A DNA stretch of 64,000 nt, from contig NZ_CP096884.1 in NCBI RefSeq assembly GCF_023273855.1, positions 496,001 to 560,000 of the forward strand, in the 5' to 3' direction. The DNA comes from Seonamhaeicola sp. ML3. Lineage in GTDB: Bacteria; Bacteroidota; Bacteroidia; Flavobacteriales; Flavobacteriaceae. This document shows, in pieces, positions 1-64,000 of the stretch. The notes below the pieces were generated by a model, which saw only the letters and a program-made list of their open reading frames with translations, did no database searches and was not told the DNA's origin. The translations under genes were made by a program, and so were the position numbers. The first letter of the stretch is position 1, and every line of letters begins with the position of its first letter.

Positions 1-729
1 GGGTTTACTGCTGGTTACGCCCAGGAACTTAACAACGTATTTAATGACTTTAAAGCGAACAATATAAAACACCTAATTGTAGATTTGAGGTACAACCCTG
101 GCGGAAGCGTCTCACTTGAAACTGATTTAGCGAGTATGATTACTGGGCAATTCACCGGACAATTGTTCAAGCGATTAGTTTATAACAGCAATTTCGAAGC
201 AACCGATTATAATTTTACAAGCAAACTAGAGAATGGCGACGCTTTAAATAGTCTTGAGCTGAACAAAATTTATATTCTCGCTACAGGACGCTCTGCTTCT
301 GCCAGTGAGGGGCTCATAAACAGCCTTAAAGCCTACATAGATGTCGTTCAAATTGGTACGAATACTACTGGAAAAACACAAGCATCCCGAACCATTTACG
401 ACTCTCCCGATAACAATTATAGGCGACAAGGGGCCAATCCAAATCACACTTATGCCATGCAACCACTAATTGCCGAGGGTGTGAATAAAGACAACCTTAG
501 CGTACCAAATAACGGTTTAGTTCCTGACATCGACTTTTGGGAGAGTGCGCTCAATTATGGCATCATTGGAGATGAGAATGAACCCTTTCTAGCCCTAGCG
601 CTAGCTGAAATTGAAAATTCTTCAACAAAATTAAATACAATCAAAGCTCAATCTGAAATATTTAACTTCAACCCAATAAAAGATAGCGATGATTTTATTC
701 GCCATCAAGGCGGTATGATCATCGACTAA
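1..729 (+). CDS. S41 family C-terminal processing peptidase, 5' end outside window
   Basis: The frame is open from base 1, so only the C-terminal part (about 242 residues) is present. Visible are the strand motif DLRYNPGGSV, the catalytic serine segment GRSASASEG and, about 25 residues later, TTGKTQ, which carries the catalytic lysine of the S41 (tail-specific protease) Ser/Lys dyad. These proteases cleave exported or periplasmic proteins near their C-termini; in Flavobacteriia many are lipoproteins, but the N-terminus is not visible here. The stop lies 11 bases before the next gene, so the two are probably co-transcribed. Family assignment is firm; the substrate is unknown. Confidence 0.9.
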   Translation, partial: GFTAGYAQELNNVFNDFKANNIKHLIVDLRYNPGGSVSLETDLASMITGQFTGQLFKRLVYNSNFEATDYNFTSKLENGDALNSLELNKIYILATGRSASASEGLINSLKAYIDVVQIGTNTTGKTQASRTIYDSPDNNYRRQGANPNHTYAMQPLIAEGVNKDNLSVPNNGLVPDIDFWESALNYGIIGDENEPFLALALAEIENSSTKLNTIKAQSEIFNFNPIKDSDDFIRHQGGMIID

Positions 730-740
730 AATTTAACCTT

Positions 741-1463
741 TTGAAAAAACGCAAAACCTATTTTAATTGGAGCTCAGGCAAAGATTCGGCCTTGGCATTA
801 TATCACTTATTGCAAAACAAAAACTATGCTGTTGAAGAGCTAATCACAACTGTTAATGGTCACTACAATCGTGTTTCCATGCATGGACTTAGAAACGAAC
901 TACTCGTTGCTCAGACCGAATCTATAGGAATCAAATCAAACTTAATTGAACTTCCTGAAATGCCCAATATGGAAACTTACGAGCAAAAAATGAGCGAAAC
1001 AGTTTCTAGATTGAAATCTGAAGGGTTTACACACTCGGCTTTTGGTGATATTTTCCTAGAAGATTTGCGACAATACCGCGAAGACCAATTGGCAAAACAA
1101 GGTTTTAAAGCTGTTTTCCCCATATGGAAAAGAGATACCAAAGCGCTGTTGAATGAGTTTCTGGAACTAGGTTTTAAAACCATTATTGTATGCGCTAATT
1201 CAAAATACTTTAATGAGGATTTTGTTGGGACTGTTATAGATAAAAACTTTATAGATAATCTGCCTGAAGGGGTAGACCCCTGTGGTGAAAATGGGGAGTT
1301 TCACACGTTTTGTTTCGACGGCCCCATATTTAAAACCCCAATTGATTTCTCAATAGGAAAAAAAGTTTATCGAGAATATAAAAACCCCAATACAGATGAT
1401 TCTGTTTGCAAGTCGGATGCTGAAAATTACGGGGTTTGGTATTGTGATTTAATTCCAAAATAA
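741..1463 (+). CDS. DUF71/COG2102 PP-loop ATPase (Dph6-like), paralogue 1
   Basis: The 240-residue protein opens with the PP-loop motif WSSGKDSALALY near residues 10-21 and carries the family motif CGENGEFHT near residue 180. Both are hallmarks of the DUF71 adenine-nucleotide alpha-hydrolase family that includes diphthine-ammonia ligase Dph6. Bacteria lack diphthamide, and published comparative genomics proposed that some bacterial DUF71 proteins act in B12 salvage. The start is TTG at 741; no ATG or GTG is near the PP-loop. A second DUF71 gene lies at 4350-4997 on the other strand beside the btu genes. The reaction is not established; B12 involvement is inferred from position. Confidence 0.85.
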   Translation: MKKRKTYFNWSSGKDSALALYHLLQNKNYAVEELITTVNGHYNRVSMHGLRNELLVAQTESIGIKSNLIELPEMPNMETYEQKMSETVSRLKSEGFTHSAFGDIFLEDLRQYREDQLAKQGFKAVFPIWKRDTKALLNEFLELGFKTIIVCANSKYFNEDFVGTVIDKNFIDNLPEGVDPCGENGEFHTFCFDGPIFKTPIDFSIGKKVYREYKNPNTDDSVCKSDAENYGVWYCDLIPK

Positions 1464-1496
1464 AAACCTGCTAAGCCTAAGACTTAACAGGTTTTT
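1462..1496 (+). terminator. Bidirectional rho-independent terminator
   Basis: Arms AAAAACCTGCTAAG (1462-1475) and CTTAACAGGTTTTT (1483-1496) pair with one mismatch around a 7-base loop. The A and T tracts on the two sides let it serve both the DUF71 gene and the converging PAS gene, which ends at 1524. Confidence 0.8.
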
Positions 1497-1523
1497 AAAT
1501 ATTTAAATGGGCAGTAAACTCAG

Positions 1524-2093
1524 CTATCCCACTTGTCTTTCTAAAGCAATAAAATGGGTTTTATTATTATTACTAAATAACGGATAAATCTTTATCTCAC
1601 ATTCGTAAGGATCTCCATTTTTCCTGTAATTTGTAATAATCTCCTTAAAAGGCATACTTCCCCTCAATTTCGACCTTATTTTCGACTTTGCAGTCCTGGA
1701 AGTATTAGCCCCCTGAAGTAAACCTGGTCTTTTATTAAGGACATCAGACTTGGCATAACCCGTCATTTTAGAAAATCCTTTATTCACCCAAACTATATTT
1801 TGGCTTAAATCTGTTAGAATGATAGCTTCAAAAACCTCTTTTTCAAAAATAGACTCTACATTATCCTGCCAATTATACTTTTTAGCATAAGATTTTACTT
1901 GGTTTATATCCTGAATTCTTTCTGCTTCATTTAACGACCTAAAATATTGATCACTGTAAATATCCCAGCTCATAAGAGGTGTTATACCTTTATGAATACC
2001 AGAAATTTTAGCAGAAACCACATCATACTCTTCTTTATTCAAGGTAGATAGGTAGATATCTAACCCCTTCATATTTTTTAAATCGTATTTCAT
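1524..2093 (-). CDS. PAS domain protein in the btuB operon
   Basis: The protein has 189 residues. Residues from about 87 to the end form one PAS domain: EAIILTDLSQNIVWVNKGFSKMTGY followed by LNKRPGLLQGANTS. The second segment aligns with the LOV photosensor signature GxNCRFLQG, but the flavin-binding cysteine position is proline, so classical LOV photochemistry is not expected. No kinase, GGDEF or HTH output domain is present; the first 85 residues match nothing I recognise. The start is 9 bases after the btuB stop, so it is probably translated from the riboswitch-controlled btuB message. Function unknown: a small sensor or protein-protein interaction module. Confidence 0.85.
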   Translation of the reverse strand: MKYDLKNMKGLDIYLSTLNKEEYDVVSAKISGIHKGITPLMSWDIYSDQYFRSLNEAERIQDINQVKSYAKKYNWQDNVESIFEKEVFEAIILTDLSQNIVWVNKGFSKMTGYAKSDVLNKRPGLLQGANTSRTAKSKIRSKLRGSMPFKEIITNYRKNGDPYECEIKIYPLFSNNNKTHFIALERQVG

Positions 2094-2102
2094 GATAAAG
2101 TG

Positions 2103-3959
2103 TTACAAACCTAATTGAAAGCCAAGCCTTACGTTTCTTCCCTTGGTTACATAACCAGGCACATCTTCATAATCTTCATTCAATAAGTTATCAAGGCCTG
2201 CAAAGAAATTTATTTTGCCCTTCATGGCTTTGTGGCTTACATAGAGATTTACCAAACTAAAACTATCTAACATTGGCACAAAGGCATTTTCAAATCTGTC
2301 ATGAACATATTGATATGACAATGATGCAAATGTAGATTCACATAAATCATAACCTAACAAAAGATTTGCCTTGTGTTTAGGAATTCTTCTAGCTTCACTT
2401 TCTTTGTATTCAGTAAATGTATAGTTAGCTGTAACAGATAATTTGCTTAATGGAGTCGCACTAAGTTCAACTTCTGCACCTCTGGCATTTAAATCTGATT
2501 CAGCATTTTGATAACCTCCATCAATCCATAACACCGTATTAGATTCTTTTCTATTAAAGAATAATCCGCTAACCAAAAAGTCTTTACTTAACTTTAGTTC
2601 TGCCCCTACCTCTATTGTTATATTTTCTTCGGGCTCTAAGTCTGGGTTAGCTCCAAAATTCCCAAACAATTGCGATAAAGATGGTGCTATAAATGAGGTA
2701 CTGTAAGAACCAAAAAGTTTAGTATACCCCTTTTCGTTCTTTATTGTAAATGATGGATTAAGATTATAGGTGAAATGAGACCCATACTCGCTATGATTGT
2801 TTAAACGAGCACCGGCATTAACATTCAATCCAAATTCGGAAATGTAAACAAAATTAGCATAAGGATCTGTTATTTTAAAAGTCTGTTCTTCAGAAAAAAC
2901 AGCTTTATTTTCTGTTGCGTTTAGTCCTACAATCGTATAAAATGTTTTATTGAAAACATACTTATTAAAGATATCTGCTACATAGTTTTTTGATGTAAAC
3001 ACAGATGGAAAAGCAGAAATAAACTCTCTTTCATATTCACTATAGGCCGCATTTAAATTAAGACTACCGTTATTATATTTTAGTTTAGAAGAAACACCAA
3101 CCCTATGCTGAATACTGTTAAACTCGTCTGGTGTATCTACTAATGCAAAGTTTGAATCGAAACCGTCAATATCCGAATTCGTGTCTGTAAAATTACCGTA
3201 TACGTTTAATGAAAAGCGTTCACTAAAATTATACCCAAGGTTAACATCTACGCCATACTGAGAAAAAGCATCTTTTTCATCGGTTTCACTTATCGCAGCA
3301 GAGAGACCATCTACAAACCTATTATTGAAAGCAGCACGGTAAGTAAATTTATTCAAAGTCCCGCTTATTGCTACATTATTATTGAAATCTGATATATTAT
3401 AATTTTGGTCAGATTCAGACTGATTCGTACCAATACTAGAGGAAAACACCCCATTAATTTTCTTATCACCAGCTCTTTTTGTTGTGATGTTGATAACTGC
3501 AGATGCAGCACCACTTCCATACAACGTACTAGCAGCTCCTTTGATAATTTCTATGGATTCAATTTGGTTAAGATTCAATAAACGTAAATCGTACTCGATA
3601 TTTATCTGCGATGGGTCACTTACCTGAACCCCATCGATTAAAACAAGAACCTGACGATTCCTACCTCCACGAACGTAAACGCCTAAATTTTGTCCGGCAT
3701 TACTTCTACTTCCGTTCACCTCAATACCAGATTTTGTGCTAATAAGTTCAGATATGGTTCGACCTTGGTTACGCTCAATTTCTTCTTGTGAAATCTTAAT
3801 AACCGTTTTACCAGAATTTTCACGTTTTAGTGCAAATCGTGAATCTGTAAGAACTACTTCGTCAAGCTGTTCTACTTTTGTTGAATCTACTTCTTGTTGT
3901 GAAAATCCAACCAATGACACGCCCAAAAAGAGCAAGCCAAAAACATTCGTTTTTTTCAT
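2103..3959 (-). CDS. btuB: TonB-dependent cobalamin receptor BtuB
   Basis: This 618-residue outer-membrane receptor starts with a signal peptide (MKKTNVFGLLFLGVSLVGFS) and a TonB-box-like segment (LDEVVLTDSRF). A plug domain follows, with VRGGRNRQVLVLIDGVQV and IEIIKGAASTLYGSGAASAVI, then a beta-barrel rich in alternating aromatic strands. Size and layout match BtuB rather than the much larger SusC receptors. The strongest evidence for cobalamin as ligand is the cobalamin riboswitch 79 bases upstream of the start. The btuFCD-like ABC importer nearby would take the ligand across the inner membrane. A PAS gene follows 9 bases downstream. Confidence 0.93.
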   Translation of the reverse strand: MKKTNVFGLLFLGVSLVGFSQQEVDSTKVEQLDEVVLTDSRFALKRENSGKTVIKISQEEIERNQGRTISELISTKSGIEVNGSRSNAGQNLGVYVRGGRNRQVLVLIDGVQVSDPSQINIEYDLRLLNLNQIESIEIIKGAASTLYGSGAASAVINITTKRAGDKKINGVFSSSIGTNQSESDQNYNISDFNNNVAISGTLNKFTYRAAFNNRFVDGLSAAISETDEKDAFSQYGVDVNLGYNFSERFSLNVYGNFTDTNSDIDGFDSNFALVDTPDEFNSIQHRVGVSSKLKYNNGSLNLNAAYSEYEREFISAFPSVFTSKNYVADIFNKYVFNKTFYTIVGLNATENKAVFSEEQTFKITDPYANFVYISEFGLNVNAGARLNNHSEYGSHFTYNLNPSFTIKNEKGYTKLFGSYSTSFIAPSLSQLFGNFGANPDLEPEENITIEVGAELKLSKDFLVSGLFFNRKESNTVLWIDGGYQNAESDLNARGAEVELSATPLSKLSVTANYTFTEYKESEARRIPKHKANLLLGYDLCESTFASLSYQYVHDRFENAFVPMLDSFSLVNLYVSHKAMKGKINFFAGLDNLLNEDYEDVPGYVTKGRNVRLGFQLGL

Positions 3960-4037
3960 TTTAATGAATAATTACTCGAGAATCGCATGGATTATAATGC
4001 GCAAACTTTTATCCCGAAAGTTTAACTTATTTGTTTG

Positions 4038-4263
4038 AAATTGGCAGGTCTCCTGACTCATTTGATGTTACTTCACCTTCCCAGCCTGACGCCAGTGGTT
4101 TTGAAGTAAGTAACACCCTCACATTTGAGGTACTGAAACAAATTCAGCATAAACTTACAGTTGCGGGAACAGTCCTGGATTTTCACCAGATTCCCTTTTA
4201 ATCGGCATTATCGTTTACCTAAAATTAGGTGCTCATTATATCGATTTTGCCAAACCAAATTTC
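4038..4263 (-). promoter_or_regulatory. Cobalamin (AdoCbl) riboswitch upstream of btuB
   Basis: Read on the minus strand, the segment holds the conserved B12 elements in order: an upstream GGTGAAAATCC region with CTGTTCCCGCAACTG (about 4156-4196), the B12 box CCACTGG...GGCTGGGAAGG (4077-4098), and the 3' end GAGTCAGGAGACCTGCC (about 4043-4060). AAATTTGG at the 5' end and CCAATTT at the 3' end can form the closing P1 helix. It lies in the leader of btuB and should lower receptor expression when cobalamin is plentiful. The spacing to the ATG suggests translational control in the expression platform; I see no strong intrinsic terminator there. Confidence 0.95.
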
Positions 4264-4349
4264 GGTGCAAATGTAACATGTATTTTTTAATAAGAGATTG
4301 TTTTTTCCGAAAACTTAAAAATAGAGGACGTGCAGAAGTTTAAGATTGT

Positions 4350-4997
4350 TTATAGCAATTTCAATAGGGCGAAGTTGTAATTGCCGTTATATTGCTTTTC
4401 TAAAATTTCAATATTGATTTTAGATTTAAAAAAAGGTGCATTTACCACCAAGGTATGAAACTCCCCATTTTCACCACAGGCATCAACTCCTTTGTCTTCA
4501 AGTTCTTTGACAAGCGCTTTAGAAACCACTCTTCCCAAATAGTCGGGCCCTAAGTCCTCGTTACAAGAAACTATGATAGCTTCAATACCGGAGTCAATCA
4601 TTTCCAAAACCAAATCGCTTCTTTTACCTTGCCATAAAGGCAAAACAGCGTTAAGGTTAGCGGCTTTAGACACTTTTTCTTCCCAAGCCCGGTGAGACTC
4701 TATATCAATGTCTCCAAAAACTGTGTGAGTAATTGGATATTGCCCTTCCAACGCTATTAATTTCTTAATATAATTAACTTCATAATCTTCCCAAGTGCTA
4801 TTAAAAAAATGAATTGGCAAACCAAGAGCATTCGCCTGAGCTTGCAATATGTTTTTAGGAATACCATGAGAACGTGAACGCTCACCAAGTTCGTTCAAAA
4901 CATTAAGAAGCACTTTGGGTCGATACCCTAAATTAACAGCTCTATAAAAAGCAAAACAACTGTCTTTTCCTCCACTCCAAGAACACAAAAAATTCAT
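4350..4997 (-). CDS. DUF71/COG2102 PP-loop ATPase, probable B12-salvage subgroup, paralogue 2
   Basis: The 215-residue protein begins MNFLCSWSGGKDSCFAFY, a clean PP-loop (SGGKDS at about 8-13), and contains CGENGEFHTLVV near residue 174. It shares these motifs with the gene at 741-1463 but differs elsewhere (for example ERSRSHGIP near 38-46). It sits just upstream of the cobalamin riboswitch and btuB, and head-to-head with btuF. That is the context in which DUF71 members were predicted to take part in B12 salvage. It should bind ATP and adenylate or hydrolyse a substrate; cobinamide or cobyrate amidation is only a hypothesis. The start at 4997 places the PP-loop at the usual distance. Confidence 0.88.
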   Translation of the reverse strand: MNFLCSWSGGKDSCFAFYRAVNLGYRPKVLLNVLNELGERSRSHGIPKNILQAQANALGLPIHFFNSTWEDYEVNYIKKLIALEGQYPITHTVFGDIDIESHRAWEEKVSKAANLNAVLPLWQGKRSDLVLEMIDSGIEAIIVSCNEDLGPDYLGRVVSKALVKELEDKGVDACGENGEFHTLVVNAPFFKSKINIEILEKQYNGNYNFALLKLL

Positions 4998-5084
4998 GCT
5001 AGATCTGTTTTAATCGCTCAAATGTAACCTTATGTGTACGGTATTACAAAAAAAATATTGACCTTTGATACTCAATTCTAATCC

Positions 5085-6224
5085 ATGCGGCACTTCATTA
5101 TTTGTAGTTTTTTATGTTTACTGTTCTTTTCTTGTAAAAAAGAAAAACAAGTTAAACAAATGCCATTAAATAAAAATAGCACAAGCCTATCTTTAAGTTA
5201 CGCCAAGGGTTTCAAAATAACAGATTTTAAGGATTATAAAGAAATTAAAGTGATTTCACCATGGCCAAAAAGCAAAGACACCTTTAACTACTACTTAGTA
5301 AAGAAAGGACACGATATACCTACCGAAATTGAAAACGAAATTGTAATAAAAACACCTATAGATAAAATTGTTGCGATGTCTACAACAAATATTCCCGCAT
5401 TGGAATATTTAGATGAAGCCGCCAAATTAGTGGGCTTCCCAAGTACCAAGTTTATTTCTTCTGAACAGACTCGAAAAAGGGTTAAAGAAGGTTTAATAAA
5501 GGATTTGAACAACGATTTAGACATCAATATGGAATTACTCCTAGATTTACAACCCGAATTAGTCATTGGTTTTTCGGTAAACGGAAACAACAAGGTTTTA
5601 AATCAAATTGAAAAATTTAACATCCCCGTAGTTCTTGATGGTGCTTGGACAGAAGAACATCCATTAGGGCGTGCCGAGTGGATTAAATTTATCGGAGCCT
5701 TCTTTAACAAAGAGAAAGTAGCTGACAGTATTTTTTCTGAAATTGAATTCAATTATACTGAAGCCAAAAAGCTAGCCTCTAATTCGAGAAAAAAGCCTGT
5801 AGTTTTCTCTGGTTCTATGTTCAAGGACGTTTGGAATATCCCTGGAGGCAAAAGCTTTATCGCCAAGTATTTGGAGGATGCCAATACAAACTATTTATGG
5901 AAACATGATAGTAGCAACGGTAGTTTACAGCTTAATTTTGAAAATGTATTCTTAAAGGCCAACGACGCCGAGTTATGGATTGGAGCTGGTTCTTTCGAAA
6001 ATAAAGATCAAATGGCAGAACAGCATAAAGGTTATACATATTTTAATACCTTTAAAAACAGTAACATCTACACATACACAAAACAGGAAAGCCCTAGCGG
6101 CGGACTGATTTTCTACGAATTAGGTCCTCTAAGGCCTGATATCATTTTAAAAGATATTATTAATATTGCACATCCTGAGTTGTTACCCAATTACGAATCC
6201 TACTTCTACAAACGCTTAGAATAA
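5085..6224 (+). CDS. btuF: Cobalamin ABC transporter substrate-binding lipoprotein (BtuF-like)
   Basis: The 379-residue protein has a lipoprotein signal (CLLFFSCKKEK, lipid Cys at 17). A helical-backbone periplasmic binding fold follows: KIVAMSTTNIPALEYLDEA, then LLDLQPELVIGFS, typical of class III binding proteins for B12, haem or siderophores. The neighbouring permease, ATPase and riboswitch-controlled btuB favour cobalamin. It starts a three-gene plus-strand run and stops directly before the btuC start, so translation is probably coupled. No riboswitch is visible upstream; only 87 bases separate it from the divergent DUF71 gene. Confidence 0.85.
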   Translation: MRHFIICSFLCLLFFSCKKEKQVKQMPLNKNSTSLSLSYAKGFKITDFKDYKEIKVISPWPKSKDTFNYYLVKKGHDIPTEIENEIVIKTPIDKIVAMSTTNIPALEYLDEAAKLVGFPSTKFISSEQTRKRVKEGLIKDLNNDLDINMELLLDLQPELVIGFSVNGNNKVLNQIEKFNIPVVLDGAWTEEHPLGRAEWIKFIGAFFNKEKVADSIFSEIEFNYTEAKKLASNSRKKPVVFSGSMFKDVWNIPGGKSFIAKYLEDANTNYLWKHDSSNGSLQLNFENVFLKANDAELWIGAGSFENKDQMAEQHKGYTYFNTFKNSNIYTYTKQESPSGGLIFYELGPLRPDIILKDIINIAHPELLPNYESYFYKRLE

Positions 6225-7253
6225 TTGACAAAAAATAGTTCCTATACCAATTCTTTAATAATACTAGCACTCTTACTGGTTGCTGTTTTCTTTTTAAACA
6301 TAAGTATAGGCTCTAGCTACGTGCCATTACCTGAAGTCTTTAAAAGTTTATTTGGTAGTGCCTCTAAACCTACTTGGGAGCAAATTATTTTTAATTACAG
6401 ATTTCCAAAAGCGATAACAGCTATAATTGTTGGTTCTGGTTTAGGAATTTCTGGGCTATTGATGCAAACGTTATTTAGAAACCCTTTGGCTGGACCTTTT
6501 GTACTAGGTATTACCTCTGGAGCCAGTTTAGGGGTTGCTTTAGTTACCATGGGCGCTCCTTTATTTGGAGGCATTGCCCTAGGCATCTTAGCTTCAAAAT
6601 GGAGTTTAATCGTAGCGGCGACCTTGGGAAGTTTTTTAGTATTACTAACCGTTTTAGTTGTTTCTTCAAAAGTAAGAGATACGATGGCTATTTTGATAAT
6701 TGGCCTAATGTTCGCCAGTATTTCTGCAGCTGCTGTTAATGTGCTTTCTTATTTCAGTTCGGCTGAAGAACTTCAACAATTCTTCTTTTGGGGCTTTGGC
6801 AGTTTAGGAAATCTAGACTGGAATGAAATTCTTGTATTATCTGTAATTTATAGTCTTGGTTTGTTTTTTAGTATCATTTCAATCAAAACTTTGAACACGC
6901 TACTTCTTGGTGAGAATTATGCCAAAAGTTTGGGTATAGACATTAAAAAAAGCCGGTTAATTATAATCATTGCAACCAGTTTATTGGCTGGAACTATAAC
7001 AGCTTTTGCTGGTCCTATTGCCTTTATAGGCCTAGCTATTCCGCATATAACAAGACAAGTTTTCAACACCTCTAACCATAAAATATTAATTCCAGCTGTT
7101 TTTTTATTTGGTGCGATAATTATGTTAATCTGCGACATTATAGCACAACTTCCCGGTAGCGACAGTACCCTTCCAATAAATGCAATAACGTCTTTATTTG
7201 GAGCACCAATTGTTATTTGGTTGTTAGTCAGAAAACGAAAAATGATGTTTTAA
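6225..7253 (+). CDS. btuC: FecCD-type permease (BtuC-like)
   Basis: The 342-residue protein is very hydrophobic with about ten membrane segments. It shows FecCD-family motifs such as YRFPKAITAIIVGSGLGISG, MQTLFRNPLAGPFVLGITSG, LLLGENYAKSLG and, near the end, GPIAFIGLAIPHITR, the loop that contacts the ATPase. The start is TTG at 6225, immediately after the btuF stop at 6222-6224; no ATG lies near the expected N-terminus. It should form the inner-membrane channel for the cobalamin importer. An 86-base gap then precedes the next open frame. Confidence 0.88.
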   Translation: MTKNSSYTNSLIILALLLVAVFFLNISIGSSYVPLPEVFKSLFGSASKPTWEQIIFNYRFPKAITAIIVGSGLGISGLLMQTLFRNPLAGPFVLGITSGASLGVALVTMGAPLFGGIALGILASKWSLIVAATLGSFLVLLTVLVVSSKVRDTMAILIIGLMFASISAAAVNVLSYFSSAEELQQFFFWGFGSLGNLDWNEILVLSVIYSLGLFFSIISIKTLNTLLLGENYAKSLGIDIKKSRLIIIIATSLLAGTITAFAGPIAFIGLAIPHITRQVFNTSNHKILIPAVFLFGAIIMLICDIIAQLPGSDSTLPINAITSLFGAPIVIWLLVRKRKMMF

Positions 7254-7286
7254 TTATTATGCATAAATTTCAACACAACAATAACA

Positions 7287-7333
7287 AAATTCCAAACCAA
7301 AGATTTGATATGCCCCACTTTTTTTTGGAATTT
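7287..7333. repeat. Inverted repeat between btuC and btuD
   Basis: AAATTCCAAA (7287-7296) and TTTGGAATTT (7324-7333) are exact reverse complements. They could form a weak AT-rich hairpin between the permease and ATPase genes. A third TTGGAATTT copy follows at about 7339-7347. This may be a partial terminator, an mRNA processing site or a small repeat; nothing here decides between these. Confidence 0.4.
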
Positions 7334-7359
7334 ACTAATTGGAATTTGATATTTTGAAG

Positions 7360-8154
7360 ATGAGTCAAAATAAAACAAATATCGTTTTAAAAACAGAATA
7401 TCTGTCAATTGGGTATACTTCTAAAAAGGAGCAATCTATTATTGCTTCAAACATCAATATTGAGTTACACAAAGGAGAATTAATTGGTTTAATTGGTGCT
7501 AATGGTATTGGAAAATCAACACTTTTAAGAACATTAACTGGTGTTCAACCTAAACTTGAAGGTAACATCCTTATTAATAACAAAGACCTAAATAATTACT
7601 CCAACATTAACCTAGCCAAATCATTGAGTTTAGTACTCACAGAATCCCTTCCTTCGAAAAATTTCACAGTTTCTGAATTGGTTGCACTCGGCAGACAACC
7701 ATATACAAATTGGCTTGGAAACCTTTCTAATGAAGATGTAGACATTGTAAACAAAGCCCTTAATCAAATAAATATTAAGGATTTAAAGCATAAGAAATGT
7801 TTTGAATTAAGTGACGGACAACTTCAAAAAGTGATGATTGCAAGAGCCTTGGCGCAAGATACCGACTTGATTATTTTAGATGAACCTACCACGCATCTGG
7901 ACATGTATCACAAGGCTTATATCTTAAAACTTCTTAAAAATTTAGCCAAGGACACCAACAAGACCATTCTGTTTTCTTCTCATGAAATTGATTTGGCCAT
8001 TCAACTATGTGATAAACTGATTGTTATGACAGAAGACAAAGTCGTTTCAGATGAGCCCTGCAACTTAATATCCGAAGGAACTTTTAATAAATTATTCCCG
8101 AAAGATTTAATTGCTTTTGATGAAACCACTGGAAGTTTTAGGGTTAAAAAGTAG
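7360..8154 (+). CDS. btuD: Cobalamin ABC transporter ATPase (BtuD-like)
   Basis: With the ATG at 7360 the protein has 264 residues. It carries Walker A GANGIGKST (46-54), the signature LSDGQLQKVMIARAL, Walker B LIILDEPTTHLDM and the H-loop FSSHE, in the order of FecE/BtuD-type import ATPases. An in-frame TTG at 7339 would add seven residues, but it lies in a run of TTGGAATTT repeats, so the ATG is preferred. The signature has LSDGQ instead of LSGGQ, which is tolerated in this family. It should power B12 uptake with the permease at 6225. Confidence 0.88.
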   Translation: MSQNKTNIVLKTEYLSIGYTSKKEQSIIASNINIELHKGELIGLIGANGIGKSTLLRTLTGVQPKLEGNILINNKDLNNYSNINLAKSLSLVLTESLPSKNFTVSELVALGRQPYTNWLGNLSNEDVDIVNKALNQINIKDLKHKKCFELSDGQLQKVMIARALAQDTDLIILDEPTTHLDMYHKAYILKLLKNLAKDTNKTILFSSHEIDLAIQLCDKLIVMTEDKVVSDEPCNLISEGTFNKLFPKDLIAFDETTGSFRVKK

Positions 8155-8283
8155 TGAATACCAAATAGCAGCTACAAATAATAAAACATTCTTTTTAAAT
8201 TAAGTCATGTTGATACTTTGCATCTCCATGCCTTTGTGAGAGCTTATAAATCATTTATATTTGGATATATACTTTTCCAATTC

Positions 8284-9669
8284 ATGAACGATAATCTTAT
8301 CATAATTTTGGCAGCTGTAATTTTTGCTGTAATAGGCTTTTTCTTAGGGAATTACTTTTCGAAATTGAAGAATAAAAGCGAACAAAGCACCCTAGAAGAA
8401 CGCAACTCTAATTTACAACAACAATTAAACGATTTAAAGTTAATTTCCGAAAAGGAAAAAGAACAACAGCAAACTAATTTTAGCAATCAAATCTCTGAAT
8501 TAAAAGAGAACCTTTCCAAGATGGAATCAGAACGGGAAGAAATCCGTGGTGAGAAAGAGTTTCTAAATACCGAGTTAGCCAGGAAAAATTCTGAATACGA
8601 AAACCTTCAGCAACAAAGCATAAAAAGAGATAAAGAATTAGAAGAGCGCCAAGAACAATTGCGTAAAGATTTTGAGCTACTTGCTAACAAAATCCTTGAG
8701 GAAAAATCAAACAAGTTCACCGAACAGAACAAAGAGAACATCAAAAATATTTTAAATCCGCTACAAGAAAAAATTCAAGGTTTCGAGAAGAAGGTAGAGG
8801 CTTCCCAAAAGGAAAGCATTAGTATGCATTCGGCCTTAAAAGAACAGCTTTTAGGATTAAAAGACCTTAATCAGCAAATGACCAAAGAGGCTACCAATTT
8901 AACTCGAGCTTTAAAAGGTGACAGCAAAATGCAGGGAAACTGGGGAGAACTGGTTTTAGAGCGTGTACTTGAAAAGTCAGGGTTAGAAAAAGATCGTGAA
9001 TATTTTGTCCAGCAAAGTTTTACTAGAGATGATAATTCGCGTGTAATGCCCGATGTGGTTTTGCATTTACCAGATGGTAAAAAAATGATTATAGATTCTA
9101 AAGTATCCCTTACCGATTACGAACGTATGGTAAATGCCGACGAAGATAACAGGCCTCAATTTTTAAAAGCACATGTAAATTCTGTTAGTAAACACGTAGA
9201 GCAACTTTCATCAAAAAACTACCAAGATTTATATGATATTGAATCTCCCGATTTTGTACTCATGTTCATTCCTATTGAGCCTGCATTTGCAGTAGTCGTT
9301 AATGAAGATAACAGCATTTACAACAAGGCTTTTGAAAAAAACATTGTTATTGTAACACCATCTACCCTGTTGGCTACATTACGTACCATTGACACCATGT
9401 GGAACAACGAGAAACAACAACGCAATGCCTTGGAAATTGCACGACAGGCAGGAGCTCTTTACGATAAATTTGAAGGTTTAGTGAAAGACCTAACAGGAGT
9501 TGGTAAACGCATTGATGATGCCAAAAAAGATTATTCGGCAGCTATGAATAAATTGGTTGACGGTCGAGGTAACCTCATCACAAGTGTTGAAAAACTCAAA
9601 AAAATGGGTGCTAAAGCTAAAAAATCGCTACCTGAAGCTATTTTAAAACGTGCAGAGGAAGAACAATAA
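8284..9669 (+). CDS. rmuC: DNA recombination protein RmuC
   Basis: With the ATG at 8284 the product has 461 residues: a membrane anchor (LIIILAAVIFAVIGFFLGNY), a long glutamate/lysine/glutamine-rich coiled coil to about residue 180, and the RmuC core. Core motifs include GNWGELVLERVLEKSGL, MPDVVLHLPDGKKMIIDSKV and LMFIPIEPAF. RmuC proteins have a PD-(D/E)XK-like nuclease fold and limit inversions at short inverted repeats in E. coli. An upstream in-frame TTG (8218) would add 22 unlikely residues; it overlaps TACTTTGC, which resembles a promoter -7 element. Confidence 0.9.
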   Translation: MNDNLIIILAAVIFAVIGFFLGNYFSKLKNKSEQSTLEERNSNLQQQLNDLKLISEKEKEQQQTNFSNQISELKENLSKMESEREEIRGEKEFLNTELARKNSEYENLQQQSIKRDKELEERQEQLRKDFELLANKILEEKSNKFTEQNKENIKNILNPLQEKIQGFEKKVEASQKESISMHSALKEQLLGLKDLNQQMTKEATNLTRALKGDSKMQGNWGELVLERVLEKSGLEKDREYFVQQSFTRDDNSRVMPDVVLHLPDGKKMIIDSKVSLTDYERMVNADEDNRPQFLKAHVNSVSKHVEQLSSKNYQDLYDIESPDFVLMFIPIEPAFAVVVNEDNSIYNKAFEKNIVIVTPSTLLATLRTIDTMWNNEKQQRNALEIARQAGALYDKFEGLVKDLTGVGKRIDDAKKDYSAAMNKLVDGRGNLITSVEKLKKMGAKAKKSLPEAILKRAEEEQ

Positions 9670-9670
9670 C

Positions 9671-9744
9671 ATCACATTAAAATGTGATATGTTTTTTTAT
9701 CACATAAAAATGTGATATATTTGTTTATCACATAAAATAGTGAT
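9671..9744. promoter_or_regulatory. Three 18-bp palindromes in 28-bp steps (probable operators of satD)
   Basis: Sites start at 9671 (ATCACATTAAAATGTGAT), 9699 (ATCACATAAAAATGTGAT) and 9727 (ATCACATAAAATAGTGAT). The first two have perfect 7-bp arms; the third keeps ATCAC/GTGAT. Start-to-start spacing is exactly 28 bp both times. The last ends three bases before the ATG at 9748. They flank a TATATTTG promoter element, so a protein bound here would block transcription. The downstream gene encodes an HTH protein, making autoregulation the simplest reading. Confidence 0.8.
9716..9723 (+). promoter_or_regulatory. Bacteroidota-type -7 promoter element for satD
   Basis: TATATTTG fits TAnnTTTG. It lies between the second and third palindromes, about 25-32 bases before the ATG, and puts the transcription start near 9730, inside the third palindrome. 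No clear TTG is visible in the -33 region, which is a T-run. Confidence 0.5.
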
Positions 9745-9747
9745 GTT

Positions 9748-10359
9748 ATGACTACTAGTGTTATTACAGGTGATATTGTAAAATCCACTGCTCATAAATT
9801 CCCAAAAATATGGTTAGATGCTTTAAAGGAGGCTTTATCATTTTTGGCTACAAACAGATTTTCATGGAGACTACATCAAGGAGACAGTTTTCAGTTAGAA
9901 ATTCCTGAGAAAGACCTTGGTTTTATTAGTGCTGTGTATATAAAGGCTTCAATGAAATCTAAAGGGCTTGATGTGCGTTTAGCAATAGGTGTGGGCGATA
10001 AATCATATGAAGGAGAGAATGTTAGTGAATCCAACGGAGAGGCTTTTATGTTTTCTGGTGAAACATTAGAAACTCTTACAAAAGAAAAACAAAACCTAGG
10101 GATTAAAACCAATGATTCTGAACTTGATGAAGAGCTCAATTTGTATTTTAAATTAGCTCTTATAGCCATGGATAGTTGGACTGTAAATACAGCTGAAATA
10201 GTTAAACTTACTATCGAACAACCAAATGCTTTGCAAAGTGAATTAGGAAAAATGATTGGCATTAACCAAAATGCAGTGAGCACAAGGCAAAAACGAGCTC
10301 ATTTAAATGAAATAATGGAGTTAGATTCGATGTACAGAAAAAAAATTGGTGAACTATGA
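9748..10359 (+). CDS. SatD-family protein with C-terminal HTH
   Basis: This 203-residue protein matches the SatD family as I know it (named from the Streptococcus sat operon). The N-terminus has ITGDIVKST (D9), then HQGDSFQLE (D46) and VRLAIGVGD...GEAFMFSG. These are placed like the metal-aspartate and substrate segments of class III nucleotidyl cyclases (FxDIxGST, GD, GIxxGxV). About residues 160-195 (ELGKMIGINQNAVSTRQKRA) look like a helix-turn-helix. The gene overlaps the DUF3307 gene by four bases (ATGA), so the two are translationally coupled. The cyclase resemblance is inference; catalysis is not shown. It may bind the palindromes upstream. Confidence 0.75.
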   Translation: MTTSVITGDIVKSTAHKFPKIWLDALKEALSFLATNRFSWRLHQGDSFQLEIPEKDLGFISAVYIKASMKSKGLDVRLAIGVGDKSYEGENVSESNGEAFMFSGETLETLTKEKQNLGIKTNDSELDEELNLYFKLALIAMDSWTVNTAEIVKLTIEQPNALQSELGKMIGINQNAVSTRQKRAHLNEIMELDSMYRKKIGEL

Positions 10360-11060
10360 TTTTATTCTTAAAACTATTCCTTGCGCATATTATAAGCGAC
10401 TTCTTTCTTCAACCCACCAAATGGGTAAAAGAAAATGAGAAGAAAAAATTAAAATCACCTAAACTCTATATTCATGTTCTAATACACATAGCCATTACGG
10501 CTTTAATGCTTTGGGATTTTAGGTTATGGTACCTTCCGCTAATTATTGGAGTTTCACATTTCATCATAGATGCTATTAAGCTATCCATCCAGAAGAAAAA
10601 AACAAAACGATTATTTTTCTTTTTAGACCAGTTTGCTCATATTTTAGTCATCATAGTTTGTTTTTTTATTTACTCAGGAGGCACCTCAAACCTAAAAATA
10701 GCACTGACAGAGGAGACACTTTTACTCATAACTTGTTTGTTGTTTTTAACCATTCCGGTATCAATAATTATGAAAACCATTTTTTTAAAGTGGAATATTT
10801 TAGAACTTACTAAAAATAACGAATCACTTCAGGATGCCGGTAAATATATTGGTATTTTAGAGCGTATTTTAGTGTTCATTTTCATCATATTGGGGCACTG
10901 GGAAGCCGTTGGTTTTTTAATTACAGCCAAGTCTGTATTTCGATTTGGAGACCTAAGAGAATCTAAAGACCGGCAGTTAACCGAGTATATTCTAATAGGC
11001 ACACTAATAAGTTTTGGCATTGCCATAATTATAGGAGTTATTTACAATTTAATAGTTTAA
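10356..11060 (+). CDS. DUF3307 membrane protein
   Basis: The 234-residue integral membrane protein begins MILFLKLFLAHIISDFFLQP followed by WVKENEKKK, the conserved DUF3307 opening with buried His and Asp. It has about six hydrophobic segments, including an HVLIHIAITALMLW helix with further histidines and HFIIDAIKL. The conserved H/D residues in membrane helices suggest a metal site or proton path, but the function is unknown. It overlaps satD by four bases, so the two products probably work together. The following thioesterase starts 2 bases after its stop. Confidence 0.75.
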   Translation: MILFLKLFLAHIISDFFLQPTKWVKENEKKKLKSPKLYIHVLIHIAITALMLWDFRLWYLPLIIGVSHFIIDAIKLSIQKKKTKRLFFFLDQFAHILVIIVCFFIYSGGTSNLKIALTEETLLLITCLLFLTIPVSIIMKTIFLKWNILELTKNNESLQDAGKYIGILERILVFIFIILGHWEAVGFLITAKSVFRFGDLRESKDRQLTEYILIGTLISFGIAIIIGVIYNLIV

Positions 11061-11062
11061 TT

Positions 11063-11599
11063 ATGTTTAAGAGCGCAAAAGAGTCTCAGGTTACCATTAC
11101 AGAATTAATGCTACCTTCTAATTCTAATTTTAGTGGAAAAATTCACGGGGGTTACATTTTAAATCTCATGGATCAAATCGCTTTTGCCTGTGCCTCTAAA
11201 CATTCTAGGTACTATTGTGTTACCGCTTCGGTTAACCGTGTTGATTTTTTAAATCCTATAGACGTGGGTGAATTGGTGACCTTAAAAGCCTCTGTAAACT
11301 ACACAGGAAGAACCTCTATGGTTATTGGTGTTCGAGTAGAATCGGAAAACATACAAACAGGGGAAAAGAAGCATTGTAACTCGTCATATTTTACCATGGT
11401 TGCCAAAGATAAAGATGGTAATAACGTTCCTGTTCCTGGACTAATTTTAGACAGCCCGCAAAGTGTACGTAGATTTTCAAGAAGTATCGCACGACAGGAG
11501 CAATCGAAGAAAAGAACTAATATTTTTAAATCTTCTGAGTTTAAAATTGAGGAACATTTAGACTCACTTAAGCATCACAATGTAAAAATCACTTTGTAA
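11063..11599 (+). CDS. Acyl-CoA thioesterase, hotdog fold (YciA/BACH type)
   Basis: The 178-residue protein shows the hotdog thioesterase pattern: SGKIHGGYILNLMDQIAFACASKHS (GG and acidic helix, catalytic D near 38), then TASVNRVDFLNPIDVGELVTL and YTGRTSMVIGVRVESEN. These match the broad-specificity acyl-CoA hydrolases of the YciA/BACH group, which release CoA from acyl-CoAs in the cytosol. The C-terminal 45 residues are charged and not part of the core fold. It follows the DUF3307 gene by 2 bases and may be on the same transcript, though a functional link is not obvious. Confidence 0.88.
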   Translation: MFKSAKESQVTITELMLPSNSNFSGKIHGGYILNLMDQIAFACASKHSRYYCVTASVNRVDFLNPIDVGELVTLKASVNYTGRTSMVIGVRVESENIQTGEKKHCNSSYFTMVAKDKDGNNVPVPGLILDSPQSVRRFSRSIARQEQSKKRTNIFKSSEFKIEEHLDSLKHHNVKITL

Positions 11600-11659
11600 A
11601 AAGTGTAAGTTTTGCTTTTTTTAACCGACATTGTATTTATCATCAGGTAAATCTATGTT

Positions 11660-12046
11660 ATGCGCAAATATGTTATCCTTCTACTTATTGTTTTATTTGC
11701 GCTAATAGGATACAATTATCTTTACCAAGACCATAGAGATATAACCGCTGAAACCCCCGAATTTGTTTTAACTGCCGAAACACTTTCTAATGAATTTAGT
11801 AATGCCCCTATTGAGGCTGAAAAGCAATACCTAAATAAGACTATTGAAATTTCAGGTACTATAACCGAAGTTGAAATAGATTATTTAGTCATGAACGAGA
11901 ACATCTTTTGCCGATTTAAACAAGGTGAAAAACTATCACCTTCAAAAGGGCTTAAATCAAAAATAAAAGGACGTTTAATTGGCTACGATGACCTTCTTGA
12001 GGAGGTAAAACTAGACCAATGCACAATCTTAACCATTAAACCATAG
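11660..12046 (+). CDS. Small exported OB-fold (tRNA_anti-like) protein
   Basis: The 128-residue protein has an N-terminal membrane anchor or signal (MRKYVILLLIVLFALIGYNYLY). A small beta-rich domain follows, with LTAETLSNEF, KQYLNKTIEISGTITEVE and LKSKIKGRLIGYDDLLEEVKLDQC. This is the pattern of the tRNA_anti-like OB-fold domain seen in many Bacteroidota envelope proteins. There is no lipobox cysteine after the hydrophobic segment. It precedes the DUF5777/cytochrome/YceI genes by 43 bases and may be transcribed with them. Its ligand is unknown. Confidence 0.7.
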   Translation: MRKYVILLLIVLFALIGYNYLYQDHRDITAETPEFVLTAETLSNEFSNAPIEAEKQYLNKTIEISGTITEVEIDYLVMNENIFCRFKQGEKLSPSKGLKSKIKGRLIGYDDLLEEVKLDQCTILTIKP

Positions 12047-12089
12047 TGAAAAACAGAAGTCAAATCCCTAACTAACTATAATCAACATA

Positions 12090-12938
12090 ATGAATTACCG
12101 TATTCTATTCTTTTTTCTAATCCCATTATTAAGTTTCTCACAAGACGATTTGCTTAGCGAAATCGATTCAGACTCAATTGGTATACAATATGAATCGGCC
12201 ACATTTAAGGGACTTAAAATTGTGAACTTCGAGTCTACTAAGCTAGTCGCACATAAAGAACTAACGTTTATTGTATCCCATAGATTTGGAACCTTAAAAG
12301 ACGGCATAAACACCTTCTTTGGTTTGGATAATGCCGTAACCCGTTTAAATTTTGTTTATGGTATAACAGACGGTATTAACATAGGAATTTCAAGAAGCTC
12401 TGGAGTAAAGGTATACGATATCACATTTAAATACATCATCGCCAAACAAGTAAAAAATGGCTTTCCTTTTACTATAGTTGGCTTTAATGCGCTAATCTTC
12501 GATACAGGACTGAGTGATGACATATACCCACTTTTAGAATTTAAAGACAGAATGGGTTACACCTCTCAAATACTAATTGCTAGAAAAATAAACACTAACC
12601 TATCATTACAACTATCACCAACAGTTTTTCACGACAATTTTGTTGTAACAGATGAACAGAACAACACCCAATACGCCCTTGGTATTGGCGGCCGATATAA
12701 GCTCAACAAACGTTGGTCTTTAAACTTAGACTATGGCCTTCATTTAAATAGAGCAGACACTTCTCCGTTTAAAAACCCACTATCCATTGGTTTTGATTTA
12801 GAAACCGGTGGCCATGTGTTCCAAATGCATTTAACAAATGCCCAGCAAATGTACACTAATGGGTTTTTAGGACAAGGCGCTGGTGATTGGGGTGATGGAA
12901 ATATCTTTTTTGGATTTAACTTAAGCAGACGATTTTAA
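12090..12938 (+). CDS. DUF5777 family beta-barrel protein
   Basis: The 282-residue protein has a signal peptide ending LLSFSQDD and many amphipathic beta-strands with aromatic ends. It contains IVSHRFGTLKDGINTFFGLDNA and YGITDGINIGISRS, and ends with GNIFFGFNLSRRF, a C-terminal phenylalanine typical of outer-membrane barrels. This matches the DUF5777 family of Bacteroidota. It heads a run with a c-type cytochrome lipoprotein and a YceI protein; members of this trio occur together in related genomes. A role in the outer membrane is likely, the exact job is unknown. Confidence 0.78.
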   Translation: MNYRILFFFLIPLLSFSQDDLLSEIDSDSIGIQYESATFKGLKIVNFESTKLVAHKELTFIVSHRFGTLKDGINTFFGLDNAVTRLNFVYGITDGINIGISRSSGVKVYDITFKYIIAKQVKNGFPFTIVGFNALIFDTGLSDDIYPLLEFKDRMGYTSQILIARKINTNLSLQLSPTVFHDNFVVTDEQNNTQYALGIGGRYKLNKRWSLNLDYGLHLNRADTSPFKNPLSIGFDLETGGHVFQMHLTNAQQMYTNGFLGQGAGDWGDGNIFFGFNLSRRF

Positions 12939-12967
12939 CACTATTAATACCTTAAAAATAATTGATT

Positions 12968-13354
12968 ATGAACATGAAAAATTTAATTTACCTCTTAGGA
13001 TTTATACTAATCTTTAGCGCTTGCTCTAGCAATAGCACCGACGATGTAAGCAGCCCTGACCCAGACCCGATACCTAACCCTAATCCAAATCCTAACCCAA
13101 CTGCTAAAGTGACTTACGATGCAGATATAAAGAGCATAATAAGCAATAACTGCTTAAACTGTCATGGAAACCCAAGACAAAATGGAGCGCCTACAAGTTA
13201 TACTACGTTTTCACAGGTTAGAAATGGAGTAGATGGCATTATAAATCGTATTAACAGAACAGGAGGTGGAGTTATGCCGCCTTCAGGACAAATGTCTTCT
13301 TCTACCAGAGCTTTAATTCAGCAATGGAAAGACGATGGTTTATTAGAAAATTAA
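12968..13354 (+). CDS. Cytochrome c-like lipoprotein
   Basis: Starting at the ATG at 12968 the protein has 128 residues. It has a lipoprotein signal with Cys19 (FILIFSACSS), a proline-rich spacer (about 29-45, with NPNPNPNP), and a c-type haem motif CLNCH at 62-66. The segment GGGVMPPSG likely gives the axial methionine, and the C-terminal helix is TRALIQQWKDDGLL. It should be a surface or periplasmic monohaem electron carrier tethered by its lipid. An in-frame TTG at 12962 would add two residues. The next gene starts two bases after its stop. Confidence 0.85.
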   Translation: MNMKNLIYLLGFILIFSACSSNSTDDVSSPDPDPIPNPNPNPNPTAKVTYDADIKSIISNNCLNCHGNPRQNGAPTSYTTFSQVRNGVDGIINRINRTGGGVMPPSGQMSSSTRALIQQWKDDGLLEN

Positions 13355-13355
13355 C

Positions 13356-13904
13356 ATGAGATATTTTTTAGCTTTATACCTAATACTAACAGGAATTAGT
13401 GCTTCTGCACAGTCTAAGTACCTTACAAAAACTGGGACTGTTGACTTCGAAGCCTCTGTACCTTCATTTGAAGAAGTAAAGGCTACCAACAATTCGGTTA
13501 CTGCTATTATAAATACAGAAAACGGTGAGTTTGCAGCTTTGGTTTTAGTAAAGGGATTTCGTTTTAAAAACGCCCTTATGGAAGAGCATTTTAATGAAAA
13601 CTATGCAGAATCTGACACTTACCCAAAAGCAACCTTTAAAGGTAAAATAACAGATTTTGTTTTTTCTAATTTAACGGATACTGATAGCACTTTTAAGTAT
13701 AATGGCGAGCTAAGCTTTCACGGTAAAACTAAAAGTCTTAAAAATTTAGACCTCCTAATTTCTAAAAATGGTGACCTAGTCAACATTTCAGGGAGTTTTA
13801 TGACCAAGGCATCAGATTTTGATATTGAAATTCCCAAAATTGTGAATAATAAAATAGCTGAAGAAATAGAAATCTCTTTTAATTTTGAGTTGAAAAAGAA
13901 ATAA
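13356..13904 (+). CDS. YceI family periplasmic protein
   Basis: The 182-residue protein has a cleavable signal (ALYLILTGISASAQS) and a YceI lipocalin-like domain. Motifs include TKTGTVDFEASVPSFEEVKA, FRFKNALMEEHFNENYAESDTYPKATFKGKI and ELSFHGKTKSL. YceI proteins bind polyisoprenoid-type lipids in a barrel and often sit beside cytochromes. It closes the DUF5777/cytochrome c/YceI run; a strong terminator follows at once. Family assignment is firm; the ligand is inferred from the family only. Confidence 0.9.
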   Translation: MRYFLALYLILTGISASAQSKYLTKTGTVDFEASVPSFEEVKATNNSVTAIINTENGEFAALVLVKGFRFKNALMEEHFNENYAESDTYPKATFKGKITDFVFSNLTDTDSTFKYNGELSFHGKTKSLKNLDLLISKNGDLVNISGSFMTKASDFDIEIPKIVNNKIAEEIEISFNFELKKK

Positions 13905-13930
13905 AAAAGCCGCTTATAGCGGCTTTTTTA
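13903..13930 (+). terminator. Rho-independent terminator between yceI and carB
   Basis: AAAAAAGCCGC (13903-13913) pairs with GCGGCTTTTTT (13919-13929) around loop TTATA. It overlaps the yceI stop and, being symmetric, can also end the converging carB transcript, whose stop is at 13944. Confidence 0.9.
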
Positions 13931-13943
13931 TTAAACAAATTCT

Positions 13944-16796
13944 TTATTTACTCAAGTACATTTTACGTCTAGAGTATAGATCGTAAAACTCGTCGTCTTT
14001 TAAACTATCAATGAAAAGGATACTTTCTCCAGTACTCTTCATTTCTGGTCCTAATGTTTTATCTACATTCGGGAACTTGTTAAACGAAAACACTGGCTGC
14101 TTAATGGCGTAACCTTCCAATTGAGGATTGAAATTAAAATCCTTAACCTTTTTCTCTCCTAACATTAGTTTAGTTGCATAATTTACATAAGGTTCTCCAT
14201 AAGCCTTAGCGATAAACGGTACCGTTCTAGATGCTCTTGGGTTGGCCTCAATGATATAAACCACATCATCTTTAACCGCAAACTGAATGTTTATTAAACC
14301 TACAGTATTAAGCGCTAAAGCAATCTTCTTGGTATGGTCTTTTATCTGTTGCATTACAAACTCACCTAAGTTAAATGGAGGCAGTGTTGAATTACTATCA
14401 CCAGAGTGGATACCACAAGGTTCTATGTGCTCCATAATTCCGATGATATAAACTTCCTCACCATCACAAATAGCATCTGCTTCAGCCTCAATAGCTCCTT
14501 CTAAGTAGTGATCTAATAGTAATTTATTGTTTGGAATACTTTGTAATAAGCTAACAACGTGCTTTTCTAATTCCTTCTCATTAATTACAATCTTCATCCC
14601 TTGACCTCCTAATACATAAGATGGTCTTACCAAAATTGGAAAATCTAATTCCTTAGCTACTGCAAGGGCTTCATCGGCAGTTTCGGCAGTATCAAATTTA
14701 GGATAAGGAATGTTGTTCTCTTTTAACAGAGTAGAGAAACTTCCACGGTCTTCGGCTAAATCTAAAGAATCGAAGCTCGTACCAATAATTTTAACACCAT
14801 AGCGATCTAACTTTTCAGCAAGTTTCAAGGCAGTTTGACCACCTAACTGAACGATGACACCTTCTGGTTTTTCATGCTTAATGATGTCATAAATATGCTC
14901 CCAGAAAACTGGTTCGAAATATAATTTATCGGCTGTATCGAAATCTGTAGAAACTGTTTCAGGGTTACAGTTAATCATAATGGTCTCATAACCACACTCA
15001 GCAGCAGCTAAAACCCCATGTACACAACAGTAATCAAACTCAATTCCTTGGCCAATTCTATTTGGTCCAGAACCTAGTACAATAACTTTCTTTCTATCTG
15101 TTACTACACTTTCATTATCAGAATAACGCTTACCATCGGCAGTTTCCATTTCACTTTCAAAAGTTGAATAGTAATATGGTGTCTTGGCCTCAAATTCAGC
15201 CGCACAAGTATCAACTAGCTTGTAAACTCTGTTAATATTCAATTCTTCACGCTTACTATAAACCTGACTCTCTAAACACCCTAGCATATGCGCTATCTGG
15301 CGGTCTCCATAACCTTTCTGCTTAGCTTCAAGTAAAAGTGGTTTTTCAATGGTATCAATATTAAAGGTAGAAATTTCCTTTTCTAAGAAATATAGTTCTT
15401 CGTATTGCTTTAAGAACCACATGTCTATCTTAGTGATTTCATGGATTCTACTTAAAGGGATACCCATTTTAATAGCATCGTAAATAATGAATACACGATC
15501 CCAAGACGCAAATTTTAGCTTCTCAATAATTTGATCGTAATTAGTATTCTCCTTGCCGTCAGCCCCTAAACCATTACGTTTAATCTCGAGTGACTGTGTA
15601 GCTTTGTGCAATGCTTCTTGGAACGAACGTCCAATACCCATAACCTCACCTACAGCCTTCATTTGTAGTCCTAAAGTTCTATCTGAACCTTCAAACTTAT
15701 CGAAATTCCAACGTGGTATTTTTACAATAACGTAATCTAAAGTTGGTTCGAATAATGCCGAAGTCGATTTAGTAATCTGGTTGCTTAACTCATCTAAATG
15801 GTACCCCATAGCCAATTTAGCAGCAATTTTTGCAATAGGATACCCTGTTGCTTTACTTGCCAATGCCGAAGAACGTGATACACGTGGGTTAATTTCAATA
15901 GCGATAATCTCTTCTTGATCATCTGGACTAACTGCAAACTGAACGTTACAACCTCCAGCAAAATCACCAATACTACGCATCATATGGATAGCCATATCAC
16001 GCATTTTTTGATACGTTCTATCACTTAAAGTCATAGCTGGCGCTACCGTAATGGAATCTCCCGTGTGGATTCCCATGGGATCCATATTTTCAATAGAACA
16101 TATAATGACAACATTACCGTTAGAATCTCTTAATAACTCCAACTCATATTCTTTCCATCCAAGTAATGCTTTATCAATCATTACCTCATGGATAGGTGAT
16201 ATCTCAAGTCCGCGACGTAATAGCTTGTCAAAATCGGCTTCATCATAAACAATAGCCGCTCCTGCTCCACCTAAAGTAAACGAGGAACGAATACATAATG
16301 GAAAACCAAACTCTTGAGCTATCTCTTTACCTTTTAAGAAAGAGGTGGCCGTTGCCTGCGGTGCCATACCAACACCAATTTTGCCCATTAATTCTCTAAA
16401 CTGTTCTCTATCCTCGGTGATATTGATAGCATCGATATTTACACCGATAAGCTCTACTCCAAAATCCTCCCAAATACCTTTTTCATCAGCCTCGATTGCA
16501 AGGTTTAGCGCAGTTTGTCCTCCCATAGTAGGTAAAACCGCATCAATTTGTGGATGTTCTTTTAAAATCTTGACTATCGACTTTGTATTCAATGGCAACA
16601 AATACACATGATCGGCCATAGAAGGATCGGTCATTATCGTTGCTGGATTCGAATTAATTAAGATAGTTTCAATTCCATCTTCTCTTAAAGATCGTAATGC
16701 CTGTGAACCAGAATAATCGAACTCACACGCTTGTCCAATGATAATTGGACCCGAACCAATAATTAGTATAGATTTTAATTTAGGATTTTTTGGCAT
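13944..16796 (-). CDS. carB: Carbamoyl-phosphate synthase large subunit, lacking the C-terminal allosteric domain
   Basis: The 950-residue enzyme makes carbamoyl phosphate from bicarbonate, ammonia and two ATP for pyrimidines and arginine. Both ATP-grasp halves are present. The first begins with ILIIGSGPIIIGQACEFDYS and has SSFTLGGAGAA; the second begins with VIVLGSGPNRIGQGIEFDYC and has RPSYVLGGQGM and EANPRASRTVPF. The protein ends at ESILFIDSLKDDEFYDLYSRRKMYLSK, about 120 residues short of the E. coli enzyme (1073). The methylglyoxal-synthase-like domain that binds UMP, IMP and ornithine is therefore missing. This is usual among Flavobacteriia as far as I know and is not a truncation artefact, because a terminator follows. 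carA is not in the window. Confidence 0.96.
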   Translation of the reverse strand: MPKNPKLKSILIIGSGPIIIGQACEFDYSGSQALRSLREDGIETILINSNPATIMTDPSMADHVYLLPLNTKSIVKILKEHPQIDAVLPTMGGQTALNLAIEADEKGIWEDFGVELIGVNIDAINITEDREQFRELMGKIGVGMAPQATATSFLKGKEIAQEFGFPLCIRSSFTLGGAGAAIVYDEADFDKLLRRGLEISPIHEVMIDKALLGWKEYELELLRDSNGNVVIICSIENMDPMGIHTGDSITVAPAMTLSDRTYQKMRDMAIHMMRSIGDFAGGCNVQFAVSPDDQEEIIAIEINPRVSRSSALASKATGYPIAKIAAKLAMGYHLDELSNQITKSTSALFEPTLDYVIVKIPRWNFDKFEGSDRTLGLQMKAVGEVMGIGRSFQEALHKATQSLEIKRNGLGADGKENTNYDQIIEKLKFASWDRVFIIYDAIKMGIPLSRIHEITKIDMWFLKQYEELYFLEKEISTFNIDTIEKPLLLEAKQKGYGDRQIAHMLGCLESQVYSKREELNINRVYKLVDTCAAEFEAKTPYYYSTFESEMETADGKRYSDNESVVTDRKKVIVLGSGPNRIGQGIEFDYCCVHGVLAAAECGYETIMINCNPETVSTDFDTADKLYFEPVFWEHIYDIIKHEKPEGVIVQLGGQTALKLAEKLDRYGVKIIGTSFDSLDLAEDRGSFSTLLKENNIPYPKFDTAETADEALAVAKELDFPILVRPSYVLGGQGMKIVINEKELEKHVVSLLQSIPNNKLLLDHYLEGAIEAEADAICDGEEVYIIGIMEHIEPCGIHSGDSNSTLPPFNLGEFVMQQIKDHTKKIALALNTVGLINIQFAVKDDVVYIIEANPRASRTVPFIAKAYGEPYVNYATKLMLGEKKVKDFNFNPQLEGYAIKQPVFSFNKFPNVDKTLGPEMKSTGESILFIDSLKDDEFYDLYSRRKMYLSK

Positions 16797-16853
16797 TTTT
16801 TAAAGTATTCTAGTGAAAATAAATTAGTTGCAAAATTAGTAATTACGAAACAT

Positions 16854-16885
16854 AAAAAAAGGCGTTACACTTAAGCAACACCTTT
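16854..16885 (-). terminator. Rho-independent terminator downstream of rpmH
   Basis: On the minus strand AAAGGTGTT pairs with AACGCCTTT (one T-G wobble) and is followed by a T-run. It lies between the rpmH stop (16909) and the carB start (16796) and so separates the two transcripts. Confidence 0.75.
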
Positions 16886-16908
16886 AACTTATAAACAATT
16901 GTTAATCA

Positions 16909-17070
16909 TTATTTTTTATGTCTTGTTTCAGATGATACAGACAATTTCTTTCTTCCCTTAGCTCTTCTACGGGCAAGTACTTTTCTTCCATTAGCAGAAG
17001 CCATTCTTTCTCTGAAACCATGCTTGTTTCTTCTCTTTCTTTTCGATGGTTGAAACGTTCTTTTACTCAT
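16909..17070 (-). CDS. rpmH: 50S ribosomal protein L34
   Basis: This 53-residue protein begins [19 protein letters not shown] and continues with [20 protein letters not shown], the invariant L34 sequence. It is very basic, as expected for this small rRNA-binding protein of the large subunit. The C-terminus ([12 protein letters not shown]) is slightly longer than in E. coli (46 residues), as in other Bacteroidota. A consensus promoter lies about 70-100 bases upstream and a terminator follows. In many bacteria rpmH is next to rnpA and dnaA; here it is alone. Confidence 0.97.
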
Positions 17071-17138
17071 TGTCTTATATCTTTAAATATCTGAAATGTA
17101 ATTATAACTGTAATTTTGACCTTTTGGCAAAACTGGGT

Positions 17139-17169
17139 GCAAATATACAAAGCTTTTTTATTTCACAAA
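17139..17169 (-). promoter_or_regulatory. rpmH: Promoter of rpmH
   Basis: On the minus strand TTTG (17166-17169) is followed, after 18 bases counted from TTG, by TATATTTGC (17139-17147). This is a near-perfect Bacteroidota primary promoter (TTTG-N17-23-TAnnTTTG). The start of transcription would be near 17133, leaving a leader of about 60 bases. Confidence 0.8.
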
Positions 17170-17275
17170 CCTATTTTAAAAATATTTTTTAGATAAAATT
17201 TTGTTTCTTTGCATCTCAAAATAAAATCACTCAAAAACAAGGCTATTTGCCCTGTATAACATACAAAACACAACC

Positions 17276-17854
17276 ATGTACAACAAGATTATAAAACTCA
17301 TTATTGCCATTGGAATTATCGCTTATGCTGTTTACCAATTTACCTTAGGTGAAATTGGAAATGGTATTGCCCTTATCCTATTAGCCGGTGTGTTTATCTT
17401 CTTATATTTCAAAAACGAATTTATTCTATTGGCTTTTCTTCGACTAAGAAAGCAAGATTTTGATGGTGCTAAAAAATGGCTAGACAAAATTAAAAATCCT
17501 GAAGGCGCTTTAGTTAAAAAGCAACAAGGCTACTATAATTATCTTCATGGCTTAATGACTATGCAAGATAATATGAATGATTCTGAAAAATATTTCAAAA
17601 AGGCCATTAATCTGGGCTTATCCATGAAACATGATTTAGCCATGGCTAAATTAAACCTTGCAGGAATTGCCTTTTCAAAACGCAGAAAAAGAGAGGCGCA
17701 ACAATTGCTAACCGAAGCCCAAAAGCTAGATAAACACGGCATGCTCACCGATCAAATAAAAATGATGAAACAAAACATGAAGCAAGCTGTAGGACCTAAT
17801 CAACATTTTGGTGCAGGTGGATCTTTAAGATCTCAGAAGAGAAGAAGCAGATAA
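17276..17854 (+). CDS. Membrane-anchored TPR-like protein
   Basis: The 192-residue protein has two membrane segments (residues about 5-25 and 29-45). A helical domain follows with TPR-like periodicity: DFDGAKKWLDKIKNPEG, GYYNYLHGLMTMQDNMNDSEKYFKKAINLGL and AMAKLNLAGIAFSKRRKREAQQLLTEAQKLD. The tail is glycine- and arginine-rich (GAGGSLRSQKRRSR). Such proteins usually scaffold other envelope proteins; the partner is unknown. It is monocistronic, followed by a palindromic repeat and a converging lytic transglycosylase gene. Confidence 0.7.
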   Translation: MYNKIIKLIIAIGIIAYAVYQFTLGEIGNGIALILLAGVFIFLYFKNEFILLAFLRLRKQDFDGAKKWLDKIKNPEGALVKKQQGYYNYLHGLMTMQDNMNDSEKYFKKAINLGLSMKHDLAMAKLNLAGIAFSKRRKREAQQLLTEAQKLDKHGMLTDQIKMMKQNMKQAVGPNQHFGAGGSLRSQKRRSR

Positions 17855-17869
17855 CTTTAAGTGTACTAC

Positions 17870-17941
17870 TGTCATTCCGAACTTGTTTCGGAATCTAAAT
17901 AATTTTTGGTGAGATGAGGCTGAAACGGCTTCAGCATAACA
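17870..17941. repeat. Two-hairpin intergenic palindromic repeat (copy 1)
   Basis: The left unit (17870-17895) begins TGTCATTCCGAAC and ends GTTTCGGAATC, a hairpin. The right unit (about 17912-17941) reads GGCTGAAACGGCTTCAGCAT and then AACA, an inverted partner with a degraded TGACA end. The copy lies between converging genes. It belongs to the family also seen at 33748, 38494, 46506, 46656, 47006 and 47048. Confidence 0.75.
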
Positions 17942-17949
17942 AAAATGAA

Positions 17950-18882
17950 TTATTTCTCAGCTAAATCATAATACCCTTCTTTAGGTATTTCTATTTCGTA
18001 ACGTTTCCTGGATTTATTATTGAGATGTCTTTCGCGCAACCAAGGATTGTGTAGTTTAAGTATCTTATAGTTTATTCCAAATTCCTGGGCAAACATAGAA
18101 AAGTCGGTAACAGCAGTATCTACTTCAACTTTAAAAGTTGGAATATTAGTATATAAATCTTTATCCCTAAAATTGAAACCGTATTTATTTGGATGGGATA
18201 AAATCTCTTTTAATGCCACAATTCTAAAGAGGTAACGCCCTGTTTCTTCTCCTAGTAATAAATCATAATAATCTGTAACATTTTGCTCTCCTAATCTTCT
18301 AGACACTCCAGCTTTCCCAGCGTTGTAAGCTGCCGCAGCTAGTGTCCAAGACCCTAGACTTTCTTTAGCATCTAACAAATACTTACAAGCAACCTCTGTA
18401 GCTTTTTTTAAATGATAACGTTCGTCTACATTGGTATTTACTTCTAAACCATTCTCTTTCCCTGTGGCTTTCATAATTTGCCATACTCCACGAGCACCTG
18501 CAGGAGACACCGCATTGGTGAGTCCGCTCTCAATAACAGCTAAATATTTAAAATCGTCCGGAACTCCATACTTCGCCAAAATAGGTTCTATTATTGGAAA
18601 ATATTTTTTGGAACGCTTAAACATTAACAATCCATTAGATTGCCAATAGGTATTTACCAATAACTCTCTATCCATACGTTCTAGAATATCCGGATTGTTT
18701 AACGGCATGGCCTCACCCGCAAAGTCTAGATGTTCTGGGACTTGAAGTGCATAAACATTGTAATCGTTTATGAGTTTCTTTTCAAAGTTTTCATCGGTAG
18801 GCGCGTCTTGGAGGGCATAAATAAATATAAAACATAAACTTAATAACCCTACGCACGCTAAAATGCGTTCTACTAGCTTCAT
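17950..18882 (-). CDS. Lytic transglycosylase (SLT/MltD-like)
   Basis: The 310-residue protein has an N-terminal membrane anchor (ACVGLLSLCFIFIYALQ). Residues from about 95 to 225 form a goose-type lysozyme fold with FKYLAVIESGLTNAVSPAGARGVWQIM. Here the glutamate in ESG is the catalytic acid, and AAAYNAGKAGVSRRL is the second conserved SLT motif. The C-terminal FSMFAQEFGINYKILKLHNPWLR resembles a LysM-like binding region. It should cut peptidoglycan glycan strands, releasing 1,6-anhydro ends, from the periplasmic face. The downstream end abuts a palindromic repeat. Confidence 0.9.
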   Translation of the reverse strand: MKLVERILACVGLLSLCFIFIYALQDAPTDENFEKKLINDYNVYALQVPEHLDFAGEAMPLNNPDILERMDRELLVNTYWQSNGLLMFKRSKKYFPIIEPILAKYGVPDDFKYLAVIESGLTNAVSPAGARGVWQIMKATGKENGLEVNTNVDERYHLKKATEVACKYLLDAKESLGSWTLAAAAYNAGKAGVSRRLGEQNVTDYYDLLLGEETGRYLFRIVALKEILSHPNKYGFNFRDKDLYTNIPTFKVEVDTAVTDFSMFAQEFGINYKILKLHNPWLRERHLNNKSRKRYEIEIPKEGYYDLAEK

Positions 18883-18917
18883 CGTTAAAAGTTTTGTATA
18901 AAGTTAATAAAAGCGTA

Positions 18918-19583
18918 CTAATTTTCAAGAATTATATCCACTAAATGCGCATTAAACCACTTGTACTTATTTATTATCATAATATGGGTACCACCAGGAA
19001 CAACAATACAATCTTCGATATTACTAATTGGAAAAACAGCATCATTATCACCATGAATATGCACAATACCTGTTGGCGGTTCTTCTTGCTGCCAATTAAC
19101 CATACAGTCTATGGCCCAATCTAAGTATCTATTATCATTTACCGACAAGTATTTTTGATATAATTTTAGCCGTTTAGTAAAACTCTTTCCAAAGGCATAT
19201 TTTTCCAGAACATCAATTTTACTGGCTAAATGCGTGGGTAATAGTTTATACACCTTTGTTTTTCCTGCCAATTGCATGTGCTTAGGAATCTCACTTTTGG
19301 ACTTTACGCTAGAAACAATAATCAGTTTTTTGGGTGAAACAAACTTTACCATCTCTTGAACTAGAACACCTCCAAAAGAAACCCCTAACAACAAAAAATT
19401 CTCGTTGGTAATATGGGTTGTCATTCTATACGCATACTCGCTTAATGTTTCTTCATCTAAGGGCACACACCATTCAAGATAATGTAACTTGAATTTGTCT
19501 TGCGGGAGGCTAATATGCTCAAAAATTAATGGGCTTGCAGCCATACCTGGCATTAAATAAACATGTATTAACTCTTGACTCAT
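18918..19583 (-). CDS. Alpha/beta hydrolase
   Basis: The 221-residue protein shows the catalytic elements of an alpha/beta hydrolase: nucleophile elbow LLGVSFGGVLVQEM (GxSxGG), an acidic residue in HIHGDNDAVFP, and a histidine in GGTHIMI. An oxyanion-type segment YLMPGMAASPLIFEH lies near the N-terminus. The substrate cannot be read from the sequence. It is cytoplasmic (no signal) and lies 35 bases upstream of the lytic transglycosylase gene in the same direction, so co-transcription is possible. Confidence 0.8.
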   Translation of the reverse strand: MSQELIHVYLMPGMAASPLIFEHISLPQDKFKLHYLEWCVPLDEETLSEYAYRMTTHITNENFLLLGVSFGGVLVQEMVKFVSPKKLIIVSSVKSKSEIPKHMQLAGKTKVYKLLPTHLASKIDVLEKYAFGKSFTKRLKLYQKYLSVNDNRYLDWAIDCMVNWQQEEPPTGIVHIHGDNDAVFPISNIEDCIVVPGGTHIMIINKYKWFNAHLVDIILEN

Positions 19584-19628
19584 AAGGTATTAACTAGGTT
19601 TTTTCTTTACAATGCCGTTTTTTTTTCG

Positions 19629-19637
19629 TAGTTTTGC
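19629..19637 (+). promoter_or_regulatory. -7 promoter element of the GNAT-like gene
   Basis: TAGTTTTGC matches TAnnTTTG and lies about 64 bases before the ATG at 19701. The -33 region is a T-run without a clear TTG. Confidence 0.5.
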
Positions 19638-19700
19638 AGCCTAAAACAAACTAAAGTTTGTAATTATATTCTCCGCATAAATTTAAAACATTTAAATAAT

Positions 19701-19997
19701 ATGGTAGATGCTGTTGAACTAATAGACAATGATTTTTTACGCCAATTTGAAGTTAAAGTTGATAATCAATTAGCGAAAATTGAGTATTCTTTACAGGAGC
19801 GAAAAATATTTTTGACTAAACTTATAATCCCTCAAAATGTTGAAGACGAAGGATTTAAAAAAGAATTTTTAGCTGCTGTTTTTGAGCAGATTCACGAAAG
19901 AAACCTAAGTGTTGTTCCTACCAGCCCAGAAATTGCGAGATTTGTTAGGGCTAACAGAAAGTATAAGCGTATGCTTCCTGTAGGCGTAAGAATTTAA
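19701..19997 (+). CDS. Small GNAT-like N-acetyltransferase (Gtn/YjdJ type)
   Basis: The 98-residue protein matches the short single-domain acetyltransferase-like group: IEYSLQERKIFLTKLIIPQNVEDEGFKK resembles the strand-turn-helix that binds acetyl-CoA, and the C-terminus (LSVVPTSPEIARFVRANRKYKRMLP) is the usual closing segment. The typical RGxGxG/A pyrophosphate loop is replaced by VEDEGFKKEF, so activity is not certain. A promoter-like TAGTTTTGC precedes it and a strong terminator follows, so it is a single-gene unit. The substrate is unknown. Confidence 0.7.
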   Translation: MVDAVELIDNDFLRQFEVKVDNQLAKIEYSLQERKIFLTKLIIPQNVEDEGFKKEFLAAVFEQIHERNLSVVPTSPEIARFVRANRKYKRMLPVGVRI

Positions 19998-20017
19998 GTT
20001 TTCTAAAAAAACTACTA

Positions 20018-20053
20018 AAAGTCCGAAGTCTAATATTTAGCTTCGGATTTTTT
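20018..20053 (+). terminator. Rho-independent terminator
   Basis: TCCGAAG (20022-20028) pairs with CTTCGGA (20041-20047), followed by six T. The T-run overlaps the stop codon of the converging lipoprotein gene at 20052. Confidence 0.8.
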
Positions 20054-20447
20054 ATTTGCCATCATAATATCTGGAGTAATCATCTGACACCTTATCCAAC
20101 ACTAAGTCTGCTGTAGCCTTCGAGACCAACTTACCAAATGAATTGATATAGTATTCCTCTTTGGAATTCGTATAGGAATCGGTAATCTCTATTTGATCAT
20201 TCTGTAGCGACCATTCAAAAGATTCACTAGAAGAGACTACACCTTCGGCATCCTCAGTAGATCTAATTCTTCCCCCTGTATTATCTGGCCCAAAAAACAA
20301 CCGTAATGTTAGCTCTTTATCCCCATCGAACTTAACATTATCCCAAACACCATAAAGCAGTTCGTTTTCATCAATATCATCTTTAGAACATGAGAATAAT
20401 GAGAATGAGATAAAGGAAACAAGTAATATTTTGTGGAAAATTTTCAT
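20052..20447 (-). CDS. Lipocalin-like lipoprotein, uncharacterised
   Basis: With the ATG at 20447 the product has 131 residues and a lipoprotein signal (LLVSFISFSLFSCSKDD). The rest is a small beta-rich domain: LLYGVWDNVKFDGDKELTLRLFFG, then SSESFEWSLQNDQIEITDS and EEYYINSFGKLVSK. The pattern of a short GxW segment followed by antiparallel strands is typical of small lipocalin-like lipoproteins in Bacteroidota. An upstream in-frame ATG (20471) adds eight residues before the signal peptide and is less likely. Function unknown. Confidence 0.7.
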   Translation of the reverse strand: MKIFHKILLVSFISFSLFSCSKDDIDENELLYGVWDNVKFDGDKELTLRLFFGPDNTGGRIRSTEDAEGVVSSSESFEWSLQNDQIEITDSYTNSKEEYYINSFGKLVSKATADLVLDKVSDDYSRYYDGK

Positions 20448-20569
20448 AAGTAGGTTGTTTTGGGGAAACAATTTCTAGATGTAAACATACTTCTTAATTG
20501 TAGTTTACCTTAAAAAACTCGTTCAACCCTCATAAAATCAGATTAAAACAACTCCAAAGCGCGTTTACT

Positions 20570-21883
20570 TCAGTTTTTAAAATTAAATCTCACCAGACCG
20601 TCTTCATCTATTTTAGTTAGTTCTACAGTATGTAATGTATTTACTAAATCCGGATTCCAAGGCGTTTTAACCTTTACATAGTTTTCTGTAAACCCATGAA
20701 TATAGCCTTCTTTATTTTCACTTTCGAACAAAACAGTTCTGCTAGTAGCCAGCTGACTCTCATAAAACGCTCTTCGCTTTTTCACAGAGAGCCCTCGTAA
20801 CATTTTACTACGTTTACTCCTTACGTTGTTAGGAACAACCTCTTCCATTTCGGCGGCTTCGGTATTATCCCTTTCAGAATAGGTAAAAACGTGTAAATAA
20901 GAAATATCGAGTTCGTTTAAAAAATGATAGGTTTCCAAAAAATGCTCGTCTGTTTCCCCTGGAAAGCCTACAATAACATCTACTCCAATACAGGCATGAG
21001 GCATCACTTCCTTTATTTTTGCAACTCTATCTATATACAATTCCTTAAGATAGCGACGCTTCATTTTCTTTAAAATTTCATTACTTCCACTCTGTAAAGG
21101 CACATGAAAATGAGGAACAAAAGCACGTGACTTAGATACCAAATCTATCGTTTCGTTTTTTAGCAAATTGGGCTCTATAGATGAAATACGAAGGCGCTCT
21201 ATACCTTCAACTTTATCTAATTCGGTTACTAAATCCAAAAACGTATGTTCGTGTTTTTTGTTTCCGAATTCCCCTTTACCATAATCTCCAATATTAACGC
21301 CGGTTAAAACAATTTCCTTAATGTTTTGAGCAGCAATCTCTTTGGCGTTGTTTAAAACATTTTCCATGGTATCACTACGAGAAATACCACGAGCTAAAGG
21401 GATAGTACAATAGGTGCATTTATAGTCGCAACCGTCTTGAACTTTTAAAAATGCTCTTGTTCTATCTCCAATGGAATAAGACCCCACGTAAAAATCGGCA
21501 TCTTCGATTTCACAAGAATGCACCTCTCCAAAATCGTTTTTTGTTAAATCGTTCAGGTAATCTGTAATCTTGAACTTTTCAGTAGCCCCCAAAACCAAAT
21601 CCACGCCATCTACATCTGCTAACTCCTGTGGTTTTAATTGGGCGTAACACCCCACAGCTGCTACAAACGCTTTATCGTTTGCCTTTTGGGCTTGCTTTAC
21701 AATAGTTTTGAAACGCTTATCGGCATTTTCTGTAACCGAACATGTGTTTATCACATAGATATCGGCTTTCTCTGAAAAATCTACACGATCAAAACCTTCG
21801 TTCTTAAAACTTCTGGCTATAGTAGAGGTCTCGGAAAAATTCAACTTACAACCTAATGTATAAAATGCGACTTTTTTGTTCAT
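20570..21883 (-). CDS. mtaB: tRNA t(6)A37 methylthiotransferase MtaB
   Basis: The 437-residue radical-SAM enzyme adds a methylthio group to t6A at position 37 of ANN-decoding tRNAs. The UPF0004 domain begins VAFYTLGCKLNFSET and contains NTCSVTENADKR and AAVGCYAQLKP, giving the three cysteines of the auxiliary cluster. The radical-SAM motif is CDYKCTYCTIPLARG. The C-terminal TRAM-like region includes LFESENKEGYIHGFTENYVKV. The sequence CKLN, where MiaB has CQMN, supports MtaB over MiaB. It is transcribed alone. Confidence 0.93.
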   Translation of the reverse strand: MNKKVAFYTLGCKLNFSETSTIARSFKNEGFDRVDFSEKADIYVINTCSVTENADKRFKTIVKQAQKANDKAFVAAVGCYAQLKPQELADVDGVDLVLGATEKFKITDYLNDLTKNDFGEVHSCEIEDADFYVGSYSIGDRTRAFLKVQDGCDYKCTYCTIPLARGISRSDTMENVLNNAKEIAAQNIKEIVLTGVNIGDYGKGEFGNKKHEHTFLDLVTELDKVEGIERLRISSIEPNLLKNETIDLVSKSRAFVPHFHVPLQSGSNEILKKMKRRYLKELYIDRVAKIKEVMPHACIGVDVIVGFPGETDEHFLETYHFLNELDISYLHVFTYSERDNTEAAEMEEVVPNNVRSKRSKMLRGLSVKKRRAFYESQLATSRTVLFESENKEGYIHGFTENYVKVKTPWNPDLVNTLHTVELTKIDEDGLVRFNFKN

Positions 21884-22019
21884 TATTGTTCTGATGCTAT
21901 TTCTAGCGCTTTAAAACTCTTTATATTTGTGATATTAAGGAAACCAATACATAAAAAATTATAGGCTATTGATTTCTTAGGCGCACAATTAGCGTGCAAA
22001 TTTACAACTAATTAGTTAT

Positions 22020-23645
22020 ATGATAAAACCTGTTAAAAAACAAATAACACACTATATATCAATAAGTTGTATAATAATATTTATTTTCTCCTGCACAAAA
22101 AACGCAAACTCAAATAGAGACCACCTCGTCTTTAGATACAACGAGTATGCTAACATCAACACATTAGACCCTGCTTTTTCAAGGACGTTACAGGATAATT
22201 CTGTAAACAATCAAATCTACAACGGATTGGTTCAACTTGATGACCGTCTAAACATAAAGCCTTGTATTGCCAAATCTTGGAACATTTCTAACGATGCTTT
22301 AGTTTACACGTTCAGCCTAAGAAACGATGTTTTTTTCCACAAACACCACTTATTTGGCAAAGATTCCACCAGAACGGTTACGGCTAAAGATTTTGAATTT
22401 AGTTTAAATCGATTAAGAAATAAGAAACTGGCCGCTCCAGGAAGTTGGGTTTTAAATAAGGTTCGTGATTTTAAGGCCATAAACGACACCATTTTCAGCA
22501 TTGAATTAAAACAACCTTTTCCTGCATTTATCGGTCTACTTGCCATGAAATATTGCTCTGTAGTTCCAGAAGAAATCTTAACACATTACGGAAACGATTT
22601 TAGGTCTAACCCTATTGGAACGGGGCCTTTTAAGTTTAAACGCTGGGAGGAAAACATTAAGCTTGTTTTAAGAAGAAACGAACTTTATTTTGAAAAAGAC
22701 TCTTTGGGCAACCAACTCCCGTATTTAGAGGCGGTAGCATTAACTTTTTTACCCGATAAACAAAGCGAATTTTTACAATTTGCTCAGGGCAATATCGACT
22801 ATTTACAGAGTCTAGACAATTCTTATAAAGATGAATTGTTAACCGCCAACGGCAAACTTAGAGCTAAATACAACGCCACGGTAAACATGTCCCGCGGCCC
22901 TTACCTCAACACCGAATACCTTGGCTTTTACCTTGATTCTGAAACGCCCGAAATTCAATCTAAGCTAATTAGGAAGGCCATAAATTATGGTTTCGACAGA
23001 AAAAAGATGATGATTTACCTTCGAAACGGCATTGGCAATCCTGCTAATGGCGGATTTATTCCTATTGGACTAGAAGGTCACAAAACAACCAGTGGCTATA
23101 GCTATCAACCTCAAAAAGCCAAACAACTCATCAATCAGTTTAAAAAAGAAAGCGGTATTACAAACCCCGAAATAAACTTAGTAACAACGAGTAATTACTT
23201 AGATTTTTGTGAATTCATTCAACGAGAGCTCGAAAAGGCGGGCCTAAGCATAAATGTTGAAGTCATGCCAGAGGCAGCACTGCGAAGTGCGCGATACAAT
23301 GGAAAAGTAGACATGTTTCGAAGTTCTTGGGTTGCCGATTATCTAGACGCCGAAAACTATTTGTCCATTTTTTACAGCAAGAACTTCGCTCCCAGTGGCT
23401 CGAACTACTTCCACTTCAAAAACAAAACAGTAGATAGCCTTTACAATAAAGCGTTCCTAATTACCAATATTGAAGAACGAAAAGAGTTATACTCCAAAAT
23501 AGATTCATTAGCTATGGATCATGCTATCATGGTGCCTCTTTATTACGATGAAGTCGTAAGGTTTACCCAAAAAAACATAAGTGGCCTTGGCATCAATCCC
23601 ATAAACATGATTGATTTAAAACGTGTTAAAAAAGCTGAGGAATAA
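22020..23645 (+). CDS. Family 5 (peptide/nickel type) substrate-binding lipoprotein
   Basis: The 541-residue protein has a lipoprotein signal (CIIIFIFSCTKNANS). The family 5 extracellular binding domain follows: NINTLDPAFSRTLQDNSVNNQIYNGLVQ, CIAKSWNISNDALVYTFSLR, VTAKDFEFSLNRL and IGTGPFKFKRWEENIKLVL. Such proteins deliver oligopeptides or related solutes to Dpp/Opp permeases. No permease or ATPase gene is adjacent, so it may work with a transporter encoded elsewhere. A 136-base leader region separates it from the divergent mtaB gene. Confidence 0.88.
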   Translation: MIKPVKKQITHYISISCIIIFIFSCTKNANSNRDHLVFRYNEYANINTLDPAFSRTLQDNSVNNQIYNGLVQLDDRLNIKPCIAKSWNISNDALVYTFSLRNDVFFHKHHLFGKDSTRTVTAKDFEFSLNRLRNKKLAAPGSWVLNKVRDFKAINDTIFSIELKQPFPAFIGLLAMKYCSVVPEEILTHYGNDFRSNPIGTGPFKFKRWEENIKLVLRRNELYFEKDSLGNQLPYLEAVALTFLPDKQSEFLQFAQGNIDYLQSLDNSYKDELLTANGKLRAKYNATVNMSRGPYLNTEYLGFYLDSETPEIQSKLIRKAINYGFDRKKMMIYLRNGIGNPANGGFIPIGLEGHKTTSGYSYQPQKAKQLINQFKKESGITNPEINLVTTSNYLDFCEFIQRELEKAGLSINVEVMPEAALRSARYNGKVDMFRSSWVADYLDAENYLSIFYSKNFAPSGSNYFHFKNKTVDSLYNKAFLITNIEERKELYSKIDSLAMDHAIMVPLYYDEVVRFTQKNISGLGINPINMIDLKRVKKAEE

Positions 23646-23678
23646 TTTTCAACTATGACAGAACTAGTGTTCTAAAGG

Positions 23679-24017
23679 CTAAAAATCTTCTTTGGGAGCT
23701 TTACCAATATCTTGAATCTCATCTTTTACCTCAACACCTGTTTTCTCCCATTTTTTCTTCAATAATATATAGAATAGATATACTGTTAAAAGTCCAAAAG
23801 GAAGGGCCAATAAGCCCGCTCCAAGGTTATTGTCCCAATCAATACCCAAATCAAAAAGCCCATCTATAATACCAAGGGTAAAACCTCCAATGACGATAGC
23901 GCCGACATAATACGAGGCTACACCTAAGATAGCGAAAAGCCATTTCTTCTGGTTATATGCAACCGATAAATCGTAAAAACGTTTCCCTATAAAGTAAACA
24001 AGTATTAAACCTAACAT
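23679..24017 (-). CDS. Small membrane protein, uncharacterised
   Basis: The 112-residue protein has three hydrophobic segments: LGLILVYFIGKRF, LFAILGVASYYVGAIVIGGF, and GAGLLALPFGLLTVYLFYILL. The charged tail is KKKWEKTGVEVKDEIQDIGK. I recognise no characterised family. It starts three bases after the stop of the PD40 protein gene (24021-24935), so the two are almost certainly one transcript. Confidence 0.65.
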   Translation of the reverse strand: MLGLILVYFIGKRFYDLSVAYNQKKWLFAILGVASYYVGAIVIGGFTLGIIDGLFDLGIDWDNNLGAGLLALPFGLLTVYLFYILLKKKWEKTGVEVKDEIQDIGKAPKEDF

Positions 24018-24020
24018 ATT

Positions 24021-24935
24021 TTAGTTTTTAATGAAATAATAAATATCGTCGTCGCCCTTTCCTTTAAGTCTTTTAGAGACCAAGTATCCTGAGGTTCCAT
24101 TGTTGTTTGTTATAAATGAAAAATCGTCCTTAGAGCTATTTAACGGTTTTGGTAATTTTTCAGCTTTAGTAAATTCTCCCTTGTCATTTATAGTGCTTTT
24201 GTAAATATCGTAAGCCCCGTAACCTCCCGCTCTTAAAGAAGAGAAATACAACACATTATCATCTGTAATAACAGGAAACATTTCCCTGCTATATGAATTC
24301 ACATTCTTTCCTAAGTTTTTGGGCTCAGAAAAGGAGTTATGTCCTAAGACATCAACCTTAAAGATATCGGAACCTCCTTTTGTTGTCTCTCTGCCTCCTC
24401 GAAGGTTAGATGTGAAGTATAACGTTTTCCCGTCACTACTTAAAGTGGGATGCGCATACGAATACCTAAGTTTACAAAAAGGCAACACCTTAAAATCGGT
24501 CCAACCAATAACCTTATCGTACCTACCAACCGAAATATGAAAATTTTCCATATTAAAATTTCCTTTGGGCTTATTTTTATAATTATACCTCGAAGTAATG
24601 TATAAATACTTCCCATCTGGCGATAGCGTTGTACTTGTAATATTGATTATATTCTGTCTTGGATCTATGGGGAGTTGTTCAATATTTATAATTTCACCTG
24701 TTTCAGAAACCTCTCCCTGGAAGACCTGTAAAACAGGCATACCTTGGATTTTTTTAACCTTACCCTTTTTCCCCGTAACAAAAGATGTAAATAGGATTTT
24801 GTTGGACTTGATTGACATTAAGGCAAAATGTGGGTATTTATTGTTTAGGTCTATATTGACAATCTTGTAAGTGTCTTTTTGAGAAAACACAAGTACAGAC
24901 ATAAAAAGCAATAGCAAGCTAAAAAAAAGCCTCAT
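24021..24935 (-). CDS. Secreted PD40/WD40-like beta-propeller protein
   Basis: With the ATG at 24935 the protein has 304 residues and a signal peptide (LFFSLLLLFMSVLVFSQK). It carries repeated PD40 blades: TTLSPDGKYLYITSRYN, PTLSSDGKTLYFTSNLRGG, then GGSDIFKVDVLG and VITDDNVLYFSSLRAGGYGAYDIY. In Bacteroidota such blades are usually followed by an OmpA peptidoglycan-binding domain; this one stops after the propeller. The start codon at 24944 is TTG and less likely. It shares an operon with a small membrane protein. Ligand unknown. Confidence 0.78.
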   Translation of the reverse strand: MRLFFSLLLLFMSVLVFSQKDTYKIVNIDLNNKYPHFALMSIKSNKILFTSFVTGKKGKVKKIQGMPVLQVFQGEVSETGEIINIEQLPIDPRQNIINITSTTLSPDGKYLYITSRYNYKNKPKGNFNMENFHISVGRYDKVIGWTDFKVLPFCKLRYSYAHPTLSSDGKTLYFTSNLRGGRETTKGGSDIFKVDVLGHNSFSEPKNLGKNVNSYSREMFPVITDDNVLYFSSLRAGGYGAYDIYKSTINDKGEFTKAEKLPKPLNSSKDDFSFITNNNGTSGYLVSKRLKGKGDDDIYYFIKN

Positions 24936-24969
24936 AACCCTCAATTATAAAAAATAAAGTTACTGAATA

Positions 24970-26145
24970 TTATTCACGCCTGTATTTTTTGGTTTCTTCG
25001 AAAACATATTCCAGAATCGCTTTATCTTCTTCTGTAAATTCTTGTTTTCGCCTATCCATTACTACTTGGGCGACCTCAAATGCTTTTCGGGTTAAATATG
25101 TTGTAAAACCTGCACTTCCACCCCAACTAAAGCTAGGGACAAAATTTCTTGGAAAACCACTACCAAAAATATTGGCACTCACCCCCACAACGGTGCCCGT
25201 ATTAAACATTGTATTTATACCAGCCTTGCTATGGTCTCCCATCATTAATCCACAAAACTGCAAACCAGTTCTTGCAAAACCTTCAGACTCGTAATCCCAC
25301 AACCTCACTTCGGCATAATTGTTTTTTAGGTTAGAGGTATTGGTATCTGCTCCCAAATTACACCACTCTCCTAAAACGGAGTTACCCAGAAATCCGTCAT
25401 GACCCTTATTTGAATAGCCAAAAATTACAACATTATTAATCTCTCCACCAACTTTACTGTAAGGCCCTATAGTTGTAGGCCCATAGATTTTAGCTCCCAT
25501 ATTTACTTTGGCGCCTTCACATAAGGCAAAAGGCCCTCTAATCATACTGCCTTCCATAATTTCAGTATCCCTCCCGATGTATATTGGACCTCCGGAAGCG
25601 TTCAAAGAACACAATGGTAACTGAGCACCTGGTTCAATAAAAATATTTTCTGATTGAAAAACAACTACCTGATCGGGAATTGGCTCGGATGCTCTGTTTT
25701 TCGTAATTAATATGAAATCTTCTTGAATAGCTTTTCCGTTTTTTGAAAAAATATCCCAAGTATTCTCAATTTTAATACAATCTTCTTCAAATTCTACAAC
25801 TTCAAAAGCACTAAAATCTATATCTTCTTGGCCTTCTTTTGTGAAAAAGGCAACAATATCTTCACCTTTAAACACTGCTTGGTTATCTTTCAAATTTCTT
25901 ATGACTTCAACCATCTTAGAATTAGGAAGGTAAGAAGCATTAATCATGATGTTTTCTTCTAGCTCCACCATAGGAAACTTTTCAGACAGATAGTCTTCGG
26001 TAACCGTTGTTGTAGTAGTATCTAGAAAGGATTCCCATTTCTCTCGAATTGTTAAAATACCAACTCTAATGTCTGCCACAGGACGCGTATAGGTAAATGG
26101 TAATAAATTATTTCTTGATGGGCCGTCAAAAAGGATGTAATTCAT
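24970..26145 (-). CDS. GlmU-like sugar-nucleotidyltransferase/left-handed beta-helix protein
   Basis: The 391-residue protein starts with MNYILFDGPSRNNLLPFTYTRPVADIRVG, the N-terminal signature of the Bacteroidota GlmU-like family, whose nucleotidyltransferase half is shortened. From about residue 190 hexapeptide-repeat turns form a left-handed beta-helix (GGPIYIGRDTEIMEGSMIRG, GAKVNMGAKIYGPTTIGPYS). These families activate or acetylate sugar phosphates, but the substrate of this subgroup is not established. A bidirectional gap with a terminator separates it from rpmE. Confidence 0.8.
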   Translation of the reverse strand: MNYILFDGPSRNNLLPFTYTRPVADIRVGILTIREKWESFLDTTTTTVTEDYLSEKFPMVELEENIMINASYLPNSKMVEVIRNLKDNQAVFKGEDIVAFFTKEGQEDIDFSAFEVVEFEEDCIKIENTWDIFSKNGKAIQEDFILITKNRASEPIPDQVVVFQSENIFIEPGAQLPLCSLNASGGPIYIGRDTEIMEGSMIRGPFALCEGAKVNMGAKIYGPTTIGPYSKVGGEINNVVIFGYSNKGHDGFLGNSVLGEWCNLGADTNTSNLKNNYAEVRLWDYESEGFARTGLQFCGLMMGDHSKAGINTMFNTGTVVGVSANIFGSGFPRNFVPSFSWGGSAGFTTYLTRKAFEVAQVVMDRRKQEFTEEDKAILEYVFEETKKYRRE

Positions 26146-26230
26146 GGGAAATATGAAGTTTGAAATTTGAAATTCCTAAAAACACCCAGCATTTAGCTTT
26201 GTGCTTAGAACAAATGTATACCAATTGCGC

Positions 26231-26264
26231 AAAATAAAAAAGCCTTTCTAAATTAGAAAGGCTT
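26231..26264 (-). terminator. Rho-independent terminator of rpmE
   Basis: AAGCCTTTCTAA (26240-26251) and TTAGAAAGGCTT (26253-26264) are exact reverse complements. On the minus strand the hairpin is followed by a T-rich tract, as expected after rpmE. Confidence 0.88.
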
Positions 26265-26287
26265 GGTAGTTTTATAGAATCTTAAGT

Positions 26288-26539
26288 TTACTTTTTAAAC
26301 TTAGCGTATTTAGTTTTGAACTTATCGATACGACCAGCAGTATCTACTAATTTAGATTTACCAGTGTAGTAAGGGTGTGATGTTCTTGAAATCTCCATTT
26401 TTACAAGCGGATACTCAACACCGTCAACCTCAAGAGTTTCATTTGTTTCTGCAGTAGATTTTGTTAAAAACACATCGTCGTTAGACATATCTTTAAATGC
26501 TACTAATCTATAATTTTCTGGGTGTATATCTTTTTTCAT
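26288..26539 (-). CDS. rpmE: 50S ribosomal protein L31, type B (zinc-independent)
   Basis: The 83-residue protein begins [19 protein letters not shown] and contains [20 protein letters not shown] followed by [11 protein letters not shown]. These are standard L31 landmarks. It lacks the CxxC zinc motifs of type A, so it is the type B form (also called rpmE2) that works without zinc. Single-gene unit with its own promoter and terminator. Confidence 0.95.
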
Positions 26540-26575
26540 CGCTTTGAGCTTTAAAAATCTTTAATTTTTCGAGGT

Positions 26576-26606
26576 GCAAATTTAAGTAATTTTTATAACT
26601 GCACAA
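26576..26606 (-). promoter_or_regulatory. rpmE: Promoter of rpmE
   Basis: On the minus strand TTG (26604-26606) and TAAATTTGC (26576-26584) are 19 bases apart, a good match to the Bacteroidota consensus. Transcription would begin near 26570, about 30 bases before the ATG. I saw no Zur-like palindrome here. Confidence 0.78.
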
Positions 26607-26700
26607 TACTTTTTTACTAATTTTTATTTCATTTTTTTGTGTAACTATTTGGTATCTTTGGTTACTAACCTACCAACTAACAAAATATTTCAACTTTATC

Positions 26701-27234
26701 ATGGAAAAATCTGTAAAATCTAACGCAGTTAATCTTGGACTTTATCTGGCTATTATTCTTTCACTCTATACCGTAATTGGATATGTAGTTAATCTTGAAT
26801 TGTTAATCAACTTTTGGATGATATTCTTGGTTTTACCCATAATCATATTAATTTTTGGAATTTACACTATTGGCAAAACGAAAAAATTACAAGATGGCTT
26901 TGCCAGTTTCAAGGAGGCCTTCTCTTCCTACTTTATCACTGTAGCTGTCGGTATTTTTGTAAGCACGCTCGTAAGCTTCATATTGTTTAACTTCATTGAC
27001 CCCGAAGCTGCTTTAGAACTAAAAGAAATCGCTTTAGAAAAATCGGCTGAAATGATGAAAAGTTTTGGCGCACCACCAGAGCAAATTGCCCAACAAATAG
27101 AAGCCGCTGAAAAAAAGGATACACAATCCCTTAAGTCTCAAGTATTGCAATTGGCTCAAAGTTTAGTTTTCTTCACTATATTAGGTCTTATTGTTGCGGC
27201 AATAATGAAAAAAAACAGGCCTGAGACAGAATAA
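26701..27234 (+). CDS. DUF4199 membrane protein
   Basis: The 177-residue protein has four hydrophobic segments: LGLYLAIILSLYTVIGYVV, FWMIFLVLPIIILIFGIYTIG, YFITVAVGIFVSTLVSFILF, and a C-terminal VLQLAQSLVFFTILGLIVAAI. Between the third and fourth is a charged helix (PEAALELKEIALEKSAEMMKS). Segment order and the FASFKEAFSSYF motif match DUF4199, common in Bacteroidota and often beside a family 2 glycosyltransferase, as here (39-base gap). TATCTTTGG at 26653-26661 is a likely -7 element. Function unknown. Confidence 0.8.
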   Translation: MEKSVKSNAVNLGLYLAIILSLYTVIGYVVNLELLINFWMIFLVLPIIILIFGIYTIGKTKKLQDGFASFKEAFSSYFITVAVGIFVSTLVSFILFNFIDPEAALELKEIALEKSAEMMKSFGAPPEQIAQQIEAAEKKDTQSLKSQVLQLAQSLVFFTILGLIVAAIMKKNRPETE

Positions 27235-27272
27235 TTTCTGTACTTTTGGCTTAGCAAACTATAAGTCATTTC

Positions 27273-28220
27273 ATGAACATATCTGTAGTTATACCACTAC
27301 TTAACGAACAGGAATCAATAAAAGAATTACACAATTGGATTGCAGATGTTATGCAATCCAATCATTTTTCTTACGAAATCATTTTTATTGATGACGGTAG
27401 TACAGATGAGTCGTGGAAAATTATAAATACCCTTGCCTCTAAAAACAGCACTGTAAAAGGCATACGTTTTTTAAAAAACTTTGGGAAATCGCAAGCATTA
27501 CATGCTGGTTTTGAAAAAGCAAAAGGCGATGTAGTTATAACTATGGATGCCGATTTGCAAGACAACCCCAACGAAATCCCCGAGCTTTATAACATGATTA
27601 CTATAGACGGGTATGATTTGGTTTCTGGTTGGAAAAAAAAGCGTTACGATTCTGTTATTTCAAAAAACTTACCCTCTAAATTATTTAACTGGGCTGCACG
27701 AAAGACTTCTGGAGTAAAGTTGCACGATTTTAACTGTGGCTTAAAAGCCTACAAAATAGATGTTGTAAAAAACATTGATGTTAATGGTGAAATGCACCGC
27801 TATATCCCTGTACTTTCCAAAAACGCTGGCTTTACCAATATAGGGGAGAAAATAGTAAAACATCAAGCTAGAAAATACGGTGTTACCAAGTTTGGGATGA
27901 ATCGCTTTCTACATGGATTTTTGGACCTTATAACCATTTGGTTTATTTCACGTTTTGGTAAACGCCCCATGCATTTGTTTGGAGCGCTTGGTGTTATTAT
28001 GTTTATCATAGGCTTTAGCTTTTCTATATATCTAGGCATTGACAAACTATTCTTAAATCCTACGGGAAGGTTGATTACAGAGCGCCCACAATTTTATATA
28101 GCGCTATCAACCATGATAATAGGTACACAATTTTTTGTAGCTGGTTTCTTGGGGGAGATTATATTGCGCTCAAAACAAGACAAAACGCGCTACTTAATTA
28201 AAGATGAAATAAACTTATAA
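27273..28220 (+). CDS. Family 2 glycosyltransferase with C-terminal membrane helices
   Basis: The 315-residue protein has the GT2 catalytic domain: ISVVIPLLNEQESIKEL, EIIFIDDGSTDESW, and GDVVITMDADLQDNPNEI (the DxD metal site). GLKAYKIDVVKNIDV is the DPM1/GtrB-type acceptor region. Two membrane helices follow at about residues 230-255 and 268-295. Such enzymes transfer a sugar from a nucleotide donor to a polyprenyl phosphate at the inner membrane. It is co-directional with the upstream DUF4199 gene. The sugar is not readable from sequence. Confidence 0.88.
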   Translation: MNISVVIPLLNEQESIKELHNWIADVMQSNHFSYEIIFIDDGSTDESWKIINTLASKNSTVKGIRFLKNFGKSQALHAGFEKAKGDVVITMDADLQDNPNEIPELYNMITIDGYDLVSGWKKKRYDSVISKNLPSKLFNWAARKTSGVKLHDFNCGLKAYKIDVVKNIDVNGEMHRYIPVLSKNAGFTNIGEKIVKHQARKYGVTKFGMNRFLHGFLDLITIWFISRFGKRPMHLFGALGVIMFIIGFSFSIYLGIDKLFLNPTGRLITERPQFYIALSTMIIGTQFFVAGFLGEIILRSKQDKTRYLIKDEINL

Positions 28221-28290
28221 ATCACATAAACCCTAATTGGTCATTCGTTAAAAATGACTTTTTATAAACTAAATTTTTAATCATTATAAT

Positions 28291-28299
28291 TACTTTTGC
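28291..28299 (+). promoter_or_regulatory. -7 promoter element of the phosphohexomutase gene
   Basis: TACTTTTGC fits TAnnTTTG and lies about 22 bases upstream of the ATG at 28321. The -33 region has no clear TTG, so the promoter would be weak or use an extended element. Confidence 0.5.
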
Positions 28300-28320
28300 A
28301 GTATAAAATTCAACCACGTT

Positions 28321-30051
28321 ATGATTTACATTGAACCAAAAATTTTAAATAGGATAAACACTTGGCTTACTCCAACTTTTGATGAAGAAACTCAGCAATT
28401 TATTAAAGATAGCATTGCTAATAACCCAAAAGACATACAAGAAAGTTTTTATAAAGATTTAGAATTTGGTACCGGTGGTATGCGTGGTATAATGGGCATA
28501 GGCACCAATAGAATAAATAAATATACCTTAGGAAAAAGCACACAAGGCTTAAGTAATTATTTAAAAGCATCGTTTCCCGATGAAACAATTAAAACTGTTA
28601 TTGCCTACGATTGTAGACACAATAGTAAAACCTTAGCAAAAGTGGTTGCCGATGTCTTTTCTGCTAACGGTATAGAAGTCTATTTATTCGAAGATTTAAG
28701 ACCTACTCCAGAACTATCTTTTGCGGTAAAGCATTTAAATTGTCATTGTGGTATTGTATTAACCGCATCTCATAATCCTCCAGAATACAATGGATACAAA
28801 GTATATTGGCAAGATGGTGGACAATTAGTACCGCCACATGATGGTGCTGTTATTAAGGCCATTAACGATATTGATTATGCAGATATCAAGTTAGACTCTA
28901 ACGAATCGTTAATTAACTACATAAGTACAGATATTGATAACGCTTTTGTTGATGCCTCGGTAGAAAATGGTAGCTTAAATTTAACCCAAGAAGCTAAAGA
29001 TAATCTAACGGTAGTGTTTACCTCACTGCACGGCACTTCGATTACAGCTGTACCAGAAACACTTAAACGTGCTGGTTATAAAAATGTTCATATCGTAAAG
29101 GAGCAAGAAGCTCCAGATGGCGGTTTCCCTACAGTAGAATCTCCTAATCCCGAAGAGCCAGCAGCCTTAAAAATGGCCTTGGAATTGGCCGAAGAAGTGA
29201 ATGCCGATATCGTAATTGGAACGGACCCAGATTGTGATAGATTGGGTGTTGCGGTTAGAAACCTGAATAATGAATTAGTGCTTTTAAACGGAAATCAAAC
29301 TATGGTTATGATGACCGATTTCCTTTTAAAACAATGGAAAGCACAAGATAAAATCAAAGGAAAAGAATTTATTGCTACCACTATAGTATCTACTCCTATG
29401 CTTTCAACCATTGCTAAATCTTATGGTGTAGAGAACAAGATTGTTTTAACAGGTTTTAAATGGATTGCCAAACTCATCAAGGATTTTCCAGAGCTTAATT
29501 TTATTGGTGGTGGAGAAGAAAGTTTCGGTTACATGGTAGGTGATTTTGTTAGAGATAAAGATGCTGTTACCTCTACACTACTTGCCGTTGAAATCGCAGC
29601 TCATGCAAAAGCAAACGGAAGTTCGGTTTACGAAGAACTAATAAAACTTTATGCAGAACACGGATTCTTTAAAGAAAAACTTGTTTCACTCACAAAAAAA
29701 GGTATAGAAGGTGCCGAGGAAATCAAGCAAATGATGGTCGATGCCAGAGAAAACCCCTTAAAGGAAGTCAATGAATCTAAGGTAATTAAAATCGAAGATT
29801 ACCAATTATCTGTGTGTAAAAATATGGTAACTGGTCAAAAAACAGATATTAAAATACCTAAATCGAATGTATTGATTTATTACACAGAAGACGGTACGCA
29901 AGTAGCGCTTAGACCTAGTGGTACAGAACCAAAAATAAAATTCTATGTAAGCGCCAATACAACTCTAGATTCTGTTTCAGATTTTAAAAATGTAGAAAAG
30001 GCATTAGATTCTAAAATCGATGCGGTACTCAAAGACATGAACCTTATTTAA
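28321..30051 (+). CDS. Phosphoglucomutase/phosphomannomutase
   Basis: The 576-residue enzyme belongs to the alpha-D-phosphohexomutase superfamily and has the length of the PgcA-like group. Landmarks in order: [17 protein letters not shown] near residue 50; the phosphoserine loop [14 protein letters not shown]; the metal loop [11 protein letters not shown]; the sugar-binding loop [13 protein letters not shown]; and the phosphate-binding loop [13 protein letters not shown]. It should interconvert glucose-1- and glucose-6-phosphate, and possibly mannose phosphates. Its stop overlaps the ATG of the exporter gene by one base (TAATG), so translation is coupled. Confidence 0.92.
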
Positions 30052-31889
30052 TGAAGTACTTTAAGCAGATTTTAAGGTTTGCTGTTCCTTATAAAAAATA
30101 TGCCATATTAAATATTATTTGTAATATTTTCTATGCCCTTTTTAGCGCTTTATCTTTTATAGCCTTAATTCCCATGTTAGATGTTCTATTTGAGAAGGAC
30201 CTCTCCACGGGTAGCGCCAAGAAAGAAATAGCCAAACCTGTTTTCGAAGGGGTTTCCAAAACTTTGGATTTCTTTAAGGATTACATGGCATATCACATCA
30301 ACGAATATGCTTTTAACGACCCTTCTAAGGCCTTAATATTGGTAACATCGTTAGTGATTATCCTATTTTTTATCAAAAACATCTCTAACTATTTCGCCAT
30401 GTATTTTATAACGTTTTTGCGAAATGGTGTTTTAAAAGATGTTAGAAACACATTATTCAAAAAAACTGTAGAACTACCTATTTCATATTATTCGGAAAAA
30501 AGAAAGGGAGATATTATGGCAAGGATATCTACAGATGTACTAGAGATTCAACATTCCTTTTTATCAATTTTAGAACTTATAGTTAGAGAACCTTTAACTA
30601 TAATTTTCACCATAGTAATGATGCTTTTAATTAGCGTTGAACTTACTGTATTTGTTTTCATTTTTATACCTGTTACTGGATTTATAATTTCTAGAATCGG
30701 GAAATCACTCAAACGCAAATCAGACCGGGTTCAAAAGGAACAAGGGGAGTTTTTATCTATAATAGAAGAAACCCTAAGTGGGCTTAAAGTTATCAAGGGC
30801 TTTAATTCTGAAGCTATATTCAACCGAAAATTCCAAAACTCGACCAATAGATTTTATAAATTTTCGAACAGGCTTCTTAACCGACAGAATTTAGCATCTC
30901 CTACCAGCGAATTTTTAGGCATAACCGTAATAGCCATATTGCTTTGGTTTGGTGGAAGAATGGTATTGGTAGACGGTACTCTGGACGGTAGTGACTTTAT
31001 AGCTTACATGGGATTAGCATATAACATACTTACTCCTGCTAAAGCCATAAGTAAAGCCAGTTATAATGTAAAAAAAGGCAATGCAGCCGCAGAACGTGTT
31101 CTTGAAATATTGAATACAGAATCGTCTTTAAAAGACAAGCCCAATGCGAAAGTTAAAGCAGAATTCAATAGCGATATTTCCTTAAATAACGTATCGTTTA
31201 AATACGAAGACGATTATGTCTTAAAAGACTTTTCCATTAAAGTCCCAAAAGGAAAAAGTGTTGCCTTAGTTGGCCAATCTGGAAGTGGAAAATCTACCAT
31301 CGCCAATCTTGTTACCAGATTTTACGATGTTAACAAAGGTAGTATTACTATAGATGGTGATGATATTAGAGATTTGACCAAACACTCCCTTAGAGACTTA
31401 ATGGGACTAGTAACCCAAGATTCTATATTGTTTAACGACACTATTAAAAATAATCTGCTTCTTGGTAATGAAAATGCAACCGATGATGAGATTATTGAAG
31501 CTCTAAAAGTTGCTAATGCTTGGGAATTCGTAAAAGATTTAGATGGTGTCTTGGACTATAATATTGGTGACTCTGGAACAAAACTTTCTGGCGGACAGAA
31601 ACAACGTTTAAGCATTGCCAGAGCCGTATTAAAGAGTCCGCCTATAATGGTACTGGATGAAGCAACATCTGCTTTAGATACCGAGAGCGAACGTCTTGTT
31701 CAAGTGGCTTTGGAAAATATGATGAAAAATCGAACTTCAATTGTAATTGCCCATAGGCTGTCTACAATTCAAAACGCCGATGAAATCATTGTACTCAATA
31801 AAGGAGAAATTGTAGAGCAAGGTAAACACAAAGCGCTAATCGAAAAAAATGGCACTTACAGAAAGCTTGTTGAAATGCAGACGCTTTAA
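30051..31889 (+). CDS. MsbA-like ABC exporter (fused permease-ATPase)
   Basis: The 612-residue protein carries a six-helix ABC exporter domain (residues about 15-345, with YYSEKRKGDIMARISTDVLEIQ). The ATPase domain follows: Walker A GQSGSGKST, Q-loop VTQDSILFND, signature LSGGQKQRLSIARAV, Walker B MVLDEATSALDTESE, and the H-loop IAHRLSTI. This is the layout of lipid and lipid-A flippases such as MsbA. It is coupled to the upstream phosphohexomutase gene, suggesting a link to glycolipid or surface polysaccharide export, which remains inference. Confidence 0.88.
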   Translation: MKYFKQILRFAVPYKKYAILNIICNIFYALFSALSFIALIPMLDVLFEKDLSTGSAKKEIAKPVFEGVSKTLDFFKDYMAYHINEYAFNDPSKALILVTSLVIILFFIKNISNYFAMYFITFLRNGVLKDVRNTLFKKTVELPISYYSEKRKGDIMARISTDVLEIQHSFLSILELIVREPLTIIFTIVMMLLISVELTVFVFIFIPVTGFIISRIGKSLKRKSDRVQKEQGEFLSIIEETLSGLKVIKGFNSEAIFNRKFQNSTNRFYKFSNRLLNRQNLASPTSEFLGITVIAILLWFGGRMVLVDGTLDGSDFIAYMGLAYNILTPAKAISKASYNVKKGNAAAERVLEILNTESSLKDKPNAKVKAEFNSDISLNNVSFKYEDDYVLKDFSIKVPKGKSVALVGQSGSGKSTIANLVTRFYDVNKGSITIDGDDIRDLTKHSLRDLMGLVTQDSILFNDTIKNNLLLGNENATDDEIIEALKVANAWEFVKDLDGVLDYNIGDSGTKLSGGQKQRLSIARAVLKSPPIMVLDEATSALDTESERLVQVALENMMKNRTSIVIAHRLSTIQNADEIIVLNKGEIVEQGKHKALIEKNGTYRKLVEMQTL

Positions 31890-31913
31890 AAAGAGCGATA
31901 ACTTATAAAAAGT

Positions 31914-31951
31914 AAAAAAGGATAGTGATTTGGGGGCAACTATCCTTTTTT
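31914..31951 (+). terminator. Rho-independent terminator of the exporter operon
   Basis: AAAAAAGGATAGT (31914-31926) pairs with ACTATCCTTTTTT (31939-31951) around a G-rich loop. Between here and 32188 I see no gene: an AT-rich stretch of about 235 bases that should contain the sigma factor promoter. Confidence 0.88.
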
Positions 31952-32188
31952 TTATTCATGGTCAGACTTGGGGACGACTAACCAACATAAGTAGGTTTCT
32001 TGTACAAACTTATAATAAATAAGGTTGTCCACCAAGAAAAAATAGTATTTTATCGCTTATAAATGCATTTCATCGATAATTTATTTTCAAATATCAGAAT
32101 TTCAATCAATTACAAAACCCGTTTTTGATTAAAATTTTAGTGTTTAAACTTTTACTATATTTATTAGTCTAATGACTAAATTTTGTTT

Positions 32189-32731
32189 GTGACCCAAGAA
32201 GAAGAACTATTACAAAAGCTGCAGTCCAACACCCATAAAGAACAGGCTTTTAGAGAATTAATTTCGCTCTATAAAGAACGGCTCTATTGGCACATAAGAC
32301 ATATTGTTAAATCTCATGACGATGCAGACGATGTACTGCAAAACACCTTCATAAAGGTTTTTAGAAACATCAATAACTTTAAGGGCAACAGTAAATTATA
32401 TTCTTGGCTGTATAGGATAGCAACAAACGAGTCTATCACATATATTAACAAAAACGCTAAACGATTACAAATATCAAGTGAGGAAGTTCAACAATTGGCC
32501 ATTAACAACCTAGCTTCTGATGTCTATTTTGAAGGTGAGACCATTCAATTAAAATTACAAGAGGCCATTGCCACGCTTCCAGAGAAGCAACAATTGGTAT
32601 TCAACATGAAATATTTTCAAGATTTAAAATATAAAGAAATATCAGAAATTTTAGAAACTAGCGAAGGCGCCCTGAAAGCATCATACCATATTGCAGTAAA
32701 AAAAATAGAAAGCTATTTAACTCAAGATTAA
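32189..32731 (+). CDS. ECF-type RNA polymerase sigma factor
   Basis: From the GTG at 32189 the protein has 180 residues. Region 2 is clear (ERLYWHIRHIVKSHDDADDVLQ, then NTFIKVFRNINNF, LYSWLYRIATNESITYI). Region 4 is clear as well (LPEKQQLVFNMKYFQDLKYK, then EISEILETSEGALKASYHIAV). An in-frame TTG at 32183 would add two residues. The next two genes encode a single-helix membrane protein and a CpxP-like periplasmic protein, forming a likely sigma/anti-sigma/sensor set for envelope stress. Confidence 0.9.
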   Translation: MTQEEELLQKLQSNTHKEQAFRELISLYKERLYWHIRHIVKSHDDADDVLQNTFIKVFRNINNFKGNSKLYSWLYRIATNESITYINKNAKRLQISSEEVQQLAINNLASDVYFEGETIQLKLQEAIATLPEKQQLVFNMKYFQDLKYKEISEILETSEGALKASYHIAVKKIESYLTQD

Positions 32732-32764
32732 ACCTTTAAAAAAATATAGAGTCTTATAGATAAG

Positions 32765-33247
32765 ATGAAAAAAGATAAATTACATAACTTAAAAGATAAC
32801 GGTTTTAAAGTACCCGAAGGTTATTTTAATGGGCTTGAAGACCAAATAATAAGTGAGTTAAAACTAAAGGATATAACGAAAGAACCAGGGTTTAAAATAC
32901 CTGGCACATACTTTGATACCCTTGAAGACACAATAGTTTCAAAAACTAAGCATAAAGAAACAAAAGTTGTTAAACTCTTTAGTAAAAAAGTCGTGCTTTA
33001 CGCGTCCAGTATAGCTGCAGCCATCTTACTTTTGTTTAACTTATCTATCTTTGAAAAAGAGAACATTGAACCAGATTATGCTTCTTTAGAAAACTATCTT
33101 TTAAACGAAGATATCAGCGCCTATGAAATTGCCTCTTTCTTAGAAGAGGAAGACCTTACAGAAGAAAATTTTGTAGAGTTCAATATAGACAAAGATGCTG
33201 TAGAAGATTATATATTTGAAAATTTAGACGTAGAAGATCTATATTAA
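32765..33247 (+). CDS. Putative anti-sigma factor with duplicated N-terminal motif
   Basis: The 160-residue protein has one membrane helix (VVLYASSIAAAILLLFNLSI, about 76-95). The cytoplasmic N-terminus holds two copies of a motif: GFKVPEGYFNGLEDQIISEL and GFKIPGTYFDTLEDTIVSKT. The C-terminal periplasmic part is strongly acidic (NEDISAYEIASFLEEEDLTE). It lies between an ECF sigma gene and a periplasmic protein gene, the usual place of an anti-sigma factor. The motif GFKVPEGYF is common in Bacteroidota proteins next to sigma-70 genes. Function is inferred from location and topology. Confidence 0.7.
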   Translation: MKKDKLHNLKDNGFKVPEGYFNGLEDQIISELKLKDITKEPGFKIPGTYFDTLEDTIVSKTKHKETKVVKLFSKKVVLYASSIAAAILLLFNLSIFEKENIEPDYASLENYLLNEDISAYEIASFLEEEDLTEENFVEFNIDKDAVEDYIFENLDVEDLY

Positions 33248-33263
33248 CGATAAACGATTGAAA

Positions 33264-33722
33264 ATGAAAACATATATACTACCCGCAATACTATTTCTAT
33301 TCGCCTTAAATATGGCGAATGCCCAGCCTCAGGATAGAGAAAGAATAGAAGCCTTAAAGGTGTCTTTCATCACAGAACAGTTGGATTTAACCAAAAAAGA
33401 AGCTCAAGCATTTTGGCCCATTTATAACGAATTCGATAAAGTTAACGGTGAAATAAGACATCAAGAAATGCGAACCGTTAGGAGAGAAATAAGAGAAAAT
33501 CTAAACACAATGTCTGAAGAAAGAGCTTCAGAGTTATTGAAAAAATTAGAAAACTTAGAATCTAGAATTCAAAAAAGCCGTCAGGAATTCATGTCTAAAA
33601 TCCAGAGTGTGTTACCTGCTAAAAAAATCATCAAATTAAAGATTGCTGAAGATGATTTTAAACGAAAAATGCTTAACCAATGGAAAACCCGACGAAAGGG
33701 CCCAGAAGGTAAAAGACAATAA
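33264..33722 (+). CDS. Periplasmic CpxP/Spy-like helical protein
   Basis: From the ATG at 33264 the protein has 152 residues. A signal peptide (LPAILFLFALNMANAQPQ) precedes an all-helical, highly charged domain: ALKVSFITEQLDLTKKEAQAFWPIYNEFD, then MRTVRREIRENLNTMSEERASELL, KLENLESRIQ and SRQEFMSKIQSVLPAKKIIKL. The alternation and the LDLTKKEAQAFWPIYNEFD segment recall Spy/CpxP/LTXXQ proteins that sense misfolding or metals. As the third gene after an ECF sigma and putative anti-sigma, it probably tunes that pathway. An in-frame TTG at 33258 adds two residues. Confidence 0.75.
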   Translation: MKTYILPAILFLFALNMANAQPQDRERIEALKVSFITEQLDLTKKEAQAFWPIYNEFDKVNGEIRHQEMRTVRREIRENLNTMSEERASELLKKLENLESRIQKSRQEFMSKIQSVLPAKKIIKLKIAEDDFKRKMLNQWKTRRKGPEGKRQ

Positions 33723-33727
33723 ACAGA

Positions 33728-33823
33728 AGAGATTGCCCTAGAACAACTGTCATTCTGAATTTATTTCAGAATCTGAAACAGTTCAGATTGACAAATGTGA
33801 CGCTTTAGGCAGTCTCTTTTTTT
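33728..33823 (+). terminator. Terminator hairpin with a palindromic repeat inserted in its loop
   Basis: AGAGATTGCC (33728-33737) pairs with GGCAGTCTCT (33808-33817) with one wobble and is followed by a T-run. Between the arms, instead of a short loop, sits an intergenic repeat (33748-33793). The outer stem fits a terminator for the CpxP-like gene and, on the other strand, for the BNR lipoprotein gene. Confidence 0.65.
33748..33793. repeat. Two-hairpin intergenic palindromic repeat (copy 2)
   Basis: The left unit begins TGTCATTCTGAATTTA and ends TTTCAGAATC. It runs directly into CTGAAACAGTTCAGATTGACA, so the two hairpins are fused without spacer and the ends are TGTCA and TGACA. It lies inside the loop of the hairpin at 33728-33823. 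Confidence 0.8.
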
Positions 33824-34871
33824 ATTCCCTAAATGTTATTTTAGAAATTTTACCTGCTCCAGCAGCATAAGCAACAGAATCATTTAAAAAACGAATGGTA
33901 TAAAAACCCTCATCGCTTAAATGCTTCCAGGTATCTCCAGAATCATTGCTGTAGTCTATGCCTTTAAAACCAACAACAACTAATTCCTTTCCGCCCCGAT
34001 TAGGAACATACTGTACACAACTCCTGTAACCAGGGTTTTGGTTTTCGGCCACGAGTTGCCAAGTTTTACCACTATCAGAAGTTTTTATTTTATTAGCAGT
34101 ATTTTCGTCGGGCTTGGTATAGTCACCCCCAATGGCAAACCCGTTTTGCTCATCATAAAAATCGATAGAATAGATACCCGTAGTTTCCTTTCCTTGAACA
34201 ATAGGTGTATTGAACACCTCCCAAGATTTACCTCTATCTGGAGAATACAGAACACGGCTTACTTTTCCCCCAGTTGCAACCCAAGTATGATCTCCAACAA
34301 TAGCAATATTAGTATCGCTAGCAGCAAAAGCGGCTTCACTAGCTTTGGCTTTTGGTAGCACATCACAGGGTAATTTCGCCCAAGTACCTCCTCCATCTCT
34401 TGTAATAATTACACTCATACAGTCTGTTGTTGGGTCGCCTATAGCAATACCCTCTTGGTCATTCCAAAACGCCATGGAATCATAAAAAACCTTAGGATGA
34501 TTTTCATAATAAACCAACCATCCATCTGAAAACAATTTTGCCGGACTGCCAATTGACAACGTAAACGTTTTATCACCTTGAAAGGCAATGGACCTAAAAT
34601 TACTGGGCTTTAAGGAATCTTCAGTAACACTCCAATAATTTCCAACTTCGAAGTCTTTCATATAAGATAAGACACTTCTATATATTTCTCCTCTTGAACT
34701 AGCTGCCACTACCCTTCCTTCATTTATTTCCAATGCCCTGACATTCAACAAAGAATCTTCCAAAATATGGCTTATTTCTATTTCACTAATATTTCTATGA
34801 ATAAATTTGGTTTCCTTTTTACAAGAAAAACTAAAAATCACTAGGATTGCCAAAAGAACAAGTTGCTTCAT
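33822..34871 (-). CDS. Lipoprotein with BNR/Asp-box beta-propeller
   Basis: With the ATG at 34871 the protein has 349 residues. A lipoprotein signal (LLAILVIFSFSCKKE) is followed by a propeller with Asp-box turns: TRDGGGTWAKL, SPDRGKSWEVF, SDSGKTWQLV and SNDSGDTWKHL. Each is the S/T-x-D-x-G-x-T/S-W pattern found in sialidases, sortilin-like and HCF136-like proteins. No enzyme active site is recognisable, so a binding or assembly role is more likely. It is the last gene of the YHYH/MORN/SCO/BNR run, separated from the SCO gene by a terminator-like hairpin. The first in-frame ATG (34907) would place 12 residues before the signal peptide. Confidence 0.78.
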   Translation of the reverse strand: MKQLVLLAILVIFSFSCKKETKFIHRNISEIEISHILEDSLLNVRALEINEGRVVAASSRGEIYRSVLSYMKDFEVGNYWSVTEDSLKPSNFRSIAFQGDKTFTLSIGSPAKLFSDGWLVYYENHPKVFYDSMAFWNDQEGIAIGDPTTDCMSVIITRDGGGTWAKLPCDVLPKAKASEAAFAASDTNIAIVGDHTWVATGGKVSRVLYSPDRGKSWEVFNTPIVQGKETTGIYSIDFYDEQNGFAIGGDYTKPDENTANKIKTSDSGKTWQLVAENQNPGYRSCVQYVPNRGGKELVVVGFKGIDYSNDSGDTWKHLSDEGFYTIRFLNDSVAYAAGAGKISKITFRE

Positions 34872-34894
34872 AACATGTATTTGTATAAAAATAA

Positions 34895-34924
34895 GAAAGC
34901 CCCACAATTAATTGTGAGGCTTTC
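34895..34924 (-). terminator. Hairpin between the SCO and BNR genes
   Basis: GAAAGCCCCACAATT (34895-34909) and AATTGTGAGGCTTTC (34910-34924) pair with a single mismatch. On the minus strand a TTCTTATTTTT tract follows, so it may terminate part of the SCO-gene transcripts. Confidence 0.75.
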
Positions 34925-34953
34925 AAAAAAAAAACTAGGTTTATTAACCAAAT

Positions 34954-35583
34954 CTAACTTTCCTGTTTTAATATATCTATATGTCTATAAAGTCGCTCTA
35001 CATCTAACGGAAGTGTACCATTATAAACACCTCTAATAAAGCCTTGTTTATCTACCAGTATAAAATTTTCGGTATGAATAAAATTACTCTCATCTTGAGT
35101 TTTCACAAAATCCTCGTCGGCAAAATAACCTGCTCGTGCCATATGATACAATACCTCCTTATCCCCTGTAACCAAATGCCATTTTTCATTATTCACACCA
35201 TTCCTTAAAGCATAGTCTTTTAGAACAGGAACCGAATCTCGCCATGGCATAACGGTATGAGACAACAATAATATGTCTTCATCTTGTTCGTAAGTTTTCT
35301 GAATCTTACCCATATTTTTGGTCAACTTTGGGCAGATACCTGGACAGCTAGTAAAAAAGAAATCTGCAATATAAATTTTCCCTTCAAATGTTTTATTGGT
35401 AATGGTTTCGTCTTCTTGATTCGTAAATGAAAATGCTGGTATTTTATGAACCCCTTTATCCCAATTTGGAGTAAAATCTGCTGAATTAAAATAAGGCAAT
35501 TTAGTTACTCCCTTATGCACTTTCTGCTCTTCTTTGCATGAAATGAAAATTAAAAACGTTGCTATTAATGTGATGTATTTCAT
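34954..35583 (-). CDS. SCO1/SenC family lipoprotein
   Basis: The 209-residue protein has a lipoprotein signal (TLIATFLIFISCKEE) and a thioredoxin fold with the copper-binding CxxxC motif FFFTSCPGICPKLT. The distant histidine expected in the SCO family is in SNFIHTENFILVD. SCO proteins bind copper and help assemble the CuA site of cytochrome oxidases or act as thiol-disulfide exchangers. It sits with YHYH, MORN and BNR lipoproteins rather than oxidase genes, hinting at another copper protein as client. The start at 35583 gives a clean signal peptide. Confidence 0.9.
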   Translation of the reverse strand: MKYITLIATFLIFISCKEEQKVHKGVTKLPYFNSADFTPNWDKGVHKIPAFSFTNQEDETITNKTFEGKIYIADFFFTSCPGICPKLTKNMGKIQKTYEQDEDILLLSHTVMPWRDSVPVLKDYALRNGVNNEKWHLVTGDKEVLYHMARAGYFADEDFVKTQDESNFIHTENFILVDKQGFIRGVYNGTLPLDVERLYRHIDILKQES

Positions 35584-35635
35584 TCTTTGATTTCTTATGA
35601 GATTCTGAAAAAAAGTTCAAAATGACAACACATTG

Positions 35636-36202
35636 TCATTTTATCTCGTCACTATCTTTAGTTACGGTAAAGCACTTTTTTAATCCTACGAGCCCAAAAC
35701 GCTCTCCATCAATTACTTCATAGTTAGATTTAATGCTACCATCTATCTTCCATAACTTTTGGGAACCAGACTCTTTTCCGTTCTTATAATTAAAATCCAT
35801 AGAGCGTTTTCCATCGGCATACCATTCTTTTACATTGCCATGAAACTCACCTTTGTTGTTAAAAGTGTAAACAAATTTCTGAGCTCCGTTTTGCCACCAA
35901 GCCTTATGGATTCCTACTTTAACACCTTGATTATAAAATCTTTCAAGCGCTAATGCACCATCTTGAAACCACTGTTTTTCAGAACCTTGTTTTCTACCTT
36001 CGGTATAAAATATCTCAGATTGTATTTGTCCGTTTTGAAAATGGCTAACTAATTTTCCTGTAAACGGGCTGTCTTCAAATTTTAACACGCCATTATCTAG
36101 ATTAAACGCTTTACTGGTAGCATCAACAATCAGGATTTCGTCTTTCTTGCAAGAGACAAAAACCAAAAAGAACAGAACAATATGAAAAAGAGTGTGCTTC
36201 AA
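35636..36202 (-). CDS. Lipoprotein with MORN-like (YwqK) repeats
   Basis: The 188-residue protein has a lipoprotein signal (HIVLFFLVFVSCKKDE). Repeats of about 22 residues follow: FTGKLVSHFQNGQIQSEIFY, GSEKQWFQDGALALERFY, GIHKAWWQNGAQKFVYTFN and GNVKEWYADGKRSMDFNY. These are MORN-type hairpins as in YwqK-like proteins. They form extended beta-sheets used for binding; the ligand is unknown. The gene abuts the YHYH gene (stop at 36203, start at 36202) and precedes the SCO gene by 53 bases, so the three form one operon. Confidence 0.85.
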   Translation of the reverse strand: MKHTLFHIVLFFLVFVSCKKDEILIVDATSKAFNLDNGVLKFEDSPFTGKLVSHFQNGQIQSEIFYTEGRKQGSEKQWFQDGALALERFYNQGVKVGIHKAWWQNGAQKFVYTFNNKGEFHGNVKEWYADGKRSMDFNYKNGKESGSQKLWKIDGSIKSNYEVIDGERFGLVGLKKCFTVTKDSDEIK

Positions 36203-37015
36203 TTAACGTGAAATATTCCCTGGCGTACCATAAAAGCCATTTCCATTTAAATAAGGATCTTCGCTAGTAATATGGTAATGATAAATACCATCAGGAAAAT
36301 CTGCCGTAGCATGAGAATGACCGTGATAATCGTCTAAATCTGAATTGGTGATTTCTTTTCCACTTTCCATTGGTCCATATACCGGGAAACCATCTGCTAA
36401 TAATCCTAAAAAGGCATCATCTCCAAACTGCTCGGTTAAATACGCAGGTTCAATATGATAATGATAAACACTTCCACCTGTTGGGTGACCGAGCCATTGA
36501 TCAAAAGAATTAATTTCTCGAGTTAAGGGAGAACCTCCTGCAGCATATTGATTAAAAAATACAACCCCATTTCTCGAAATTCCAATAGGCCCCATAGGCG
36601 TAGCTTCTTTATTTGTGGCTTCCTCAGGGTTTAAAGTAATTGTAAACACAATATTTTGTGTTCCAATTCTATTAGGGTTTATTCGAAATTCGCTGTTTGT
36701 TCCGTTGTATTCAGCATGCAAAGGATTAGATTCTGGCCAATACGGACTGGTATGATTGGGTAAATCTTGAGTAATGAAAGTTACCGTATTACCATTCACC
36801 TCGTAAGACAATCCCGTTCCAGAAAACTTAGACAGAATACTACTAATATCGTAACTCGTATTATCTGGCTCTGGTTCCACTGGGTTCTCTGTATTATCCA
36901 TATTGTTATTATTATCCTCTTCTTGATTTACAATAACATCATCACCGCTAGAGCAGGCTATAAAAATAATAGTCAACAACAATGGTAATGCTAGTAATTT
37001 CTTTACATTTTTCAT
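36203..37015 (-). CDS. YHYH domain lipoprotein
   Basis: The 270-residue protein has a lipoprotein signal (LLLTIIFIACSSGDD) and a low-complexity N/E/P linker (residues about 30-52). The YHYH domain follows: ATPMGPIGISRNGVVFFNQY, GGSVYHYHIEP, LLADGFPVYGP and a second DGIYHYHITSEDPY. Two histidine-rich YHYH motifs suggest metal binding, but the function is not established. It is first in the minus-strand run YHYH-MORN-SCO-BNR; the SCO copper protein downstream makes copper a reasonable guess. Confidence 0.88.
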   Translation of the reverse strand: MKNVKKLLALPLLLTIIFIACSSGDDVIVNQEEDNNNNMDNTENPVEPEPDNTSYDISSILSKFSGTGLSYEVNGNTVTFITQDLPNHTSPYWPESNPLHAEYNGTNSEFRINPNRIGTQNIVFTITLNPEEATNKEATPMGPIGISRNGVVFFNQYAAGGSPLTREINSFDQWLGHPTGGSVYHYHIEPAYLTEQFGDDAFLGLLADGFPVYGPMESGKEITNSDLDDYHGHSHATADFPDGIYHYHITSEDPYLNGNGFYGTPGNISR

Positions 37016-37096
37016 AATTCATTTTCTTTAAGGGGTTATTTTATAGACTTTCTAAAAGAAGAAAGGTTTAAATCGTCCTAAAATCTTTTTGTTGGT

Positions 37097-37105
37097 TACC
37101 TTTGC
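37097..37105 (+). promoter_or_regulatory. -7 promoter element upstream of the RsmB-like gene
   Basis: TACCTTTGC fits TAnnTTTG. It contains the TTG at 37102 that could be mistaken for an upstream start codon; the message would begin near 37111, just before the ATG at 37123, giving a very short leader. Confidence 0.55.
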
Positions 37106-37122
37106 ACCCAGATTTGGTAGAT

Positions 37123-38334
37123 ATGAGATTACACAGAAACTTATGCTTTGCGGTTATTGATGGTTTGACCGATATTTTCAATGAAGACAATTATGCCGAT
37201 AAAGTCATTCAGCAGCTATTAAAAAGAGACAAACGTTGGGGTGCACGTGACCGCGCTTTTGTTGCAGAAACCACTTATGATATAGTACGATGGAAACGCC
37301 TTTATGCCGAAATTGCTGAAGTCAAAGAACCTTTTAACCGTGATAATCTTTGGCGTATGTTTGCCGTTTGGGCAACCTTAAAAGGAATTAAGCTACCAGA
37401 TTGGAAATATTTTGTTGGTACACCTACCAGAAAAATAAAAGGCCGTTTCGATGAACTTTCTAAAATCAGGAAATTTAGAGAATCTATTCCAGATTGGATT
37501 GATGAACTTGGTATTGAGGAATTAGGTGAGAAAAAATGGACCAAAGAAATAGCGGTCCAAAATAAACAGGCCGATGTTATCTTAAGAACCAATACCCTAA
37601 AAACTTCTAAAGAAAAACTACAAAATATTTTATTCGACGAGAATATTGAAACCGAATTTATAAAAGGTTATTCGTCGGCTTTAAAACTAAAAGAACGCGC
37701 TAATGTTTTTGTAACCGATGCGTTTAAAAACGGTCTATTCGAAGTTCAGGACGCCTCATCGCAGTTGGTGGCTGATATGCTTGATGTAAAGCCAGGCATG
37801 AAAGTCGTAGACACTTGTGCCGGTGCCGGTGGAAAAACACTACATATTGCTTCCTTGATGGAAAATAAAGGCCAAATTGTGGCCATGGACATCTATGAAA
37901 GCAAACTTAAGAAGCTTAAAGTTAGAGCAAGACGAAACGGTGTTCACAACATAGATCTAAAGGTTATAGATTCCACTAAGCCTATTAAAAAACTTCACAA
38001 TAAGGCACACCGTGTGCTTATAGATGCCCCTTGTTCTGGCCTTGGTGTTTTAAGAAGAAACCCAGATGCCAAATGGAAATTAGAACCTGAGTTTCTTGAT
38101 CAAATAAGAGGTATTCAGCAAGACATTCTACAGCGTTATTCTAAAATGGTAAAGTCGGGCGGAAAATTGGTGTATGCGACATGTTCTGTGTTACCTTCGG
38201 AAAATGAAAATCAGGTAAATGCATTCCTAGATTCTGAAGCCGGTAAAGAGTTTACCTTTGTAAAAGACAAAAAAGTATTGGCTCACGAATCTGGTTATGA
38301 CGGCTTTTACATGGCGTTGTTAGAGAAGCATTAA
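37123..38334 (+). CDS. RsmB/NOL1-NOP2-Sun family RNA m5C methyltransferase
   Basis: From the ATG at 37123 the protein has 403 residues. The N-terminal NusB-like helical part (about 1-140) leads to a SAM-dependent methyltransferase domain: VDTCAGAGGKTLHIASLM, then RVLIDAPCSGLGVLRRNPDAKW and GGKLVYATCSVLPSENENQ. The cysteines in DAPCSG and ATCSV are the two catalytic cysteines of RNA m5C methyltransferases. The family methylates rRNA (for example C967 of 16S rRNA by RsmB). Which cytosine is modified here is inferred only. A TTG at 37102 lies within the promoter and is not the start. Confidence 0.88.
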   Translation: MRLHRNLCFAVIDGLTDIFNEDNYADKVIQQLLKRDKRWGARDRAFVAETTYDIVRWKRLYAEIAEVKEPFNRDNLWRMFAVWATLKGIKLPDWKYFVGTPTRKIKGRFDELSKIRKFRESIPDWIDELGIEELGEKKWTKEIAVQNKQADVILRTNTLKTSKEKLQNILFDENIETEFIKGYSSALKLKERANVFVTDAFKNGLFEVQDASSQLVADMLDVKPGMKVVDTCAGAGGKTLHIASLMENKGQIVAMDIYESKLKKLKVRARRNGVHNIDLKVIDSTKPIKKLHNKAHRVLIDAPCSGLGVLRRNPDAKWKLEPEFLDQIRGIQQDILQRYSKMVKSGGKLVYATCSVLPSENENQVNAFLDSEAGKEFTFVKDKKVLAHESGYDGFYMALLEKH

Positions 38335-38345
38335 CAATAAGTCTT

Positions 38346-38572
38346 TGTCATTCTGATTGCCCGTGCTGAGCGGATTCGAAGCAAACGTAAGAATCTGTTT
38401 AATGAGGTGACCAATATTATTCAGGCTTGTTCTAAAACAACGAGATTGTCACGTCGCTACACTCCTCACAATGACGGCGTGCTTGTTTGGTTTTGTCAAC
38501 CTGAACTCGTTTCAGGTTCTCACAATAATTAATAATTGAAATTTGAGATTCTGAAACAAGTTCAGAATGACA
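38346..38572. repeat. Composite intergenic repeat block
   Basis: The gap 38335-38609 holds no gene but several repeat pieces. At 38346 TGTCATTCTGATTGCC leads into GTGCTGAGCGGATTCGAAGC. At 38441-38476 lies ACGAGATTGTCACGTCGC followed by CTCACAATGACGG, a different unit. At 38494-38520 is TGTCAACCTGAACTCG...TTTCAGGTTCT. At 38545-38572 is ATTCTGAAACAAGTTCAGAATGACA. The last two form a two-hairpin TGTCA/TGACA element like the copies at 46506 and 47048. Confidence 0.75.
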
Positions 38573-38609
38573 ACTAGTAATGTTTTAAACAGTCTTTTTA
38601 TTTTTACAT

Positions 38610-39473
38610 ATGGCAAAAGAAGACTTGAAAAAACATCTTGGAAACATACTTTACGAAAACATTGAAAATTTACAACCTATTAGCGGCGGCGATATTTCAC
38701 AAGCCTATAGAATTGACACAAACAATTCAAGTTATTTTTTAAAGTTGAACGGTGCAGACAAGCTCAACATGTTTAAAACCGAAGCCTATGGCTTAGAACT
38801 GATTGCTAAAACAAATACTATTAAAACACCTAAAATTTTAGCTTTCGATGTATTTGAAAACTCGGCTTTTCTATTAATGGAATTTGTGGAGTCCAAATCA
38901 CCAACAGCCCAAGACTTTAAAGCATTGGGTAAGCAGTTAGCTGCATTGCACCAATGTACATCGGAAAGTTTTGGACTTGACACAAACAACTTTATTGGCA
39001 GTCTAACTCAGTCTAACAACCAACATGAATCTTGGACCGATTTCTACATTGATGAACGCCTAATACCTCAACTAGACCTCGCCAAAAGCAAAGGACTATT
39101 AAACGCTAAAGAGATTCCCTTGACCTCAGCAATGAAAGACGCTTTACAGACTCTTTTCCAAAACATAAAACCATCGCTTTTACATGGCGATTTATGGAGT
39201 GGCAACTACCTCATTGCTTCAAACGGGACGCCTTACCTGATTGACCCAGCAGTTTATTACGGACATAGCGAAATTGATATCGCCATGACCAAACTGTTTG
39301 GTGGATTCTCTAATCATTTTTATGAGGCATACTTTGACACGATGCCTCCAGATGACTATACAAATCAACGCATTGAGATTTACCAATTGTATTATTTGTT
39401 AGTGCATTTGAATTTGTTTGGACGAAGTTATTATGGTTCCGTAGCCTCTATTTTGAAAAGTTTTTTTTCTTGA
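38610..39473 (+). CDS. Fructosamine kinase-family protein (ketosamine-3-kinase-like)
   Basis: The 287-residue protein matches the FN3K family: NLQPISGGDISQAYRIDT near the N-terminus, LLMEFVESKSP as hinge, LGKQLAALHQ, NFIGSLTQSN, then catalytic SLLHGDLWSGN and YLIDPAVYYGHSEIDIAM with the metal aspartate. These kinases phosphorylate ketosamines on glycated proteins or amines, promoting deglycation. Length agrees with bacterial members (about 290). It follows a repeat-rich gap and appears monocistronic. Exact substrate is unknown. Confidence 0.9.
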   Translation: MAKEDLKKHLGNILYENIENLQPISGGDISQAYRIDTNNSSYFLKLNGADKLNMFKTEAYGLELIAKTNTIKTPKILAFDVFENSAFLLMEFVESKSPTAQDFKALGKQLAALHQCTSESFGLDTNNFIGSLTQSNNQHESWTDFYIDERLIPQLDLAKSKGLLNAKEIPLTSAMKDALQTLFQNIKPSLLHGDLWSGNYLIASNGTPYLIDPAVYYGHSEIDIAMTKLFGGFSNHFYEAYFDTMPPDDYTNQRIEIYQLYYLLVHLNLFGRSYYGSVASILKSFFS

Positions 39474-39599
39474 CTTTATAAAATTACAACCACGTTAGTT
39501 TAATACTTGCTATGCATCACTCTAACCGTTTTAAAACGTTATTATAGGATGCCCTCAGTATCAAGAGCATGTATTAAAATTAAATTTTATGAAAATTAT

Positions 39600-39630
39600 T
39601 TTATGTTTTACATAAATTTATTTACGTTTG
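39600..39630 (+). promoter_or_regulatory. Promoter and palindromic operator of the DUF2975/XRE pair
   Basis: The palindrome TTTATGTTTTACATAAA (39600-39616) has 7-bp arms and lies just upstream of TACGTTTG (39623-39630), which fits the -7 consensus. A bound dimer would cover the -33 to -14 region. The XRE protein encoded two genes on is the natural candidate to bind it. Confidence 0.55.
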
Positions 39631-39651
39631 TATTAATAAAAGTTATTACTC

Positions 39652-40209
39652 ATGAAACGAAATAAAATAATTCAGACCACATTAAACCTTAATAGATTCA
39701 CTTTTTGGTTGTCAATAGTTGGAGGGACTGCACTTATTCTTTATATAGGCTATTTATTTATTTTTCCAGAATCGTATCCCGATATTAAAATTTTAAATGA
39801 TGGAAATATTTCAACCTTTTACTTATGTACTGAATGTGATTATACTGCAAAAAGTATCCCTATTACGGAAGTTGGTTCAGAAATGAAAATCTGGATACTA
39901 CTGCGCCTAGCTACAATGGGTTTACTATTTATATTGATTACTAATGAAGTAATCAAAATTTTAAAATCAGTTAGAGATTATAAAACATTCCATAATCAAA
40001 ACATGTTGTATTTCAAACGAATAGCTAAATATACCTTAGCAATCGCCTTTTTTAGAACCATCAATTTTGTTGACGAGGGACAACACGGGATAGGTTTAGA
40101 AATAGGGTTTCCCCTAGATTTGTTGCTATTTGCGTTATTCAGCCTAAGTCTTAGTGAAGTTTTTAAAGAAGGTCAACTCTTGCAAGAGGATAAAGATTCA
40201 ATATTATGA
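39652..40209 (+). CDS. DUF2975 membrane protein
   Basis: The 185-residue protein has four membrane segments: FWLSIVGGTALILYIGYLFI, ILLRLATMGLLFILITNEVI, ILKSVRDYKTFHNQN followed by YTLAIAFFRTINFV, and LDLLLFALFSLSLSEVF. The DYKTFHNQN...FKRIAKYTLAI segment and the C-terminal LSEVFKEG...LQEDKDSIL match DUF2975. Its stop overlaps the start of a small XRE regulator (ATGA at 40206). Such pairs are common; the membrane protein is thought to inform the regulator, but the signal is unknown. Confidence 0.85.
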   Translation: MKRNKIIQTTLNLNRFTFWLSIVGGTALILYIGYLFIFPESYPDIKILNDGNISTFYLCTECDYTAKSIPITEVGSEMKIWILLRLATMGLLFILITNEVIKILKSVRDYKTFHNQNMLYFKRIAKYTLAIAFFRTINFVDEGQHGIGLEIGFPLDLLLFALFSLSLSEVFKEGQLLQEDKDSIL

Positions 40210-40418
40210 GTATCGTTATAAATCTGGATGTAATGCTGGCCAAACGTAAAATGAAGCTAAAGGACTTGGCAGAGACCATTGGTATATCTGAAACCAATCT
40301 CTCCCTACTGAAAACAGGTAAAGTGAAAGGTATCAGGTTCAATACATTGGATAGCATTTGTGAAGTATTGGAATGCCAACCTGGAGATATATTAGAACAC
40401 ATCCCTCCAGATTCGTAA
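40206..40418 (+). CDS. Small XRE/Cro-family regulator (YozG-like)
   Basis: The 70-residue protein is a bare helix-turn-helix of the Cro/C1 type: MLAKRKMKLKDLAETIGISE, then TNLSLLKTGKVKGIRFNTLD and SICEVLECQPGDILEHI. It overlaps the DUF2975 gene by four bases, so both are made together. It probably regulates its own promoter, which has a palindrome at 39600-39616. Confidence 0.9.
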   Translation: MSIVINLDVMLAKRKMKLKDLAETIGISETNLSLLKTGKVKGIRFNTLDSICEVLECQPGDILEHIPPDS

Positions 40419-40500
40419 AATGATATCACTTTAAAAACTATTAGAAAGGAGAAAAGGCTGCTACTCTAGAAAATATTAAAATCAATAATTCTTAACGATT

Positions 40501-41727
40501 ATGAAACTATATGCTATCATAGCAATCATCTTATTGTTTAACTCTTGCAATCCTGCCGGAAAAAACACCAAGGAATTAGTCATGGTTAATACACTAGAAA
40601 GCCCTGTAACACTTCCTTATGAGATGATTAACGGATTAATTGTTATCAAGCTGCAAATAAATAATTCTAAACCGTTAAATTTTGTTTTAGACACGGGTGC
40701 TCCCATCACCTGTATTTTTGAATCTGATAGAGCCATTGGATTTCAAGACCCTTTAGATGAACATGACAAAATTGGTTCACATACAGAAACATATATGGAA
40801 AAGCCCGTGAAATTTATTGATGGATTACATCTCAAATTGAATGATGATATCTTTCTTAAAAATCTATCTGTAGGGTTGTGGCCACCAGAACTGTTTTTTA
40901 AAAGTACTTCTTATGACAATGTGCCATATGATGGTATAATAGGTTATGACTTATTAAGGTTTGTAATGTTAGAAATTAACCAAGAAAGTAAAACCATAAC
41001 ATTACATAATCCAAAGGAGGCTATTTTACCAGACGATTGGGTTTATTCCAATCTTGAATTCAAAAACAATAAGCCTTATTGCAATATTAACTTACGGATC
41101 AAACCAGAAGACGAAAATATCCCACTAAAAGCACACTTAGATTTTGGGAACATAAACCATATGTGGGTAAAAACAAATCCTAGCAAAAACATAATTGCCC
41201 CAGTAGAAAGTAAAGAACAAGTTATCGGTATGTCATTAGATGGCAAACCAATGATGGGAATTTCATGGCCAATTCATAGTTTAGAAATTGCTGGATTTAT
41301 TAATTGGGCAGTACCAATTAGGTTTTCTTCTACTGGGCATTCTCGAGATAAGAACAGAGAGGGACATATTGGCTTGAGAGAGCTAGAACGCTTTAATTTA
41401 TTGATTGATTACCATAATGAACGCCTTGGGATTAGCCCTATCAAAGAATCCTTTACAATCGATGATGATTCCTTAAAATCATACGAAGGGAAGTATTCAT
41501 CTCCAAACCTTTCTTATATCATAAAATTGGAGGCAAAAAGAAATCTCTTATATCTTTCAGCAAAAGGAAAGAATCCAATTCCTATGGTTCCCATAAACAA
41601 CTCTACGTTTAGTTTCAAACCAATGAATATTAGGATAATTTTTTCAAGAAACGAAAACGGCGAAATTGATTATACTAAGTTCACCCTTGAAGAAACCAAA
41701 AAAGAGTCAACTTGGACAAAACTTTGA
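40501..41727 (+). CDS. Retropepsin-like aspartic protease lipoprotein
   Basis: The 408-residue protein has a lipoprotein signal (IIAIILLFNSCNPAGK). An aspartic-protease-like domain follows with the hallmark FVLDTGAPITCIF (DTG near residue 64) and IIGYDLLRF. A second, related half has AHLDFGNINHMWV, with DFG in the place of DTG, and HIGLRELERFNLLIDYHNERLGI. The C-terminal 70 residues (YEGKYSSPNLSYIIKLEAK) resemble a DUF3471-type beta domain. The second Asp motif is altered, so activity, if any, would need dimerisation. No operon partner is evident. Confidence 0.75.
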   Translation: MKLYAIIAIILLFNSCNPAGKNTKELVMVNTLESPVTLPYEMINGLIVIKLQINNSKPLNFVLDTGAPITCIFESDRAIGFQDPLDEHDKIGSHTETYMEKPVKFIDGLHLKLNDDIFLKNLSVGLWPPELFFKSTSYDNVPYDGIIGYDLLRFVMLEINQESKTITLHNPKEAILPDDWVYSNLEFKNNKPYCNINLRIKPEDENIPLKAHLDFGNINHMWVKTNPSKNIIAPVESKEQVIGMSLDGKPMMGISWPIHSLEIAGFINWAVPIRFSSTGHSRDKNREGHIGLRELERFNLLIDYHNERLGISPIKESFTIDDDSLKSYEGKYSSPNLSYIIKLEAKRNLLYLSAKGKNPIPMVPINNSTFSFKPMNIRIIFSRNENGEIDYTKFTLEETKKESTWTKL

Positions 41728-41791
41728 TTTTATTTTACGAAATTATTACGGTTTGGTAAAATCAATTCTTCAAAAATACTTTTAACTTATC

Positions 41792-41861
41792 TGTCATTCC
41801 TGCGTAGGCAGGAATCTATTTTGGTTAAATTATGTGTATTCCCACCTACGGAGGAATGACA
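41792..41861. repeat. Palindromic repeat, CTGCGTAGGCAG variant
   Basis: TGTCATTCCTGCGTAGGCAG with GAATC forms one hairpin (41792-41816). ATTCCCACCTACGGAGGAATGACA forms the inverted partner (about 41838-41861). The TGTCA and TGACA ends agree with the main family but the stem sequence differs. Confidence 0.75.
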
Positions 41862-41961
41862 AAAGGCTTGATTTTGTAAAAAATTTCATCTACCTTCGTT
41901 TAACACTGGATATAAGACATTGAAACGTCGCATATCCAAAAGTTAGCAGTGATTTGAGAAA

Positions 41962-42543
41962 ATGGAATATACATTAATACTTCTTGGAATTTTTATTGTT
42001 GCTATTTCCAGAGCATATTATTTGGATTATAAAAGTGATAAAGAAGAATTTAATTTCTCTTTAAAAAATGTTGGAAAAAAAGTTCTTGAATATTGTTTTG
42101 TTCTATTGATAATATTTGGAATTAAATCCGCGTACACTTATTTAATTCCTTTAAATAAAACTAATGGAATAGAATATAACTCTGAACGATTGAAATTAGG
42201 AATCCCACAAATATCAGACAATCTCAAGCACATTCCTGAATGGTCAGAGCAATTCGAAATAGTTTGGTATGATGAGAATTCAAAAAATGGACATTTCAAA
42301 AAAGTTGTTGAATATGGAGTTTTAAATGTAAAATCTGAAACTGACTATTACAAAAATGAAAACAAAAAAGATATTTATGTATGGTCGGAATATGATTTTA
42401 CCGATAACTCGTTCGCATATTTTATGGCAAAACCTAATGATAAAGTTGCTTCCATTTCGGAAAATGGACGACTGAAAATTGAAAAACCAAGAATAGAGCA
42501 GGAAATAAATAAATCGGAATTTGAAAAATTTATAAACGAATAA
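41962..42543 (+). CDS. Orphan membrane protein in a cassette-like unit
   Basis: The 193-residue protein has two hydrophobic segments (TLILLGIFIVAISRAYYLDY and VLEYCFVLLIIFGIKSAYTYLI). A soluble C-terminal domain (about 75-193) contains EWSEQFEIVWYDENSKNGHF and SEYDFTDNSFAYFMAKPND. I recognise no family. The gene lies alone between a repeat with GGATAT/ATATCC arms (41908-41937) and a 3' flank with stem-loops (42565-42612). Such orphan genes with boundary sequences of this style are frequent in Flavobacteria and may be mobile cassettes. No integrase is near. Confidence 0.65.
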   Translation: MEYTLILLGIFIVAISRAYYLDYKSDKEEFNFSLKNVGKKVLEYCFVLLIIFGIKSAYTYLIPLNKTNGIEYNSERLKLGIPQISDNLKHIPEWSEQFEIVWYDENSKNGHFKKVVEYGVLNVKSETDYYKNENKKDIYVWSEYDFTDNSFAYFMAKPNDKVASISENGRLKIEKPRIEQEINKSEFEKFINE

Positions 42544-42564
42544 AAACTACCGGCAACAATGGCT

Positions 42565-42612
42565 AGAACTAATCACTTTTCTCGGCTAGTTCTGAAAATC
42601 CTCGCGGATTTT
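42565..42612. repeat. Stem-loops at the 3' flank of the cassette-like gene
   Basis: AGAACTA (42565-42571) pairs with TAGTTCT (42587-42593), and AAAATCC (42595-42601) pairs with GGATTTT (42606-42612) around TCGC. They follow the segment ACTACCGGCAACAATGGCT (42547-42565), which I associate with boundaries of orphan genes in other Flavobacteria. The rest of the gap to 42766 shows nothing I can name. Confidence 0.55.
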
Positions 42613-42766
42613 CTGTTTGGTGGGTACTTGCAAAGTTTTAATAAACCACGCAACTACTCATTGCCGATACCATTAAGCAAAGAGTTTATATTCCCCAAAA
42701 AAACAAAACCTACCCTTGTTAAAAACCCCGTTAACAACCCCTATTCCTTTCCTTAAAAAACCTCCA

Positions 42767-42794
42767 TTGAATCATGAAAAAAGTGTATTTTTGC
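42767..42794 (+). promoter_or_regulatory. purL: Promoter of purL
   Basis: TTG (42767-42769) and TATTTTTGC (42786-42794) are 16 bases apart, close to the Bacteroidota consensus. The ATG at 42826 lies about 31 bases downstream of the -7 element. Confidence 0.6.
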
Positions 42795-42825
42795 GTTTTC
42801 ATTTTTCATATAAAAAATCATAATA

Positions 42826-45800
42826 ATGATTCATTTCTTTGGAAACACTAGCGGCAAAGTATTTGCTGTACAATCATCAGAAGAATTATCTACTGAAATC
42901 ATTTCGAAATTAACCTGGTTATTTGGCAACCAGCCTAAAATAGAACAAGCATCATTAGATGCTTTTTTTGTTGGACCTAGAGCTGCCATGATTACCCCTT
43001 GGAGTACCAATGCTGTGGAAATTACTCAAAACATGGGTATTACCGGAATTATCAGAATTGAGGAATTCCAAGCGGTTTCTGATGATTTCAAAGATTACGA
43101 CCCCATGATTTCCGAGAAATTTAATGGATTAAATCAAGAATCATTTACCATAGATATTGAGCCAGAACCTATTTTAGATATTAAGGACATTGCGGCTTAC
43201 AACATTCAAGAAGGCTTATCGTTAAGCGACGAAGAAGTTGCCTATTTGGAAGGTGTTTCAAAAAAAATTGGTCGTCCGTTAACCGATTCCGAAGTTTTCG
43301 GATTTTCACAAGTAAATAGTGAGCATTGTCGCCATAAAATCTTCAATGGAACTTTTGTCATTGATGGTGAGGAAAAACCAACTTCATTATTCAAATTAAT
43401 TAGAAAAACTTCCGAAGAGCATCCAAATGATATTGTTTCGGCCTACAAAGACAACGTCGCCTTTATTCAAGGGCCAGTAGTTGAGCAATTCGCACCAAAA
43501 CGTGCCGATGTTCCAGATTATTATACTACTCAAGATTTTGAATCGGTGATTTCATTAAAAGCCGAAACGCATAACTTCCCAACAACAGTTGAGCCATTTA
43601 ATGGCGCTGCAACGGGTTCTGGTGGAGAAATTAGAGATAGATTAGCAGGTGGAAAAGGATCTCTTCCTTTAGCAGGAACTGCGGTTTATATGACCTCTTA
43701 TTCACGTTTGGAAGAAAACAGACCTTGGGAAAAAGCGTTTGAAGAACGTAATTGGTTATACCAAACCCCAATGGATATTTTAATAAAAGCATCTAATGGT
43801 GCATCCGACTTTGGAAACAAATTTGGTCAGCCATTAATTTGTGGTTCGGTATTGACTTTTGAGCATGAAGAAGAAGCACAAAAATTAGGCTTTGACAAAG
43901 TGATTATGCTTGCTGGTGGTATTGGTTACGGTAAAAAAGACCAAGCCTTAAAAGACACGCCGAAAACAGGTGATAAAATCGTTATCCTTGGTGGTGAAAA
44001 CTACCGCATTGGTATGGGTGGTGCCGCGGTATCAAGTGCTGACACTGGTGAATTTGCTTCTGGTATTGAGTTAAATGCGGTGCAACGTTCTAATCCAGAA
44101 ATGCAAAAACGTGCTGCTAACGCGGTACGTGGTATGGTAGAAAGCGATGAAAACTTTATCGTTTCTATCCACGACCACGGTGCTGGCGGACACTTAAACT
44201 GTTTGTCTGAGTTGGTTGAAGATACTGGTGGAAAAATCGATTTAGATGCACTACCTGTTGGTGACCCTACCCTGTCTGATAAAGAAATTATTGGTAACGA
44301 ATCTCAAGAACGTATGGGATTGGTTATTTCAGAAGAACATATTGATACCCTAAATAAAATAGCCGATAGAGAGCGTTCGCCAATGTACACTGTTGGTGAC
44401 GTTACAGGTGATGACCGATTTACGTTCCAATCTAAAACCAAGGGTAATACCCCAATGGATTTAGCTATGGAAGATATGTTTGGTAGCTCTCCAAAAACCA
44501 TCATGACCGATAAAACGGTTAAACGTAATTATGCAGATGTTAGTTACAACTCGGATGATTTCTACAACTACCTAGACCAAGTTTTACAGTTAGAAGCTGT
44601 AGCTTGTAAAGACTGGTTAACAAATAAAGTAGACCGTTGTGTTGGCGGAAAGGTAGCTAAACAACAATGTGTTGGACCGTTACAAATCCCGTTGAACAAT
44701 GTAGGTGTAATGGCACTGGATTTTAGAGGCAAAGAAGGTATTGCTACCTCTATTGGGCACTCTCCAGTTTCAGCTTTAATAGACCCTGTTGCTGGTAGTA
44801 GAAACTCTATTACAGAGTCATTAACCAATATTATTTGGGCACCTTTAAAAGACGGACTGAAAAATGTATCGTTATCTGCTAACTGGATGTGGCCTTGTAA
44901 AAACGAAGGTGAAGATGCTAGATTATACGAAGCGGTTCAGGCAGTTTCTGAATTCTCAATTGATTTAGGAATCAATGTGCCTACAGGAAAGGATTCTTTA
45001 TCCATGAAACAGAAATACCCGAATGGTGATGTGATTTCTCCAGGAACGGTAATCATTTCTGCTGGTGCCAACTGTAACGATATCAATAAGGTTGTTGAGC
45101 CAGTTTTAAAGAAAAACGGCGGCGATATTTATTATATCAATATCTCTCAAGACGACTTTAAATTAGGGGGAAGTTCCTTTGCACAAATCGTTAATAAAAT
45201 TGGTAATGAAGCACCAACAGTTAAAGATGCGGGCTATCTTAAAACCGTTTTTAATACCATTCAGGATTTAATTAGAGACGAACAAATTGTTGCTGGACAT
45301 GATGTCGCTTCTGGTGGATTAATCACTACGCTTTTAGAGCTATGTTTTGCTGATACTAATATTGGTGCTGAATTAGACCTTTCAGACCTTAATGAAAAAG
45401 ACTCATTAAAACTGTTGTTCTCTGAAAATGCAGGTATCGTCATTCAGTCGAAAGATAGCTCAATTGAAAAAGTACTGTCTGATGCTAATATTACGTTCAG
45501 CAAAATTGGATCGGTAACAGAAAGTGACAACTTAAGTATCATTAATGGAACTGATGTATTTACTATGACTATCTCTAGATTAAGAGATGTTTGGTACAAG
45601 ACGTCTTTCTTGTTAGACCAAAAGCAAACGGCTAACGGTCTTGCTGAAGAACGTTACAACAATTTTAAAAACCAACCTTTACAATATACATTCCCTGAAA
45701 ACTTTACGGGGAAACTTGCGGATGTCATTCAGAGCGATAGCGAAGAATCCCGTCCCAAAGCAGCCATTCTTCGTGAAAAAGGAAGTAACTCTGAGCGTGA

Positions 45801-46497
45801 AATGGCTAACGCTATGTACTTAGCTGGATTTGACGTGAAAGATGTTCATATGACCGACTTAATTTCTGGTCGTGAAACCTTAGAAGACATTCAGTTCTTA
45901 GGTGCTGTTGGTGGGTTCTCAAATTCGGACGTTTTAGGTTCTGCCAAAGGATGGGCAGGCGCTATTAAATACAATGAAAAAGCAAGACAAGTCATTAGAA
46001 ATTTCTTTGACAGGGAGGACACCCTTTCTGTTGGAATCTGTAATGGATGTCAACTTTGGATGGAATTAGACCTCATCAATCCAGACCATGAGATTCATGG
46101 TAAAATGCGCCATAATGATTCTCATAAACACGAAAGTTCATTTACTTCGGTTAAGATCCAAGAGAACAATTCGGTGATGTTATCGTCATTAGCTGGAAGC
46201 ACTTTAGGTGTTTGGATTTCGCATGGAGAAGGAAAGTTCAATTTACCATATGCTGAAGACCAATATCATATTGTTGCTAAATATGGTTATGAAGGTTATC
46301 CTCATAACCCTAATGGTTCGGACTTTAACACGGCAATGATGTGTGATAAGACTGGACGTCATTTAGTGACCATGCCGCACATAGAGCGTTCTACGTTCCA
46401 ATGGAACTGGGCTAACTATCCCGACGGACGTAAAGACGAAGTGTCTCCATGGTTAGAGGCTTTTGTGAATGCTAGAAAGTGGGTTGAGAAGCATTAA
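42826..46497 (+). CDS. purL: Phosphoribosylformylglycinamidine synthase (large, single-chain)
   Basis: The 1223-residue enzyme performs step four of purine synthesis. In order: N-terminal domain; first AIRS-like half (SEHCRHKIFNGTF, LKAETHNFPTTVEPFNGAATGSGG); second half (VPTGKDSLSMKQKY, AGHDVASGGLITTLLELCF); and a C-terminal glutaminase domain starting RPKAAILREKGSNSEREMA. The glutaminase has nucleophile GICNGCQLW and catalytic MPHIERS. The segment just before the glutaminase, residues about 966-975 (DVIQSDSEES), is encoded by a palindromic-repeat sequence inserted in frame. The rest is typical, so the enzyme is probably active. Confidence 0.96.
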   Translation: MIHFFGNTSGKVFAVQSSEELSTEIISKLTWLFGNQPKIEQASLDAFFVGPRAAMITPWSTNAVEITQNMGITGIIRIEEFQAVSDDFKDYDPMISEKFNGLNQESFTIDIEPEPILDIKDIAAYNIQEGLSLSDEEVAYLEGVSKKIGRPLTDSEVFGFSQVNSEHCRHKIFNGTFVIDGEEKPTSLFKLIRKTSEEHPNDIVSAYKDNVAFIQGPVVEQFAPKRADVPDYYTTQDFESVISLKAETHNFPTTVEPFNGAATGSGGEIRDRLAGGKGSLPLAGTAVYMTSYSRLEENRPWEKAFEERNWLYQTPMDILIKASNGASDFGNKFGQPLICGSVLTFEHEEEAQKLGFDKVIMLAGGIGYGKKDQALKDTPKTGDKIVILGGENYRIGMGGAAVSSADTGEFASGIELNAVQRSNPEMQKRAANAVRGMVESDENFIVSIHDHGAGGHLNCLSELVEDTGGKIDLDALPVGDPTLSDKEIIGNESQERMGLVISEEHIDTLNKIADRERSPMYTVGDVTGDDRFTFQSKTKGNTPMDLAMEDMFGSSPKTIMTDKTVKRNYADVSYNSDDFYNYLDQVLQLEAVACKDWLTNKVDRCVGGKVAKQQCVGPLQIPLNNVGVMALDFRGKEGIATSIGHSPVSALIDPVAGSRNSITESLTNIIWAPLKDGLKNVSLSANWMWPCKNEGEDARLYEAVQAVSEFSIDLGINVPTGKDSLSMKQKYPNGDVISPGTVIISAGANCNDINKVVEPVLKKNGGDIYYINISQDDFKLGGSSFAQIVNKIGNEAPTVKDAGYLKTVFNTIQDLIRDEQIVAGHDVASGGLITTLLELCFADTNIGAELDLSDLNEKDSLKLLFSENAGIVIQSKDSSIEKVLSDANITFSKIGSVTESDNLSIINGTDVFTMTISRLRDVWYKTSFLLDQKQTANGLAEERYNNFKNQPLQYTFPENFTGKLADVIQSDSEESRPKAAILREKGSNSEREMANAMYLAGFDVKDVHMTDLISGRETLEDIQFLGAVGGFSNSDVLGSAKGWAGAIKYNEKARQVIRNFFDREDTLSVGICNGCQLWMELDLINPDHEIHGKMRHNDSHKHESSFTSVKIQENNSVMLSSLAGSTLGVWISHGEGKFNLPYAEDQYHIVAKYGYEGYPHNPNGSDFNTAMMCDKTGRHLVTMPHIERSTFQWNWANYPDGRKDEVSPWLEAFVNARKWVEKH
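45723..45749 (+). repeat. Intergenic-type palindromic repeat inserted in frame in purL
   Basis: The 27 bases begin TGTCATTCAGAGCGATAG and end CGAAGAATC, sharing TGTCATTC and GAATC ends and length with the intergenic family. They encode part of residues 966-975 in the linker between the synthase and glutaminase domains. In E. coli PurL the linker has no comparable serine/acid patch. Confidence 0.7.
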
Positions 46498-46505
46498 GCA
46501 AACCT

Positions 46506-46640
46506 TGTCATTCCGAACTTGTTTCGGAATCTCATAAACGTAACTTATCACCCTATCCCAATAGCTGTCAGAGTATTTTGGGGTCTAAAGATATTTATAG
46601 TTAGGATGCCATTAGATGCTGAAACAAGTTCAGCATGACA
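46506..46640. repeat. Two-hairpin palindromic element (copy 6)
   Basis: The left hairpin begins TGTCATTCCGAACTTG and ends TTTCGGAATC (46506-46531). The right hairpin, about 46614-46640, reads GATGCTGAAACAAGTTCAGC and ends ATGACA. About 80 bases without coding potential separate them. Left and right stems differ in sequence yet each pairs with itself. Confidence 0.8.
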
Positions 46641-46655
46641 CAAATCTGAAGGACT

Positions 46656-47033
46656 TGTCACCCTGAACTTGTTTCAGGGTCTACTCCCAAAGGCTTCCAA
46701 AGATTGTCCCAATTTGGATTAATACTTTCAATCAAATTGATTTTCCATTCCCTATGCCAATTCTTTAATTGCTTTTCTCGTCTAATAGCATCTTCAATAA
46801 ATTGAAACTCTTCATAGTAAACGAGCTTTTTAAGTTTATACTTTGCAGAAAATGATTTTTCTTTTCCTTCGATATGCCTTTCCATTCTGTCATCCAGCCC
46901 TCCGGTGACACCAATATATAAAACGCCTTTTGGTTTATTAGTGATAATATAAACCCAATAGTTGTGATAAGCTCGTTTAGGTATGTTGTTTACTTTTAAT
47001 TAACTAGGATACCGAAACAAGTTCGGCATGACA
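46656..47033. repeat. Palindromic element enclosing the GIY-YIG gene
   Basis: Left hairpin at 46656-46682 (TGTCACCCTGAACTTG...TTTCAGGGTC) and right hairpin at about 47007-47033 (ACCGAAACAAGTTCGGCATG then ACA). The ends are again TGTCA and TGACA. Where neighbouring copies have a short spacer, this one holds a GIY-YIG nuclease gene on the minus strand. Confidence 0.75.
46658..46984 (-). CDS. GIY-YIG nuclease-like protein, start codon unusual or decayed
   Basis: Read from 46984 the frame gives 108 residues with the GIY-YIG core: YWVYIITNKPKGVLYIGVTG, then LDDRMERHIEGK, KYKLKKLVYYEEFQFIEDAI and RREKQLKNWHREWKINLIE. It is close in length to single-domain UvrC-like nucleases. No ATG, GTG or TTG lies upstream of the core; the frame is closed by TAA at about 46997. 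ATA at 46982-46984 sits where homologues would start (xPKRAYHNYW). The next ATG (46885) would remove the catalytic half. The last codons (DPETSSG) and the TGA come from the flanking repeat. Either ATA is used or the gene is newly inactivated. Confidence 0.65.
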   Translation of the reverse strand: MPKRAYHNYWVYIITNKPKGVLYIGVTGGLDDRMERHIEGKEKSFSAKYKLKKLVYYEEFQFIEDAIRREKQLKNWHREWKINLIESINPNWDNLWKPLGVDPETSSG

Positions 47034-47047
47034 AAACCGATGTGAAT

Positions 47048-47121
47048 TGTCAATCTGAATTTATTTCAGATTCTAATAAACAACTTAATTTAACAGATGC
47101 TGAAACTAGTTCAGCATGACA
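47048..47121. repeat. Two-hairpin palindromic element (copy 8)
   Basis: Left hairpin TGTCAATCTGAATTTA...TTTCAGATTC (47048-47073), right hairpin GATGCTGAAACTAGTTCAGC ending ATGACA (about 47095-47121). It is the third consecutive TGTCA/TGACA element in the gap between purL and the OFA transporter. Confidence 0.8.
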
Positions 47122-47134
47122 TAAAACTTGATAA

Positions 47135-47163
47135 GAAACCCCGAAGTTGTACTTCGGGGTTTC
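47135..47163. terminator. Strong hairpin, terminator-like
   Basis: GAAACCCCGAAGT (47135-47147) and ACTTCGGGGTTTC (47151-47163) pair perfectly around TGT, followed by an A-rich tract (a T-tract on the minus strand). Confidence 0.7.
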
Positions 47164-47402
47164 AATCAAAAAAAGAAAAACGGAAAACACTATAAAGTTG
47201 TTTTTATCGTCATTAAGCAAGTACCCATCTACTTACTAAACAAACCGTAAACGACAACTTTAAGTTCGGTTTAAATTCTTTTGTATCATTTAAACTACTC
47301 ACAAATAGGTTTATAAATTTATATGTTATTTGAAGGTATTTTCATGACTTAAATCATATAAACTATTTAAAACCAAAGATTTTTTGAACATCAATTTTGA
47401 GC
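47164..47402. other. Unassigned AT-rich segment with a long-range inverted repeat
   Basis: There is no convincing gene in these 239 bases. TAAAGTTGT (47193-47201) pairs with ACAACTTTA (47254-47262), enclosing GTACCCATCTACTTAC. Its left boundary (A-rich tract after a CCCCGA hairpin) resembles the sequence after the 47403-47441 terminator. It could be a remnant of a removed gene or a structured RNA. Confidence 0.35.
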
Positions 47403-47441
47403 AAAAACCCCGAAACAAAATTTACCTGCCTCGGGGTTTTT
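47403..47441 (-). terminator. Terminator of the pfl/OFA operon
   Basis: AAAAACCCCGA (47403-47413) and TCGGGGTTTTT (47431-47441) are exact reverse complements. On the minus strand it lies 38 bases after the OFA stop and ends in a T-run. Confidence 0.85.
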
Positions 47442-47479
47442 AATAAAAAAAGAAAAAATGGAAATTGTTTTAATATAGC

Positions 47480-48739
47480 TTAAGCAAACTTTAAGCCTTT
47501 ATTTATTTTTCTGTACGATAGCACAATAGTTCTTTTCATTAATAATGAAACGATAAGCGCAACTATAAACAGACCAGCAAATACTGCCAGTGTAGCATCT
47601 AATGAGCCTGTAGCATTTTTAACCTCATCGTAAATGGTTGGACCAACAACACCTGCCAATGCCCATGCCGATAGAACCATACCGTGGATGGCACCTAATT
47701 GTTTTGTTCCGAATAAATCACCAAGGAATGCTGGTAAGGTTGCAAAGCCACCTCCATACATCGTTATCACTGTAAATAGTATGACTAAGAATGCCAACTC
47801 CATGGATATTTGTGGCAAGAACCAAAATGCTAATATTTGGAATCCGAAAAAGATAATATACGTGTTAGCTCTTCCTAAATAATCCGATAACGTAGACCAC
47901 ATAATTCTACCTACACCATTAAATACACCAATTAAACCAACGATAGCCGCTGCTTCCATTGGGGTATAATTTAACTTCTCCTGCATCATGGGACTGGCTG
48001 CAGAAATAACTGCAATACCGCAGGCTATGTTAATGAACATCATAATCCAGATATAATAAAAACGAGGCGTTCTTAAGGCTTCATTAGCTGTGATATTTGC
48101 TAAATCTGCTTTAATTGTTTTTCCTTCACCTGGCTTAAACCCTTCTGGCATGTAACCTTCTGGAGGTCTTTCTATATATCTAGCAGAGACTAGAATTAAA
48201 ACCATATAAATAGCTCCTAAAATATAAAACGCGTTAGAAACACCTACAGCATCAAATAACGATTGCATCACTGGACCGAAAATCAAGGCAGCAAAACCAA
48301 AGCCCATAATAGCCATTCCCGTTGCTAAGCCCCGTCTGTCTGGAAACCATTTTACTAATGTACTTACAGGTGTGATGTATCCAAGTCCGAGACCTATACC
48401 ACCAATAACACCATAACATAAATAAAATAACCAAAGCTGACCGAATTGAACCGCAAGTCCAGAGCCCAAAATACCCAACCCATAGAACAATCCTGCTGTG
48501 GTACCACTTACCTTAGGCCCTACTTTTTCTACCCAACGTCCTAAAAATGCTGCTGAAAGTCCTAATAATAAAATGGCGATTTTAAAAGCCCATTTTATGA
48601 CACTTCCGTCTACATCAAATATATCCTTTACCGGATTGGTCATTACTGAATAGGCATATACTGATCCAATAGAAATATGTATTCCTACAGCAGATGCCGC
48701 TATTAACCATCTGTTTTTTAATTTTTTTTGCTCACTCAT
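47480..48739 (-). CDS. OFA-family MFS transporter (oxalate/formate antiporter type)
   Basis: The 419-residue protein has twelve membrane segments. OFA-type motifs are IHISIGSVYAYSVMTNPV in helix 1, then GLGLGYITPVSTLVKWFPDRRGLATG and YTPMEAAAIVGLIGVFNGVGR, with RIMWSTLSDYLGR as the second MFS loop motif. It follows pflA by 31 bases. With pyruvate formate-lyase next door, formate (or a related monocarboxylate) is the likely substrate; this is a context inference. It is the last gene of the operon. Confidence 0.85.
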   Translation of the reverse strand: MSEQKKLKNRWLIAASAVGIHISIGSVYAYSVMTNPVKDIFDVDGSVIKWAFKIAILLLGLSAAFLGRWVEKVGPKVSGTTAGLFYGLGILGSGLAVQFGQLWLFYLCYGVIGGIGLGLGYITPVSTLVKWFPDRRGLATGMAIMGFGFAALIFGPVMQSLFDAVGVSNAFYILGAIYMVLILVSARYIERPPEGYMPEGFKPGEGKTIKADLANITANEALRTPRFYYIWIMMFINIACGIAVISAASPMMQEKLNYTPMEAAAIVGLIGVFNGVGRIMWSTLSDYLGRANTYIIFFGFQILAFWFLPQISMELAFLVILFTVITMYGGGFATLPAFLGDLFGTKQLGAIHGMVLSAWALAGVVGPTIYDEVKNATGSLDATLAVFAGLFIVALIVSLLMKRTIVLSYRKINKGLKFA

Positions 48740-48770
48740 GTTCCTGTCTTTTGTGCTGGTTGGTTACCAA

Positions 48771-49550
48771 CTAATTTATTTTTACTTCTTTAAAATATTG
48801 TTTTAGTATGTTAACAGCCTCATTGATTTCTTCTTCTGTGTTCTCACGAGCCTCTTTTAGTTGATACTCCCAACCAAGTTTTTCCCATTTATGAACACCC
48901 AAAGTATGATAAGGTTGTATTTCAATCTTTTCTATAGTCTTATAATCTTTAAAGTAATCACCCAATTCATGTAATAATTCTGGCTTATTTGTTATTTCAG
49001 GAATAAGCACATAGCGCAACCACATAGGTTTACCTGAGGCTTCCCTATATTTTGCGAAATTGAAGGTGGTTTCTTTATTTTTCATTCCTGTTATCATTTC
49101 GTAACCATCTTCCCGCATGTGCTTTATATCTAACATCACCAAATCTGCATAGTCATCCAAAAGCTCTTCTGTAAAGTGATTGAGCACTCTACCATTGGTA
49201 TCAACATTAGTATGAATACCTTCTTCCTTCAGTCTTTGAAAAAAATGAATTAACTCCTTAGATTGTAGTAATGGTTCTCCGCCAGATACCGTAACACCGC
49301 CAAACTCACCAAAATACGATTTCATATTTATGGCTCGTTTTACCAAGCTTTCGATAGGATATTCCTTGCCCCCATGTGTATCTATGGTGTCCGGGTTATG
49401 ACAGTAAGCACACTTTAGCTTACATCCCTGCAAAAAAATAACCATACGAATCCCTGGACCATCGTGCGTACCAAACGACTCTATTGAATGAACCCTTAAT
49501 GTGTTTTCCGTTGTTTTGATAAGGCTTCTTTTTTTATGTACCCATTTCAA
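48771..49550 (-). CDS. pflA: Pyruvate formate-lyase activating enzyme
   Basis: The 259-residue radical-SAM activase carries the cluster motif GCKLKCAYCHN (C43, C47, C50) and the preceding IESFGTHDGPGIRMVIFLQG. Downstream are the glycine-rich FGGVTVSGGEPLLQ and LMLDIKHM. It generates the glycyl radical on PflB. The start is TTG at 49550: no ATG or GTG is available before the conserved HSIESFG. A terminator-like hairpin separates it from pflB, so its expression is probably lower. Confidence 0.93.
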   Translation of the reverse strand: MKWVHKKRSLIKTTENTLRVHSIESFGTHDGPGIRMVIFLQGCKLKCAYCHNPDTIDTHGGKEYPIESLVKRAINMKSYFGEFGGVTVSGGEPLLQSKELIHFFQRLKEEGIHTNVDTNGRVLNHFTEELLDDYADLVMLDIKHMREDGYEMITGMKNKETTFNFAKYREASGKPMWLRYVLIPEITNKPELLHELGDYFKDYKTIEKIEIQPYHTLGVHKWEKLGWEYQLKEARENTEEEINEAVNILKQYFKEVKIN

Positions 49551-49586
49551 GTCTTTAACGACATAAAAACTTAAAAAGGAAAAATT

Positions 49587-49620
49587 AGAACTTCCGAAAT
49601 GTTTAGTTTTCGGAAGTTCT
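49587..49620 (-). terminator. Hairpin between pflB and pflA
   Basis: AGAACTTCCGAAA (49587-49599) pairs with TTTTCGGAAGTTCT (49607-49620). On the minus strand the sequence TAATTTTT follows. It should end part of the pflB transcripts before pflA. Confidence 0.8.
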
Positions 49621-49638
49621 TATTTGACTAATTCATAA

Positions 49639-51864
49639 TTACATTGAATCGTGGAACGATCTTGTAATAACTTCTAATTGCTGTTCTTTAGTTAATCTGA
49701 TAAAGTTTACAGCGTATCCTGAAACCCTGATGGTTAATTGTGGGTATTCCTCAGGATGTTCCATAGCATCTAATAAAGTTTCTTTGTTAAGAACGTTTAC
49801 GTTTAGGTGCTGTGCATTTCTTGAGAAGTAACCATCAAGCGTAGTTGAAAGGTTAGCTATTCTATCTTCCTCAGTAGCTCCTAAAGATTTTGGAACTATA
49901 GAGAACGTATTTGAAATTCCATCTTGAGAATCTTCATAATCAATCTTAGCAACAGAGTTCAACGATGCAATAGCGCCGTGTGTATCACGTCCATGCATTG
50001 GATTGGCTCCAGGAGCAAAAGGAACACCTTTAGCTCTACCATCTGGTGTAGCTCCAGTTTTCTTACCATAAACTACATTAGATGTAATAGTAAGCACAGA
50101 CATTGTAGGTTCTGCATCCTTGTATACCGGTAATGCTTTTAATTCATTATTGAAGTCTCTAACTGCATCGTGAGCAAAAACATCTACACGATCATCATCA
50201 TTTCCGTATTTAGGGAAGTCACCTTCAATCTCGAAATCTACGGTTAAGCCTTCTTCATTTCTTATAGGCTTCACTTTAGCGTATTTAATAGCCGACAATG
50301 AATCTGCTACAATAGAAAGGCCTGCAGCACCATAAGCAATATTGATTTCTGGATTTGTATCAATTAATGCCATTTGCGCTTTTTCGTAGTAATATCTATC
50401 GTGCATATAGTGGATAATATTCATAGAATCGTTATACACACGAGCTACTTCTTTCATGGCAATTTTAAAGTTAGCCATTACTTTATCGAAGTCTAAGTAT
50501 TCGCAGTTACAAGGTTCAATACCTTCAACCATTTTAGTTCCGGTATTTTCACAACGTCCACCATTAATAGCCAACAATAAAGTTTTAGCTAAGTTGGTGC
50601 GCGCTCCAAAGAACTGAATTTGTTTACCTAAAGCTTGATAAGACACACAACAAGCGATTCCGTAGTCATCAGAACCTCTCATTTCACGCATCATATCGTC
50701 ATTTTCAAACTGAATAGAAGACGTATCTATAGCCACCTTAGCACAATAATTTTTGAACTTTTGAGGTAAATTATTAGACCAAAGTATGGTAATATTTGGC
50801 TCAGGTGAAGGTCCTAAGTTATAAAGTGTGTTTAAGAATCTGAACGATGTTTTAGTTACCTTCGTTCTTCCATCTGCAAACATACCACCAATAGCTTCTG
50901 TTACCCAAGTTGGGTCACCAGCAAAAATTTCATCGTAAGCTCCCATTCTTAAGTGACGTACCATACGTAACTTCATTACGAATTGGTCAATATACTCTTG
51001 CGCTTCAGCTTCTGTGATTAATCCTTGCTCTAAATCATTTTCTATAAAAATATCTAAGAAAGTAGACACATTACCCAAAGACATGGCCGCTCCATCTTGT
51101 TCTTTAACAGCAGCTAAGTAGGCCATGTAAGTCCATTGAACAGCTTCGCGCGCATTTTCTGCAGGACGTGATAAATCAAGGTTGTATTTTTTACCCATTT
51201 CTATCATGTCGTACAACGCTTTAATCTGATCCGATACTTCTTCACGTAATCGAATTACAGCATCTGTCATTGGCCCCGCAATAGCCTTATGATCTTCTTT
51301 TTTAGCCTCGATTAATTTTTCGATACCATATAATGCCACACGACGGTAATCACCAATAATTCTACCACGAGCGTAGTTATCTGGCAATCCGGTTAAAAGT
51401 CCTAAAGAACGGAATCTTCTAATCTCTTCGTTATATGCAGAGAAAACACCATCGTTATGACTTTTCACGTATTTAGTGAATAGTTCTGATACCGTATCAC
51501 TAGCCACAAGACCGTGCTCACTTAAAGCTTTTTGAACCACTTTAAAACCTCCAAAAGGTTTCATGGCACGTTTAAGCAATTCATCGGTTTGCAATCCAAC
51601 AATAACCTCGTTATCCTTATCTATGTATCCTGCTTCAAAATTACTTACACCAGAAATAATTTCTGTATCTACAGAACGAACGCCATTATTTTTACGTTCT
51701 TCCTTACTTGCTTCTAAACAAATATCCCAAAGGGTTTTGGTCTTTTCGGTAGGTCCAACTAAAAATTTCTCATCTCCGTAATATGGTGTTACGTTATTAG
51801 TGACGAAATTTCTAACATCGATAGTGTTATTCCAAACACCATTTTTAAATGCTTTTACTTCCAT
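49639..51864 (-). CDS. pflB: Formate C-acetyltransferase (pyruvate formate-lyase)
   Basis: The 741-residue enzyme converts pyruvate and CoA to acetyl-CoA and formate without oxygen. It has the paired catalytic cysteines in [16 protein letters not shown]. The C-terminal glycyl-radical motif is RVSGYAVNF with Gly716, 25 residues before the end. NSLNSVAK-like and [20 protein letters not shown] segments are typical. Length is close to E. coli PflB (760). It leads an operon with pflA and an OFA transporter, and a CRP/FNR-like site sits in its promoter, so anaerobic induction is likely. Confidence 0.96.
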
Positions 51865-51900
51865 TTTTAATATATTTTTATTTACCTTCTAATTGTTACA

Positions 51901-51944
51901 CCAAATTTAGTCCCTAATACTAAGGTTTAAACTGATATTTGTCA
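51901..51944 (-). promoter_or_regulatory. pflB: pflB promoter with a CRP/FNR-type site
   Basis: On the minus strand TAAATTTGG (51901-51909) fits the -7 element. TGACAAATATCA (51933-51944) fits TGA-N6-TCA and is close to an FNR-type TTGAT-N4-ATCAA. Its centre is about 41-42 bases upstream of the expected start near 51897, the class II activator position. No TTG is seen at -33, as expected for an activator-dependent promoter. The rest of the gap (51945-52217) is AT-rich with nothing I can name. Confidence 0.55.
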
Positions 51945-52217
51945 TATATAGAGCGATTAACACTTTATCTATCAATACTTTTAGCATTTTGAATATTTAA
52001 CAAAAAACACACCTGTTCGTTTTCACTTTATCATAAAAAAAAGAGAAAAATTGTTATATTATTATTAAAGAAGCCTTAATAAATCCTATTTATTTCATAT
52101 TTTGTTGCTCTACATTAGAAAAAATTGAAACAACTCACCAACTAAATAGGGTTAATATGCTCCCAAATATTTCGAGGTGAGCTATATCTGTTTAAAAAAG
52201 AAAATACATTTAGGCAA

Positions 52218-53987
52218 ATGAAAGAGGTTACTAGAATTTTTGATTTCCCGAAATATCAACAGGAAAAATTTGCACTTGACAAAGCATTTACCTCCAAATA
52301 CGATGGTAAATGGGTTAGCATATCTTCCCAAGAATATATAAATCAAGCTAATAAAATTAGTAGAGGTTTATTGCGAATGGGAATAAAGCCTAACGATAAA
52401 ATTGCTATAATCTCTACCACTAATCGTACAGAATGGAATATTCTTGATATTGGGGTTTTACAACTGGGGGCTCAAAATGTTCCTATATACCCTACTATTT
52501 CCAAAGAAGAGTATGAATATGTTTTAAATCACTCTGAAGCCATATACTGTTTTGTCTCAGACGAAACCATTCTAGAGAAACTAAATCAAATAAAAGGTAA
52601 CACCAAACTAAAGGAGGTCTACACCTTTAATGATATTGAAGGAGAAAAGAACTGGAAAGAAGTTCTTGATTTAGGTGAAGACGACTCTAACCAAAAGGAT
52701 GTTGAAAAAGCCAAAGACAATGTGAAACCCGAAGATTTAGCTACCTTAATTTATACTTCGGGAACAACTGGAACCCCAAAAGGTGTTATGTTATCTCATA
52801 ACAATTTGGTTTCTAACGTACTCGATAGTTCTTCAAGAGTTCCTATGGAACACGGAAAAGCCTCGGCGCTGAGTTTTTTACCTATTTGCCACGTGTTTGA
52901 ACGTATGATTTTATACCTATATCAATATTGTGGTATAGAAATATACTTTGCCGAAAGTATTGAAACAATAAGCGACAACCTAAAGGAAGTTAAACCTTTC
53001 ATCATGACTGCGGTGCCTCGTCTATACGAAAAGGTATATGATAAAATTATAGCCAAAGGTGCAGAACTTAAAGGCATTAAAAAAATGCTATTCTTTTGGG
53101 CCGTGAACTTGGGATTAAAATTCGAACCTTATGGAAAAAATGGCTGGTGGTACGAATTTAAATTAAAGATAGCACGAAAACTCATTTTCAGTAAATGGAA
53201 AGAAGGTCTGGGCGGTAACCTTAACACACTGGTATCTGGAAGTGCCGCTTTGCAACCAAGGCTGATTAGAATTTTCTCTGCGGCAGAAATGCCAATTCTG
53301 GAGGGCTACGGGCTTACAGAAACATCGCCTGTTATCTCTGTTAACTGTCCGTTTAATATGGGGATTAGAATAGGAACTGTTGGACGAATCATTGATAACG
53401 TAGAGGTGAAAATCGCCGATGACGGTGAAATTTTAGTAAAAGGCCCCAACGTTATGATGGGCTATTATAAAGACCCAGAGAGAACAGCTGATGTAATGAC
53501 GGGAGATTATTTTCATACCGGAGACATTGGAGAAATCAACGATGATAATTTCTTAAAAATAACCGATCGTAAAAAAGATATGTTTAAAACATCTGGGGGG
53601 AAATATATTGTTCCCGCTATGTTAGAAAATCAATTTAAACAATCCAGGTTTATAGAACAAATCATGGTTATTGGCGAAGGTAAAAAAATGCCTGCAGCAC
53701 TTATTCAAATCAATTACGAGTTCGTAGAGGAATGGGCCAGAAGACATGATATTACTTTCGAATCTAACGAAGCAATTATAAAAAGTGAAGTGCTTCATGA
53801 ACGTATTCAAGAAGAAATCGACGAGGCCAACGCAAACTTTGGAAAGTGGGAACAAATAAAAAAGTTTGAGATAACTCCCGATGTTTGGACTATCGAAGAC
53901 GGTCACCTTACACCAACAATGAAAATGAAACGTAAAGTGATAAAGGAAAAATACAGTAGCCTTATCGAAAAAATATACAACAGCTAA
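52218..53987 (+). CDS. fadD: Long-chain fatty acid-CoA ligase
   Basis: The 589-residue AMP-forming ligase activates long-chain fatty acids with CoA. It has the AMP-binding signature LIYTSGTTGTPKGVMLSHNN, then GYGLTETSPVIS, YFHTGDIGEINDD and KDMFKTSGGKYIVP. The length fits long-chain rather than acetate ligases. It lies before the MarR/beta-oxidation operon (130-base gap) and should feed it with acyl-CoA. It has no membrane segment. Confidence 0.9.
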   Translation: MKEVTRIFDFPKYQQEKFALDKAFTSKYDGKWVSISSQEYINQANKISRGLLRMGIKPNDKIAIISTTNRTEWNILDIGVLQLGAQNVPIYPTISKEEYEYVLNHSEAIYCFVSDETILEKLNQIKGNTKLKEVYTFNDIEGEKNWKEVLDLGEDDSNQKDVEKAKDNVKPEDLATLIYTSGTTGTPKGVMLSHNNLVSNVLDSSSRVPMEHGKASALSFLPICHVFERMILYLYQYCGIEIYFAESIETISDNLKEVKPFIMTAVPRLYEKVYDKIIAKGAELKGIKKMLFFWAVNLGLKFEPYGKNGWWYEFKLKIARKLIFSKWKEGLGGNLNTLVSGSAALQPRLIRIFSAAEMPILEGYGLTETSPVISVNCPFNMGIRIGTVGRIIDNVEVKIADDGEILVKGPNVMMGYYKDPERTADVMTGDYFHTGDIGEINDDNFLKITDRKKDMFKTSGGKYIVPAMLENQFKQSRFIEQIMVIGEGKKMPAALIQINYEFVEEWARRHDITFESNEAIIKSEVLHERIQEEIDEANANFGKWEQIKKFEITPDVWTIEDGHLTPTMKMKRKVIKEKYSSLIEKIYNS

Positions 53988-54081
53988 ACTTAGATTAATG
54001 GAAGAGACATTTCCTTTTCCATGCTCATAGTTAATATCTTACAGCCTCTTCAACATTATCTTAAATTTCGTTATATATATT

Positions 54082-54120
54082 AAAAATATTATGCATGCAT
54101 AATATTTTTTTTTATATTTG
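54082..54120 (+). promoter_or_regulatory. 28-bp perfect palindrome and -7 element of the marR-fad operon
   Basis: Bases 54082-54109 form a perfect 28-bp palindrome centred on ATGCATGCAT, with AAAAATATT/AATATTTTT arms. TATATTTG at 54113-54120 fits the -7 element. A dimer bound to the palindrome would cover the -44 to -17 region. The next gene encodes a MarR regulator, so this is the probable operator. Confidence 0.75.
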
Positions 54121-54138
54121 GGTTATAACGACCAACCA

Positions 54139-54579
54139 ATGAAAGATAAAACGATTGATTATGTACTAAGAACCACTTGGCTTACGGTTCAGAAAATGTA
54201 CAATGAGGAAGCGGCGAAATTTGAAAGTACTATGGCAACAGGTTTTACGCTATTGAGCATCGACCCAGAAGAAGGCACACCTTCTACGTCATTAGGCCCA
54301 AAAATGGGTATGGAAGCCACCAGTTTGTCAAGAACTTTAAAGACAATGGAAAAAAGAGGCTTAATTGAAAGACACCCTAACCCCAACGATGGTAGAGGCG
54401 TAATTATAAAATTAACTCCATTTGGTCGCGAAAAACGAGACTATTCAAGAGAAAAAGTATTGACTTTTAATGAGGTCGTTAGAAAGAATGTGTCGCAGGA
54501 AAAAATGGAACATTTTTATGAAGTAGCCGAGCTTATTGTGGATATGGTATCGAACAAAAAAATTTATAACAAAAAATAA
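54139..54579 (+). CDS. MarR-family regulator of the beta-oxidation operon
   Basis: From the ATG at 54139 the protein has 146 residues. The winged helix is typical of MarR: TPSTSLGPKMGMEATSLSRTLKTMEKRGLIERHPNPNDGRGVIIKL, with the DGR wing tip, and long helices at each end for dimerisation. A TTG at 54118 would add seven residues but overlaps the -7 element. It is first in a four-gene run with fadN, fadA and fadE, so acyl-CoA or a fatty acid is a likely ligand (inferred). Confidence 0.88.
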   Translation: MKDKTIDYVLRTTWLTVQKMYNEEAAKFESTMATGFTLLSIDPEEGTPSTSLGPKMGMEATSLSRTLKTMEKRGLIERHPNPNDGRGVIIKLTPFGREKRDYSREKVLTFNEVVRKNVSQEKMEHFYEVAELIVDMVSNKKIYNKK

Positions 54580-54593
54580 ATTAGTTTATACAA

Positions 54594-57002
54594 ATGGGTA
54601 AACGACTTATAAAAAAAGTTGCTGTTATTGGTTCAGGAATTATGGGAAGTGGTATTGCTTGTCATTTTGCCAACATTGGTGTTGAAGTTTTACTTCTCGA
54701 TATAGTTCCAAGAGAACTCAATGACATTGAAAAATCTAAAGGACTCACTTTACAAGATAAAGTTGTTAAAAACAGACTTGTTAATGATGCTCTGAAAAAG
54801 ACTTTAAAATCTAAACCATCTCCTATTTATCACCAAAAATTTGCCAGTAGAATAACAACTGGAAATTTAGATGATGATATTTCAAAAGTTAAAGATGTTG
54901 ATTGGATTATCGAGGTTGTTGTTGAACGACTCGATATTAAAAAGCAAGTTTTTGAAAACTTGGAAAAGCATAGAACTCCGGGAACACTCATCACTTCTAA
55001 TACTTCGGGAATCCCCATAAAATTTATGAGCGAAGGCAGAAGCGATGATTTCCAAGAACATTTCTGTGGTACACACTTCTTTAACCCTGCGAGATATTTA
55101 AAGTTATTCGAAATTATTCCGGGGCCTAAAACTTCTAAATCTGTTTTAGATTTTCTCAATAATTATGGCGAACAGTATCTGGGAAAAACTTCGGTTATTG
55201 CAAAAGATACGCCTGCTTTTATAGGAAACCGAATAGGGATTTTTGGTATCCAATCACTGTTCCATCAAGTCAAAGCACTTGGATTGACCATAGAGGAAGT
55301 CGATAAATTAACCGGACCAGTTATTGGCAGGCCTAAATCTGCTACCTTTAGAACGGTAGATGTTGTTGGCTTAGATACGCTAGTGCATGTCGCTAACGGT
55401 ATTTACGAAAACTGCCCAGAAGACGAAGCCCACGAGCTTTTCAAACTACCAGATTTTATAAACACCATGATGGAAAATAAATGGTTGGGTAGCAAAACAG
55501 GTCAAGGCTTCTATAAAAAGGTAAAAGGGGAAACAGGTAAAAGTGAAATCCTATCTCTAGATTTAGAAACCTTGGAGTACCGCAGTAAAAAACGAGCTAA
55601 ATTCGCCACCTTAGAACTCACAAAGTCTGTTGAAAAAGTTATTGATAGATTTAAGATTTTAGTGTCAGGGAAAGATAAAGCAGGTGCTTTTTACAGAAAG
55701 AATTTTGCTGCTATGTTTGCTTATGTATCCAACAGAGTTCCTGAAATATCTGATGAACTTTATAAAATAGATGATGCCATGAAAGCTGGGTTTGGTTGGG
55801 AGCATGGACCTTTTCAAATTTGGGATGCCATTGGTGTTGAAAAAGGTATAGATATTATGAAAGAAGAAGGTTTGGAGCCTGCCTCTTGGGTAAAAGCCAT
55901 GATTAGCGCTGGTAATAGTTCTTTTTATTCCGTGCAAAATGGCGCAACATATTATTACGATATAACATCTAAATCGCATACTAAAAAACCAGGACAAGAT
56001 GCCTTTATCATTCTAGATAATATCAGAAAGAGTAACGAAGTTTTTAGAAACTCAGGTGTTGTTATAGAAGATTTGGGAGAAGGCATATTAAATTGTGAAT
56101 TCCAATCTAAAATGAACACTATTGGAGGTGACGTGCTGGCTGGACTCAATAAAGCAATTGATTTGGCTGAAAAAGATTTCGATGGCTTAGTCATAGGAAA
56201 TCAAGGCGCCAATTTCTCAGTTGGAGCTAATATAGGCATGATTTTCATGATGGCCGTAGAACAAGAATACGACGAACTTAATGGGGCTATCAAGTATTTT
56301 CAGGATACTATGATGCGTATGCGCTATTCATCGATTCCAACTATTTCTGCACCTCATGGCATGTCTCTTGGAGGTGCCTGCGAATTATCCATGCATGCCG
56401 ATAAAGTAGTAGCAGCAGCAGAAACTTATATCGGTTTAGTAGAATTTGGAGTAGGTGTTATCCCAGGTGGTGCAGGGTCTAAAGAAATGGCCCTTAGAGC
56501 ATCAGACTCGTTTAGAAAAGGAGATGTAGAACTCAATGTTCTTCAGGAATATTTCCTAACAATAGGTATGGCAAAAGTAGCAACATCTGCTTACGAAGCC
56601 TTCGACATGGGGCTATTACAAAAAGGAAAAGATGTCGTAGTTGTTAATAAGGATAGACAGATTGCAACGGCTAAAGCCCATGCCAGATTAATGGCAGATG
56701 CAGGGTATACACAACCCGTAAAACGCAAAGATGTAAAAGTACTGGGCAAACAAGCTCTAGGTATGTTCTTGGTGGGAACAGATGCTATGGAAGCCTCTAA
56801 TTACATAAGCGAACATGATCAAAAAATAGCTAATAAACTAGCCTATGTTATGGCTGGTGGAGACTTATCTGAGCCTACACTAGTAACAGAGCAATACTTA
56901 TTAGATTTAGAGAGAGAGGCATTCTTAAGCTTGTGTACAGAACGAAAAACCTTAGAGCGAATTCAACATATGCTCAAAACAGGTAAACCATTACGTAATT
57001 AG
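54594..57002 (+). CDS. fadN: 3-hydroxyacyl-CoA dehydrogenase/enoyl-CoA hydratase fusion, FadN order
   Basis: The 802-residue protein starts with the dehydrogenase domain (VAVIGSGIMGSGIACHFANI at about 9-28; later HFFNPARYLKLFEIIPG). It continues with a second helical dehydrogenase domain and ends with a hydratase domain (about 515-720; ISAPHGMSLGGACELSMHAD and GLVEFGVGVIPGGAG carry the two catalytic glutamates). Dehydrogenase-first order is that of B. subtilis FadN, opposite to E. coli FadB. It performs steps two and three of beta-oxidation. It follows marR by 14 bases. Confidence 0.92.
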   Translation: MGKRLIKKVAVIGSGIMGSGIACHFANIGVEVLLLDIVPRELNDIEKSKGLTLQDKVVKNRLVNDALKKTLKSKPSPIYHQKFASRITTGNLDDDISKVKDVDWIIEVVVERLDIKKQVFENLEKHRTPGTLITSNTSGIPIKFMSEGRSDDFQEHFCGTHFFNPARYLKLFEIIPGPKTSKSVLDFLNNYGEQYLGKTSVIAKDTPAFIGNRIGIFGIQSLFHQVKALGLTIEEVDKLTGPVIGRPKSATFRTVDVVGLDTLVHVANGIYENCPEDEAHELFKLPDFINTMMENKWLGSKTGQGFYKKVKGETGKSEILSLDLETLEYRSKKRAKFATLELTKSVEKVIDRFKILVSGKDKAGAFYRKNFAAMFAYVSNRVPEISDELYKIDDAMKAGFGWEHGPFQIWDAIGVEKGIDIMKEEGLEPASWVKAMISAGNSSFYSVQNGATYYYDITSKSHTKKPGQDAFIILDNIRKSNEVFRNSGVVIEDLGEGILNCEFQSKMNTIGGDVLAGLNKAIDLAEKDFDGLVIGNQGANFSVGANIGMIFMMAVEQEYDELNGAIKYFQDTMMRMRYSSIPTISAPHGMSLGGACELSMHADKVVAAAETYIGLVEFGVGVIPGGAGSKEMALRASDSFRKGDVELNVLQEYFLTIGMAKVATSAYEAFDMGLLQKGKDVVVVNKDRQIATAKAHARLMADAGYTQPVKRKDVKVLGKQALGMFLVGTDAMEASNYISEHDQKIANKLAYVMAGGDLSEPTLVTEQYLLDLEREAFLSLCTERKTLERIQHMLKTGKPLRN

Positions 57003-57080
57003 AAGATTAGACGTGTTAGATTTCTAGATTATTAGAAGTCTAAAAGGTCTGAAAATCTAGTTTTCTAAAAATCTAAAATT
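57003..57080. repeat. Short TCTAAAA/TTAGA-rich spacer between fadN and fadA
   Basis: The 78 bases contain repeated, mutually complementary TTAGA and TCTAA words (for example AGATTAGACGTGTTAGATTT, TCTAAAAATCTAAAA). This gives several alternative weak hairpins. It may be an mRNA processing spot in the operon or a remnant of a small repeat. Confidence 0.45.
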
Positions 57081-58271
57081 ATGAAAACCGCATATATAGT
57101 AAAAGCATACAGAACAGCTGTTGGGAAAGCACCCAAAGGTCTATTCCGTTTTAAAAGAACCGATGAGTTGGCCGCTGAAACCATTCAATACATGATGAAT
57201 GAACTTCCTCAGCTAGATAAAAAAAGAATTGATGATGTTATTGTTGGTAACGCGATGCCCGAAGGCTCTCAGGGACTCAACATGGCTCGTTTAATTTCTC
57301 TTATGGGATTAGATAGTGTCGATGTACCGGGCGTAACCGTTAATAGGTTTTGTTCTTCAGGTATTGAAACTATTGCCATTGCAACTGCGAAAATCCAATC
57401 GGGCATGGCAGATTGTATCATCGCAGGAGGTGCTGAAAGTATGAGTGCCGTTCCTATGACAGGCTTTAAACCTGAGTTAAATTACGATATAGTCAATTCA
57501 GGACACGAAGATTATTATTGGGGCATGGGAAATACAGCAGAAGCTGTTGCCAATCAGTTTAAGGTTTCAAGAGAAGACCAAGATGAATTTGCATTTAATT
57601 CCCATATGAAAGCCTTAAAAGCACAGGCAGAGGATAGATTTCAAGATCAGATTGTTCCTATCGAAGTGAATCAAACCTACATAGATGCCAATGGGAAAAA
57701 AGCAACTAAGAGCTATACAGTCAACAAAGATGAAGGCCCCAGAAAAGGCACCAATCTAGAGGCTTTAGCTAAACTTCGTCCTGTATTTGCACAAGGAGGA
57801 AGTGTTACAGCTGGTAATTCTTCACAAATGAGCGATGGTGCAGCATTCGTTATGGTAATGAGCGAGGCTATGGTTAAAGAACTTAACTTAGAACCTATCG
57901 CCAGATTAGTAAACTATGCCGCTGCTGGTGTAGAACCTCGTATTATGGGTATTGGACCTGTAAAGGCTATTCCTAAGGCTTTAAAACTAGCGGGCCTAAA
58001 ACAAGATGATTTAGAGCTTATTGAATTAAATGAAGCTTTTGCATCTCAATCATTAGCCGTGATACGAGAATTAAACTTAAGCCCAGATATCATTAATGTT
58101 AATGGTGGTGCTATTGCCCTTGGACATCCTTTAGGTTGTACTGGAACAAAACTTTCGGTTCAACTATTTGATGAAATGCGTAAGCGCGATATGAAAGGAA
58201 AATACGGTGCGGTAACCATGTGTGTAGGCACAGGACAAGGCGCCTGTGGTATTTTTGAATTTTTGAATTAA
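57081..58271 (+). CDS. fadA: Acetyl-CoA acyltransferase (3-ketoacyl-CoA thiolase)
   Basis: The 396-residue thiolase has the active-site cysteine in [12 protein letters not shown] (Cys91), [12 protein letters not shown], the histidine in [15 protein letters not shown] and the second cysteine in [14 protein letters not shown]. It carries out the last step of beta-oxidation, releasing acetyl-CoA. Length and order after fadN and before fadE match the Bacillus fadNAE operon. Confidence 0.94.
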
Positions 58272-58293
58272 ACTAAAAATCTACAATTAAACT

Positions 58294-60099
58294 ATGGAAG
58301 AGAAAGCGATATTAAGAGGAGGACAGTTTCTTGTAAAAGAAACCGCTTGTGAAGATATTTTCACCCCAGAAGATTTTAACGAAGACCAGCTTATGATGAA
58401 AGAAGCTGTGACGGAGTTTGTTGATCGCGAAATCTGGGCTAAAAAAGCTCAATTTGAAAAGAAAGATTACGACCTAACAGAATCCTGTATGCGTAAAGCT
58501 GGAGAGCTTGGTTTTTTAAGCGTATCAGTGCCAGAAGAATATGGCGGCATGGGTATGGGTTTTGTTGATACCATGCTGGTTTGTGATTTCATTTCTGGAG
58601 CAACAGGTTCTTTTAGTACCGCCTTTGGAGCACATACTGGTATTGGAACTATGCCCATAACCTTGTATGGAAGCGAAAACCAAAAACAAAAGTATGTCCC
58701 AAAACTGGCTAGCGGTGAATGGTTTGGTTCCTATTGCTTAACCGAACCTAGTGCAGGTAGTGATGCCAATTCAGGAAAAACAAAAGCTGTGCTGTCTCAA
58801 GACGGTAAATCATACAAGATTACTGGACAGAAAATGTGGATTTCCAATGCAGGTTTCTGTAATTTAATGATTGTCTTTGCTAGAATCGAAGACGATAAAT
58901 ATATTACAGGTTTTATTGTTGAATACGACCCTGAAAACCCTAATGGCATAACCATGGGAGAAGAAGAGCACAAACTAGGCATACGCGCTTCCTCAACAAG
59001 ACAGGTCTTTTTTAACGAAACTGAAGTCCCTGTAGAAAACATGCTATCGGTACGAGGAAATGGTTTCAAAATTGCCATGAACGCTCTTAATGTTGGCCGT
59101 ATTAAATTAGCTGTAGCTTGTTTGGATGCTCAGCGTAGAACAATCTCAGAATCTATAAAGTATGCCAATGAGCGTATTCAATTTAAAACACCTATTTCTA
59201 GTTTTGGTGCTATTCGCCAAAAAATTGCCGAAATGGCAACAAACTGCTGGGTAGGTGAAGCTGGTTGCTACAGAGCCGCTAAAAATATTCAGGATCGTAT
59301 TGATATTAGACGTCAAAATGGCAAGGATTCTCATCAAGAAGCCGAATTAAAAGGTGTTGAAGAATACGCTATAGAATGTTCTATTTTAAAAGTATCAGTT
59401 TCTGAATTTGTTCAAAGATGTACCGACGAAGGTATTCAAATCCTAGGTGGTATGGGATTCTCTGAGGAAACTCCGATGGAATCCGCTTGGAGAGACGCTC
59501 GTATTTCTAGAATTTACGAAGGCACCAACGAAATAAACAGAATGTTAAGTATTGGGATGCTTATTAAAAAAGCCATGAAAGGGCATGTTGACTTATTAAC
59601 TCCAGCTATGGCGGTTAAAGAAGAGTTAATGGGTATTCCTTCTTTTGATACACCAGACTTTTCAGAATTGTTTTCAGAAGAAAAGAGCATCGTAAAAAAC
59701 CTAAAGAAACTATTTTTGATGGTTGCTGGAGCAGCCTTAGAAAAATATGGTGAAAAAATCGAAGAACAACAACAGCTTATGCTAGCAGCTTCAGACATTT
59801 TAATTCAAATTTATTTGGCTGAATCGGCTATTCTACGTGCCGAAAAAATGGCCAAAAAAGAAGGCGAAGACAAGGTTAAAGAACAAATTGCTATGGCCAA
59901 GCTCAATTTATTCCACGCCATCGATGTTATTGAAACCGCAGGAAAACATTCAATTATTTCATTCTCTAGTGGTGACGAACAACGCATGATGCTTATGGGA
60001 TTAAAACGCTACATTAAATATGTGAATATGCCTAACATCATTGAACTGAGAAATATTATTGCAAATAAAGTAACTCAGGAAAATAAATATTGCTTCTAA
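58294..60099 (+). CDS. fadE: Acyl-CoA dehydrogenase (FadE type)
   Basis: The 601-residue flavoprotein has an acyl-CoA dehydrogenase core: GFLSVSVPEEYGGMGMGFVD, then YCLTEPSAGSDANSGKTKAV (FAD-binding), and RISRIYEGTNEINRML with the catalytic glutamate. An added C-terminal helical domain (about 420-601) is like that of Bacillus FadE and very-long-chain enzymes. It starts beta-oxidation. It is the last gene of the operon; a strong terminator follows at 60123. Confidence 0.93.
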   Translation: MEEKAILRGGQFLVKETACEDIFTPEDFNEDQLMMKEAVTEFVDREIWAKKAQFEKKDYDLTESCMRKAGELGFLSVSVPEEYGGMGMGFVDTMLVCDFISGATGSFSTAFGAHTGIGTMPITLYGSENQKQKYVPKLASGEWFGSYCLTEPSAGSDANSGKTKAVLSQDGKSYKITGQKMWISNAGFCNLMIVFARIEDDKYITGFIVEYDPENPNGITMGEEEHKLGIRASSTRQVFFNETEVPVENMLSVRGNGFKIAMNALNVGRIKLAVACLDAQRRTISESIKYANERIQFKTPISSFGAIRQKIAEMATNCWVGEAGCYRAAKNIQDRIDIRRQNGKDSHQEAELKGVEEYAIECSILKVSVSEFVQRCTDEGIQILGGMGFSEETPMESAWRDARISRIYEGTNEINRMLSIGMLIKKAMKGHVDLLTPAMAVKEELMGIPSFDTPDFSELFSEEKSIVKNLKKLFLMVAGAALEKYGEKIEEQQQLMLAASDILIQIYLAESAILRAEKMAKKEGEDKVKEQIAMAKLNLFHAIDVIETAGKHSIISFSSGDEQRMMLMGLKRYIKYVNMPNIIELRNIIANKVTQENKYCF

Positions 60100-60122
60100 G
60101 CAATAGGGTGACTAACTCAAAT

Positions 60123-60158
60123 AAAAACGCTTCAATTTACTTTTTTGAAGCGTTTTTT
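60123..60158 (+). terminator. Terminator of the fad operon
   Basis: AAAACGCTTCAA (60124-60135) pairs with TTGAAGCGTTTT (60145-60156), followed by further T. Confidence 0.92.
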
Positions 60159-60188
60159 ATTTTGCTTAATTTTATACAAACATCTTTT

Positions 60189-60659
60189 ATGAAAAAAACC
60201 ATATTCCTTTTACTCCTAATACATGCCTCTTTGCTTCATAGTCAAGACACCAAAAAACTTGAACCAAAGCTGGAAAACATTGCTTGGATTTCTGGTAATT
60301 GGAGAGGTGAAGCCTTTGGAGGCGTTACAGAAGAAAACTGGAGCAAACCTTCCGGCGGTTCCATGATGGCTACTTTTAAGCTAATTAGTGATGGTAAAGT
60401 GGCTTTTTATGAAATCGAAATAATAAGAGAACTGGAAAACACCCTTGTGTTACAGCTAAAACACTTTAACAATGATTTAAAAGGATGGGAAACAAAAGAC
60501 GAAACTGTTGACTTCCCCTTAAAATACATCACCAAAGACAAAGTTGTTTTTGAGGGTATGAGTTTTGAAAAAGTAAGTGAAAATGAAATGAATGTTTATG
60601 TAGACATTCACCAAAAAGATGGTTCTGTTAGTACAACCAAATTTAATTATAAGAAATAA
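60189..60659 (+). CDS. Secreted DUF6265 protein
   Basis: From the ATG at 60189 the protein has 156 residues with a signal peptide (TIFLLLLIHASLLHSQ). The DUF6265 pattern is NIAWISGNWRGEAFGGVTEENW, PSGGSMMATFKL and YEIEIIRELENTLVLQLKHF. The domain is a small beta-barrel of unknown function found in many Bacteroidota. An open frame back to 60090 runs through the terminator and is not real coding. The M28 peptidase follows directly. Confidence 0.8.
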   Translation: MKKTIFLLLLIHASLLHSQDTKKLEPKLENIAWISGNWRGEAFGGVTEENWSKPSGGSMMATFKLISDGKVAFYEIEIIRELENTLVLQLKHFNNDLKGWETKDETVDFPLKYITKDKVVFEGMSFEKVSENEMNVYVDIHQKDGSVSTTKFNYKK

Positions 60660-61994
60660 ATGAAGTATTTTATAGTTTTTCTTCTTTTAACAATATCGCC
60701 TACAATCAAAAGCCAGAACAAGACTGTATTGTATGATATTATTGATGCCATATCGGCCAATAGAATTCAAAATGACATACAAACACTAGTTGATTTTGGA
60801 ACTAGAAACACCTTTAGCGATACCCTCTCTACAAGTCGTGGTATTGGAGCAGCACGCAGATGGATAAAAAAAGAATTTGAAACCATCTCTGCTGATTGTG
60901 ATAATTGCTTGGAGGTTTTTTTTCAAAAAGATTTTGTTACAAAAAAGGGTAACACCAGAGTTCCTCACGATACTTGGGTGGTCAATGTTGTTGCTATACA
61001 AAGAGGAACCAAATACCCAAACAGGTATGTTATTATGAGCGGTGATATAGATTCCAGAGCTAGTGATACCATGGACTTCACCACCGATGCTCCTGGTGCA
61101 AACGATAATGCTTCAGGAATGGCAGGTACTTTAGAAGCTGCTCGAGTTCTATCGCAATACAAATTTGATAGTAGTATTGTGTATGTGGGTTTATCGGGCG
61201 AAGAACAGGGCCTTTTTGGTGGTGCTGGACTGGCCAATTATGCTAAAAAGAATGACTGGGAGATTATTGGTGTATTAAATAATGACATGATTGGCAATAT
61301 TAAAGGAGTAGATGGTGTAATCGATAATCGTACTTTTCGAATTTTTTCAGAACCTGTCCCCCATACCGAGACTGAACGCCAAAGAAAATTAAGAAGGTAT
61401 TATGGCGGTGAAGTAGATGGGATTTCTCGCCAATTAGCGCGATATATCTACAAAACTACTAGAACCTATATGCCAGAAATGAACCCAATGATGGTGTATC
61501 GATTAGACCGTTTTGGCCGTGGCGGACATCACCGTCCGTTCAACGATTTAGGATTTGCTGGTGTTCGTATCATGGAGGCTCATGAAAATTATAACCAACA
61601 GCATCAGGATATAAGGGAAGAAAATGGTATTGCGTATGGAGACGTTATTGAACACGTTAACTTCGATTATGTGAAAAAACTAACTGCTGTAAATGCCATC
61701 AACCTTGCAAGCCTCGCCTGGGCACCTCCAGCTCCAAAAGAAGTCTCTATTGGAGGGGTTGTTGAAGCATCTGCTCGTTTTATATGGCAGAAAGTAGACC
61801 ATGCAAAAGGATATAAAATATATTGGAGAGATACTACTTCCCCAACATGGGACAATAGCCGTTATGTAGAAGGTCTTTTAGGTACTACACTAGATGGTAT
61901 TGTTATTGATAATTATTTCTTTGGTGTTGCAGCAGTTGGAGATAATGGCTTCGAGAGCCCAGTAGTTTTTCCTAATAAAATAATGATTCGATAA
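60660..61994 (+). CDS. Secreted M28 family metallopeptidase with an altered metal ligand
   Basis: The 444-residue protein has a signal peptide (IVFLLLTISPTIKSQ). M28 metal motifs: PGANDNASGMAG (bridging Asp), LSGEEQGLFGG (Glu pair), LNNDMIGN (Asp), and RGGHHRPFNDLGF (His). The first ligand, normally the His of GHxDS, is Asp here (MSGDIDSRASD). The C-terminal 90 residues (EASARFIWQKVDHAKGYKIY) resemble a fibronectin III domain. It should cut amino-terminal residues from peptides outside the cytoplasm. It starts immediately after the DUF6265 stop. Confidence 0.88.
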   Translation: MKYFIVFLLLTISPTIKSQNKTVLYDIIDAISANRIQNDIQTLVDFGTRNTFSDTLSTSRGIGAARRWIKKEFETISADCDNCLEVFFQKDFVTKKGNTRVPHDTWVVNVVAIQRGTKYPNRYVIMSGDIDSRASDTMDFTTDAPGANDNASGMAGTLEAARVLSQYKFDSSIVYVGLSGEEQGLFGGAGLANYAKKNDWEIIGVLNNDMIGNIKGVDGVIDNRTFRIFSEPVPHTETERQRKLRRYYGGEVDGISRQLARYIYKTTRTYMPEMNPMMVYRLDRFGRGGHHRPFNDLGFAGVRIMEAHENYNQQHQDIREENGIAYGDVIEHVNFDYVKKLTAVNAINLASLAWAPPAPKEVSIGGVVEASARFIWQKVDHAKGYKIYWRDTTSPTWDNSRYVEGLLGTTLDGIVIDNYFFGVAAVGDNGFESPVVFPNKIMIR

Positions 61995-61995
61995 T

Positions 61996-62799
61996 ATGTC
62001 AAGGAGCTTCTTATTCATTTTACTAACAGTTATGTTAAGTTGCTCTAAACCTCCTAATAATAAGGGCAACGTATCATTTTTTGAACTTAACGATACCACA
62101 AAAGTTATATACGAGAACAAGTTACCATGTCCTGTTTTCACTAAAATAACTAACTTAAAAAATGGTAAATCTAATTTTATTCAATCAAAACCTAACGAAA
62201 CTTCACTAATAATGCAGTTTAACACAAGTAAAAAGGACTCCTCGTTAATATTGGAAACCTATAAGTTTAGCCACTATTATGGTTACCATGAAAAGGGTAA
62301 ACAAGGTTACGATACACTTCACAACTATGCTTTACCTTTTCCAAAAGGAAAACGTTATAAAATTATTCAAGGTTATAATGGTAGCTTTACACATAATACA
62401 GATTTTTCAAGATACACTATAGACTTCAATTTAAAAATAGGAGATACTATTACGGCGTCACGTTCTGGTATTGTAATAAAAGTTATCGATACACATAACA
62501 AACAGGGCACTACTAAAAAATATAAGCCTTATGGTAATTTTATCATGATATATCACAACGATAATACATTTGCCCAGTATGTGCATTTAAAGCAACATGG
62601 AGCCTTGGTAAAGAAAGGAGATTCTATATCGATAAACCAACCCATTGGAATTTCAGGGTTTACAGGTTTAACCACCACACCACATTTACATTTCGGTGTT
62701 TTTAAACCTACAACCAACGGTTTTAAATCCATACCTATTATCTTGGATTCAATCTCAGGAAGAAAATACACAAAAAATAAAATCGCAGTAAATGATTAA
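61996..62799 (+). CDS. M23 (LytM-like) metallopeptidase lipoprotein
   Basis: The 267-residue protein has a lipoprotein signal (FILLTVMLSCSKPP, Cys16). The M23 domain runs from about residue 125. Zinc ligands are H133 or near (FTHNTDFSRY), D143 (YTIDFNLKIGD), H230 and H232 (TTTPHLHFGVF), with H197 (YVHLKQH) as catalytic base. M23 enzymes cleave peptidoglycan cross-bridges. It follows the M28 gene by one base and overlaps the M1 gene by eight, so the three peptidases are co-translated. Confidence 0.88.
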   Translation: MSRSFLFILLTVMLSCSKPPNNKGNVSFFELNDTTKVIYENKLPCPVFTKITNLKNGKSNFIQSKPNETSLIMQFNTSKKDSSLILETYKFSHYYGYHEKGKQGYDTLHNYALPFPKGKRYKIIQGYNGSFTHNTDFSRYTIDFNLKIGDTITASRSGIVIKVIDTHNKQGTTKKYKPYGNFIMIYHNDNTFAQYVHLKQHGALVKKGDSISINQPIGISGFTGLTTTPHLHFGVFKPTTNGFKSIPIILDSISGRKYTKNKIAVND

Positions 62800-64000
62800 T
62801 CACAAATTTATATTCATTGTTTTAATAGCTCTTATCACAATACAATCTAATTCTCAAAATATTTTGAAAGAAAAGACCAAATTTACAAGGCAAGATACTC
62901 TGAGAGGCAGCATAACACCAGAACGCGAATGGTGGGATTTAACCTATTACCATTTAGATATTAAAGTTGAACCAGATAAAAAGTTTATTTCTGGAAAAAA
63001 TACAATTCAGTATAAAGTATTGAAGACAGACTCGATTATGCAAATAGATTTACAACCGCCTATGGTTATATTAAAAGTGCTTCAAAACGGTGAAGAACTC
63101 GCGGTGAATCACGATGGAAACGCTCATTTTATCCACTTAAAAAAGAAACAAATTGTTGATGAAATTGAACATATTGAAGTCTACTATGAAGGGCTCCCTA
63201 AAGAAGCCGTTAGAGCGCCTTGGGATGGCGGGATTTCTTGGAAAAAAGATAACAATGGGAATCATTTTATTGCATCATCTTGTCAAGGTTTGGGCGCAAG
63301 TGTTTGGTGGCCCTGTAAAGACCATATGTACGACGAAGTAGATGGTATGAAAATTAGCGTAAATGTACCAGATGATTTAATTAATGTTTCTAATGGAAGA
63401 TTACGACTTGTAGAGCGTATTGGCAATACAAAAACATACCATTGGGTTGTAAAAAACCCCATCAACAATTATGGTGTAAATATCAATATCGGCGATTATG
63501 TAAACTTCTCTGAGGTTTATGATGGAATGGCCGGGAACCTTAATATGGATTATTATGTATTGAGTTATAACCTAGAAAAGGCCAAAGAACAATTTAAGCA
63601 GGTTCCAAAAATGATGGAAGCTTTTGAGCATTGGTTTGGACAATATCCGTTTTATGCCGATAGCTTCAAGTTAGTTGAAGCACCTTACCTAGGTATGGAA
63701 CATCAAAGCTCGGTTACTTATGGCAATGAGTTCAAAAACGGATATTTAGGTAGAGATTTGTCGGGAACTGGATGGGGCTTAAAATTCGATTTTATTCTAG
63801 TACATGAATCTGGGCATGAGTGGTTTGCTAACAATATTACCAACAAGGATGTCGCCGATATGTGGATTCATGAAGGTTTTACGGCCTATTCCGAAAATCT
63901 GTACTTAGACTATCATTTTGGGAAAGAGGCTTCAGCAGACTATGTTATTGGAACTCGTAAACTTATCGCAAACAAAAACCCAGTTATTGGGACTTATAAC
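62792..64000 (+). CDS. M1 family metallopeptidase, 3' end outside window
   Basis: The frame is open from the ATG at 62792 to the window end, giving 403 residues. A signal peptide (FIFIVLIALITIQSNSQN) leads to the M1 N-terminal beta domain. The exopeptidase motif is YLGMEHQSSVTYGN (a variant of GxMEN). The zinc site is HESGHEWF (H338, H342) with the third ligand 18 residues on in HEGFTAYSE (E361). It should be an exported aminopeptidase. ATG overlaps the M23 stop by eight bases. Confidence 0.93.
   Translation, partial: MINHKFIFIVLIALITIQSNSQNILKEKTKFTRQDTLRGSITPEREWWDLTYYHLDIKVEPDKKFISGKNTIQYKVLKTDSIMQIDLQPPMVILKVLQNGEELAVNHDGNAHFIHLKKKQIVDEIEHIEVYYEGLPKEAVRAPWDGGISWKKDNNGNHFIASSCQGLGASVWWPCKDHMYDEVDGMKISVNVPDDLINVSNGRLRLVERIGNTKTYHWVVKNPINNYGVNINIGDYVNFSEVYDGMAGNLNMDYYVLSYNLEKAKEQFKQVPKMMEAFEHWFGQYPFYADSFKLVEAPYLGMEHQSSVTYGNEFKNGYLGRDLSGTGWGLKFDFILVHESGHEWFANNITNKDVADMWIHEGFTAYSENLYLDYHFGKEASADYVIGTRKLIANKNPVIGTYN

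Follow-up and report, generated by a model that had tools for sequence, protein, structure and literature searches.

Genes for single-domain GIY-YIG nucleases, above all those with a C-terminal REKxLKxWxRxWK...NPxWxDL signature, are probably dedicated partners of REP hairpins that carry a YGTC tag, gene and hairpins together forming one mobile system. The window considered here, by which we mean the whole stretch of 64,000 nucleotides that was analysed, covers positions 496001-560000 of the single 3.47-Mb contig of Seonamhaeicola sp. ML3 and contains one such gene between two such hairpins. The partnership of nuclease and hairpin and its specificity appear well supported by sequence comparisons across genomes; for the GIY-YIG nuclease itself we infer cleavage, a cleavage site and mobilisation in trans. 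With less assurance, we incline to the wider view of a class of mobile DNA in many bacterial phyla, in which a structure-specific, Slx1-like GIY-YIG nuclease would take the transposase's place, recognise tagged single-strand hairpins, mobilise units that contain the gene as well as the swarms of REP dimers that do not, and diversify into many mutually specific nuclease-hairpin pairs within a genome; this nuclease would then be the enzyme that has long been missing for the CGTC REPs. The hairpins are already known, and what appears new is their link to a nuclease, which would make this a REPIN-like system with another enzyme.

Hairpin units and the GIY-YIG gene in the window

Three consecutive units, at 46506-46640, 46656-47033 and 47048-47121, lie downstream of a long open reading frame that ends at 46497 and that we take to be purL. 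Each starts with TGTC, an 8-bp stem, a 5-nt loop and the returning stem, and ends with an inverted copy of the same, both tags pointing outward; the unit coordinates and the three hairpin elements given in the original prediction hold on rechecking of the sequence. The first and third units are gene-less dimers of 135 bp and 74 bp, and the middle one, on the minus strand, consists of a TGTC hairpin, a GIY-YIG gene and a second TGTC hairpin, with the tags facing outward. Its left hairpin (46656-46680, plus strand; TGTCACCCTGAACTTGTTTCAGGGT) and its right hairpin (47009-47033, minus strand; TGTCATGCCGAACTTGTTTCGGTAT), which lies upstream of the gene and has one stem mismatch, are related rather than identical, matching at 18 of 21 positions. 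The gene occupies 46658-46984 on the minus strand, with 108 codons plus TGA if read from an ATA, and it ends inside the left hairpin: the reverse complement of 46656-46681 reads GAC CCT GAA ACA AGT TCA GGG TGA, which bears out the earlier claim that the complement of this hairpin encodes the terminal DPETSSG and the TGA stop. The window also holds a gene-less dimer of 79 bp (38494-38572), a dimer whose second hairpin is degenerate (17870-17941) and a compact dimer in which an intact hairpin overlaps a degenerate second one, the latter read by eye (33748-33793).

The encoded protein matches PF01541 (GIY-YIG) at 58 bits against the Pfam cut-off of 22.6 (E 1.2e-15). Particular residues of GIY-YIG nucleases have a catalytic role, and the family's conserved Y, Y, R, H and E columns are all present. 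In an AlphaFold2 model the mean pLDDT is 83.3, with residues 100-108 (the DPETSSG tail) falling below 50, which is what one would expect of a tail that arose merely through the overlap with the hairpin. The solved fold nearest to the predicted model is UPF0213 (E 2.6e-4), followed by a weak match to Slx1 with branched DNA (E 0.012, TM 0.57, rmsd 5.7). The curated homing endonuclease model TIGR01453 was not reached (21.7 bits against a cut-off of 56.05), and neither NCBIfam nor PHROGs yielded a specific family for the protein.

No ATG, GTG or TTG precedes the GIY-YIG domain in the gene's open frame, the first ATG being codon 39, within the catalytic domain. At the place of the window's ATA (46984-46982, minus strand), five sub-clade relatives have ATG (L062, L106, L225, L230 and L231) and two have TTG (L107 and L229). 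Lacking a standard start codon, the window gene may use a rare start or may be a silent copy; on the same basis, the window's own copy may be unexpressed and the system in this genome may be decaying.

Hairpins across the window genome

The sequence TGTCAHNCYGAAYTYRTTTCRG, with up to two mismatches, has 62 matches in the 3.47-Mb genome and none in a reversed control, which rules out a chance palindrome. Neighbouring hairpins less than 500 bp apart form 16 pairs in +/- orientation, with tags outward, none in +/+ or -/- orientation and two in -/+ orientation, both of these being the gaps that separate the window's three adjacent units. Just one of the 16 outward units, at 378 bp, is long enough for a gene, and the remaining units measure 58-135 bp.

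We compared 34 unique hairpins from those loci of this genome that were fetched. The fraction of Watson-Crick pairs is 0.978 against 0.805 (maximum 0.853) with the 3' arms shuffled, a value favoured by a scan that took only hairpins with at least six of eight pairs and AA/TT at pairs 7-8. Pairs 2, 3 and 5 vary through compensatory substitutions. The first and fourth loop positions, which were unfiltered, pair in all 34 hairpins (25 C-G and 9 T-A; shuffled mean 20.7, maximum 28). From the compensatory stem changes and the pairing within the loop, it is the folded strand that seems to be conserved, and pairing in the hairpin appears to be under constraint. The scan itself fixed the stem at 8 bp and the loop at 5 nt and accepted only CGTC or TGTC as a tag; within these settings the tag is TGTC in 34 of 34, pair 1 is A-T in 32 and pair 2 is A/T in 28. 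The tail is CT in 31 of the 34, not CCA, and a TCCA tail is frequent at GIY-YIG loci of other genomes.

GIY-YIG matches number nine in this genome, six of them single-domain frames (L001-L006), and the window's gene clade is represented by one gene. In a test for matching inverted repeats around a gene, with a main threshold score of at least 16, the frames L002, L003, L005 and L006 reach 16 with differing hairpin types; for L006 the caveat on the window's gene unit applies, whose score of 21 comes from pairing its right end with the hairpin of the next dimer. L001 and L004 fall below 16, L004 lying among other palindromes, GTCATTCTGAG.

Tagged hairpins around GIY-YIG genes in other genomes

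A sample from 60 genomes of the family, made up of 60 regions in addition to the loci of the window genome and of the first family search, comprised single-domain frames, taken as the best matches by E-value from a longer list, with some genes at contig edges skipped and duplicates and two untestable genes removed, leaving 103 genes. Matching inverted-repeat flanks occur at 23 of these genes with a score of at least 16 and at 41 with a score of at least 14, against 0 and 1 for 315 other open reading frames of the same loci and 0 and 1 for 284 random intervals. When flanks were swapped between family GIY-YIG genes (n=613), 10 reached 16 and 17 reached 14; counts above zero are to be expected wherever members of a clade have the same type of hairpin. 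For a second sample at least 573 relatives were confirmed, of which 80 were kept and 77 were testable, mostly from other phyla; here 50 of 77 genes reach 16, compared with 7 of 718 other open reading frames and 0 of 264 random intervals. Of those seven control frames, two turned out to be additional GIY-YIG genes; the others are a transposase-like frame or have no evident explanation. The idea that GIY-YIG genes elsewhere are flanked by matching tagged hairpins, put forward from the window, is upheld at 23 of 103 and 50 of 77 genes. The pairing is general in that both frequencies lie well above the controls; against it, 80 of the 103 family genes (many of other clades, such as the EKYLK type, in which 0 of 22 family genes reach 16) and 27 of the 77 genes from other genomes score below the threshold.

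Record labels among the loci reaching 16, many of them from metagenome assemblies, include Alpha-, Beta-, Gamma- and Deltaproteobacteria, Bacteroidetes, Scalindua, Omnitrophota, Atribacteria and Patescibacteria; the Myxococcota and Dehalococcoidales loci and the two from Ignavibacteria did not reach it. On plasmid records, 8 of 15 loci examined, from 34 matches, lie between near-identical CGTC/TGTC hairpins, including loci of Azospirillum, Novosphingobium and Sphingobium, and a ninth (L130) has an imperfect pair. L131 and L141 have other palindromes nearby and low scores, and a hairpin pair is absent at L133, L136 and L143 (broken gene). Because the L129 frame extends beyond the point where these frames normally stop, the test of its downstream flank fell at a wrong position.

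Tagged hairpins stand on both sides, facing outward, at 15 of the 103 family genes and 35 of the 77 genes from other genomes, and three altered tags gave 0 or 1. Typing of the 73 pairs scoring at least 16 gave 39 that are tagged and outward, 3 inward and 31 left untyped by a strict rule. When the 39 outward pairs are aligned at the tag, the identity of the two flanks is 0.18-0.49 outside and 0.9-1.0 from the first tag base: shared sequence starts abruptly there, and the element boundary is the hairpin tag.

Hairpin type, protein type and copy number

Comparing each gene's hairpin with that of its closest protein from a different genome gives a similarity of 0.632, against 0.304 under permutation (maximum 0.379 of 2000; 107 genes). 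For family genes that have a paralog, hairpins are more similar across genomes than between paralogs of the same genome in 37 of 40 cases. These comparisons make it well supported that hairpin type tracks protein clade and not genome, as the original prediction of matching stem subtypes would have it. Flank matching, at a score of at least 13, also clusters on the protein tree, requiring 36 changes where none of 200 shuffles needed fewer than 49; sub-family groups on this tree were defined by rough motifs.

The window's hairpin (A-type) occurs in 70 of 149 family genomes, and its reversed control once in all 149; a second hairpin type, TTTCCGCG, was also counted in these genomes. The gene clade was labelled by LKNW[HKR], a motif chosen after the loci had been seen, and some of its copies have early stops. 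In a search in which matches under about 96 bits were read in part, the clade was found in 27 genomes, all 27 of which have at least three A-type hairpins (median 15). The median in the other 122 is 0, with 79 having none and 27 having at least three (highest 96); the difference gives a Mann-Whitney p of 1.5e-13, a value without correction for phylogeny. Twenty further matches read from the 122 did not carry the clade motif. The expected dependence of copy number on the gene holds in one direction, since every genome with the gene has three or more hairpins, but not in the other, since 27 of 122 without it do as well. Gene presence implies hairpins and hairpins can outlive the gene, which is the pattern expected of dependants. 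The highest count, 96, belongs to G064, where the search turned up no gene of the matching nuclease clade. On two contigs of G128 (C14 and C15) hairpins that all point the same way follow one another at regular spacings of about 139 and 163 bp, in contrast to the outward dimers seen as a rule.

The earlier analogy with REP sequences and RAYTs, with a different nuclease fold, and the accompanying idea that the nuclease recognises the hairpins both gain support, since the flank check, with hairpin type following protein type, and the copy-number check came out favourably; that the nuclease would also cut, spread or maintain the hairpins is a proposal.

Turnover of the elements

Presence and absence of the elements were seen between species and between strains. 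At the purL site, seven genomes of the genus read by eye indicate turnover without sharp edges: G153, a congener, carries two dimers without a gene, a second genome keeps a single remnant, a third shows just a degenerate trace, and in three the site is bare. The Azospirillum lipoferum gene, bordered by a full dimer on either side, separates sufB from sufC; the other five Azospirillum records read, of eleven listed, have no such gene there. Sinorhizobium meliloti strain 1021 has a dimer that is missing in strain LMB1, the two being about 95% identical at this locus. At one pSymB site, S. meliloti GR4 and Rm41 (L285 and L286, about 15097-15390) have some 290 bp more than strain 1021. The edges of the element-free Azospirillum and Sinorhizobium sites are too diverged for a target duplication to be shown, and a clean empty site with such a duplication was found at none of the purL, Azospirillum suf and Sinorhizobium pSymB sites. 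Among 30 of 58 records, none carried both flanks of the Rhizobium CIAT894 gene while lacking the gene.

A possible mechanism and its alternatives

In the mobile system that we favour, a complete unit would be a YGTC hairpin, the gene and an inverted YGTC hairpin, and the gene-less head-to-head dimers would be non-autonomous copies, related to it as REPINs are to RAYTs. The hairpin would be extruded on the lagging-strand template or as a cruciform, and the nuclease would recognise tag plus stem and incise at the tag, that is, at the element boundary; host replication and repair would then copy or re-insert the released or nicked unit. We assign the copying to the host because the GIY-YIG active site hydrolyses DNA and, to our knowledge, is not known to join strands.

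GIY-YIG homing endonucleases likewise carry their nuclease domain on a small, apparently mobile unit, and the gene could be a homing-type parasite that targets REP dimers and lodges in their spacers, the REPs spreading by other means. The similarity to homing endonuclease models, though weak and below the TIGR01453 cut-off, would fit this, as would the purL site of G153, where two gene-less dimers stand in place of the window's dimer, gene unit and dimer, and the A. lipoferum gene with its full dimer on either side. A homing gene should invade many empty targets, however, and just one of the 16 dimers in the window genome has the gene; hairpins accompany the clade in all 27 genomes, and the boundary of the element is the hairpin tag itself, the ends of the unit being hairpins as those of homing endonuclease units are not. 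We therefore regard homing as unlikely.

Alternatively, the pair could be domesticated and immobile, the nuclease removing or resolving extruded REP hairpins or cruciforms in the manner of Slx1 or SbcCD and being kept near its substrate. Slx1 is among the nearest folds, pairing in the hairpins appears constrained and the window genome has one gene of the clade, all of which agree with housekeeping. The site of the gene varies, however, one Azospirillum species having it between sufB and sufC and five other Azospirillum records lacking it there, hairpins persist in number without the gene, and clade copies L244, L245, L248 and L266 have early stops, so that we consider this improbable.

It is very improbable that we are dealing with ordinary elements of transcription or of mRNA that came to lie at the ends of the gene by chance: the stop lies within a tagged hairpin or at most 20 bases from one in many of the genes that have such a hairpin, but matching ends are rare for other open reading frames at the same loci, the copies on the two sides of a gene agree with one another and break off sharply at the tag, and hairpin sequence tracks protein clade. 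A simple terminator role is rejected on the flank-test controls and the sharp boundary. Least probable of all is mobilisation by a RAYT or another transposase of the IS200/IS605 type with the GIY-YIG gene as passenger, which we reject: REP dimers do resemble REPINs, and GTAG REPs are thought to move through such transposases, but 34 of 60 family genomes, the window's included, have no Y1_Tnp match, none of 26 testable Y1_Tnp loci (of 30; the frame used was the longest one across the midpoint, which is not proven to be Y1 in every case) has YGTC hairpins on both sides and one has a single weak hairpin, and Di Nocera et al. likewise report no associated transposase (PMC3733652). Seven of the 26 loci (L295, L299, L300, L305, L308, L309 and L317; PF01797) have inverted repeats of their own, scoring at least 16 (19-28) and without YGTC tags.

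Relation to known repeats and nucleases

The proposed system shares several features with known repeats. In REP/RAYT and REPIN systems, as here, one gene-bearing copy lies between the same hairpins and several types occur per genome. Paired inverted hairpins and many short non-autonomous copies are also common to both (PMC2817692, PMC3116915). Unlike them, the system described here has a GIY-YIG nuclease (PF01541) in place of an HUH/Y1 transposase, for which the window genome has no PF01797 match, and its tag is YGTC (TGTC in the window), not GTAG. UPF0213 (YhbQ-like) proteins and Slx1, which acts on branched DNA (6seh), are nearest by sequence profile and by fold; here, unlike in these, there is a clade-specific C-terminal signature and there are tagged hairpin flanks.

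The closest match for the hairpins is the CGTC REP superfamily (Di Nocera, De Gregorio and Rocco, 2013; PMC3733652), which includes Neisseria dRS3 and Rickettsia RPE-4/6, has been reported from five phyla, with occurrences in Bacteroidetes and Alphaproteobacteria, and 'apparently lack[s] a dedicated transposase'. That paper describes an unpaired YGTC (or CCTC) tag at one end, an 8-9 bp stem with A/T at its first two pairs, a 4-5 nt loop and a predominance of head-to-head dimers, all as found here, and tails that mostly, not always, fit CCA; here, by contrast, a nuclease gene lies inside the unit and the tail in the window genome is CT. Its hosts of CGTC REPs include Azospirillum lipoferum, S. 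meliloti and N. aromaticivorans, and all three have GIY-YIG genes, with an imperfect hairpin pair in S. meliloti. The window's hairpins fit the CGTC REP superfamily, and we propose that GIY-YIG nucleases supply its missing partner, as RAYTs do for GTAG REPs. The term 'GIY-YIG' has 0 occurrences in the text of PMC3733652, a 2025 REP survey (PMC12306157) has no words beginning with GIY, nuclease, transposase or RAYT, and we found no published link between CGTC REPs and GIY-YIG genes in the open-access literature.

A specific and conserved nuclease partner turns the question of the missing transposase into a direct bench test. If the proposal is right, it adds a class of enzyme other than transposases to REP biology and provides many nuclease-hairpin pairs in which specificity can be compared. 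It also suggests a role for many genes annotated merely as 'GIY-YIG nuclease family protein', with at least 573 relatives.

Stop codons within hairpins and other GIY-YIG subfamilies

Overlap of a stop codon with a hairpin, expected from the window as a feature of such genes' 3' ends, recurs elsewhere but in a minority, at 10 of 180 genes, one or more of those hairpins possibly being due to chance; it is rejected as a defining rule. A TGA stop formed by the complement of the hairpin tag (TGACA/TGACG), with the hairpin encoding the C-terminus, is seen in the window (46656-46660) and in L062, L162, L195, L207, L210 and L217, and at L106 and L219 the stop is a TGA in the hairpin stem, as read by eye.

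GIY-YIG subfamilies marked by EKYLKS..RPRGA and WKSRKMIE (L059, L063, L087 and L102) occur as tandem copies and have no tagged hairpins, and a subfamily ending in NLAKKKF or similar (L066, L071, L078, L082 and L100) lies near another repeat, TTCTCGATACAA, which is untagged. In L219, a metagenome-assembled genome labelled Sphingobium, the gene lies at 486-797 between hairpins of the window's type (CGTCATGCTGAACTTGTTTCAGCATCCAT, 29/29), which suggests either transfer between phyla or a mis-binned contig.
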